Made by a program: the position numbers and the translations under genes. From the IMG/VR virus record IMGVR_UViG_3300044951_002330, positions 1 to 32,901 of that record: a DNA stretch of 32,901 nucleotides; one strand, 5' to 3'. The notes beneath the pieces are model-generated. The model had not been told where the DNA came from. It was given only the letters and a program-made list of their open reading frames with translations, and did no database searches. Positions 1 to 32,901 of the stretch are shown piece by piece. Within the stretch, counting starts at the first letter, position 1; each line of letters begins with the position of its first letter. Source of the DNA: a virus.

Positions 1-200
1 TTTAGTTCATCTCTAACTAATTTTCTTGCTGATGTGCCAAATCTATCAATGGCTATGCTCCCCTCAAGGGACATAAATGCAGCCAGTACTTCAATCTCTT
101 TTGGAGTGAGAGTAACAGGCAAGAACACATTGACTATAGCCAAGTGCTTCTCATAGTACTGCTTTGCTGGCAGGGTGAGCTGTTTCTTTAATGGTGTCAT
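1..200 (-). CDS. Partial leftward gene, HTH-like protein (N-terminal 66 aa)
   Basis: Reading the minus strand from an ATG at 200 down to base 1 gives an uninterrupted frame beginning MTPLKKQLTLPAKQYYEKHL, so the gene leaves the window on the left. AAGGA lies 2 nt upstream of the ATG. Residues ~31-65 contain LTPKEIEVLAAFMSLEG followed by DRFGTSARKLVRDEL, a spacing that resembles a small helix-turn-helix or winged-helix unit, with the second part as a possible recognition helix. It is divergent from the rightward block, so it is probably the first gene of the leftward (late) transcription unit, and a transcriptional regulator would fit. The family is not identified; the frame and partial status are clear, the DNA-binding role is inference. 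Confidence 0.7.
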   Translation of the reverse strand, partial: MTPLKKQLTLPAKQYYEKHLAIVNVFLPVTLTPKEIEVLAAFMSLEGSIAIDRFGTSARKLVRDEL

Positions 201-430
201 TCCTTATATACTTTTAGGGTTATGCTTGAGACAAAGTTAATAAAAATATTAATATGAGCATTAAGAAAACAATTTAATTTTCATAAGTTTCAATATTAAC
301 AAACTACCACTACCAATAAAGAGGCACATACCCTATTATGGTAGTAAAAATAATTAACAGTAAGTGTTATCAAAAAATTTTTTTGGTAAAATTTTTTGGG
401 AAAGTTGTGAAAGTGTATGTGTCCTTAAGA

Positions 431-452
431 ACAGCCCCCACTGATTTTTAGG
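431..452 (+). promoter_or_regulatory. ACAGCCC-type element, copy 1
   Basis: First of four related ~21-nt blocks (others at 777, 1674, 2132) with the common pattern ACAGCCC, then ~4 nt containing CT, then a T/A-rich part ending TTAG. This copy is the most divergent, with CCCCC in place of CCCTT. It lies 48 nt before a possible GTG start and 66 nt before the ATG of the micro-ORF at 518. It may be a phage promoter or a conserved 5' leader element. Confidence 0.45.
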
Positions 453-517
453 GAAAGGCATCCCCCCACCCAAGTGATGTCAAAACTAAATTTTCAGCCG
501 TGAATATAATAAATAGA

Positions 518-622
518 ATGGTCTATGCCTTGAGGAATCCAAGGTTGGACATGGGATTGGTAGCAGTGTTGTACTGTACAACACTGTGGTTACTAATCAT
601 TCTTAGTGTTGTGTATCTATGA
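518..622 (+). CDS. Possible 34-aa membrane micro-protein
   Basis: ATG at 518 opens a 34-codon frame whose C-terminal ~22 residues form a hydrophobic stretch (GLVAVLYCTTLWLLIILSVV) long enough for one transmembrane helix. It follows copy 1 of the ACAGCCC element, as the other small early genes do. Against it, a 10-bp perfect palindrome (564-586) lies inside the frame, so the region may have been selected as a DNA or RNA structure. A GTG at 500 would extend the frame by six codons. Low confidence. Confidence 0.25.
   Translation: MVYALRNPRLDMGLVAVLYCTTLWLLIILSVVYL
564..586. repeat. Perfect inverted repeat (10-bp arms, 3-nt loop)
   Basis: CAGTGTTGTA (564-573) and TACAACACTG (577-586) are exact reverse complements around CTG. 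This is the first of a cluster of inverted repeats sharing the GTGTTGTA/TACAACAC core, placed in the divergent control region, so it is a candidate operator or part of an origin. Confidence 0.7.
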
Positions 623-634
623 TTGATACAACAC
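606..634. repeat. Imperfect inverted repeat with the same core
   Basis: GTGTTG plus TATC (606-617, with a 2-nt bulge) pairs with GATACAACAC (625-634). The ACAACAC half-site is shared with the 564-586 palindrome, which suggests a common binding factor instead of two unrelated hairpins. Confidence 0.55.
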
Positions 635-640
635 AATTTA

Positions 641-673
641 TATGATGTGTGTACTACATATACACACATCATA
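641..673. repeat. Long perfect inverted repeat (13-bp arms, 7-nt loop)
   Basis: TATGATGTGTGTA (641-653) and TACACACATCATA (661-673) are exact reverse complements around a 7-nt loop. No T-run follows, so it is not a standard intrinsic terminator. With the neighbouring palindromes and the smaller hairpins at 729-744 (ATAGCC/GGCTAT) and 757-769 (AGATA/TATCT) it makes the densest dyad cluster in the window, upstream of the first rightward gene. Confidence 0.7.
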
Positions 674-776
674 CTATAATACAGTCAACTAGTAGACTAT
701 AACATTACCTCTGATGAGACTAGACGAAATAGCCAATAGGCTATCAGGTATAAGTAAGATAAGCTATCTATAAGGG

Positions 777-798
777 ACAGCCCTTACTTGTTCTTAGG
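777..798 (+). promoter_or_regulatory. ACAGCCC-type element, copy 2
   Basis: ACAGCCCTTAC followed by TTGTTCTTAGG. It ends 35 nt before the ATG at 834. The same element precedes the paralogous gene at 1727 with nearly the same spacing (32 nt), so it probably drives or controls both. Confidence 0.5.
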
Positions 799-833
799 CA
801 ATATTGCCGCAAAATTCCATAAAACCTTATAAA

Positions 834-1079
834 ATGGAATCTATTAAATTTATAACTGTTGAGCAGTTTAAAACTCAAATTGGTACTAGTACAGTGAAAG
901 TGTTGAAAAATGAGAAAACTGAGAAGTTATTCTTATCAACAGACAATGGAGATTGTTACAAAGTGCAACAAGACATCAATCCTAAATTGGAGATGAAAAT
1001 GCTAATCAAAGATGGTAACATCAGTGATGCTTGTCTTGTGAATGTTAGTGGAGGTGCAACTGAGCAATTCAGTCTTTAA
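834..1079 (+). CDS. Small conserved phage protein, paralogue A (81 aa)
   Basis: The product of this gene is about 60% identical by eye to the 81-aa product of 1727-1972. Shared blocks are KFITVE near the N-terminus, KLFLSTDNGD in the middle (residues ~36-45) and DACLVNV-GGA-EQF-L at the C-terminus. ATG 834 is preferred over the upstream ATG at 804 because it gives exactly the length and N-terminus of the paralogue and the same distance from the upstream ACAGCCC element. There is no signal peptide, membrane segment or Cys cluster; the pattern suggests a small beta-rich soluble protein. It has its own element upstream and a terminator downstream, so it is a single-gene unit. Function unknown; an early host-takeover or DNA-binding role is possible but unsupported. 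Confidence 0.85.
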   Translation: MESIKFITVEQFKTQIGTSTVKVLKNEKTEKLFLSTDNGDCYKVQQDINPKLEMKMLIKDGNISDACLVNVSGGATEQFSL

Positions 1080-1088
1080 TTATTAATT

Positions 1089-1113
1089 AAGGGGAGTAGA
1101 AATATTCCCCTTT
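1089..1113 (+). terminator. Intrinsic terminator after the first 81-aa gene
   Basis: AAGGGGA (1089-1095) pairs with TCCCCTT (1106-1112) over a 10-nt loop, followed by only a short T-run, so termination may be leaky. It starts 10 nt after the stop codon. Confidence 0.65.
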
Positions 1114-1126
1114 AATAACAACTATT

Positions 1127-1504
1127 ATGGACACAATTGAAGCCCTTTACTTTGAAAATGAATCTCTTAGACAAGAAGTTATGAGATTGAATGAAATTAT
1201 TATATCTTATCAAAATAAAGATATAGCAATCAATACAAATTACAAACATTATGATAATGATTTTGAGAATGAGTATTATAATGATAATGATGATTATTAT
1301 TTTAATAACAGAAGTCCTCAAGAAATGTTTGAAGATTATGTAATGTTTATTGATGTATATTCCCCTGAAGCTGCAAATTATTTCACTGAGTGGTTTAGAT
1401 ATTCTGCAATGACAGATGAATATTGGATAGACCCTAAAGAGGAAGCCAATGAAGCTGAAGCTTTCAGAATAATTTGGAAGAATAGATTAGTAGAATTAAC
1501 TTAA
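1127..1504 (+). CDS. Acidic hypothetical protein (125 aa)
   Basis: The N-terminal ~30 residues (ALYFENESLRQEVMRLNEII) form a leucine-zipper-like coiled coil with heptad spacing. A low-complexity, strongly acidic D/N/Y-rich linker follows (residues ~40-60), then an aromatic- and acid-rich C-terminal part containing MFEDYVMFIDVYSPEAANYF. It has no Cys/His cluster, signal peptide or membrane helix. It is flanked by terminators on both sides. A small acidic protein with a coiled coil in an early phage region could be a DNA mimic or an inhibitor of a host factor, but this is speculation. Confidence 0.75.
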   Translation: MDTIEALYFENESLRQEVMRLNEIIISYQNKDIAINTNYKHYDNDFENEYYNDNDDYYFNNRSPQEMFEDYVMFIDVYSPEAANYFTEWFRYSAMTDEYWIDPKEEANEAEAFRIIWKNRLVELT

Positions 1505-1510
1505 TAACAA

Positions 1511-1538
1511 GGGAGCAACTTAGGTTGCTCTCTTTTTT
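1511..1538 (+). terminator. Intrinsic terminator
   Basis: GGGAGCAAC (1511-1519) pairs with GTTGCTCTC (1524-1532, one G-U) around TTAG, followed by six T. It lies 6 nt after the stop of the 125-aa gene. Confidence 0.85.
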
Positions 1539-1666
1539 AAAAGCCCTTTCTTATGGTTCACAGTTACCATTCTCTTTTAAAACCCTTTCATTATGGTTCA
1601 GCCCTAACTATAATATATGATAAGGTATGAGGAATAAGGAAAGCATCTCCTTATTATGGTTCACAC
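1535..1666 (+). repeat. Direct repeats with TTATGGTTCA core
   Basis: TTTTAAAA-CCCTTTC-TTATGGTTCA occurs at 1535-1560 and 1575-1600, with shorter versions at 1647-1666 (CTCCTTATTATGGTTCACAC) and, outside this span, at 2011-2030. Each carries an ATG; the reading frames opened are 25, 4, 12 and 4 codons long. The spacer also holds a degenerate ACAGCCC-like segment (CAGCCCTAACT, 1599-1609). These may be leader-peptide starts, decayed gene starts or protein-binding repeats. Confidence 0.55.
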
Positions 1667-1673
1667 CTTGGAA

Positions 1674-1694
1674 ACAGCCCTTACTAATTATTAG
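1674..1694 (+). promoter_or_regulatory. ACAGCCC-type element, copy 3
   Basis: ACAGCCCTTACTAATTATTA plus G. It ends 32 nt before the ATG at 1727, matching the spacing of copy 2 to the paralogous gene. It overlaps the 3' end of a 12-codon frame opened at 1657, whose stop codon is the TAG of the element. Confidence 0.5.
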
Positions 1695-1709
1695 TCACAT
1701 ATTCATTAA

Positions 1710-1724
1710 TTTAAAACCAAGAAA
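1710..1724 (+). repeat. Start-codon leader repeat TTTAAAACCAAGAAA
   Basis: The 15-nt leader lies 2 nt before the ATG at 1727. The same block, or a close form, precedes the starts at 2913, 3379, 3522 and 3672, with shortened forms before 5300. There is no Shine-Dalgarno sequence, so this probably acts as an A-rich translation enhancer. Confidence 0.65.
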
Positions 1725-1726
1725 TC

Positions 1727-1972
1727 ATGGCAGACGTGAAATTTATTACAGTAGAAGCTTTTAAAGCACAAGTGGGAACAAGTAGAATAAGCATATTGCT
1801 TAATGCTAAAACAGACAAATTGTTTTTGTCTACAGACAATGGGGACACATATAGAGTCCAAGGAGACATTGACAAAAACAAGGAAATGAGAATGTTAATT
1901 CCAGAAACAGGAATAGCAGATGCCTGTTTAGTTAATGTAGCAGGTGGTGCAAGTGAACAATTTGCACTGTAA
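1727..1972 (+). CDS. Small conserved phage protein, paralogue B (81 aa)
   Basis: Same length and fold pattern as the product of 834-1079; conserved blocks are KFITVEAFKAQVGTS, KLFLSTDNGD and DACLVNVAGGASEQFAL. Differences cluster at residues 20-30 and 48-60, suggesting divergence in one surface. The start is supported by the repeated leader directly upstream. The gene is a single unit bounded by the ACAGCCC element and a terminator at 1981. Keeping two copies in a compact phage genome suggests a dosage need or two related targets. Function unknown. Confidence 0.88.
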   Translation: MADVKFITVEAFKAQVGTSRISILLNAKTDKLFLSTDNGDTYRVQGDIDKNKEMRMLIPETGIADACLVNVAGGASEQFAL

Positions 1973-1980
1973 CATACAGA

Positions 1981-2010
1981 GAATGAGGGGTAAAACCCTC
2001 ATTTCTTTTT
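1981..2010 (+). terminator. Intrinsic terminator
   Basis: AATGAGGG (1982-1989) pairs with CCCTCATT (1996-2003), followed by TCTTTTT. It lies 9 nt after the stop of the second 81-aa gene. Confidence 0.8.
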
Positions 2011-2131
2011 ATCCCTTTATTATGGTTCACAACTAAAGATATACTTAAAGCTGTAAGGGGCTTATAAGTAGGAGTTATAGGGCTAGAGTTCAACACTTTA
2101 GCTCTATTAATTCACTTCTTACACTCAGGAC

Positions 2132-2152
2132 ACAGCCCTCACTAATTCTTAG
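2132..2152 (+). promoter_or_regulatory. ACAGCCC-type element, copy 4
   Basis: ACAGCCCTCACTAATTCTTA plus G. It ends 34 nt before an ATG at 2187 and 121 nt before the more protein-like start at 2274. It probably serves the small membrane-protein genes that follow. Confidence 0.5.
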
Positions 2153-2273
2153 CTGTATTGTCTATTTTAATAAGCTAACTGCTTGAATGTTAGTGTGTAA
2201 CAGAAGAGATACCCACTATTTTACCACTATTTTCACTTCACAAATAACAAACTATTCACAAATACATAGCCAA

Positions 2274-2429
2274 ATGTCAAACACTTTTACAATTACCCTA
2301 ATCATATTTCTAATTATAGTTCAACATTATTCCTATAAATACAAAAGAGAATATATTGGCAATACCATATCAACTATTCTTTTTATTTTTGCTTGTCTTA
2401 TCTTAACAGGTAAAATACAATTTCACTAA
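2274..2429 (+). CDS. Small membrane protein (51 aa)
   Basis: From ATG 2274 the product has two hydrophobic segments (residues ~4-18 and ~33-47) separated by a basic, Tyr/Lys-rich loop (HYSYKYKREYIG), which suggests a two-helix hairpin in the inner membrane. An in-frame ATG at 2187 would add 29 polar residues. That longer start keeps the 32-35 nt spacing to the upstream element, while 2274 gives a better membrane-protein N-terminus; the sequence does not decide. Function unknown; small membrane proteins in this position of phage genomes often modify the host envelope or exclude other phages. Confidence 0.5.
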   Translation: MSNTFTITLIIFLIIVQHYSYKYKREYIGNTISTILFIFACLILTGKIQFH

Positions 2430-2457
2430 TTACCTAACCCTTTAAAATTCATTTATT

Positions 2458-2604
2458 ATGATTACAACTAACACCTTACTATTTATAGTAATAGTCTTGT
2501 TGTTAATCATCCTGATACTTTTGTCCTTACCACTTGTTAAGAAGCTATTCTTTAATAAACATATTAATATGTTAGATGGAGACAAACCTTTTTGGGAAGA
2601 TTAA
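2458..2604 (+). CDS. Small single-pass membrane protein (48 aa)
   Basis: ATG 2458 opens a 48-codon frame. Residues ~7-25 are almost purely Leu/Ile/Val (LLFIVIVLLLIILILLSLPL), one clear transmembrane helix, followed by a basic KK and a short polar tail ending DKPFWED. It starts 28 nt after the previous small membrane gene and probably shares its transcript. By the positive-inside pattern the C-terminal tail is probably cytoplasmic. No family recognised. Confidence 0.6.
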   Translation: MITTNTLLFIVIVLLLIILILLSLPLVKKLFFNKHINMLDGDKPFWED

Positions 2605-2614
2605 TAACTATTTT

Positions 2615-2669
2615 ATTTTATTGTAATTATCTAACTTATTCATTATTAGTTATTTAATTACAATAAAAT
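2615..2669 (+). repeat. Long A/T-rich hairpin (15-bp perfect arms)
   Basis: ATTTTATTGTAATTA (2615-2629) is the exact reverse complement of 2655-2669. Inside, TAACT (2632-2636) pairs with AGTTA (2648-2652) after a 2x2 internal loop, giving ~20 bp of helix. It lies 10 nt after the 48-aa gene and just before the candidate RNA at 2681. It could terminate or process the upstream transcript or protect the RNA's 5' end. Confidence 0.6.
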
Positions 2670-2680
2670 GAATAAAGAAA

Positions 2681-2823
2681 GTACCAAAGAAAGATACTAT
2701 GTTATATATCTTTTAGAAGAGTTGGCAGTGTAGAGGGTGCTGGGCACAACTCTACATAGGTGTTCTTTGATACTCAGGTGCTGAGTTGGCGAAGTTACTG
2801 TTTATTTTTGACATAAAGCCGAC
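2681..2823 (+). ncRNA. Candidate structured RNA 1
   Basis: Several non-overlapping helices can be read directly. GTACCAAAGAA (2681-2691) pairs with TTCTTTGATAC (2763-2773) with one mismatch and encloses a GC-rich hairpin: TGTAGAG (2729-2735) with CTCTACA (2750-2756), capped by GTGC-TGG-GCAC (2737-2747). This is followed by ACTCAG-GTG-CTGAGT (2772-2786) and GTTGGC (2785-2790) with GCCGAC (2818-2823, one G-U). The first and last helices share a base or two at their junctions. The segment is more GC-rich than its surroundings and has no coding frame. It does not match tRNA architecture. Confidence 0.5.
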
Positions 2824-2900
2824 AACAAACGACTATTTTACATTACCACAAATATAAACCCCACTCTAGGGCTACAATATAGAGAATCAAATAAATTAAT

Positions 2901-2912
2901 AAAACCAAGGAA
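2901..2912 (+). repeat. Start-codon leader repeat (variant)
   Basis: AAAACCAAGGAA abuts the ATG at 2913. It is a variant of the leader at 1710, 3363, 3506 and 3655, with G replacing one A. Confidence 0.55.
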
Positions 2913-3134
2913 ATGGAAAGTAGATTAATGCATATATTAGCTGGAATAGCTAAAGAATATAGGGCAATCAATAGAATGATGCAATTACCTTCAGTTGGTA
3001 AACCTAGAACAAACAGAACCTCAAACAAGTCTAAGTTGAAACAGACAAAAAGTAAACCAAATATTAAATATAAATCTTCTAAGCCAATAAGCTCAAAAGT
3101 AACCAAAACATTTAGAAACAAGTCAAATATATAG
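2913..3134 (+). CDS. Small, highly basic protein (73 aa)
   Basis: The N-terminal ~28 residues form a possible amphipathic helix (MESRLMHILAGIAKEYRAIN). The rest is Lys/Ser/Asn/Thr-rich and strongly positively charged, with few hydrophobic residues, so it is probably disordered and nucleic-acid binding. The start is supported by the leader repeat touching the ATG. It stands between two candidate structured RNAs. No family recognised; RNA or DNA binding is inferred only from charge. Confidence 0.6.
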   Translation: MESRLMHILAGIAKEYRAINRMMQLPSVGKPRTNRTSNKSKLKQTKSKPNIKYKSSKPISSKVTKTFRNKSNI

Positions 3135-3152
3135 CTATCTATAGCTAAATTT

Positions 3153-3224
3153 AAAGAGAGAGAATAATATTATGGTATTTGGTGTATTGATATCTAAAGT
3201 CCCAATGAAGTAATACTCTCTTTT
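3153..3224 (+). ncRNA. Candidate hairpin RNA with terminal T-run
   Basis: AAAGAGAG (3153-3160) pairs with CTCTCTTT (3216-3223), enclosing ~55 nt, and the 3' arm runs into TTTT. It starts 18 nt after the stop of the basic 73-aa gene. It could be a long-loop terminator or a small RNA ending at the T-run. The inner part shows no strong additional helix by eye. Confidence 0.35.
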
Positions 3225-3230
3225 ATGATT

Positions 3231-3356
3231 AAACTAATCTAAAGTAATAAAACTCTTGCTGACTGAAACTTGGGGGACATCATTTAAAAAGATGCAAGTA
3301 GAGGAGGCATAAGAATAATAGAAAGCTGGTAAAGACCCAGAAAGATTAGTTTTTTA
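3231..3356 (+). ncRNA. Candidate structured RNA 2, closed by 10-bp helix
   Basis: AAACTAATCT (3231-3240) is the exact reverse complement of AGATTAGTTT (3343-3352), which continues into a T-run (3350-3355). Inside are CTTGC (3254-3258) with GCAAG (3294-3298) enclosing CATC/GATG (3278-3281, 3291-3294; one shared base, so the two compete at their junction), and CTGG (3326-3329) with CCAG (3337-3340). The purine-rich, G-rich segment CTTGGGGGAC (3269-3278) stands out in this A/T-rich region. A long closing helix plus terminal T-run is what an independently terminated small RNA would look like. Confidence 0.5.
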
Positions 3357-3362
3357 ACTCAC

Positions 3363-3376
3363 TTAAAACCAAGAAA
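3363..3376 (+). repeat. Start-codon leader repeat
   Basis: TTAAAACCAAGAAA lies 2 nt before a GTG start at 3379. The conserved leader is the main argument that the GTG is used. Confidence 0.6.
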
Positions 3377-3378
3377 TC

Positions 3379-3510
3379 GTGAACAAAATCAAACAACAAC
3401 TCCAATATTATTGGAAAAACAGACAAGCAGTAATTGGTATTGCAATCATTATTTTATTTGTGATAGCAGTATTAGGTTTATTAGAAAAAGTAATTGAAAC
3501 AATCATTTAA
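3379..3510 (+). CDS. Small membrane protein with GTG start (43 aa)
   Basis: The frame from GTG 3379 encodes a basic, aromatic N-terminus (NKIKQQLQYYWKNRQ), one transmembrane helix (residues ~17-34, AVIGIAIIILFVIAVLGLLE) and a short tail. GTG is chosen because the conserved leader sits directly before it and no ATG is available. The stop codon of this gene is embedded in the leader of the next one. It is the first of three consecutive small genes for membrane or exported proteins. Function unknown. Confidence 0.6.
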   Translation: MNKIKQQLQYYWKNRQAVIGIAIIILFVIAVLGLLEKVIETII

Positions 3511-3520
3511 AACCAAGAAA
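3506..3520 (+). repeat. Start-codon leader repeat
   Basis: TTTAAAACCAAGAAA, ending 1 nt before the ATG at 3522. Its TTTAA overlaps the stop codon of the preceding gene. Confidence 0.65.
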
Positions 3521-3521
3521 A

Positions 3522-3659
3522 ATGAGAACATTTAAACACCAATCTTTTATGTTTTATCTAAGACATAGAGAAGAAGCTATTGCAATTATAGCATTCGGAT
3601 TAATATTACTCGCAGGAGTAGAATTAGTAAAACAAGTAATTTATTTAACCTTTATTTAA
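3522..3659 (+). CDS. Small membrane protein (45 aa)
   Basis: The basic N-terminus (MRTFKHQSFMFYLRHREE) is followed by one transmembrane helix (residues ~19-35, AIAIIAFGLILLAGVEL) and a short C-terminal tail. Charge distribution and length match the 43-aa product just upstream, so the two may be diverged duplicates or partners in a membrane complex. The leader repeat lies directly upstream and another copy overlaps the stop codon. Confidence 0.65.
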   Translation: MRTFKHQSFMFYLRHREEAIAIIAFGLILLAGVELVKQVIYLTFI

Positions 3660-3669
3660 AACCAAGAAA
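3655..3669 (+). repeat. Start-codon leader repeat
   Basis: TTTAAAACCAAGAAA, ending 2 nt before the ATG at 3672 and containing the stop codon of the 45-aa gene. Confidence 0.65.
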
Positions 3670-3671
3670 AC

Positions 3672-3935
3672 ATGAAGAAAATTCTGTTTATTATCCTATT
3701 ATTGATAGGAGGAATGTCAATCCAAGCTCAAACAACCTATAAAAAAGGAGCAGATGGTAAATTAATATCAACATCAGTTGGTATAGTAAGTACTCCTAGT
3801 GTTAAAACTAGTGATGTTGTAACTATTAAAGATACAGATTATCCTGTCTTTAAAACAGCAAGAGGTAAATTCTACATAGTTAGAATATCAAAAAATACAG
3901 GTAAAGAATACAAACAATACATTAAAATAGAGTAA
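3672..3935 (+). CDS. Exported small protein with signal peptide (87 aa)
   Basis: A textbook Sec signal peptide is visible: MKK, then a hydrophobic core ILFIILLLIGGM, then SIQAQ with probable cleavage after SIQA or AQ near residue 19-20. The mature ~67 residues are polar and beta-prone (ISTSVGIVSTPS, DYPVFKTARGKFYIVRIS) and end EYKQYIKIE. No lipobox Cys. It would be delivered to the periplasm or secreted during infection. Together with the adjacent membrane proteins it points to envelope modification, perhaps superinfection exclusion or lysis control, though none is shown by homology. Only 2 nt separate it from the next gene. Confidence 0.75.
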   Translation: MKKILFIILLLIGGMSIQAQTTYKKGADGKLISTSVGIVSTPSVKTSDVVTIKDTDYPVFKTARGKFYIVRISKNTGKEYKQYIKIE

Positions 3936-3937
3936 TT

Positions 3938-4258
3938 ATGTCAATTAAAAGAAAATACTCTGAATGTATAGCTTGGTTAATACCTAAAGGTTATGTTGAA
4001 ATCTTCTCTAATCATCCTATTTCAGAGATTAGAGAAGTACATTTCATTAAAGATGCTATTAGAATTAAATGTTATTTTAATGATAATATTGTCTTTTATT
4101 GTCAATTACAATCTAGTATTTCATATAAACCTATTCTTCATATTATTTCACAAAGATTTGAAATAGGAGATGAAGAAGTATTTGAAGTACATAGAAGAAT
4201 CCTAGAATATGTTGAAAAACTAACTTCTAAAGATGAAAAAAATGGACAAGAAACCTAG
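3938..4258 (+). CDS. Hypothetical protein (106 aa)
   Basis: Soluble protein with alternating hydrophobic residues suggesting a beta-sheet in the first 70 residues (YVEIFSNHPISEIREVHFI, NDNIVFYCQLQS), followed by a helical, charged C-terminus. No recognisable motif. It begins 2 nt after the exported-protein gene and overlaps the next gene by 26 nt (or 17 nt if that one starts at 4242), so the three are probably one operon. Confidence 0.7.
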   Translation: MSIKRKYSECIAWLIPKGYVEIFSNHPISEIREVHFIKDAIRIKCYFNDNIVFYCQLQSSISYKPILHIISQRFEIGDEEVFEVHRRILEYVEKLTSKDEKNGQET

Positions 4259-4655
4259 TATTAGATTTAACTATGAAATTGCAGAGTTTTACAGAATGGA
4301 AGAAAGTGGTAAAGTAGCCATTAAACCAAGAATTAAAACTCTGCAACAATTAGCATCCTATTTAATGAGAGATTTTCTCGAAGCAAATGCTATTAAATAT
4401 GGAATGGAAGGAAAAGTAACAATGATTGATTGGGTATTATCTAAACAAAATACTGGTAGATATACTAGAGAGAATTGTTTAGATAATATATCTGCATTAA
4501 TTATGAATTGTTATAGACTGTTTAAAAAACAGGGAGAATTACCTTTAAATACTAAAGAAGTTAAACAACTTCAATTTATGTTGAGAAAGGATTTAGAAGC
4601 AGCATTAGAATATCAAAAAGAAAAAGAAATAGAGGGGAGTCCTTTGCCTGATTAA
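4233..4655 (+). CDS. Hypothetical helical protein (140 aa)
   Basis: Mostly alpha-helical by composition, with many Lys/Glu/Leu. Central region contains LQQLASYLMRDFLEANAIKYG and ENCLDNISALIMNCYRLFKK; the C-terminus is a charged helix ending EGSPLPD. The start may be ATG 4233 or ATG 4242; the latter reduces overlap with the preceding gene to 17 nt. No catalytic motif or zinc site. Role unknown. Confidence 0.7.
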   Translation: MKKMDKKPSIRFNYEIAEFYRMEESGKVAIKPRIKTLQQLASYLMRDFLEANAIKYGMEGKVTMIDWVLSKQNTGRYTRENCLDNISALIMNCYRLFKKQGELPLNTKEVKQLQFMLRKDLEAALEYQKEKEIEGSPLPD

Positions 4656-4727
4656 ATAGTGAAATTTATGTTTTTCGTAGAATATAATACATTATTAGGG
4701 TAGGTTGAATACAAAATTCCCCCTATA

Positions 4728-4850
4728 AATACACCTATGTTGAGAGTAATGGAGACAACTCACTTAATAGATAGTCAAGATTGTTGCTGGTATAACCGAT
4801 AAATAAGTTTCTCAGCTTGTGCAACATTCATCTAAGGTGTATTCTTTTTT
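4728..4850 (+). ncRNA. Candidate structured RNA 3 with terminal T-run
   Basis: AATACACCT (4728-4736) is the exact reverse complement of AGGTGTATT (4835-4843). Directly inside, ATGTTG (4737-4742) pairs with CAACAT (4822-4827), leaving a 7-nt bulge TCATCTA on the 3' side. The ~80-nt interior has smaller helices: GAGT (4744-4747) with ACTC (4758-4761), GGT-ATA-ACC (4789-4797) and possibly CTTA/TAAG (4763-4766, 4804-4807). CTTTTTT follows the closing helix at once, like a terminated RNA. No coding frame runs through it. The stacked closing helices with a conserved-looking bulge are the best sign that this is a real RNA. Confidence 0.55.
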
Positions 4851-4905
4851 ATTAGCCATAATAAAAATTCTCACGTTCTTACAAACCTTGGATAGGTATA
4901 ATGAA

Positions 4906-4969
4906 ACATTGTATTTATGATTATTAATATCATAATAAAATTGGAAAACTTTGTTGGTGTTTACAATGT
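4906..4969 (+). repeat. Nested inverted repeats
   Basis: ACATTGTA (4906-4913) pairs with TACAATGT (4962-4969) and encloses a perfect TTATGAT/ATCATAA hairpin (4915-4921, 4929-4935). In such A/T-rich sequence a chance origin is possible, but the nesting, ~90 nt upstream of the next ATG, could form a 5' leader structure. Confidence 0.4.
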
Positions 4970-5055
4970 ATTTACTATATTATCCTCTGTAAATAATAAA
5001 ATTATCATTAGTTTTAGGATTCTAATGTATGGTTAAAATCAAATTAAAAAGAATT

Positions 5056-5199
5056 ATGAAAGAAATTCACGTAAGTTTTGCTATTGCTGTAGTTTTTGTT
5101 ATAGCACTTGTTATTAGTAATTACAGGGCAAAAACAAAAGAAAAAAGAAGAATAAAAAGAGAATACCAAGAAACTCTTAAAGATTTCAAAGACATTTAA
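5056..5199 (+). CDS. Small membrane-anchored protein (47 aa)
   Basis: The N-terminus MKEIHV is followed by one transmembrane helix (residues ~7-22, SFAIAVVFVIALVISNY) and a highly charged, mostly basic cytoplasmic tail (RAKTKEKRRIKREYQETLKD). The arrangement, hydrophobic anchor then basic coiled tail, differs from the upstream small membrane proteins, whose basic part comes first. Preceded by an A-rich leader. Function unknown. Confidence 0.65.
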   Translation: MKEIHVSFAIAVVFVIALVISNYRAKTKEKRRIKREYQETLKDFKDI

Positions 5200-5219
5200 G
5201 CAAGGGAAACCTTTCTATG

Positions 5220-5285
5220 TCCTGATTTTCTCTAGTATTTTCTTGGTTTTAAAGACTAGAGAAGTCAGGATTATTTTAAAACCAA
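5220..5285 (+). promoter_or_regulatory. Candidate regulatory pseudoknot in 5' leader
   Basis: Two interleaved helices are visible. In the first, TTCTCTAGT pairs with ACTAGAGAA, extended by TCCTG with CAGGA (5' strand 5220-5236, 3' strand 5255-5270, small internal loop). In the second, TTGGTTTTAAA (5243-5253) pairs exactly with TTTAAAACCAA (5275-5285). The 5' strand of the second lies in the loop of the first and vice versa, so they form either an H-type pseudoknot or two alternative hairpins. The structure sits 14 nt before the ATG at 5300 and uses two opposed copies of the leader repeat as one helix. Confidence 0.5.
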
Positions 5286-5299
5286 ATAAATTTAAAACC
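5275..5299 (+). repeat. Double start-codon leader repeat (short forms)
   Basis: TTTAAAACCAA (5275-5285) and TTTAAAACC (5291-5299) stand in tandem before the ATG at 5300. The first pairs with an inverted copy at 5243-5253. Confidence 0.55.
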
Positions 5300-5734
5300 A
5301 TGAGCTTACCAACACCCGAAGAGTTTGAAAAACTCTCTTTAACTGACAAATTAGAAGCAGTTATTAAAGCAATGACTTTAGTTAATTTAATTAAAGAAGT
5401 AGGGAACTTAACTAATGTAGTATCTAAAGAAACAGAAAAAGATTATCAAGATAATTTTGATAGAACTTTTCAACAAGTTGGAGATGTTATTAAATTAACT
5501 TCTATGTTAGCAACAGGATATTTATGGGATGCAGAACATCTTAAAAATAGAACTCTTGATAGAATAGAAAGACTTGCTTTATTACAGAAAAAAGCAATTA
5601 TAGTTGAAATTAACTGCGAAAAAAAATTAAAATGTAATCATTGTGAACATCTTCATAATGTAAATACATTAATATATTTTCCTGACACAAAAGAAAAGTT
5701 TTATACAATGAATGAATTTTTAACCTCAATATAA
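5300..5734 (+). CDS. Hypothetical protein with C-terminal Cys/His cluster (144 aa)
   Basis: ATG 5300 (MSLPTPEEFEKLSLTDKLEA) is preferred over the ATG at 5243, since the leader repeats lie immediately before it and the upstream 19 codons overlap the inverted-repeat structure. The first ~100 residues are helical and charged. Near residue 110-125 is CEKKLKCNHCEHLHNVN, with a CxxC and several His, a possible zinc site, followed by a short beta segment. It could be a small zinc-binding adaptor or regulator. Six nt separate it from the next gene. Confidence 0.7.
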   Translation: MSLPTPEEFEKLSLTDKLEAVIKAMTLVNLIKEVGNLTNVVSKETEKDYQDNFDRTFQQVGDVIKLTSMLATGYLWDAEHLKNRTLDRIERLALLQKKAIIVEINCEKKLKCNHCEHLHNVNTLIYFPDTKEKFYTMNEFLTSI

Positions 5735-5740
5735 AAAGAA

Positions 5741-6139
5741 ATGAGAAAACCAATTAAAGAACTAAAAGCATTATCAACACAAGAATTAGAAGCATATTTC
5801 AAACAAATACTTCTTGAAGATTATAATATATCTTCAGAAAGATTTGACATACTTCAATCTTTCTTATCTGATTTATCAACAAGAAAAGATTTAGAAAGTA
5901 TCTTAGATGTTGTAGAAGTAATAAAACATCAAAACTTTACAACAGAAGAAACTATTCTTTGTGTTGCAAGTAAAGTTAGTGAAGTTAATTTCTTAAGAAA
6001 TAAATTAGCTGAAGCTGAACAAATTATACATATAGTTCAAAGAAAAGATGCTCTTGAAGATATGATGAGTTCACATAATATCAAAGAAGAAGAAGATTCT
6101 TTTGTTGATTTTAAAGAAGACCTTGATTCTGAAGAATAA
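5741..6139 (+). CDS. Acidic helical hypothetical protein (132 aa)
   Basis: Predominantly helical by composition, rich in Leu, Glu and Ser. It has a probable coiled-coil segment around residues 85-105 (NFLRNKLAEAEQIIHIVQRK) and a very acidic C-terminal tail (NIKEEEDSFVDFKEDLDSEE). No enzymatic motif. Co-transcribed with the preceding zinc-site protein and followed by an intrinsic terminator that closes the left-arm operon. An acidic tail may mediate protein-protein contacts or mimic nucleic acid, but this is inference. Confidence 0.7.
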   Translation: MRKPIKELKALSTQELEAYFKQILLEDYNISSERFDILQSFLSDLSTRKDLESILDVVEVIKHQNFTTEETILCVASKVSEVNFLRNKLAEAEQIIHIVQRKDALEDMMSSHNIKEEEDSFVDFKEDLDSEE

Positions 6140-6151
6140 AAAATAGCATTT

Positions 6152-6179
6152 GTAGATTGGCTAAACTAATCTACTTTTT
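6152..6179 (+). terminator. Intrinsic terminator closing the left-arm unit
   Basis: GTAGATT (6152-6158) pairs with AATCTAC (6168-6174) over a 9-nt loop, followed by five T. Confidence 0.75.
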
Positions 6180-6235
6180 AACATAGCATATTTATTACAT
6201 TTCACTTATTTATTAATCCATTAAAAAGTATTAAA

Positions 6236-6859
6236 ATGGAAGCAATTACCGCAACTGCAACAGCAGTAAGAAAAGAAGTAACCAAAACTGGGGTTACAAT
6301 CGACAAAGTTTATGTTGGAGATTTTCAAAAAGAAGGAACTAAGTCTTGTCAATTAAGACAAGTAGTAAAAACGATTAGTTACTATCCTTCAAAACAAATC
6401 AAAAGCAATATGCAAGACAATCCGTTTAGCATAGTTGATTTTGGTTTTGCAGAACAACAATTCCCTAACACAGAAAACAGAGTTGCTTGGATTGATGTGC
6501 CTATGGCTGCAACCCAAGATGATGTATTGGCTAAATTGCCAACAACGTCTTGCCTTTACAGAGTAATGAGCAATAGACCAATCTTAACCAATAATCAAGC
6601 TTATGCTATTGATGAAGGTTTAAGAACAATGGATGAATTTGCTGCTACTCAAATTGTGAGATATGGCACAGAATCAGAATTTGCAGGTCAAATTGTAAAA
6701 GATGAAAATGGCAAACCTCAATATCGTCAAATTTTCTACAGTAATGTAGCAAAAGAAGATAGTGATTTGAGAAATGCTGTTGCATCAGATTACTATGCAA
6801 GTGCAGCAATTGTTGCAGAATTGTCAGGTGCTTCTCTTGTTGAGGGACAAGAGTTGTAA
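6236..6859 (+). CDS. Hypothetical soluble protein, own transcription unit (207 aa)
   Basis: Soluble protein with a well-mixed composition and no membrane segment. The N-terminal part (residues ~20-60) has beta-prone segments; the C-terminal ~60 residues are Ala/Ser-rich and end with LSGASLVEGQEL. It is bounded by terminators on both sides (6152 and 6873), and its codon choices (more TTG, AAC, GGT) look less A/T-biased than the neighbours, so it is probably expressed strongly and alone. Position just before the replication helicase would fit an abundant DNA-replication accessory such as a single-strand DNA-binding protein, but no OB-fold signature is visible and I do not assign it. Confidence 0.8.
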   Translation: MEAITATATAVRKEVTKTGVTIDKVYVGDFQKEGTKSCQLRQVVKTISYYPSKQIKSNMQDNPFSIVDFGFAEQQFPNTENRVAWIDVPMAATQDDVLAKLPTTSCLYRVMSNRPILTNNQAYAIDEGLRTMDEFAATQIVRYGTESEFAGQIVKDENGKPQYRQIFYSNVAKEDSDLRNAVASDYYASAAIVAELSGASLVEGQEL

Positions 6860-6872
6860 TGACAAAAATTAG

Positions 6873-6914
6873 GCTGAAGAATTAGGATTTCCCTAACTCT
6901 TCAGCTTTTTTTTT
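6873..6914 (+). terminator. Strong intrinsic terminator
   Basis: GCTGAAGAATTAGG (6873-6886) pairs with CCTAACTCTTCAGC (6892-6905) with one mismatch, followed by nine T. It is the strongest terminator in the window by eye. Confidence 0.92.
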
Positions 6915-6935
6915 GATAATTTAACAAATATTAAA

Positions 6936-8162
6936 ATGGGATTAACTCCACACCAAGAAGAAAAAATGCAACTATTAGTAGATGCTATAGAATCAGGATT
7001 AAACAGAGTTGTATTGACAGGAAGTGCAGGAGTAGGTAAAACTTATTTAGTAAATTATCTATTAAAATATTTTGCACAAAGAGCTGGTAAAATATATATT
7101 ACTGCCCCAACACATAAAGCTTTAGCTGTATTAAAAGAGAAAATAGATATTGAGTATAATGCAGAATTTAGTACAATCCATTCAGCTTTAAAATTAAAAA
7201 GAAAATTTAAACCTGATGGTAAAGTTTTCTTTGAACAAGAATTTAGTGAGAGATATCCACCCTTTCCAGGATGTAGCCTCTTAGTAATTGATGAAGCATC
7301 AATGTTAAATCAAGAAATGTTAGGTCATTTAAAACAATATCATTTCTCAATCATATTTATAGGAGATGAAAAGCAAATCAATCCTGTAAAAGAAGAAAAT
7401 TCTCCTGTATTTCATCAACATTGGTTTACAGTTGAACTAACTCAAATCATTAGACAAGGAGAAGGAAATCCTATCATTGATTTAAGCAGAAACTTACCTT
7501 TAATATGGGATAAAGTATTAAATCTTACTTCACAAAAGCATGGATTCTTATACACTGATGATAGACAAAAAGTAATAGAAAAATTAGCTGCAGTTAATGG
7601 GACAGATGAACTTAAGTATTTAGCTTGGACTAATAATGAAGTTGATGCTATTAATCAATCTGTAAGGCATCTTATTTATGGTGCTAACCCTGCAATGATT
7701 GAACAAGGAGAAGTTTTAGTTTTAAATGCCCCATATAGTTCTATAAAAAGAGAATACTACAATAATGAGGAAATAGAAATTGAAAACTTAATTGTTGTTA
7801 CTAAAAAATGTCATCCACCAGGATTAGGCTCTCTTGAAATAAATGCTTATTGCATAAATGACTCTATTTTTGCAGTACATGAATCTTCTTTGCAAGTTCA
7901 CAAGAAAATCTGCAAAGACCTTAAAGATTTAGCAAATAAAAAGCACATAAAATGGACAGAATACTATGGATATATTGAAAAGTTTGCTGATTTTACTTAT
8001 AATCATGCAATTACAATTCATAAATCTCAAGGCTCAACCTATAAAGATGTGATTATTAATGTGAGAGATGCCAACAGGAATAGAGATAAAAAAGAGAAGC
8101 AAAGATTATTCTACACAGCAGTAACTAGAGCTTCAGAATTATTAATTTTATACAATGTGTAA
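6936..8162 (+). CDS. SF1 DNA helicase, Dda/RecD-like (408 aa)
   Basis: A 5'-3' superfamily 1B helicase that would unwind DNA at the phage fork or during recombination. Motif I is GSAGVGKTYLVNYL (residues ~28-40), motif Ia ITAPTHKALAVLK (~55-67), motif II VIDEASML (~115-122), motif III FIGDEKQINPV, motif V TIHKSQGSTYKDV (~362-374) and motif VI FYTAVTRASELLIL (~390-403). The length matches phage T4 Dda-type helicases (~440 aa) more than host RecD2. It heads a run of replication genes with only 2 nt before the polymerase gene. Family assignment is strong; the precise role at the fork is inferred from Dda. Confidence 0.93.
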   Translation: MGLTPHQEEKMQLLVDAIESGLNRVVLTGSAGVGKTYLVNYLLKYFAQRAGKIYITAPTHKALAVLKEKIDIEYNAEFSTIHSALKLKRKFKPDGKVFFEQEFSERYPPFPGCSLLVIDEASMLNQEMLGHLKQYHFSIIFIGDEKQINPVKEENSPVFHQHWFTVELTQIIRQGEGNPIIDLSRNLPLIWDKVLNLTSQKHGFLYTDDRQKVIEKLAAVNGTDELKYLAWTNNEVDAINQSVRHLIYGANPAMIEQGEVLVLNAPYSSIKREYYNNEEIEIENLIVVTKKCHPPGLGSLEINAYCINDSIFAVHESSLQVHKKICKDLKDLANKKHIKWTEYYGYIEKFADFTYNHAITIHKSQGSTYKDVIINVRDANRNRDKKEKQRLFYTAVTRASELLILYNV

Positions 8163-8164
8163 AT

Positions 8165-10090
8165 ATGGCTGAGTTTATAGTAGATATAGAAAGTGATGGA
8201 TTACTAGATACTGTTACTAAAATCCATGTTGTAGGTTGGTTAAACATAGCAACAGGTAAAAGTGGAACTATTACTAATTACCCTGCTATGATTAGATTTT
8301 TTAATCAAAAAGATTTAACTGTAATTGGTCATAATTTCTATCGCTATGATAAGCCTTTAGTTGAAATGATATTAGGCATAAAACTAAATGCCAAGATATT
8401 AGATACTTTATTTCTATCTTGGTATTTAGAGCCTAATAGGTTAAAACATGGACTAGAATTTTATGGAGAAGACTTTGGTATTCTTAAACCTAAAGTAACT
8501 GATTGGACTGAACAACCTATTGAAGTTTATGTAAATAGAGTAGTTGAAGATGTAAAAATCAATTATCAACTCTTTAAAAATCAAATGACATATCTTAAAA
8601 TGCTATATGAAAATGCAGGAGAAAGAAAAAGATTACTCAATTATTTAATGTTCAAAGCTGAATGTGCTTTAGAACAAGAACAGGTTAAATGGAGATTAGA
8701 CTCTGTTAAATGTAGTGCTGACCTTGCTTTATTTGAAGCAGAATTTGAAAGAAAAACAGAAGTACTTGCTGAAGCAATGCCTGAATCAATTAGTTATAGA
8801 ACTCTTAACAAACCTAAAAATCTTTATAAAAAAGATGGCTCTCTAAACAAGAAAGCAGAAGATTGGAGAGAACTTCTAATGGAATTAGGATATGACCCTA
8901 TTGAACACAATGACCCTATCAAACTTGAAAAGAGTAGAGAAAGAGGAAACCCAGGTTCTACTGACCAATTAAAAGATTGGTTATTTGAATTAGGATGGAT
9001 TCCTGTTACTTTTAAGTATGATAAAAACACTAAAAGAGCTATCCCACAAGTAAGTTTGCCACAAGGAAAAGGATTATGTTGGAGTGTAAAGAGATTGTAT
9101 GATGTAGAGCCTATCTTACAGGAATTGGATATGTTTTATGTAATCAAGCATAGAATAGGATTGCTTAAAGGCTTTCTTAGAGATGTAGATGACAAAGGAT
9201 ATTTACAAGCTAAAATATCAGGATTAACTAATACTCTTAGATTTAAACATTCTGTAATTGTCAATTTACCTAAATATACAGGTAAAAAAGATTGGAAAGA
9301 TGGAGAACATATTAGAGGATGTTTGATAGCACCTGAAGGAATGATACTATGTGGTTCAGATATGTCTTCTTTAGAAGATAGAACTAAACAACATTATATG
9401 TATTTCTTTGACCCTGATTATGTAAATGAAATGAATACACCAGGATTTGACCCTCATCTTAATTTAGCTGAATTTGCTTATGAGATGACTAATGGAGAAA
9501 TGGGAGTAAGTCCTGAAGATATTGAATGGTATAAAGGTGTTGATGAAAATGAAGTTCTTATTGGTGAAGTAAAAAAGAAGTATCAGAATATCAAAGATGA
9601 AAGAAGTACTTTCAAAACTGTAAATTATGGTGCTGTTTATGGTGTTGGACCTCCCACAATGAGTAGAAGTTCAGGTATGCCAGTTAATAAATGCAAATTT
9701 CTTCTTGAAGCTTATTGGCAAAAGAATTGGTCTGTAAAAAAAGTTGCCAAAGCTTGTATAGTAAAAGTTATTGACAAGCAAATGTGGCTTTATAATCCTG
9801 TTAGTAAATTTTGGTATTCTTTAAGATATGATAAAGATAGATTTTCTACTCTTAATCAAGGAACAGGGGTATTCATATTTGATAATTATGTAAAAGGAGC
9901 TAGACAATTAGGAATAAGAATGTGTGGACAGTTTCACGATGAAATTGTATTCCCAATAAAACTAGGAGAAGAATCAAAAATTCACACAAAATTAAAAACT
10001 GTAATCCAAAAAATAAATACTACAATGAATCTAAATAGAGAAATGGGAGTTGATATTCAATTTGGAAATAATTATTCACAGATACATTAG
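8165..10090 (+). CDS. Family A DNA polymerase with 3'-5' exonuclease (641 aa)
   Basis: Replicative polymerase of the T7 gp5 type. The exonuclease domain starts at once: FIVDIESDG with D7 and E9 (Exo I), VIGHNFYRYD (Exo II, ~residues 54-63) and YVNRVVEDVKINYQLF (Exo III). The palm carries motif A CGSDMSSLEDR (~396-406), motif B RSTFKTVNYGAVYGVG (~479-494, with the R, K and YG expected) and motif C GQFHDEIVFP (~587-596). No 5' nuclease domain is present, as usual in phage enzymes. Length is slightly below T7 gp5 (704 aa). Both nuclease and polymerase residues are intact, so it should proofread. The start follows the helicase stop by 2 nt. Confidence 0.96.
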   Translation: MAEFIVDIESDGLLDTVTKIHVVGWLNIATGKSGTITNYPAMIRFFNQKDLTVIGHNFYRYDKPLVEMILGIKLNAKILDTLFLSWYLEPNRLKHGLEFYGEDFGILKPKVTDWTEQPIEVYVNRVVEDVKINYQLFKNQMTYLKMLYENAGERKRLLNYLMFKAECALEQEQVKWRLDSVKCSADLALFEAEFERKTEVLAEAMPESISYRTLNKPKNLYKKDGSLNKKAEDWRELLMELGYDPIEHNDPIKLEKSRERGNPGSTDQLKDWLFELGWIPVTFKYDKNTKRAIPQVSLPQGKGLCWSVKRLYDVEPILQELDMFYVIKHRIGLLKGFLRDVDDKGYLQAKISGLTNTLRFKHSVIVNLPKYTGKKDWKDGEHIRGCLIAPEGMILCGSDMSSLEDRTKQHYMYFFDPDYVNEMNTPGFDPHLNLAEFAYEMTNGEMGVSPEDIEWYKGVDENEVLIGEVKKKYQNIKDERSTFKTVNYGAVYGVGPPTMSRSSGMPVNKCKFLLEAYWQKNWSVKKVAKACIVKVIDKQMWLYNPVSKFWYSLRYDKDRFSTLNQGTGVFIFDNYVKGARQLGIRMCGQFHDEIVFPIKLGEESKIHTKLKTVIQKINTTMNLNREMGVDIQFGNNYSQIH

Positions 10091-10092
10091 AT

Positions 10093-10425
10093 ATGATAAC
10101 AAGAACTCAATACAATTATTCCTGTGTAACAAAAACAGGGTTAACAAAGTCACTAGCATTAATTAGTAATTCTAAAGATTTAACTCTTTGGGATAATTCT
10201 ATGGGACAGACTTTTAAAACTATTAATGAAGCAGAAATCTATATGTGTGTAGAATTTCAAGATGTACTTTTAATTAGTAAATCAACAACTACTACTGTTA
10301 AAATAGAAAAACCTATTCAATTAGAAGTTTCAATAGGTAAAATAGGAGTATGGTGTCAATGTGATGGAGTTTATGCTACTAAGGAAACTATTTTTTGTCC
10401 TAAATGTAATAATCCTATACCATAA
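10093..10425 (+). CDS. Hypothetical protein with C-terminal zinc ribbon (110 aa)
   Basis: The N-terminal ~75 residues are beta-prone without a known motif. The C-terminus contains VWCQCDGVYATKETIFCPKCNNPIP: CxC, then ~12 residues, then CPKC, a four-Cys zinc ribbon. It lies 2 nt after the polymerase gene and 3 nt before the next one, so it is part of the replication operon and could be a polymerase accessory or a DNA-binding adaptor. Function unproven. Confidence 0.75.
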   Translation: MITRTQYNYSCVTKTGLTKSLALISNSKDLTLWDNSMGQTFKTINEAEIYMCVEFQDVLLISKSTTTTVKIEKPIQLEVSIGKIGVWCQCDGVYATKETIFCPKCNNPIP

Positions 10426-10428
10426 TTT

Positions 10429-10638
10429 ATGTTTTCTAATTTAATAGTTGGTCCAGCTATTTGCTCAGATAAGCCTCTTTTAACTAAAGAGATAAAGAAA
10501 GATATTGAAAAAGAAGGTCTTATTGTGGTAGCTATAGTTACTGATAAAAGAGACCCAATATTTAAAATGTTTGACCATCAAGAAGTAAAAGCTGAGGTTG
10601 TTTTTATAACAATACAATACAAAAAGAACTATGAATAA
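10429..10638 (+). CDS. Hypothetical protein (69 aa)
   Basis: Small protein with an alpha/beta pattern (EGLIVVAIVTDKRDPIFKMF, VKAEVVFITIQYKKNYE). No motif recognised. The frame is supported by tight packing: it starts 3 nt after the zinc-ribbon gene and overlaps the SF2 helicase gene by 8 nt, suggesting translational coupling with it. Confidence 0.65.
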   Translation: MFSNLIVGPAICSDKPLLTKEIKKDIEKEGLIVVAIVTDKRDPIFKMFDHQEVKAEVVFITIQYKKNYE

Positions 10639-11788
10639 AAATGAAACAAAAAGTAAAGTACAAAGGGAAGCCTTAGTTGCTGCAAAAGAAAAAAGTAGAG
10701 CTATTGTTATAATGGCGACAGGTGCAGGTAAATCTAAAGTAGCCATTGATTATGCAAAAGAAATAGTATTAGATAATCTCTTTGCTAAAATTCTAATCAT
10801 AGTCCCAACTGAAAAGTTAAGGGATGAAAATTGGAAAGAAGAATTTGCTAAATGGGATGCTATAGATATTTGGGATGCAAACATTGAAAGATGTTGTTAT
10901 GTATCAGCAAATAAATATGAAGGACAAGAATTTGATTTAGTAATTTGTGATGAAATTCATAATATTACTGAAAGTAATTCTTTATTTTTCTATCAAAATT
11001 CGATAGATAAAGCAATAGGTTTAACAGCTACAATACCTGAAAATGAAGATAAAAACCTTATTCTTTATAACTTAGGATTTGAAATTGTATATGAATTGTC
11101 TTTAGACAAAGCTGTAAAATTAGAATTAGTATCTCCTTATGAGGTAATCATAGTTAAAATACCACTTGAAGCAAACAAAAAGACTTGTATCTCAGGGAGT
11201 AAAGACAAACCTTTTCTTCAAACAGAAGTAAGTAAATATGATTATTTAACAGGAGTAATGAATAAAGCCATCTTTTCACTTGACCCTAAAGTTAAAGCCA
11301 CAGCAATGTTTAAAATTCTGGCTAGAATGAGATTCATTTATGATTTAAAGTCTAAAACTGAAGCTGCCAAATTCCTCCTAGAGAATTTAGTACCTCAACA
11401 CGAAAGAACTCTGATTTTTGCAGGTGGGATTTCTCAAGCAGAAGAATTATGTCAAAACTCTTTTCATTCTAAAAGCAAGAAAACTGATACTAGTTTTGAT
11501 GATTTTAAAGCTAGTAGAATCAATAGATTATCTTGTGTAAATGCTCTTAATGAAGGGCAGAATATACCTGATTTAGATGTTGGTTTTGTTGTGCAGTTAA
11601 ATTCAAAAGCCCTTAATCTTATACAAAGAATTGGAAGAATTGTAAGATACAGAGAAGGGCACAGAGCACAGATTTATATCTTATGTGCAACAGGAACTCA
11701 AGATGAAGTTTGGGTAGAAAAAGCTACAGAAGAATTGGATAAAAGTTGCATTACTTATGTAAACTATAAAGATTTTTTTGTATCTTAG
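10631..11788 (+). CDS. SF2 DNA helicase, UvsW/SNF2-like (385 aa)
   Basis: Superfamily 2 helicase or translocase. The N-terminal Q/motif I region is REALVAAKEKSRAIVIMATGAGKSKVA (described in two parts: QREALVAAK upstream, then the Walker A ATGAGKSK at ~28-35), motif II is VICDEIHNI (~103-111), motif III is GLTATIP (~132-138), and the C-terminal RecA lobe has LIFAGG, VNALNEGQNIPDLD (motif V) and LIQRIGRIVRYREG (motif VI, ~328-341). Known phage relatives reanneal or branch-migrate DNA at stalled forks and in recombination. ATG 10631 overlaps the preceding gene; an ATG three codons later is also possible. Confidence 0.9.
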   Translation: MNKNETKSKVQREALVAAKEKSRAIVIMATGAGKSKVAIDYAKEIVLDNLFAKILIIVPTEKLRDENWKEEFAKWDAIDIWDANIERCCYVSANKYEGQEFDLVICDEIHNITESNSLFFYQNSIDKAIGLTATIPENEDKNLILYNLGFEIVYELSLDKAVKLELVSPYEVIIVKIPLEANKKTCISGSKDKPFLQTEVSKYDYLTGVMNKAIFSLDPKVKATAMFKILARMRFIYDLKSKTEAAKFLLENLVPQHERTLIFAGGISQAEELCQNSFHSKSKKTDTSFDDFKASRINRLSCVNALNEGQNIPDLDVGFVVQLNSKALNLIQRIGRIVRYREGHRAQIYILCATGTQDEVWVEKATEELDKSCITYVNYKDFFVS

Positions 11789-11821
11789 TAGGCTCAACTA
11801 ATAATTAAATACCACAAATTT

Positions 11822-12376
11822 ATGTCTCAGATTGTAACAATCAACTCTGATATATTGTTAGCTTTAAGAGAGTGCAATATCAATAAAGATACTGCACTTC
11901 TCTATTTATTAGGCATCTATTTTAATATAGATACACAATACATCAATGAAAAAACTAAGACTCAGGTTAATGCCCTAAAAATAGTAGAAAGGGAATATAA
12001 AGATAATTCTACTACACTCCATAAAATTACTTGGAAAGTACCATTATTTACAGAAGAGAAAAGTGAAGCTTTTGCTTGGGTAACTGACTGGATGGAAGGA
12101 TTTGCTAAAATCAACCCTGAAAGAAAAGGAACTAAATCCTCTGTAGATGCAAGAATGAAGAAATTCTTTGCAGAACATCCTGAAGTTAGGGTTCAAGATG
12201 TCTTTGCAGCAACTCAGGCTTATTTCAAAACTGTTAATGACCCACAATATCTTAAATCATCTCATAAATTCATTATGGATGGAGCAGGATTTAGTAAGGT
12301 TAGTATGCTTGAACAATGGCTTGAAACTATTAAAGTGTCAGGAATTAGAGATGGTAGAACTAGTAAAATGAGATAA
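11822..12376 (+). CDS. Hypothetical replication-associated protein (184 aa)
   Basis: Helical soluble protein without a nucleotide-binding motif. The middle contains FAWVTDWMEGFAKINPERKGTK and SSVDARMKKFFAEHPEV, the C-terminus FIMDGAGFSKVSMLEQWLE. Its stop codon overlaps the ATG of the DnaB-like helicase gene (TAATG), so the two are translationally coupled. A partner directly coupled to the replicative helicase suggests a helicase loader or replisome organiser, and helical composition would allow it, but no homology to a known loader can be claimed. Confidence 0.78.
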   Translation: MSQIVTINSDILLALRECNINKDTALLYLLGIYFNIDTQYINEKTKTQVNALKIVEREYKDNSTTLHKITWKVPLFTEEKSEAFAWVTDWMEGFAKINPERKGTKSSVDARMKKFFAEHPEVRVQDVFAATQAYFKTVNDPQYLKSSHKFIMDGAGFSKVSMLEQWLETIKVSGIRDGRTSKMR

Positions 12377-13554
12377 TGAATTTTAGAGAGAAATTTAAGA
12401 ATGGTTTAGCAGGATTAAACTTTGGATTACCCACAGGAATCAAAAATATAGACATAGTTACAGGAGGTGTGCAAAAAGCTTCTATTTATGTTGTTGGTGC
12501 TGGACCAAAAGTAGGTAAAACTACCTTTACAGATTTTGCTTTTGTTCTCTCTCCATTTCTATTTTATTTAGATGAGTTGAAGAAAGGCAATCCTTTAGGT
12601 ATCTCAGTTGAATGGATTTATTTTTCATTTGAAATAGATAGAGTTAAAAAAGAGTTTAAGTATATCACTTTCTTTATGTTTAGAGATTATGGTATTACAA
12701 CTTTTACTTGGAATAATGAAGTCTATGAGATAAGTCCAACATATCTTGAAGGTAAAATGTCTGATAATGATGGAAAAAGAATTATTCCATCAGCAGAACA
12801 TCAGAAAATTGTACTTAAGATTTATGAAGATAGAATCATACCTCTTTTTGGAGAATATGATGAAAAAGGAAAACAGATTAAAGCAGGTCTAATTAGATTT
12901 GTTCAGAATAGAGATAATCCTACAGGGCTTAGAAATTTTATAGGACATTATACTACTGAACAAGGAACTTGGAACAAAGTTAAATATTGGGAGATTGTTG
13001 GTAAAGACGAACAAGGAGGAGACTTAAAAGTACAGAAGGAAAGAAGAGATAGTTGGACTCCAAATGACCCAAAAAAGTACACAATTATTGTACTAGACCA
13101 TATTAGAAAACTTAAAGATGAGAGAGGTTTCCAAAAGAAACAGCTTGTTGATAAGATGGTTGAGTATCAAGTAGAATTTAGAAATTGGTGTGGCTTTACA
13201 TTTGTAGATATTATCCACCTTAATAGAGGCTTAGGGGATGTAACCAGATTAAAGTATAACAATGAGTTTATTTATCCTACAGGAGATGATATTAAAGAAA
13301 CAGGTAATCTCTCAGAAGAGGCAGATTATGTGTTTACAATGATGAATCCAAATGATGAAAAGTACAATTTAACTAAACATTTTGGACTACAGATTAAAAG
13401 TACAGCAAATGATGAGATATATCCTAACTACATCTCAATCCATTTAGTTGAAAGTAGGGACACTGAATGTCCTGTCCATTTTAAGACCATAATGAAAGGA
13501 AATATTAACTCTTTTATACCCTTAATTGAAAATACAGGGTATGGAAATTATTAA
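12376..13554 (+). CDS. DnaB-like replicative helicase (392 aa)
   Basis: RecA-fold hexameric helicase. The opening LNFGLPTGIKNIDIVTGGVQ is typical for the linker into the DnaB C-terminal domain. Walker A is GPKVGKTTF (residues ~43-51), Walker B is YTIIVLDHIRKL (~234-245), and a later segment (FTFVDIIHLNRGLGDV) matches the sensor/H4 region. The N-terminal primase-binding domain of bacterial DnaB is missing, as in several phage helicases, so interaction with the primase at 16629 must work differently. Coupled to the upstream 184-aa gene by TAATG. Position in the replication operon supports the assignment. Confidence 0.88.
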   Translation: MNFREKFKNGLAGLNFGLPTGIKNIDIVTGGVQKASIYVVGAGPKVGKTTFTDFAFVLSPFLFYLDELKKGNPLGISVEWIYFSFEIDRVKKEFKYITFFMFRDYGITTFTWNNEVYEISPTYLEGKMSDNDGKRIIPSAEHQKIVLKIYEDRIIPLFGEYDEKGKQIKAGLIRFVQNRDNPTGLRNFIGHYTTEQGTWNKVKYWEIVGKDEQGGDLKVQKERRDSWTPNDPKKYTIIVLDHIRKLKDERGFQKKQLVDKMVEYQVEFRNWCGFTFVDIIHLNRGLGDVTRLKYNNEFIYPTGDDIKETGNLSEEADYVFTMMNPNDEKYNLTKHFGLQIKSTANDEIYPNYISIHLVESRDTECPVHFKTIMKGNINSFIPLIENTGYGNY

Positions 13555-13560
13555 TTAACT

Positions 13561-15235
13561 ATGTCAAATGCAATAGCAGTAGTAACAGAAAGTGGATTTG
13601 GAAAAACCACATCAGTAGGCTCAATACCTGAATTAGATATTATAGGATTGAACCCAGCAGAAACCTTTTTCTTTAATGTAAAAGGGAAACCATTACCATT
13701 TAGAGGTTGGAGAAAAATGTACATTCCTGTAAAGTTTGATGCAAATACTCCACCAAAAGAAGGTAATTATTTAGACTCTTGTAATCCTTATGATATTATC
13801 AAAGTGATGCAATATATTGGAGCTAAAAGACCTGAAATCAAGAATATAGTTATTGATGATTAAACGGTAGTCATCATTAAATCTCGTGAATCTGGGAAAG
13901 TCTTAGTAAAAGATAACCCTTATCCAAGATATATAGAAATATGTATAAGGAACAACGACTAGTAAATACTGTCCTAACAAGTGGTGTTGAGGAGAATGAA
14001 TTACCAAGAGTGCGGGATATAGGCTTATGTGTACCAACATTTAAAGGCTTATAAAGAGATAGTCTGAACTATACAAATAATTACAAAATAAAATTACCCA
14101 TATATTATGGTTATCATCTAAAAAATTGTATTTTTATAAAATAAAAATACAATAACTATGGTAAATATTTACACCTTATCTGACCCTAAAACAGGAGAAA
14201 TCAGATATATAGGACAAACAACCAGAAAATTAATAGATAGATGGTATGACCATTGTTCTGAGTATAAACTTGCAAGAGAAACTAATCATAAAAGAAATTG
14301 GATTGTTTCACTAAAAAAACAAGAACTTAGACCAAAAATTGAAATTTTAGATATTGTTGAAGAATCTAATTGGATTTTTTGGGAACAATACTGGATTTCA
14401 CAATTTAAAAGTTGGGGGTATAATTTAACAAACCTATCTGATGGTGGAGAAGGTAATTTAGGAGGAACAGGATGTTTAGGATATAGACATACAGAAGAAG
14501 CTAAAGCAAATATAAGTAGATTAAATTCAAGACCTAAAACAGAATCTTGGATTTTAAATGCTGGAAATGCTAAAAGAAAAACTACTGCAACTCCTATAAT
14601 ACAATTTACTAAAGAGGGTATTTTTGTTAAAAAATGGACTTCTTTTTTTGAAGCAGCAAAATATATTAATGTGGATGGTGTTTATAAATCAACTATAAAA
14701 AATATACATGCTTGTTGTAAAAAGAAAAGAAAAACAGCCTACAATTTTAAATGGGAATATGAAAGTATAGAATGAAAGGATAAAGAGCCTTTCAGATAAC
14801 AAATGTATGTACCAATACATTCTTGCAGATGAGTTTATGGCTCAAGCATTGAAAGCAGGATTTGATAAGTTTAATAAACTAGCAAAAAATGCCTATGATG
14901 TATTGAATACAGGAATAGGATTACCAGCACATATCAATTTTATTGTGTTAACTCACAGTGAAGAAATTGAGAATGGATTTCAAACAAGTTATAAGATTAA
15001 AACTATTGGTAAAATGTTAGATAATAAGGTAACTCTTGAAGGTCTATTTACTATTGTTTTATATGGTAAACAAATTTGGAATGATAAAGATAAAAAAGTT
15101 ACAAAATCTTTTGTAACCAATTTTGATGGACAATATCCAGCTAAATCACCTGTTGGAATGTTCAAAGACCTTTACATCTTAAATGATTTAGGGGCAGTTA
15201 TCAAAGCTGTTGATGACTACAATAATGGAGAGTAA
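13561..15235 (+). CDS. RecA/AAA-like ATPase split by a group I intron (241 aa spliced)
   Basis: Exon 1 is 13561-13860 and exon 2 is 14810-15235. Joined, the junction reads NIVIDD-YQYILADEFMAQ, restoring Walker B (IVIDD) to its downstream helix; unspliced, translation would stop right after IDD. Walker A is ESGFGKTTS (residues ~10-18). Exon 2 contains INFIVLTHSEE, KTIGKMLDNKVTLEGLFTIVLYG, a pattern of phage AAA_24/Sak4-like ATPases that act as RecA-type recombinases or replication ATPases. The intron interrupts the gene exactly at the conserved Walker B motif, a usual place for group I introns in essential phage genes. The family name is a best guess; ATPase function is well supported. Confidence 0.85.
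14126..14152 (+). promoter_or_regulatory. Perfect hairpin before the homing endonuclease start
   Basis: TTGTATTTTTAT (14126-14137) and ATAAAAATACAA (14141-14152) are exact complements over an AAA loop, ending 5 nt before the ATG at 14158. It would occlude the ribosome landing site. In T4, comparable hairpins silence intron endonucleases on early read-through transcripts; the same logic is inferred here. Confidence 0.7.
14158..14775 (+). CDS. GIY-YIG homing endonuclease, intron-encoded (205 aa)
   Basis: It would cut intronless alleles of the ATPase gene and so spread the intron. The catalytic domain is at the N-terminus: VNIYTLSD with Y5 in place of the first GIY, RYIGQT (residues 16-21) for YIG, R28, H32 and the acidic residue in WIFWEQYWI (~E67). 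The DNA-binding tail has NUMOD3-like repeats (RHTEEAKANISRLN, RPKTESWI) and a NUMOD1-like module (PIIQFTKEGIFVKKWTSFFEAAKYI region, ~145-170). Length matches I-TevI-type enzymes. All catalytic positions look intact, so the element is probably active. It lies wholly inside the intron. Confidence 0.93.
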   Translation: MVNIYTLSDPKTGEIRYIGQTTRKLIDRWYDHCSEYKLARETNHKRNWIVSLKKQELRPKIEILDIVEESNWIFWEQYWISQFKSWGYNLTNLSDGGEGNLGGTGCLGYRHTEEAKANISRLNSRPKTESWILNAGNAKRKTTATPIIQFTKEGIFVKKWTSFFEAAKYINVDGVYKSTIKNIHACCKKKRKTAYNFKWEYESIE

Positions 15236-15290
15236 AGCACCTATGCTAAAATAGGAATAAATATTTATTAATCTTTTAAATTTAAGACAA

Positions 15291-15731
15291 ATGTCAAATT
15301 TAGGAACAAATGAGAATGGAGCTGCAGCTACATCCCCAAGACAAGTACAACTTACAGTAAGTGGTGTACAAAATGATTTAAAGAATGGTCTTTCAAGACC
15401 TATGATTCAAGCAAAATATGCTCTTTCAGGTAAAGACTTGAAAGATTTATTTTCGCATCCTTCCCTAAAAGGACTAAAAACCAAAAGTGCTCCAGGTTTT
15501 GTATTATTTGATGATACAGTTGAAGGAACACAAGCACCTGAAATTTCTCAAATTTCAACACCAGCACCAGCACCAATAGTGGTTGAGGATGAGGTTGAAG
15601 AAGTTGAAGAAATTGAAGTGTATGAAACTGAAGAAGTGTCAGACAATGATGTAAGACAAGAACCACAAGCTTCTGCACCTGTTTTAGAACCTTGGGAGCA
15701 AGATTTAACTGAAACAGATTCAGTTCTTTAA
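15291..15731 (+). CDS. Hypothetical protein with acidic C-terminus (146 aa)
   Basis: The N-terminal half (residues ~18-60: RQVQLTVSGVQNDLKNGLSR, then YALSGKDLKDLFSHPSLKG) reads like a short helix-turn-helix-like unit. The second half is disordered, with a Pro/Ala run, then a Glu/Val-rich acidic repeat (EDEVEEVEEIEVYETEEV) and the tail EPWEQDLTETDSVL. An acidic disordered tail in a replication operon often contacts partner proteins. It lies between the ATPase and the next unknown gene; function not recognised. Confidence 0.75.
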   Translation: MSNLGTNENGAAATSPRQVQLTVSGVQNDLKNGLSRPMIQAKYALSGKDLKDLFSHPSLKGLKTKSAPGFVLFDDTVEGTQAPEISQISTPAPAPIVVEDEVEEVEEIEVYETEEVSDNDVRQEPQASAPVLEPWEQDLTETDSVL

Positions 15732-15767
15732 AAACAAATTATTAATTTTACAAAATAAGAAATTATT

Positions 15768-16562
15768 ATGAGTGAGAATCAAAATGTACCACAAGGTAGT
15801 GGTTATGGATATGATGAGTCAGAAGGACCAGAATCATCATCTTTTGTCTTTGGATTAAATTCAGGGAATGTGTTATTAACTAAGTTTGAATTTACTGCCA
15901 ATGGTGGTAAAGATGGAGCTGAAGCAGAGGCTATTGATATTGTTTTCAATATTGATGGTAAAGAGAAAAGTGCAAGAAAGTTTGCTATTAGTAAAGCTTT
16001 TGCAAAAGACCCTGTAACTAAAGCACAAATTGAAGTTACTGACCCAAATCATCCAGCTTTTAAACAAGCTCAAAATGAAATGAGTGCAGTATTAGTGCAT
16101 ATTGTTGGTTGTTTTGTACCTAAAGAAGCTATCAAAGCTGCTTTATCAATTCAAATTCAAAGTTTTAAGCATTATTGTCATATTCTTGCACATCTTTTGC
16201 CTACAAATTTTGCTACAATTAAGCTAGATGCTTTTGCACAATATCAATGGGGTATTTCAGGAGAAGCCAAAAGAACTTTCTTAGAATTTCCTAAGAATAT
16301 GAAGCATGGTAGATGGTTATGTGTTCACATAGCCCCTGTAAATGCTTGGGAAAAACAACAAAAACTTAATGCAGGAGACTCAGAAACTGCTTTAAGATAT
16401 GTTGATGCTGATGGAAATGTACACCCTTTCACAAGAAATGGTTGGTTTATGGCTTCTAATTTTGCTACAATGCAGAAAGAAGCTGAATCAGCAGGTGCAT
16501 CTCAAATGAATGCAAGTGCTAGTACAACCACTGGTGCAGCTGTATCAGGAGATAACTGGTAG
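15768..16562 (+). CDS. Hypothetical replication-module protein (264 aa)
   Basis: Soluble protein. The central part has beta-prone stretches (EAIDIVFNIDGKEKSARKFAI), then LVHIVGCFVPKEAIKAALS, SFKHYCHILAHLLPTNF and FLEFPKNMKHGRWLCVHIAP. The last ~30 residues are Ala/Ser/Thr-rich and end GAAVSGDNW, a flexible tail with a charged/aromatic tip as in some single-strand DNA-binding proteins. Its own downstream terminator and its place directly before the primase suggest an abundant replication factor; SSB is a plausible but unproven role. Confidence 0.78.
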   Translation: MSENQNVPQGSGYGYDESEGPESSSFVFGLNSGNVLLTKFEFTANGGKDGAEAEAIDIVFNIDGKEKSARKFAISKAFAKDPVTKAQIEVTDPNHPAFKQAQNEMSAVLVHIVGCFVPKEAIKAALSIQIQSFKHYCHILAHLLPTNFATIKLDAFAQYQWGISGEAKRTFLEFPKNMKHGRWLCVHIAPVNAWEKQQKLNAGDSETALRYVDADGNVHPFTRNGWFMASNFATMQKEAESAGASQMNASASTTTGAAVSGDNW

Positions 16563-16578
16563 TATATAATTAAATTAA

Positions 16579-16605
16579 AAGGGAGTTATTAATTTAGCTC
16601 CCTTT
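16579..16605 (+). terminator. Intrinsic terminator before the primase gene
   Basis: AAGGGAG (16579-16585) pairs with CTCCCTT (16598-16604) over a 12-nt loop; only a short T-run follows, so partial read-through into the primase gene is likely. Confidence 0.7.
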
Positions 16606-16628
16606 ACTTATCTTAATACTTTTGAAAG

Positions 16629-17657
16629 ATGGAAAAATATGGATATGTTGAAGGAACAAGTGCTTATTTGACTAAAGAAAATATTCTTGAGAGAATTTCT
16701 CAGGAGGATATTTTTAAAATGGTCTTTGGTTCTACTCCTGAAGAACATAAATACATTAAATCTCCTTTCAGAGAGGATAAAACTCCTGATTGTTATTTTG
16801 AATGGTATAAGGACATTTTATATTTTATTGATTGGGCAGAAGCCACAAAAAGAAAACATAGAGATTGTTTTAATGCTATTCAAGATACTTATGGGGTTAG
16901 TTTTTTTAAATCATTGGAAATAATTGCTACTAACATAGCAACAAGTACAGTGATAAAACCTCCTAGTATTAAAAGAGAGATTACCCAGAATGAAAAGGTA
17001 AATAAAGATATTCCATTTAAAGCTAGAGCATTTAATAATGCTAAAGATAGAGAATTTTGGAGTGGATATGGTATAACCAAAGCCAATTTAATGGAAGATG
17101 AAGTCTTCCCTGTAATATGGTATAAAATTTTTTCAAAAAGATTCAAGACATATGTTGTCATTAGACCTAATACAAGGTCTTATATTATAGGAAATTTTGG
17201 AGAGAGAATTAAAATTTATACCCCTGATATTGTAGGGCAAGGAAAATGGGTTACAAATTGTAATCAAAATGATATAGGAGGAAATAGTTCTCTTATAACT
17301 TCGGGACCTTTATTAGTAATTACTAAATCTTATAAAGATTATAGAGTACTTAAAAATCAAGGATTAGAAGTAAGATGGTTTCAAAATGAAGGTCAAAAAC
17401 CTTGTGAAGAATATCTCCTAAATCTAGTAGGAGGCTTTGAAAAAGTAGTAGTTTTTTATGACAATGATAACACTGGCATAAAGGCTTCAGCAGAAATTGC
17501 TGAATATATTAATACTATTTATCCAAATAAAGCAATATCTCTGAGTTTACCAATAAAACTATTAAAAGAGAACATATCAGACCCTTCAGATTTATACAAA
17601 ATCAAAGGGGAAGAAGAGTTACAAAAATTTCTAAGAAAAAATAAATTAATAACTTAA
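16629..17657 (+). CDS. DnaG-like primase with Toprim domain (342 aa)
   Basis: It would synthesise RNA primers for the phage polymerase. The N-terminal region (residues ~15-95) has the DnaG-like order EDIFKMVFG, KSPFREDKTPDCYFEWY, LYFIDWAEA, DCFNAIQDTYGVSF, but without the usual zinc-binding Cys set. The Toprim domain includes LLVITKSYKDYRVLKNQG (~226-243), where the normal catalytic Glu of Toprim is replaced by Lys, and VVVFYDNDNTGIKAS (~272-286) with the DxD intact. The same substitution is known in some phage primases. Shorter than bacterial DnaG (~580 aa) because the helicase-interaction domain is missing. Confidence 0.85.
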   Translation: MEKYGYVEGTSAYLTKENILERISQEDIFKMVFGSTPEEHKYIKSPFREDKTPDCYFEWYKDILYFIDWAEATKRKHRDCFNAIQDTYGVSFFKSLEIIATNIATSTVIKPPSIKREITQNEKVNKDIPFKARAFNNAKDREFWSGYGITKANLMEDEVFPVIWYKIFSKRFKTYVVIRPNTRSYIIGNFGERIKIYTPDIVGQGKWVTNCNQNDIGGNSSLITSGPLLVITKSYKDYRVLKNQGLEVRWFQNEGQKPCEEYLLNLVGGFEKVVVFYDNDNTGIKASAEIAEYINTIYPNKAISLSLPIKLLKENISDPSDLYKIKGEEELQKFLRKNKLIT

Positions 17658-17668
17658 AAATAATCAAG

Positions 17669-18556
17669 ATGATTGTAAAAGTTTATTCTACCCAAATGGG
17701 AGAAAAGAGTGTAGAAACCAGTGCCACAACTTGGGGTCAACTACAAAATGATTTGAATAGAGAAGGGATTACCTATAATGGTATGAAATCAGTAATTGGA
17801 GAGTCTAAATTAACTCTTGAAGCTGATGCTGCAATATTGCCAACTACAGGTTTTACTTTGTTTCTTATGCCAAAGAAAACTAAAGCAGGTGCTGATATTA
17901 ATACTATTGGTTACAAAGAACTTAGAGCTGAAATTTGTACTATTCTTAGTGCAACAGGTGGAGAAAATGCTAAAGCTCACTTTAATGTGGGAAAGAATTA
18001 TACCACTAAGGGGACTGAGGAACTTAGAGGGTTATTGGCAACTTGGAAAGGAATTACTTTAGTTCCTGTTGAAGCACCAGCTAAAAAGAAAAAAGCTACT
18101 TCTGCTAAAAACAGTAGACCTAAACCTACTAGACAAATGGTAGAAAAAGTAGAAGCTGTTGTTGAATCTGTAAAGGAATCCAAAGAAGAAGTTGAAGATA
18201 TGCAAGTATTTGCTTCTGATACAGATACTGTTATAGAAATTAAATCTCCTCTTGCTTGTTCTTTTTCTGCAATTTTAGTTGCAATAGATTCTATAGTTTT
18301 TCCAGAAATTCTTGAAGAAGATTTTGTTAAAAGTATTAAAGAAGAAATTGATGTAATGAAAAGTCATGCGTTAAGTCTTGAAGATGCTGTTAATCTTAAA
18401 GTAGAGAGTCTTTTAAAAGAAAAAGAAATAGCAGAAGCTAAAGCTAAAGAAGAAGAAGAAGCTAGACAAATTCTTGCTGAAGAAAAAAGACATGATGAAG
18501 AAATTCTTAAAAATCAGGAAGCTGAAATGAGAAGAATGTTTGGAGATGTTCAATAA
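17669..18556 (+). CDS. Ubiquitin-like (beta-grasp) protein with C-terminal extension (295 aa)
   Basis: Residues 1-74 read as a ubiquitin/ThiS-like beta-grasp domain: VKVYSTQMGEKSVE (two strands), TTWGQLQNDLNREGI (helix), then LEADAAILPTTGFTLFLMPK (later strands). After it come a short linker, a helical module (GYKELRAEICTILSATGG, then NYTTKGTEELRGLLATW, ~83-128), a basic Lys/Ala segment and a long acidic coiled coil to the end (~230-295). No C-terminal Gly-Gly; the only GG pair in the linker region is SATGG near residue 94-98. If it is conjugated, the tail must be removed or the protein works as a noncovalent or fused Ubl. First gene of the E2-JAB-E1 cassette. The fold is inferred from pattern, not from a database match. 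Confidence 0.65.
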   Translation: MIVKVYSTQMGEKSVETSATTWGQLQNDLNREGITYNGMKSVIGESKLTLEADAAILPTTGFTLFLMPKKTKAGADINTIGYKELRAEICTILSATGGENAKAHFNVGKNYTTKGTEELRGLLATWKGITLVPVEAPAKKKKATSAKNSRPKPTRQMVEKVEAVVESVKESKEEVEDMQVFASDTDTVIEIKSPLACSFSAILVAIDSIVFPEILEEDFVKSIKEEIDVMKSHALSLEDAVNLKVESLLKEKEIAEAKAKEEEEARQILAEEKRHDEEILKNQEAEMRRMFGDVQ

Positions 18557-18578
18557 ATAATTGACCAATAATTAATAT

Positions 18579-18610
18579 AAAAGTCAGGATATTATGTATC
18601 CTGACTTTTT
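18579..18610 (+). terminator. Intrinsic terminator or attenuator inside the Ubl cassette
   Basis: AAAAGTCAGGATA (18579-18591) and TATCCTGACTTTT (18597-18609) are exact complements over TTATG, with the 3' arm forming the T-run. It ends 13 nt before the next ATG. It should make the Ubl-like mRNA more abundant than the enzyme genes downstream. Confidence 0.85.
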
Positions 18611-18622
18611 AATTTAAATAAA

Positions 18623-19810
18623 ATGGATAAAATAGAAAAATATCTAACAGCAATAAATCGTAAAACAACAGAAGAAAAAATTCTTTTAGTTACAAATCTA
18701 GTTTTAAGAGATAGGTTAGCTTTTAGTGATATAATCACAATAAATATGTCTTCTATTATGGAACAATTACAATATGTTTTTCCTAATAGATGGGACATTC
18801 AGTTTGAAAGATGCTTTGCAATTAAAGATAAAATAGTATTAAAAGCTGAATTTGTAATTCATTTTCCTAAAATTGTAATCAGTAATTCAGAAGAAATGAA
18901 GCATACTATACACGATTTATACATTAAATTGCAAAGTATACAAGCTTACAATGGAGTAGGAATAACTTTTGATGATTTCAAAGGAAAAAGAATGACAGTA
19001 ACAGATGAAGAAGTGTTGTCTAAATATCAACATAGTCATCTACCCAGTAGACCTTACACTGAAATAAAAAAGACAAGAGAAGCAAGTAAATTTTCTAGTT
19101 ATGGACAAACAGGAGATTCAAATGCTGTTTTTACATATAGAAATTTCTGTAAAGGGTCTAGTGAAATTAATCAAATCTTATCAATGTTATCTAGCAGATA
19201 TGATTCCAACATCTTTAAGATGTTTCTATTACAATTGGACTTGTATGTACAATGGGAATCTATTGAGGGAAGACCTCATATCTATATGAAATATGTTTCA
19301 GGTAGGGCTGAAATAAATCATCCTTCTTCTTATAAACAACAAGAGTTTTATGATTATTTGCCTTTATGGGAAATGAATATCAATTTTAAAGTAGAAAATG
19401 GAGAAATTAAAGTTATAGATAACAATAAATTTGAAGACTTTCTAAAATATAAAGGAGATGTTTCTGGAGTATACCCTGTAGATATTAGGAATACATTATG
19501 TATCAAAGATGAAAAAGGAAATTATTACAGTAGAAGAAGTTTACCTACTGAATTTCCTGATGCTTTATTAGACCCAGTAGAAGAATTGAATACAATTAGT
19601 TGGTATTTCAAAGGAGAATTAATAGAATTTAAAGTAATATATCAATCAGAAGAAGAAAGAGCATTAAATGCAGAAAAACCTTTTTTTATTCACAAAGACT
19701 TAAAAGAATATGCAAAATCAAGAATTGAACAAACCATTAAAACCCAGAGATTTAGATGTTATATCTCTGAGCAATTGTCCAAAGCTAATAATCCCACAAG
19801 AAGTATCTAA
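18623..19810 (+). CDS. Possible E2-like conjugation enzyme (395 aa)
   Basis: Not recognised with certainty. Context and a central pattern suggest an E2/UBC-related protein as in bacterial Ubl operons: a sheet-like segment VLKAEFVIHFPKIVISNSEEM (~73-92), a helix, GKRMTVTDEE, then KYQHSHLPSRP (His137 and His139) and NFCKGSSEI with Cys176 after a ~35-residue stretch. A His-rich flap before a single Cys followed by Gly recalls the H(P)N...CL arrangement of E2 enzymes. QWESIEGRPHIYMKYV follows (~210-225), then a domain of unknown type. Other Cys residues are C64, C289 region and C385. The 3' end overlaps the JAB gene by 101 nt. E2 function is an inference from synteny and pattern. Confidence 0.5.
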   Translation: MDKIEKYLTAINRKTTEEKILLVTNLVLRDRLAFSDIITINMSSIMEQLQYVFPNRWDIQFERCFAIKDKIVLKAEFVIHFPKIVISNSEEMKHTIHDLYIKLQSIQAYNGVGITFDDFKGKRMTVTDEEVLSKYQHSHLPSRPYTEIKKTREASKFSSYGQTGDSNAVFTYRNFCKGSSEINQILSMLSSRYDSNIFKMFLLQLDLYVQWESIEGRPHIYMKYVSGRAEINHPSSYKQQEFYDYLPLWEMNINFKVENGEIKVIDNNKFEDFLKYKGDVSGVYPVDIRNTLCIKDEKGNYYSRRSLPTEFPDALLDPVEELNTISWYFKGELIEFKVIYQSEEERALNAEKPFFIHKDLKEYAKSRIEQTIKTQRFRCYISEQLSKANNPTRSI

Positions 19811-20921
19811 TAAGATAAAACTTCTTTGTGGTAAAATCAGTTTAGTAGAGTGGTCAGGAGTATTATTTTACTCTGTAAAAGGCAGTATTAAACAATTTGA
19901 CAAAGTTGAATTTACTATAGAAGATATTTATCCTATGAATAAAGGAACTAAAGCATATACAGAATATGATTTAGATGATGACCTTATTGACTATAGAATG
20001 AATAATCCTCAAAGTTTAGGGTGGAAGATTGGTATGGTACATAGTCACAATAGTATGAAATCTTACTTCTCAGGGACAGATATGTCTGAGTTGAATGATA
20101 ACTCAGAGTTTCATAATTATTATCTCTCATTGATTGTAAACAACTTTGAAGAAATGGTAGCTAAAGTTGCTTTCAGAGGAAATGTCAAAGGTTATGAATG
20201 TAAAGATGAAACAGGAAAAAATTGGAACTTAAACCTAAAGAATACAAAACAAATAATGTTCACTTTTGATTGTGATATTGTAGTAAAGGAAGAGTTACCT
20301 TTTGTTGAAAATTCTTTTTCTGATAGGCTTGAAGAGATTATACAAAAAGCAGAAGAGAAAGAAGAACTAGCTAGGCTTAAAAGTATAAAAAGTTATCCTA
20401 CCACACATACAAGTGCTTTTGGAAATGTTATTCCAGCTAAGAATCCATATGAAGCAGGACCAAATGGAGCTGATGCTTTTCTAGCAAATAGAAAATTTAT
20501 ATCAGATGATGATTGGTTTGATTCAAAACAATTAAAACTTGATGATTTTGATACACCTCCTATCACTAATAGAGATGTATCTAAAATGTCTCACGAAGAA
20601 AAATTAGCTGATTTTACAGCTTTTATCTTGAGATTAGGTCACGAGTCTCCTTTAATTTCCAACACTCCTGAATCAGCTTTAGAAGATTTAGATGCAGGCA
20701 AAGTAAATACATTTGAGTTTACTGCAAAGTTTCTTAATATGTACCCAGCTTTATTTGAACAATATTGGGATGGATTTGGACAAATTGATACAGACTTCTT
20801 TAGATTAGTTACAGAAGATGTAATGGAAATACTAGAAGAATCTTTTGATACTCATGAAGTAATAGAACATCTTCTTAGTGGACTGAATATAATGTTGAAC
20901 AGATTAATAGCATTATCATAA
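19710..20921 (+). CDS. JAB/JAMM metallo-isopeptidase (403 aa)
   Basis: The first ~170 residues form a JAB/MPN domain with a complete JAMM zinc motif: E47 in SLVEWSGVLFY, H111 and H113 in MVHSHNSMKSYF, S121 and D124 in SGTDMSEL. Such proteins cleave ubiquitin-like proteins from conjugates or mature their C-termini. Residues ~200-400 are an acidic helical extension containing EEIIQKAEEKEELARLKS, NPYEAGPNGADAFL and a negatively charged C-terminal helical domain, probably for substrate choice. ATG 19710 overlaps the upstream gene by 101 nt; the JAB domain begins at ~residue 26, and no in-frame ATG closer to it exists. The stop overlaps the E1 gene's ATG (TAATG). Confidence 0.88.
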   Translation: MQNQELNKPLKPRDLDVISLSNCPKLIIPQEVSNKIKLLCGKISLVEWSGVLFYSVKGSIKQFDKVEFTIEDIYPMNKGTKAYTEYDLDDDLIDYRMNNPQSLGWKIGMVHSHNSMKSYFSGTDMSELNDNSEFHNYYLSLIVNNFEEMVAKVAFRGNVKGYECKDETGKNWNLNLKNTKQIMFTFDCDIVVKEELPFVENSFSDRLEEIIQKAEEKEELARLKSIKSYPTTHTSAFGNVIPAKNPYEAGPNGADAFLANRKFISDDDWFDSKQLKLDDFDTPPITNRDVSKMSHEEKLADFTAFILRLGHESPLISNTPESALEDLDAGKVNTFEFTAKFLNMYPALFEQYWDGFGQIDTDFFRLVTEDVMEILEESFDTHEVIEHLLSGLNIMLNRLIALS

Positions 20922-21595
20922 TGGATGCAATACAAATAAGAGGAAGATTCAAGGATGCACCTTGGTTTCCTAAAGAACCCACCACCTGTATAATAGGTGG
21001 TGCAGGTGGAATTGGCAGTTGGCTATCATTTTTGTTAGCCAGAACAGGATATTTTCCTTTAGTTTATGACTTTGACACAGTTGAAGTTCATAATATGGGA
21101 GGTCAATTATTCAGTAAAAAACATATAGGAATGGATAAAGTGGAAGCTGTGAGAGAAATGATATTAGAATTTTCTGATATGGATGTTATGGTTTTTAATG
21201 AAAAGTATGATGAAAATGGGATGACTTCTCCTTATATGTTTTCTGCTTTTGATAATATGGAAGCCAGAAAAGTAATGTTTAAAAGATGGAGAGAAGATAA
21301 TACAGAAAATCCTTTTGCTATATTTATTGATGGAAGATTGCTTATGGAGCAGATGCAGATTTTTTGTGTTACCAATGAAACTGCTGATGAATATGAAAGA
21401 GACCATTTATTTGATGACTCTGTAGTAATGGCAGAAAACTGTACACTAAAACAAACTTCACATTCAGCCTCTATGATAGCAAGTTTAATGATTGGTTTCT
21501 TTACTAATCATATGACCAATGTCTTAGCAGTAACAAAAGTAAGAGATGTGCCATTTATGTATGAATATTTCATACCATTAAATATGGTATCATAA
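20921..21595 (+). CDS. E1/ThiF-like adenylating enzyme (224 aa)
   Basis: ThiF-family Rossmann enzyme expected to adenylate the C-terminus of a Ubl. Visible: nucleotide loop IIGGAGGIGSWLSFLLARTG (residues 25-43, GxGGxGS-like), D50 and D52 in YDFDTVEVHN, N58, Q62, K73 in IGMDKVEA, and SAFDNMEARK with D111 and R116. The Arg normally found in NxxRQ is Gly here (NMGGQ). A candidate thioester Cys is C174 in ENCTLKQTSHSAS; C149 is another. Compact (224 aa), without the extra domains of eukaryotic E1. Coupled to genes on both sides by overlapping TAATG junctions. Confidence 0.88.
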   Translation: MDAIQIRGRFKDAPWFPKEPTTCIIGGAGGIGSWLSFLLARTGYFPLVYDFDTVEVHNMGGQLFSKKHIGMDKVEAVREMILEFSDMDVMVFNEKYDENGMTSPYMFSAFDNMEARKVMFKRWREDNTENPFAIFIDGRLLMEQMQIFCVTNETADEYERDHLFDDSVVMAENCTLKQTSHSASMIASLMIGFFTNHMTNVLAVTKVRDVPFMYEYFIPLNMVS

Positions 21596-22275
21596 TGAGA
21601 AGTCAACTTTTAAATTTTCAAGTAAATGATAATTTCAAATACTTAAAAGAAAATTCTATAGCAATTGGAGCAATATTAGAATGGTATCAAGGAGAAGGAT
21701 TATCTATTGACAATGATTACTTTCCATTGTTTTCTGTTAAAATTAATAAGACAGTTTATAATAAGAAAGTTATTAATTATGGTATTCCTAAAGGAACTGA
21801 AGATAGTAGAGATGAGGGATACCCTTATAGAACTTATCCACGTTTTTTTAATGCATTATATAATAACAGTTTACCAAAGGCTTTTAAAACTGCTACAATG
21901 ACTTATAACCTTTTTGTATTTAAAGGGTGTATTTATGAGTTAATTAATGACATGCCAAATATTCTATTTATGGTAGGGATAAAAACAAGTCATATTCCTA
22001 ATCTTGGACAAGATTTAAATGCAGAAAAAACTGAAAACTATGCTTTATTGTTTTCTCTTGATTTTGCTACTAAACCAAAGTACAAGAATGTATACAAGAA
22101 AGTCTATGATACTATTGCTCCTATGCACTTAAAAGAAGGTGTGGAAGTGATAATAACTAAAGACATAGTAAAAAGATACTTTAAAAATAATGTTGCAATT
22201 CCTAAATTTAGGAATATAACAGAACTTCAAGAGTATCTTAATTCGTTTAATAAAAAAATAATAGATGGAATCTAA
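21595..22275 (+). CDS. Unknown fifth member of the Ubl cassette (226 aa)
   Basis: No family recognised. Mixed alpha/beta pattern; segments include ENSIAIGAILEWYQGEGLSI, PYRTYPRFFNALYNN, TYNLFVFKGCIYELINDMPN and ALLFSLDFATKPKY. Only one Cys (in FKGCIYEL) and no zinc cluster. Its ATG overlaps the stop of the E1-like gene, and it overlaps the next nuclease gene by 11 nt. Coupling to E1 suggests a partner subunit, an adaptor for target choice or a second transfer enzyme. It could be related to the accessory proteins of plasmid PRTRC systems, but I see no diagnostic motif. Confidence 0.72.
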   Translation: MRSQLLNFQVNDNFKYLKENSIAIGAILEWYQGEGLSIDNDYFPLFSVKINKTVYNKKVINYGIPKGTEDSRDEGYPYRTYPRFFNALYNNSLPKAFKTATMTYNLFVFKGCIYELINDMPNILFMVGIKTSHIPNLGQDLNAEKTENYALLFSLDFATKPKYKNVYKKVYDTIAPMHLKEGVEVIITKDIVKRYFKNNVAIPKFRNITELQEYLNSFNKKIIDGI

Positions 22276-22720
22276 TGAAGAAGAAAATTTAGAGGAACAA
22301 AAACCTGAAAGAAGAGTAAGAAGTCAAGGTGCAAGAAACAGACAAAATGGGCATATTCTCGAAAGATATTATGCTAATTTTTTCAGAGACTTGCACCCTA
22401 GATTTGAAAAATGCAAAACATCAAGACAGGCTTCAGCCTTGTTAGATGCTTCAGGAGTAGATTTATGCTTTACTGACCCCTTCTGTTTCCAAATTAAACA
22501 TGGTAAACAGAAAGGGCTTAAAGTTGAGGTAGAACTAGAAAAGATTAAACTAGGATTAACAAAGAACTTTCCTGCTCATTATCCTGAGCAACAAAATATG
22601 AAAGTTCTAATTCACAAAAAGGATATTGGGCAAGGTAAAAAAGGAAGTGAATTTGATGAAATAGTCAGTATGACTTTTAAAGATTTTATTAAACTAATAA
22701 AAATGATTAATTATGATTAG
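22265..22720 (+). CDS. PD-(D/E)XK nuclease, Holliday-junction-resolvase-like (151 aa)
   Basis: Small nuclease of the resolvase/VRR-like type. The core is visible: E33 in HILERYYANFF, then KTSRQAS, D66 in DASGVDLCF and the QxK signature Q76-I-K78 in FCFQIKHGK. The order E, D, QxK over ~45 residues matches archaeal/phage Holliday-junction resolvases. The N-terminal 20 residues are acidic, then basic. It would resolve branched replication or recombination intermediates before packaging. Overlaps the unknown cassette gene upstream by 11 nt and the exonuclease gene downstream by 8 nt. Confidence 0.8.
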   Translation: MESNEEENLEEQKPERRVRSQGARNRQNGHILERYYANFFRDLHPRFEKCKTSRQASALLDASGVDLCFTDPFCFQIKHGKQKGLKVEVELEKIKLGLTKNFPAHYPEQQNMKVLIHKKDIGQGKKGSEFDEIVSMTFKDFIKLIKMINYD

Positions 22721-23849
22721 ATATGGCAATCCACAAGAAGTGGAAGAGTACTTTGCTGATGGTTCTGTGAGCCAATCCTATTTAAAACTACTTATTAAAG
22801 GAGTTGATTATTTAGAAAGAGATGAGAAGAAGTTATACTATGAAGAGAAAGGACATTTTGTTATTGGCTCTGCAGTAGATGTCTGGCTTACTCAAGGAAA
22901 AGAAAATTATGATTTACAATTCTTTTCATTTGAAGGGAAGAAACCTTCAGATACCATAATGAGTATTGTGCAACAAGTATTTGATAGTGCTTGTTTTGAT
23001 GACAATGCTCCTGAAGGAGATATTCATCAATATGTAGCTTATACATTAGAAGCTATTATGGTACATGCTTATCAACCAAATTGGAAAGAAGAGACTAGAG
23101 TAAATAAAATAATGGAAGGTGGATTTGAATACTTTGAACAACTTAAGTTGGCTTATGGTAAACAGATTCTTAGTTCTATTGAAACAACTCTAGTACAGAA
23201 TATAGTAATGTCTTTGGAAACAGGAAAATATACTAATAAGTATTTTAAATCTGCTTCTCATATTGATATTTATCATCAAGTGCCTATTTACTTTACTTTT
23301 GGAGGAGTTCTTTGTAAAGCTTTATTAGATAAAGTATTCATTGATAGAGAAACACAAATAATTTTTCCTATTGATATTAAAACTATGGGGGCAAATACAG
23401 TTGAATTTCCTTATGCTGTAAAAAGCAGAGGATATAATATTCAAGCTTCTTTCTACACTGAAGCTCTTTATGCATTAAGAGTAGGACAAGCAACTTGTCC
23501 AGTTGATATGAATATAAATGAAAATTATTCTGTAGCTGATTTTATATTTTTAGTTGAAACAACTGTACATAAAACTAATGCCATTACTGGAGAAACCAGA
23601 TATAATACTGGTAAACCTATTTCTTTTATACTTAGCCCTAACCAATTAAACCTTGGTAAATTTGGAAGACCTGCTCTATTAGTAACAGGAATTACACCTA
23701 AATATGCCCTAAAAAGTCAAGAGCTTATACATCATAAACCTATAAAAGGTTTTATAGATGCTTTAGCTTTATACGTATGGCATCAAGAAAATGGCTTTGA
23801 GTATGACAAAGAGACAGTTGAAAGTGATGGACTAATACTAATAGAGTAA
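22713..23849 (+). CDS. RecE-like PD-(D/E)XK exonuclease (378 aa)
   Basis: Probable 5'-3' exonuclease for recombination. The N-terminus has SVSQSYLKLLIKGVDYLE and GSAVDVWLTQG, typical of the DUF3799/exonuclease VIII group (the G-x-x-hD segment, ~residues 47-58). The active site follows: LLDKVFIDRETQIIFPIDIK, with D~204, D~219 and K~221, then the Gln of GYNIQASFYTEAL (~Q244) in the conserved QaxxY motif. Together with the RecA-like ATPase and the resolvase it forms a recombination set. Ends exactly where the next gene starts. Confidence 0.85.
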   Translation: MIRYGNPQEVEEYFADGSVSQSYLKLLIKGVDYLERDEKKLYYEEKGHFVIGSAVDVWLTQGKENYDLQFFSFEGKKPSDTIMSIVQQVFDSACFDDNAPEGDIHQYVAYTLEAIMVHAYQPNWKEETRVNKIMEGGFEYFEQLKLAYGKQILSSIETTLVQNIVMSLETGKYTNKYFKSASHIDIYHQVPIYFTFGGVLCKALLDKVFIDRETQIIFPIDIKTMGANTVEFPYAVKSRGYNIQASFYTEALYALRVGQATCPVDMNINENYSVADFIFLVETTVHKTNAITGETRYNTGKPISFILSPNQLNLGKFGRPALLVTGITPKYALKSQELIHHKPIKGFIDALALYVWHQENGFEYDKETVESDGLILIE

Positions 23850-24424
23850 TGAAGGTACAACTAGGAACAATTTACAGAAATAAAACTAAAAAGTATTTAC
23901 TTCCTTGTTTGAAATCTTATGGAGAGGTTTTTGAAGATAAAATCAGAAACCTCTTTAAATTAGGGATTGGAATTGGAGATTTTTCTCTAACAGAAATAGG
24001 AATTAACTTAAATGAACATATTTTTATCTTGGTAGATACAAATTTATCAAGATTAAGTTTTAAATCTACAATGAATTGGCTTAAATTGCAAGACTATTTT
24101 GGTTTTGATTATGCTTTTGATGATTTGCATTTAGGTCATTTACATATGATAGCTATTCAAATACCAAAAGATTATAAAGGGGCTTATGCTAAATTCAAAA
24201 CAAGTGAATTTAGTAAAATGTATGATTATGAGGCTCTAAATCAATTCTTTAAAGGAAGAGAAGAAGAACTCAAAGTCTTAGTAAAAGATGAAATGTATCA
24301 AATAGATTTTGTAGCCATTATCAATAAAGAGTTCAACACAACTGTTGACCACTTAAGTTGGACAGGTGAACTAGATTTCACCCTTAAGCAAGAAGAAGAG
24401 TATTTTCATAAATCAATTAAATAA
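23849..24424 (+). CDS. Hypothetical protein (191 aa)
   Basis: Soluble alpha/beta protein. The first ~40 residues hold LGTIYRNKTKKYLLPCLKSYG, the middle DFSLTEIGINLNEHIFILVDT and HLGHLHMIAIQIPKDYKGAYAKF, the end an acidic helix. No catalytic motif recognised. Coupled to the exonuclease gene by an overlapping TAATG and located 6 nt before the GroES-like gene. Perhaps an accessory to the recombination nuclease; unproven. Confidence 0.72.
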   Translation: MKVQLGTIYRNKTKKYLLPCLKSYGEVFEDKIRNLFKLGIGIGDFSLTEIGINLNEHIFILVDTNLSRLSFKSTMNWLKLQDYFGFDYAFDDLHLGHLHMIAIQIPKDYKGAYAKFKTSEFSKMYDYEALNQFFKGREEELKVLVKDEMYQIDFVAIINKEFNTTVDHLSWTGELDFTLKQEEEYFHKSIK

Positions 24425-24430
24425 AAATGT

Positions 24431-24682
24431 ATGGTGTCTAAAATTAAGTTAAAAAAAGACTTCATTCTGCTAACAGAGAGACCCCCTAAAGAGGGGGCTT
24501 TCTTCACAGAAGGAGTTAAAGAATATGTTGGTACTATTGCCCATATTGGACCAAATGTAAGTAATTCTCAAATTGGGGATTTAGTCTACTTTGAAGAGTA
24601 TGACCATAGTGAGGTTATTATAGAGGGAATTACCTTTATAAAATGCAGGGAAGAAGCAATAATTTGTAAAATAGAAGCATAA
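24431..24682 (+). CDS. groES: Phage GroES-like co-chaperonin (83 aa)
   Basis: Caps the chaperonin ring encoded next to it. The sequence pattern follows Cpn10: basic N-terminus and first strand (KIKLKKDFILLTERP), a shortened mobile-loop region (KEGAFFTEGVKEY) where AFF may play the part of the IVL contact, then GTIAHIGPNV, QIGDLVYFEEYD, and the last strand EEAIICKIEA. It is ~14 residues shorter than E. coli GroES, mainly in the mobile loop and after the roof. Stop codon and groEL ATG overlap (TAATG), the classical groESL arrangement. A strong hairpin lies inside the coding sequence at 24482-24497. Confidence 0.82.
   Translation: MVSKIKLKKDFILLTERPPKEGAFFTEGVKEYVGTIAHIGPNVSNSQIGDLVYFEEYDHSEVIIEGITFIKCREEAIICKIEA
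24482..24497 (+). promoter_or_regulatory. GC-rich hairpin inside groES
   Basis: CCCCCT (24482-24487), loop AAAG, AGGGGG (24492-24497), then CTTTCTT. It is six bp with five G-C pairs, very unusual in this A/T-rich genome. It could slow the ribosome or polymerase, act as a weak attenuator or an RNA-processing site. Confidence 0.45.
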
Positions 24683-26292
24683 TGGCAAAAGAAATCAAGT
24701 ACAGCGACAAAGCAAAAAAAGGTCTCAAAAGAGGAGTTGATAAAATGGCAAATGCTGTTAAAGTAACACTTGGACCTCAAGGAAGAAATGTAATGATAGA
24801 TGCTCCTTTTGGAATGCCTCTAATCATTAATGATGGAGTTACAGTAGCTAAATCTATTGATTTAACAGATAGATTGGAAAATATGGGTGCAGCTTTAGTA
24901 AGAGGTGTAGCTTCAAAAACTGATGAAAAAGCAGGAGATGGAACTACTACAGCCACTGTTTTAGCCCAAGTAATGGTAGGAGAAGGTCTTAGAGCTATTG
25001 CAGTAGGATTAAATCCTATTGAAGTTAAAAGAGGAATGGATAAAGCTGTAAAAGCTATTACTGAAAACCTTTTAAAGTTAGCACATACAATTGGAACTGA
25101 AGGGGCAGAAATGCAACAGGTTGCTATGATTTCTGCCAACAATGATGAAGAAATTGGTGAAATGATTGGTCAGGCTTATTCTAAAGTAGGCAAAGAGGGT
25201 GTGATTTCTATTGAAGAATCTACCACAACTTCTACTTATGTAGATTTAGCTGAAGGTATGGAATTTGATAGTGGTTATTTTTCTCCTTATTTTGTAAATA
25301 CACCTGATGGAGAAGTCCATTTAAAGGATGTGTGCATTCTTGTTGCAGAGGAAAAAATTGAAAAAATGGAGCAGATTATGTCTGCTTTAGAACATTCTAT
25401 TGGTCAAGGAAAAGCTTTACTTATCATTGCTAAAGATTTTGACCCTGAAGTAGTTAGAACTTTAATTATTAATAAAATGGAAGCTCAAGCTGCCATTGCA
25501 ATAGTTAAAAGCCCAGGCTTTGGAGAAAGAAAAAAAGATTATCTTGAAGATATCTCAATAGTAGTAGGAGGAACTATCAGAAGCAAGCAATTGAATAGAT
25601 TTTTATCCAAAACTACAAAAACTGATTTAGGATATTGTGAGTCTGTTAAAATAGACTATCATAAAACTACCTTAGTTGGTGGTGGTGGAACTAAAGAAAT
25701 GCTTGATTTTAGAATCAAAGAAATTGAAGCTCAAAAAGTTACAGCTGAAAATGATTATGAAAAAGAGCAGTATGATAAAAGAATTGCCAAACTTAAAAAT
25801 GGTGTTGGTGTTATCTATGTAGGTGCTCCTACTGAAGTTGAAGCAAAGGAAAAAAGAGAGAGAATCAAAGATGCTCTTAATGCAACAAAAGCTGCTTTAC
25901 AAGAAGGAATTGTCTGTGGTGGGGGGGTAGCATTAATTCAAGCTACACAAGGAATAAGTCTTGATTGCAATGATGCTCAAAAAGCAGGTGTAAAAATAAT
26001 TTTAAAAGCTTGTGAAGCACCTCTTAAACAAATAGCAGAAAATGCAGGAGTTAATGGAGAAGTTGTACTTAATAAAGTATTAGAAGGTCCTACTAATTCA
26101 GGGTATGATGCCAAAGAAAATAAATATGTAAAAGACATGTTTAAAGCTGGTATTATTGACCCTGTAAAAGTAACCAGAATTGCACTTGAAAATGCAAGTT
26201 CTATTGCAGGAATGATATTGACCACTGAATGTACCCTTGTGGACATTGTAGAACAAAATCAACCTCAACCAAGGCTACCTAATTTCAGATAA
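24682..26292 (+). CDS. groEL: Phage-encoded GroEL chaperonin (536 aa)
   Basis: Full-length Cpn60. ATP-site residues are present: LGPQGRNVMID (~30-40), NDGVTVAKSI with D51, AGDGTTTATVLAQ (~84-96), and the late DALNATKAALQEGIVCGGG, containing the hydrolysis Asp and the GGG loop. The apical domain (~190-370) keeps VDLAEGMEFDSGYFSPYFVN and LEDISIVVGG. The C-terminus ends QPQPRLPNFR and lacks the GGM repeat tail of host GroEL. It would fold phage proteins, such as the capsid or large virion proteins, inside the host. Length is normal; both catalytic positions look intact, so it is probably functional. Coupled to groES and closed by a terminator. Confidence 0.96.
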   Translation: MAKEIKYSDKAKKGLKRGVDKMANAVKVTLGPQGRNVMIDAPFGMPLIINDGVTVAKSIDLTDRLENMGAALVRGVASKTDEKAGDGTTTATVLAQVMVGEGLRAIAVGLNPIEVKRGMDKAVKAITENLLKLAHTIGTEGAEMQQVAMISANNDEEIGEMIGQAYSKVGKEGVISIEESTTTSTYVDLAEGMEFDSGYFSPYFVNTPDGEVHLKDVCILVAEEKIEKMEQIMSALEHSIGQGKALLIIAKDFDPEVVRTLIINKMEAQAAIAIVKSPGFGERKKDYLEDISIVVGGTIRSKQLNRFLSKTTKTDLGYCESVKIDYHKTTLVGGGGTKEMLDFRIKEIEAQKVTAENDYEKEQYDKRIAKLKNGVGVIYVGAPTEVEAKEKRERIKDALNATKAALQEGIVCGGGVALIQATQGISLDCNDAQKAGVKIILKACEAPLKQIAENAGVNGEVVLNKVLEGPTNSGYDAKENKYVKDMFKAGIIDPVKVTRIALENASSIAGMILTTECTLVDIVEQNQPQPRLPNFR

Positions 26293-26296
26293 CTAT

Positions 26297-26325
26297 AAGG
26301 GGAGATGAAAGTCTCCCCTTTTTTT
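26297..26325 (+). terminator. Strong intrinsic terminator after groEL
   Basis: AAGGGGAGA (26297-26305) pairs with TCTCCCCTT (26312-26320) over TGAAAG, in a run of seven T (26319-26325). Confidence 0.92.
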
Positions 26326-26347
26326 GTATAAATAAAAGAACAAAAGT

Positions 26348-26707
26348 ATGATACAAGATGAACATGGTAATAAATTATATAGAAGAAAAGATAACATTTT
26401 TTTACAATTAGAATCTGAGGCATATCCTAGAAAACTAGGCACTATTGATGAAGAGAATCAGATTATTGTAATGTTTAGAGACTCCTCAAAACATCTTCAT
26501 AGAAAATCAAATTCTTATGGATTTAATTTTCAATTATTAAAAACTGCAACAATCTTTAAGACTATAAGATTAGTAGTAGATGATATTCACTACTTAATTC
26601 CACTTGAATTAATTAGAAAGAAAGGACAATTTCTTTTCTTTAAACAACAAGGATTTGAAAAACAAATTTTCCTCTCATTAGAGGAGATAATACCCTGTAT
26701 AGTATGA
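26348..26707 (+). CDS. Hypothetical protein (119 aa)
   Basis: Beta-rich, basic soluble protein: DEHGNKLYRRKDNIFLQL, IIVMFRDSSKHLHRKSNSYG, IRLVVDDIHYLIPLELI, KGQFLFFKQQG. No zinc site or catalytic motif. It opens a run of small overlapping genes after the groEL terminator; it overlaps the next one by 4 nt. Function unknown. Confidence 0.72.
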   Translation: MIQDEHGNKLYRRKDNIFLQLESEAYPRKLGTIDEENQIIVMFRDSSKHLHRKSNSYGFNFQLLKTATIFKTIRLVVDDIHYLIPLELIRKKGQFLFFKQQGFEKQIFLSLEEIIPCIV

Positions 26708-26910
26708 ACTTAGAAATTAATATTGTAGAAGCTGCAGCTGAATTAGCTGAAAGAGATGTAAATAAAGAACTTGATGACCAAACTCTTATTTATATATTTG
26801 ATGAAGAAGGAAATTCTACATACACAGAACAAGCACAAGAATTGTTTAATGCTTATTATGATGAGTATTTTGACATATTATTAAACTGTAAAACATCAAA
26901 AGATGATTAA
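26704..26910 (+). CDS. Acidic hypothetical protein (68 aa)
   Basis: Small, strongly acidic and helical (VEAAAELAERDVNKELDDQT, then EEGNSTYTEQAQELFNAYYD). Coupled to the preceding gene by ATGA and overlapping the dUTPase-like gene by up to 8 nt. No motif recognised. Confidence 0.7.
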   Translation: MNLEINIVEAAAELAERDVNKELDDQTLIYIFDEEGNSTYTEQAQELFNAYYDEYFDILLNCKTSKDD

Positions 26911-27379
26911 AATGCAAATAAAAACTGAAGAGGGAGTTTTTGTCCCTCTTTATGAAAATAATTTAGTTTCAGGTTTTGACTTGATGGCTAAAAGCTTTAA
27001 AAAACTATTTAAAGGAAACAAAGAAGTACAATTAGATAGCAAACTTCAAAAATCTCTTGAAGAAGGTTATCTTACTTTAAGAGGTTTTGAAAGAGTCTTA
27101 ATTGGTACAGGGATTACAGCAGATGTTCCACAAGGATATGAAATTCAAATCAGAGATAGAGCAGGAAATGCCTTGAAGAAAGGACTTTTAGTTGCTAATT
27201 CTCCTGGAACAATTTCAGCAGCTTACAAAGGAGAAATAACTGTTGTTTTAATCAACAATACTCCTTTTTTATGTAGAGTTACCCTTGGAGACAGAATTGC
27301 TCAAGGAGTAGTAACAAAAGTAATTCATACTATGTGGGAACAAGTAAAAGAGTTTCCTCCTAGTGATTTAAAGGACTAA
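26903..27379 (+). CDS. dUTPase-like protein with altered motif III (158 aa)
   Basis: Trimeric dUTPase fold, expected to hydrolyse dUTP. Motif I is SGFDLMA (residues 23-29), motif II RDRAGNALKKG (84-94), motif III GTISAAYKGEI (102-112), motif IV GDRIAQGV (129-136). In active enzymes motif III is GxIDxDYxGE, with an Asp that activates water; here it is Ser105 and Ala107, and the usual Ser of motif II is Ala. The Tyr is kept. The C-terminal motif V is not obvious. It may be inactive, use another nucleotide or act as a regulator, as some phage dUTPases do. Start at 26903 or at the ATG at 26912. Confidence 0.88.
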   Translation: MIKMQIKTEEGVFVPLYENNLVSGFDLMAKSFKKLFKGNKEVQLDSKLQKSLEEGYLTLRGFERVLIGTGITADVPQGYEIQIRDRAGNALKKGLLVANSPGTISAAYKGEITVVLINNTPFLCRVTLGDRIAQGVVTKVIHTMWEQVKEFPPSDLKD

Positions 27380-27383
27380 TTAT

Positions 27384-27602
27384 ATGTCAATAGAAAAAGT
27401 TCAAATGTTTACAGTTGTTTGTGATAATTGTAAAAAAAGTGCAGATGAAAATACTATGTATTCTTGTTGGAATGATATTAATACAGCTCAAGATATTGCA
27501 ATGGAAGCTTATTATATTAAAGAAGGGGATAATCATTATTGCCCAGATTGTTATAGTTATGATGATAATGACATTTTAATTTTAAAAAAAATAGGATTAT
27601 GA
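27384..27602 (+). CDS. Zinc-ribbon hypothetical protein (72 aa)
   Basis: Two Cys pairs flank the core: VCDNCKKSADE near residue 12-20 and HYCPDCYSYDDND near residue 52-62, a likely four-Cys zinc ribbon. An additional Cys (MYSCWND) lies between. Rich in Asp/Asn and Tyr. Overlaps the next gene by 4 nt (ATGA). Possibly nucleic-acid or protein binding; unknown. Confidence 0.75.
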   Translation: MSIEKVQMFTVVCDNCKKSADENTMYSCWNDINTAQDIAMEAYYIKEGDNHYCPDCYSYDDNDILILKKIGL

Positions 27603-27910
27603 GCAAAGAAATAAAACTCAGAGCAATTGATGTCTTTAGACATACATTATCTGACCACAAAGCTTTAGGTAAAGTATCTAAAGAGGGAATGCAAAAAGAT
27701 GCTATTGAAAAAATGGCAGGCCCAGCAATTGAAGAAGCAATGATTAAATTTGCTATTTACCATACTAGCTTGGCTATAGCTAAGATTAAAAAAGACCTTC
27801 TAATACCATTACAAGATTTACATAATGTTTATTATAGTGATGAATTTGGTAATGGTAAAACAGGACATCAACTTTTTAAAGAAATTTATCCACTTGAAAA
27901 TATAATATAA
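27599..27910 (+). CDS. Hypothetical helical protein (103 aa)
   Basis: Helical, mixed charge: EIKLRAIDVFRHTLSDHKAL, KEGMQKDAIEKMAGPAIEEA, then IKKDLLIPLQDLHNVYYSDE. No motif recognised. Coupled upstream by ATGA and downstream by TAATG, so it is a genuine operon member. Confidence 0.72.
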   Translation: MSKEIKLRAIDVFRHTLSDHKALGKVSKEGMQKDAIEKMAGPAIEEAMIKFAIYHTSLAIAKIKKDLLIPLQDLHNVYYSDEFGNGKTGHQLFKEIYPLENII

Positions 27911-28623
27911 TGGATAGAATACAGAAAATAATTGATACCTGTTCAGAACAAGCTCAAGAACTTATAGACTTTGGTAACTCAAAAGAACAAAGAGAAGGGT
28001 ATGGAATGAGAAGAGTCATTGATGAAATAATTAGACAAAAAAAAAAGAAATTTTTAAAGAAATTAAAGATGGGAGGAAATAGATTTTATACCAGAGCATC
28101 TGGTTATAGTATGCAAGAAGCATATAAAAAAGCTTCTGATGCAGCAGAGGATGAATATGGTCATCAACAAGGTTATACTGGAGAAATTAATGCCACAGCA
28201 GGTTTTAGAGACCTTACTGAAGAATATAAAAAAAGTAAACTACCATCATTAAGTGAATTTCAAAACAAACTTGATAATGAAAATAGGCTTACTAAAGGTA
28301 ATGCTTATGGTATTTGTCAAAGAGAGCCTGTATTAAACAAAAACAAAGTCAAAACTACTGTTGAAGACAAAGTGCTTAAAGGTACAAGAGTCTGGAAAAT
28401 GGTTTATGTAGTTTATGACTATGATAGAGAACTTGGACATTCAGCTTTAAAGGCTGATGCTGTAAAAGTAGCAAGAATACATACTGAGAAAACAAAAAGA
28501 AAAACTTTTGTTGTAGTTGAGAGAAGGTCTATACAAAATGCCACTGTAGCTGAAATCAAGTATAAAGAGGGACCTCATGAAGCTCCAGGAGAATATGTTT
28601 TCTTTGGAATAGCAAGTTGTTAA
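27910..28623 (+). CDS. Hypothetical protein (237 aa)
   Basis: The N-terminal third is helical and basic (residues ~35-55 contain RQKKKKFLKKLKMGGNRFYT); the C-terminal half is beta-rich (RVWKMVYVVYDYDRELGHSA, KTFVVVERRSIQNA, APGEYVFFGIASC). Ten consecutive A at 28037-28046 encode the Lys run and could allow polymerase or ribosome slippage. No family recognised. Sits in a chain of overlapping genes after the dUTPase-like gene. Confidence 0.75.
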   Translation: MDRIQKIIDTCSEQAQELIDFGNSKEQREGYGMRRVIDEIIRQKKKKFLKKLKMGGNRFYTRASGYSMQEAYKKASDAAEDEYGHQQGYTGEINATAGFRDLTEEYKKSKLPSLSEFQNKLDNENRLTKGNAYGICQREPVLNKNKVKTTVEDKVLKGTRVWKMVYVVYDYDRELGHSALKADAVKVARIHTEKTKRKTFVVVERRSIQNATVAEIKYKEGPHEAPGEYVFFGIASC

Positions 28624-28624
28624 A

Positions 28625-28834
28625 ATGAGAAAAAGTAAAAGACAATGGGAGGAGGAACATAAAAAATGTGTTTCTTCTCCTTATTATTTTTACATTAATT
28701 ATGTAAAAGTAATTGGAGCAGATGGGGAGTTAATAGCTCCAGATACAAGAATGACTGAAGAGGAATTTAACAAAGCTTATGAAGGTATGTCTCAAGAAGG
28801 GCTAACTTTAAGTAAAAACAGAAGAAGAAGATAA
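28625..28834 (+). CDS. Small basic hypothetical protein (69 aa)
   Basis: N-terminus RKSKRQWEEEHKKC, then SSPYYFYINYVKVIGADGEL and a helical tail ending SKNRRRR. The W-x-E...SPYYF-NY pattern occurs at the start of some phage terminase- or primase-associated proteins, but the piece is too short to assign. Starts 1 nt after the previous stop and overlaps the next ATG (TAATG). Confidence 0.68.
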   Translation: MRKSKRQWEEEHKKCVSSPYYFYINYVKVIGADGELIAPDTRMTEEEFNKAYEGMSQEGLTLSKNRRRR

Positions 28835-29064
28835 TGGAAACTAAACTTTGGCTTAGTACAGGACCTCAAAATATTAAGCCTACTGATACAATTAGAAGTA
28901 CTAAAAGGTTACATGCCTTTTGTACTTCTAATTCTATTAGAGATGCTTTAGTGAAGTCTCAGGGAGGTTGGTATTGGTTACAGAAAGATGGTACACTTAG
29001 ATTTATAGATAGGTGTTTAGACAATATAACATTTGAAGAAGTGTTTAACTTAAAAAATACATAA
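28834..29064 (+). CDS. Hypothetical protein (76 aa)
   Basis: Small soluble protein, METKLWLSTGPQNIKPTDTI, then LHAFCTSNSIRDALVKSQGG and WYWLQKDGTLRFIDRCLDN. Two Cys, no cluster. Coupled to the upstream gene; the next gene begins 1 nt after its stop. No motif recognised. Confidence 0.68.
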   Translation: METKLWLSTGPQNIKPTDTIRSTKRLHAFCTSNSIRDALVKSQGGWYWLQKDGTLRFIDRCLDNITFEEVFNLKNT

Positions 29065-29065
29065 A

Positions 29066-29245
29066 ATGGCAAAAGAATTAGTACCTGTAGAGTATATAGG
29101 TGATGGCTTATATATAAAAGATAATGGCTTTAATGTAGCTATTGCAATAAATGACCATAGAAATGAAGTTGCTTATATTGATATGGATGACATTGATAAA
29201 GCAATTGAGTATTTACAAAAAGTAAAAGAAAGACTAAAAGGATGA
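29066..29245 (+). CDS. Small acidic hypothetical protein (59 aa)
   Basis: ATG 29066 opens a 59-codon frame: beta-prone first half (LVPVEYIGDGLYIKDNGFNV, IAINDHRNEVAYI), then a helix (DDIDKAIEYLQKVKERLKG). It fills the gap between two other genes exactly, starting 1 nt after one and overlapping the next by 4 nt (ATGA), which supports it as real. Confidence 0.72.
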   Translation: MAKELVPVEYIGDGLYIKDNGFNVAIAINDHRNEVAYIDMDDIDKAIEYLQKVKERLKG

Positions 29246-29454
29246 AAAAGCTTTGTATAAAATGTCTTGAGAAAAAAGATATTAAAGAATTTAATGATTC
29301 TAGTAATCCAGTGCCATCAGTGATAGGAACTTGTAAAAGTTGTCTTAAGAAGTATAATGCTGCTTATTATAAAGACCACATGGAACAAATAATAGAGAAT
29401 CAAAAACTTAGAAAAGATGTCTACAGAAAAAATCGTAAAAGAAGAGAAAGCTAG
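29242..29454 (+). CDS. Zinc-finger protein resembling the N-terminus of phage HNH/Endo VII nucleases (70 aa)
   Basis: CIKCLEKKDIKEFNDSS, then GTCKSCLKKYNAAYYKDH: two CxxC pairs ~23 residues apart, followed by a basic helix ending RKDVYRKNRKRRES. This CxxC...F...CxxC...Y...Y pattern is common at the N-terminus of endonuclease VII-like and HNH proteins, but the nuclease core is absent, so it is a stand-alone zinc finger, probably nucleic-acid binding. Overlaps the next gene by 38 nt. Confidence 0.75.
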   Translation: MKKLCIKCLEKKDIKEFNDSSNPVPSVIGTCKSCLKKYNAAYYKDHMEQIIENQKLRKDVYRKNRKRRES

Positions 29455-29785
29455 GATTAAATTAATGCCTATTTTTCCTGACCATACTACTTTTGAGTAT
29501 ATAGAAAAGTCTGGTAAAAAAAAATTTACTGTTACTTCTAGTGTTAGGATTCATTTTGAAGAATTATGGAATTTAGAAGTGTATCTTTATCCTGTAGAAA
29601 CTACAGCTTATGTAAAAGGAACTGTTAGCAAAAGAGAACTTGTTTTAGTACACCTTAATAGATGTTTAGTTTTAGCTAAATACCTAATGGTTAGAAGAGA
29701 AACAATAGAAGGGCTTCCTTTAGTAGAGACTTTAGATAAAAAAGCTGAAGACTTTTCAGAAAAATTATGGCACTATTTTCCATAA
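29417..29785 (+). CDS. Hypothetical protein (122 aa)
   Basis: Last long gene of the rightward block. The N-terminus is basic (MSTEKIVKEEKARIKLM), followed by a beta-rich part (TFEYIEKSGKKKFTVTSSVR, LEVYLYPVETTAYVKGTVSK) and a helical, acidic C-terminus. The start overlaps the zinc-finger gene by 38 nt; no nearer in-frame ATG upstream of the beta part except M in KLMPIF. Function unknown. Followed by a terminator 5 nt after the stop. Confidence 0.7.
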   Translation: MSTEKIVKEEKARIKLMPIFPDHTTFEYIEKSGKKKFTVTSSVRIHFEELWNLEVYLYPVETTAYVKGTVSKRELVLVHLNRCLVLAKYLMVRRETIEGLPLVETLDKKAEDFSEKLWHYFP

Positions 29786-29790
29786 AAAAG

Positions 29791-29821
29791 AATAACCTCC
29801 TAAAATTAATAGGAGGTTATT
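29791..29821 (+). terminator. Hairpin at the end of the rightward block
   Basis: AATAACCTCCTA (29791-29802) is the exact reverse complement of TAGGAGGTTATT (29810-29821), 7-nt loop. There is no clean T-run after it, so termination may need another factor; the stem itself is the longest perfect one at a gene end here. Confidence 0.65.
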
Positions 29822-29912
29822 GTTAATTAATCGTTCAAAAATAATTAAAATGAAAGTTTTACCACAAACTTGAACACAAATATAACAACTATTATTTAAT
29901 AAGTAAAAGATT

Positions 29913-30074
29913 ATGAGAGCAAATTTAGGAGAAATCTTTATAATAAAGATTATCAATGGTTTACCAACCTGCAGAGACAAAGTAGTAAAAATAAGTAATA
30001 TCCTTTTTACACTACTTAAAAGTAAAGGAAAGAATGCAACAATTGCTGTGTTAGAACATAGTGTACAATTTTAA
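29913..30074 (+). CDS. Small hypothetical protein (53 aa)
   Basis: ATG 29913, with an A-rich leader (AATAAGTAAAAGATT), opens a 53-codon frame: EIFIIKIINGLPTCRDKVVK, then ISNILFTLLKSKGKNATIAV. It is the last rightward ORF and lies between the block terminator and the terminator of the converging leftward gene, so it would need read-through or its own promoter. It reads like a small alpha/beta domain; no family recognised. Confidence 0.5.
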   Translation: MRANLGEIFIIKIINGLPTCRDKVVKISNILFTLLKSKGKNATIAVLEHSVQF

Positions 30075-30078
30075 AAAA

Positions 30079-30112
30079 ATAAGCCAAATCTCTTAATTGA
30101 GGTTTGGCTTAT
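30079..30112 (-). terminator. Terminator of the leftward large gene
   Basis: ATAAGCCAAATCTC (30079-30092) pairs with GAGGTTTGGCTTAT (30099-30112), one G-U pair, 6-nt loop. Seven A at 30073-30079 give a T-run on the minus strand directly after the stem, so it works for the leftward transcript. On the plus strand it could act as a weaker back-stop. Confidence 0.85.
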
Positions 30113-30133
30113 CAAAAAATTTAGGCTACCATT

Positions 30134-32901
30134 TTATTGTTTCTTTTGATTTTCATCATAAGAAAATCTAGCTGGGTAAGGGTGCTCAACTTCTATCCCC
30201 TGATTAACTTGTTTTTCTATTATATCTAAAGTAAGTTTTTGCTCTTCTGCAGATAAATTATCATAATTATAATCTTCTTTTAGATTTTCAATTTGTTCAA
30301 GTTTGTATTCTGTTCTTTGTCCTTTAATTTCACTTCTTTCTGTTTTATAATCTGTATCAAACATTGTATCTATGTACTCTGTACTATTAAAATCTCTTTG
30401 AGCAGATTTTTCAAAGCCTAATTGTTTAACAAAAGAAGGTAAAAATAAATCCTTTCCTAAATTACCTGCTTTGCTTTGACCTGCAGTTACACCTGATTTA
30501 ATAGTATCAGTACCATTAAATATACCAGCTAGAGTTGCTGGTAATTTAACAATATTTGTAAAAGTCTTTATTGCAATATTAGAATTATAAGTATCAACAG
30601 TAAAAGAAATAGGATTTTGAAAAGATTCAAGTTCATTTATCATTCCTGATATTTGATTTTCAAGAATAAAATACATTGTTTTTTCTTTTTCAGTTCTAGC
30701 ATTATTAGTATAATATGGATTAGGTTGTCCATTTCCAAATGTTTTAGGTTCATCATCATCTCCTCCACCAAGTGCAGATTTCCACAATATTTTAAATAAA
30801 ACAAGAGTAAGTAAAATAGAAATTTCTCCCACAATACTTTGTAAATTTTGTTCATCTTCCTTACTAACAGCAATACTACTTAAATCAGCACTACCAATTC
30901 GTTGTTTTCCTGAAAAACCATTTACAGGTAAAGCTATCATTTTTTGTACAATAGCTCTAGCAAAAATTGACATTTCTTTTACTGCAAGTAAGTCAGAGAA
31001 TAATCCACCTGTTTCTCTATCCATCTTTTTGGCTATAAATCTACTAACTCCTATAGCAGCAGCCCCTGCAATAAGTGTACCCACAGGTCCTGCAGCAAGA
31101 AAACCTAATGTACCTGCTGTTACAAGAGCAGTACTAGTTCTATGAGAAGTGTATATACCATTTATTCCTTTTTTACCTAGTATTAAATTGTCTTGTTTAT
31201 AGGCAATTCTAGCCCAAACATAATTTGGCAACCAACTTTTAAATAACATTACTGTTTTACCAACTGCATATTTTTTTATTAAAGTAACTCCAGATTTAGA
31301 GTAATCCCCATTAGCAATTGAGATAACTTCACTCATATAAAGTTTAATAGCTCCTGCTTCTTTACTAGAAACATTCTCCCAAGTAGAAAGGTTATCTTTA
31401 GTGTGTTCATTTTCTAAATCTGCAAATTCAGGTTTTAGTTTAAGTTTACCATCTTTAATTTCATAAGCAGGCAACCCTGTCCCATCAAAAATAGGATATT
31501 CTATTCCATTAACATCTTTAATAGTTTTGTCCCCCAACATCGCCAAAATTTGTGGAACTTGATTATTCCACTCTACATATTCAGTGGCATAATAAGGAGA
31601 AATAACTTGTCTTACACCTGAAGAAACTCCAGAACTCCTTCTTGCTCTGTCCATTTCATTAGTAGCATCTTGAATAATATTAAGTAAATTGACAAGTAAT
31701 TTTACTTTTTTCACTTCTTCTTTATAAGAACTATTACCAGGAAGTTTAGAGAGTCCTCTGTAAAAAACAAAACCATTAGCCTTATAAAAATTTTCTTCAC
31801 TATAATATCTTCCTGCATGAACCATTCCTTGTGTAAATCCTTGAAATCTGTTTGTAATAGTACTTTTCAAAGAGTATGCAAGACCTTTAAAGATTGCAAA
31901 AGAATTAATTATTGCATTATATACATTGGTAAGAGTAATATTTTTACCAATGATTTCGATTTCTGCATGAATTTCTTCCTTTTCTGCCTCAGTTAAATTA
32001 GCATTTTGTAATTTATAATTTAACTCTTTAATTAAATCTTTCTCATAGTCAGTATAAGTTACAGTTACAAATCCTGCAGTGCTTACATCAGAAAGACCTT
32101 TGATATTTTTATTATACCAATTGTCCATTCTTATTTTAGCATTAACCCTATCACTACCAATTTCTTTTTTCTCTTTATTGCTTCTCATTTTATTAATAGC
32201 CCAATTTTTAAAAGACCTATTAGTACCTTCTCTTTTTATTTCATCATAAAATTCTTTTACAATTTCTAAAGTAGGTTGAGAATCTCTTTGAGCCTTGTAT
32301 TCAGCAGTCATTTCAAGATAAGCTCTTACAAGAACTGGAAGATTAGAAGTTTGTGTTTTGGCAACTTCTCCTTCAGCAAACATTTTAATTAAATCCTTAA
32401 CATAAATGTTTTTATTATTAGGATTAGGAAAAGGGATAATAGCTTTTAACCCTTGTGCAGTATCAGGACTTCCAAGTTCTTTTGCCAAGACTTTGTAAAG
32501 TTCTGCTTCATTAGATAAAGGCACATCTAAGTTAACAACATCTTCCCCTTTAAATCCTGTTTCTCTTTGTACTTTAAGTATAGTTAATCTAATGACTTTT
32601 TCTACTTCACTCTCAGTAGACTTAAATTGACTCTTATTTATTTCATCAAAATCATTTGAATCTTTATCTACTCTCGCTGACTCAAACTGAGATTTTAATC
32701 CTTGTTTAAGCCAACTACTTAATTGTACTCTTTTATTAACTCTTGATGCTCCATCAGGGTTTAATAAAATATCAAGAAAACTTTTTTGCATAGATAAAAT
32801 AGACCCATGTACTAATTGCTTTTCTGCATCAGCTAAGGTCATATTAATATATGATAAAGACTCTTCTAAAGACTCCCAAAATTCATATAAATCAGAATCT
32901 T
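30134..32901 (-). CDS. C-terminal part of a very large leftward protein, probably virion-associated (>=922 aa)
   Basis: The frame ends at 30134 and stays open past the Met at 32842 to the right edge (upstream codons read DSDLYEFWESLEESLSYIN), so the true start is outside the window. Mostly helical and Lys/Glu-rich, with an apparent domain around residues 300-560 from that Met (TNRFQGFTQGMVHAGRYYSE; EMDRARRSSGV; KLYMSEVISIANGDYSKSG). Two hydrophobic segments follow (ALVTAGTLGFLAAGPVGTLI and ISILLTLVLFKILWK), which may insert into a membrane. Charged, disordered C-terminus. Very large proteins in this position of crAss-like genomes are packaged in the capsid or tail and ejected, some acting as RNA polymerase; no catalytic motif is visible in this part. 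Assignment by context. Confidence 0.75.
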   Translation of the reverse strand, partial: DSDLYEFWESLEESLSYINMTLADAEKQLVHGSILSMQKSFLDILLNPDGASRVNKRVQLSSWLKQGLKSQFESARVDKDSNDFDEINKSQFKSTESEVEKVIRLTILKVQRETGFKGEDVVNLDVPLSNEAELYKVLAKELGSPDTAQGLKAIIPFPNPNNKNIYVKDLIKMFAEGEVAKTQTSNLPVLVRAYLEMTAEYKAQRDSQPTLEIVKEFYDEIKREGTNRSFKNWAINKMRSNKEKKEIGSDRVNAKIRMDNWYNKNIKGLSDVSTAGFVTVTYTDYEKDLIKELNYKLQNANLTEAEKEEIHAEIEIIGKNITLTNVYNAIINSFAIFKGLAYSLKSTITNRFQGFTQGMVHAGRYYSEENFYKANGFVFYRGLSKLPGNSSYKEEVKKVKLLVNLLNIIQDATNEMDRARRSSGVSSGVRQVISPYYATEYVEWNNQVPQILAMLGDKTIKDVNGIEYPIFDGTGLPAYEIKDGKLKLKPEFADLENEHTKDNLSTWENVSSKEAGAIKLYMSEVISIANGDYSKSGVTLIKKYAVGKTVMLFKSWLPNYVWARIAYKQDNLILGKKGINGIYTSHRTSTALVTAGTLGFLAAGPVGTLIAGAAAIGVSRFIAKKMDRETGGLFSDLLAVKEMSIFARAIVQKMIALPVNGFSGKQRIGSADLSSIAVSKEDEQNLQSIVGEISILLTLVLFKILWKSALGGGDDDEPKTFGNGQPNPYYTNNARTEKEKTMYFILENQISGMINELESFQNPISFTVDTYNSNIAIKTFTNIVKLPATLAGIFNGTDTIKSGVTAGQSKAGNLGKDLFLPSFVKQLGFEKSAQRDFNSTEYIDTMFDTDYKTERSEIKGQRTEYKLEQIENLKEDYNYDNLSAEEQKLTLDIIEKQVNQGIEVEHPYPARFSYDENQKKQ

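Follow-up and report, generated by a model that had tools for sequence, protein, structure and literature searches.

A 21-nt element that occurs four times near one end of a 32,901-nt stretch of viral DNA (the window, i.e., the whole stretch that was analysed) was interpreted as an early promoter of an environmental clade of crAss-like phages, most likely read by a virion-packaged RNA polymerase of the phi14:2 gp66 type. The probability of this reading is put at roughly 0.7, with start sites and polymerase binding both inferred. That the element represents an early promoter class at all is highly probable, although this assignment is drawn from sequence without mapped start sites. The existence of the element, its conserved place and orientation, its position 5' of genes for proteins and of a tRNA gene, and its co-occurrence with a polymerase clade were established by computation.

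The element in the window

The copies, all of the form ACAGCCC-YY-ACT-NRTT-N-TTAG, lie among the following features.

1..200, minus strand: start of a conserved divergent gene, a synteny landmark that adjoins the clustered copies in 11 relatives
431..451, plus strand: element copy 1, putative first early promoter, ACAGCCCCCACTGATTTTTAG, followed by GGGAAAGGCATCCCCCC, which is also seen after the first copy in relatives
500..622, plus strand: putative 40-aa membrane peptide with a GTG start 48 nt after the end of copy 1, hydrophobicity judged by inspection
682..750, plus strand: RAGATH-1 hammerhead ribozyme (RF03152), between copies 1 and 2
777..797, plus strand: element copy 2, ACAGCCCTTACTTGTTCTTAG
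834..1079, plus strand: early gene of the phrog_15744 family, 81 aa, behind copy 2, paralogue of 1727..1972
1127..1504, plus strand: second gene of the copy-2 unit, an ORF of 125 aa
1513..1530, plus strand: terminator-like palindrome, then TCTTTTTT on this strand, between the copy-2 and copy-3 units (stem listed on the minus strand by the hairpin scan)
1674..1694, plus strand: element copy 3, ACAGCCCTTACTAATTATTAG
1727..1972, plus strand: early gene of the phrog_15744 family, 81 aa, behind copy 3
1981..2004, plus strand: intrinsic-terminator-like hairpin with tail CTTTTT, ending the copy-3 unit
2132..2152, plus strand: element copy 4, ACAGCCCTCACTAATTCTTAG
2187..2429, plus strand: ORF behind copy 4

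The four-copy repeat described in the initial annotation is real. Exact ACAGCCC was present in the 32.9 kb window only at 431, 777, 1674 and 2132, always on the plus strand, and was absent from the overlapping identical contig described below. By itself this 7-mer was only mildly unusual (four seen versus 1.1 expected, and at least four in 5 of 100 shuffles); the decisive evidence came from the extended 21-mer, in which 16 of 21 positions were invariant across the copies. All four matched ACAGCCCYYACTNRTTNTTAG without mismatch whereas the next best sites in the window had five mismatches, i.e., chance level, and the window holds no other near-match. The element was also the top word in a de novo search of intergenic words. 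Flanking sequences beyond the 21 nt were unlike among the copies, a hairpin (TAAGGG-ACAG-CCCTTA) was seen at copy 2 only, and a sigma-70 promoter scan of the copy region gave no excess over shuffled sequence.

Three copies had been reported to end 32–35 nt before an ATG. Spacings of 32 nt (1674 to 1727) and 34 nt (2132 to 2187) fell within this range while that of copy 2 (777 to 834) was 36 nt. The stretch 3' of copy 1 was considered as non-coding, an interpretation rejected in view of the GTG ORF at 500, which has counterparts in four genomes, i.e., small hydrophobic ORFs at +46 to +48 after the first copy in G004, G005, G007 and G008. The start of the copy-4 gene may be at 2277 instead of 2187, giving a 50-aa hydrophobic peptide. 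No family match to the 1127..1504 product was found in PHROGs and none above cut-off in Pfam; a single-sequence search of viral contigs found no close relatives of the 81-aa protein, and a search of bacterial genome contigs with the early-gene alignment gave no match.

The proposal that each copy follows a terminator or starts a unit was broadly right, since the copies at 1674 and 2132 follow terminator-like hairpins and the copy at 431 opens the early arm, whereas the copy at 777 follows the hammerhead ribozyme. The match to RF03152 (63.9 bits against a gathering score of 56.3, E 1.7e-9) included the expected CUGAUGA and GAAA core, and the ribozyme is predicted to cleave copy-1 transcripts near 745, a short distance 5' of copy 2. 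Restriction of the motif to this region, without transcripts, had been named as grounds for refutation. Within its own genome the motif is indeed confined to this region, but it is only there that early promoters would be expected.

Conservation in related phages

Comparison with related contigs indicated that ACAGCCC is the local spelling of a wider element, approximately CC-N7-AAAA-CCC-T-CAC-TTATT-TTT-AG, of which 76 copies were found among 21 genomes or genome fragments of crAss-like phages. No genome or fragment had copies on both strands (21/21). CCC was invariant (76/76) and CAC was present in 60 of 76 copies. The copies in relatives are located at the divergence point of the two genome arms, mostly in intergenic sequence and always on the early-gene strand. 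Other phages, among them Flavobacterium phage Fpv3, likewise have the element 5' of the homologue of the early gene; in Fpv1 it lies at 86124, 88514, 256 and 373, always on the minus strand. It has been kept across phages whose early proteins share just 33–50% identity.

Nearly all strong matches in genomes left out of matrix building fell at the arm-divergence spot. At a matrix score of 14.5 or more, the untrained genomes G004, G005, G007 and G008 contained 4, 3, 2 and 4 matches, respectively, all within 1 kb and on one strand, whereas 1000 column-permuted matrices never gave three or more matches in 1 kb in any of five untrained genomes. One criterion for a phage-specific early promoter, i.e., a recurrent directional motif 5' of early transcription units that is conserved in relatives, was met, and was supported by this blind test. 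The phage-specific promoter class suggested in the initial annotation is therefore strongly supported by fixed orientation, by clustering at the start of the divergent early arm, by occurrence 5' of a tRNA gene as well as of protein-coding genes and by the lack of host promoter boxes.

The motif was absent from the gut Crassvirales tested, which have homologous but more distant polymerases. When other crAss-like genomes were searched de novo for motifs, tRNA T-loops dominated the results, and no comparable repeated element emerged in gut Crassvirales. A search of viral contigs for the exact window-type 21-mer gave one match (L012), which was taken as chance since this contig lacks the polymerase and the 21-mer there contributes one half of a GGGGGC-AACA-GCCCCC hairpin.

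Affiliation of the phage and its predicted virion RNA polymerase

A second contig (G002) overlaps the window and was 100% identical to positions 30000–32901, the stretch compared. Outside the window, this contig carries the gene for a protein of 3250 aa with homology to phi14:2 gp66 (blastp E 3e-23) and to crAss001 gp50 (2e-17), in which the catalytic motif DFDID (DxDxD) was aligned. A polymerase core profile built without phi14:2 matched PDB 6vr4 (1e-26) whereas a phmmer search of PDB with the full 3250-aa protein gave no match. Two criteria for crAss-like affiliation were met, namely this giant polymerase, homologous to phi14:2 gp66 and with DxDxD, and two divergent arms that carry a replication module and gene pairs of crAss type. 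The genes found were those for primase, helicase, family A polymerase and GroEL, with a JAB-like gene adjoining ThiF as at crAss001 gp77-gp76, alongside the divergent landmark gene. Neither the window nor the overlapping contig yielded the TerL, portal and capsid genes, whose grouping in trees with those of crAss-like phages is a further criterion. The DNA polymerase pointed to kinship with the phi38:1 group, which was rejected as that group is without the giant polymerase. The nearest named relative, an Fpv phage, has been placed with crAss-like phages (PMC7886860).

Among 50 polymerase-positive contigs, at least two copies of the element were present in 8 of 15 with 40% or greater polymerase identity to this phage versus 0 of 35 below 40% (Fisher p 1e-5), and the reversed element pattern had no matches in any of the 50. 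Occurrence of the element thus tracks polymerase similarity to this phage. Not every phage with this polymerase has the element, which was confined to the clade around the present phage and, in weaker form, to phi14:2. This association cannot alone name the polymerase because the same link reflects shared ancestry. The idea that the promoters are read by a virion-packaged polymerase, as in other crAss-like phages, is supported by inference from the polymerase homologue and from this tracking, without start-site or binding data. In phi14:2, the virion RNA polymerase drives rifampicin-resistant early transcription, according to a review (PMC10136315).

Alternative functions of the element

Reading of these early promoters by host RNA polymerase, with either a normal sigma factor or a phage-encoded factor, is unlikely. 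The Bacteroidetes -7 box, TAnnTTTG, was found inside the T-rich part of 6 of 76 copies but was missing in the other 70, and both boxes were present in none. TTG in the -33 region was rarer than in shuffled upstream sequence (6 versus 14), and the invariant CCC and frequent CAC correspond to no known host promoter feature. In favour of this reading, the host enzyme is believed to serve late transcription in crAss-like phages (PMC10136315).

An operator or other protein-binding site, acting in regulation, genome ejection, packaging or replication rather than initiation, would also fit clustered repeats at the junction of two arms, as well as the paired copies only 26 bp apart in G004 and G008. 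This explanation appears improbable given that the element is non-palindromic and keeps a single orientation within every genome, a direction that operators and iterons do not need, and that single copies stand before individual units, in one case as far as 6 kb away from the cluster (G022 at 14395).

Still less support was found for an RNA element in the 5' leader, i.e., a translation signal, structured leader or leader peptide. In its favour, 27 of 74 copies lie 18–58 nt 5' of an ATG ORF. However, one copy in G018 directly precedes a tRNA gene, ending approximately 60 nt 5' of it, which points to a role in transcription and not in translation. No common fold around the copies was found, and hairpins 3' of the element, although conspicuous on inspection of several genomes, were not in excess overall (mean longest stem 4.86 versus 4.93 in shuffles). 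At copy 3 a short reading frame might terminate within the element (ATGGTTCACACC...TAG), but a shared leader peptide (in-frame T-A-L-T-N/D-S/Y/F-stop) was rejected because an in-frame stop (TAAGGGACAGCC) lies just 5' of copy 2. That the copies are functionless by-products of tandem duplication of an early gene unit, as the paralogous genes behind copies 2 and 3 might indicate, is scarcely tenable in view of the unrelated ORFs behind copies 1 and 4, the dissimilar flanks and conservation in distant genomes, which contradicts it.

Proposed mechanism and significance

Returning to the promoter read by a virion polymerase, the element is probably the docking site of an RNA polymerase carried into the cell with the phage DNA, although binding data are lacking. 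A more detailed version, favoured with less assurance, is that of a compact directional promoter, CCC-N-CAC-TTATTNTT-RG, for a double-psi-beta-barrel, RNAi-polymerase-like virion enzyme with which it coevolves, the early leader being processed here by the self-cleaving hammerhead. The injected polymerase would bind the double-stranded element through the invariant CCC and CAC, followed by the T/A-rich TTATTNTT, and would open the T-rich part. RNA would start at or just 3' of the terminal purine pair (A/G-G), resulting in leaders of about 20–50 nt before the first start codon. The four predicted starts would drive short early units that encode the two paralogous 81-aa proteins and two small peptides, one of them a membrane micro-peptide. 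Situated between copies 1 and 2, the hammerhead probably separates the first transcript from the second. A point against the promoter reading is that approximately two thirds of copies across the genomes have no recognised ATG ORF of 40 aa or more within 60 nt, so that non-coding or micro-ORF RNAs would arise from some of them.

Phages of the crAss-like group rank with the most abundant known, and the closest structural counterparts of their giant virion polymerase are the eukaryotic RNA-interference polymerases. To our knowledge, there is no answer to how this enzyme locates start sites. Promoter recognition becomes testable with a 22-nt element that has invariant positions and is present in the cultured Flavobacterium psychrophilum phages Fpv1/3/4 and possibly in phi14:2, whose enzyme has a crystal structure. 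The element may further serve as a marker for locating the early arm in metagenomic crAss-like genomes.

Comparison with known systems

With Bacteroidetes housekeeping promoters (-33 TTTG, -7 TAnnTTTG) the element shares a T-rich 3' half that resembles the -7 box in few copies; the criterion for a sigma-ABfr promoter, i.e., presence of these boxes, was not met. Early promoters of the jumbo phages phiKZ and AR9 are likewise phage-specific motifs 5' of early genes that function independently of host sigma factors. In contrast with the present element, with its CCC/CAC block and single giant polymerase chain, those motifs are AT-rich and are read by multisubunit virion RNA polymerases.

Coliphage N4 has a virion-packaged polymerase that reads a small number of short early promoters close to where the early region begins, much as proposed here. 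The N4 promoters are DNA hairpins and the N4 enzyme is T7-like, whereas no conserved small inverted repeat was present at the element, which thus does not qualify as an N4-type hairpin promoter, and the enzyme here is of the double-psi-beta-barrel, RNAi-polymerase-like type.

A close parallel was phi14:2. A limited literature search, which did not include Drobysheva et al. 2021, found no published promoter sequence for its virion RNA polymerase. In contrast with the cluster of copies in the present phage, phi14:2 has one weaker match, located at 98006 at the head of the early block, 105 nt 5' of its first gene. The two phages are alike in this element-like site, in a shared early gene (window 3672–3935 versus phi14:2 9–266, 49% identity) and in homologous giant polymerases (gp66, PDB 6vr4, in phi14:2) with a DxDxD centre.

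Element copies in the window

The heptamer ACAGCCC occurs exactly at the four positions reported in the initial annotation (431, 777, 1674 and 2132), always on the plus strand. The search beyond this region that had been proposed as a check found it neither in the rest of the window nor in two contigs that share 100% identity with the window over the compared parts and both lack the early region. Taken alone the heptamer is weak evidence, 1.1 occurrences being expected in the window. The extended 21-nt unit, ACAGCCC-YY-ACT-NRTT-N-TTAG, has 16 positions invariant among the four copies, which match it without mismatch; the next best window sites have five mismatches, the level of a first-order Markov sequence. 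Copy 1 ends 48 nt upstream of a 40-aa ORF with a GTG start, and copies 2, 3 and 4 end 36, 32 and 34 nt upstream of an ATG, so that the spacing of 32–35 nt claimed for three copies holds for copies 3 and 4 and is exceeded by copy 2.

Two other repeats were noted in this region. TTATGGTTCA occurs four times (1551, 1591, 1654 and 2020, plus strand; 0.12 expected by chance), always in the intergenic stretches preceding copies 3 and 4, and could be a second regulatory repeat or the starts of very short reading frames. Within 1506-3660, TTAAAACCAAGAAA emerged from a de novo word search as standing upstream of many start codons (1710, 2898, 3362, 3506 and 3655), where it is probably a translation leader in place of Shine-Dalgarno.

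The element in related phages

At loci located through the 81-aa early protein (phrog_15744 family), similar sequence was present at the same upstream place, e.g., CAAAACCCTCACTTATTTATAGC in Fpv3. A 22-position matrix made from 25 sites at such loci was applied to five crAss-like genomes found through their DNA polymerase, which contributed no training sites. Matches scoring at least 14.5 numbered 4 in G004, 3 in G005, 2 in G007 and 4 in G008, each of about 100 kb, and all those of a genome fell on a single strand and within less than 1 kb of sequence. In G009 two matches were found, both minus, one at 620 bases from a contig end and the second at 0.7 kb from the opposite end. With 1000 column-permuted matrices, no genome among the five ever showed three or more matches within 1 kb. 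With a fixed pattern allowing one mismatch, 28 matches were found in 50 polymerase-bearing contigs, on a single strand within any one contig, as opposed to none for the reversed pattern. Fragments fetched around pattern matches held 2–6 copies each, except for one (G041) with none above threshold. Altogether, 76 copies were found in 21 genomes or fragments, strictly on one strand within each. Since a conserved divergent gene (start at window 200-1, minus; 44–74% identity) adjoins the cluster in eleven genomes, the clusters occupy corresponding places.

The consensus, weighted over genomes, comprises CC at -9/-8, roughly seven weakly constrained bases and AAAA, followed by CCC (76/76), Y, CAC (60/76), T, W, ATT, W, TT, R and G. 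Clusters have a distinctive first copy, often with an A/T tract and GTGTG..CC upstream and a C-rich tract some 15–25 nt downstream; in G004, G005, G007, G008 and the window, a small hydrophobic ORF comes after this copy at +46 to +48.

C-rich tracts downstream of first copies
Window: GGCATCCCCCC
G037 (related contig): AAGGCCCCCC
G005: AAGTCCCCC
phi14:2: AGTATCCCC

In G004 (52552/52578) and G008 (50973/50999), the early arm is headed by a pair of element copies exactly 26 bp apart. Early regions of crAss-like phages also carry tmRNA genes (L049 44382-44796, minus; L035 15880-16299, plus; L079 3541-3907, minus; L072 761-1285, minus), and in Fpv1 the tmRNA lies in a 2.3-kb stretch devoid of annotated genes, which an element copy at 86124 (minus) opens.

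Nature of the element

The element has a fixed direction, lies mostly between genes and precedes units that are unrelated to one another (membrane micro-peptides, phrog_15744 proteins and, in contig G018 at a distance of about 60 nt, a tRNA gene). On these observations it is very probably a promoter, inferred from sequence comparison for a phage known from metagenomic contigs only, without transcript data. An operator would have no need of a single orientation, yet the element is one-stranded in all 21 genomes or fragments. A translation signal would not stand ahead of a tRNA gene, as the copy in G018 does, which argues against this reading. No common RNA fold was found for the copies, nor any excess of hairpins downstream of them. 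As for host promoter boxes, TAnnTTTG accompanied only 6 of 76 copies, none of which had the -33 TTG as well. The proposal of a phage-specific promoter class is strongly supported by the fixed direction, the protein and tRNA genes behind the element and the general lack of host boxes.

Hammerhead ribozyme

682-750, plus: RAGATH-1 hammerhead (Rfam), 63.9 bits, cut-off 56.3

This hammerhead has CUGAUGA and GAAA, its cleavage is predicted after AUC near 745, and it was absent from the other related early regions that were scanned. Between copies 1 and 2, the 370-nt stretch (431-800) folds much better than shuffled sequences (z -4.4) and includes three long hairpins at about 555-672. In the simplest role, cleavage, which is only predicted, would act on read-through RNA from copy 1, leaving a defined 3' end for the first unit and a clean 5' end for the second.

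The phage and its polymerase

The window carries a crAss-type replication arm.

Replication-arm genes in the window
Dda-like helicase
Family A DNA polymerase
SNF2-type and DnaB-like helicases
Primase
19710-21595, plus: JAB-like gene, then directly ThiF/E1-like gene
Exonuclease
GroEL

The JAB-like/ThiF pair is also found in crAss001 (gp77-gp76), and ThiF in Fpv1; the pair is possibly a system for ubiquitin-like conjugation or removal that crAss-like phages have conserved. Among named phages, the closest are the Fpv phages of Flavobacterium psychrophilum, which have been grouped with crAss-like phages (PMC7886860; PMC10136315). Contig G002, identical to the window over 30000-32901, extends 12 kb beyond it and encodes a giant polymerase homologue:

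L018 4866-14618, minus: 3250-aa protein

This protein aligns to phi14:2 gp66 (E 3e-23) and crAss001 gp50 (2e-17), its GIDFDIDKE being placed opposite the catalytic GSDFDIDK. A family profile from which phi14:2 was left out retrieves the phi14:2 polymerase of known structure (6vr4) at 1e-26.

We infer, with a probability of about 0.7, that the element is read by this virion RNA polymerase (vRNAP), as the initial annotation had suggested. In support, the same phage encodes a giant homologue of the phi14:2 vRNAP, and the element fades with polymerase divergence: of the 15 contigs with a polymerase at least 40% identical to that of the window phage, 8 had two or more copies, versus none of 35 others (p 1e-5). 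The vRNAP is encoded by the long contigs that were examined and bear a cluster (G004, G005, G007, G008, G009, G013 and G018) and by Fpv1; shorter contigs without it may be fragments. The estimate was kept at this level because shared ancestry accounts for the same correlation. Also against the assignment, no cluster was found in gut Crassvirales (crAss001, crAss002, DAC15, a Carjivirus and four cr genomes), which may use a diverged signal. Among the full texts searched, no earlier report of a promoter motif for this enzyme was found; one in the original description of the phi14:2 polymerase remains possible.

Early transcription of phi14:2 is reported to be vRNAP-driven and rifampicin-resistant (PMC10136315). 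The early block of phi14:2 has one gene in common with the window, and its best match (16.7 bits) is solitary, at 98006. Because about 0.65 chance matches per 100 kb are expected at 16 bits, this site is argued not from its score but from its position, with the first early gene downstream at 98111.
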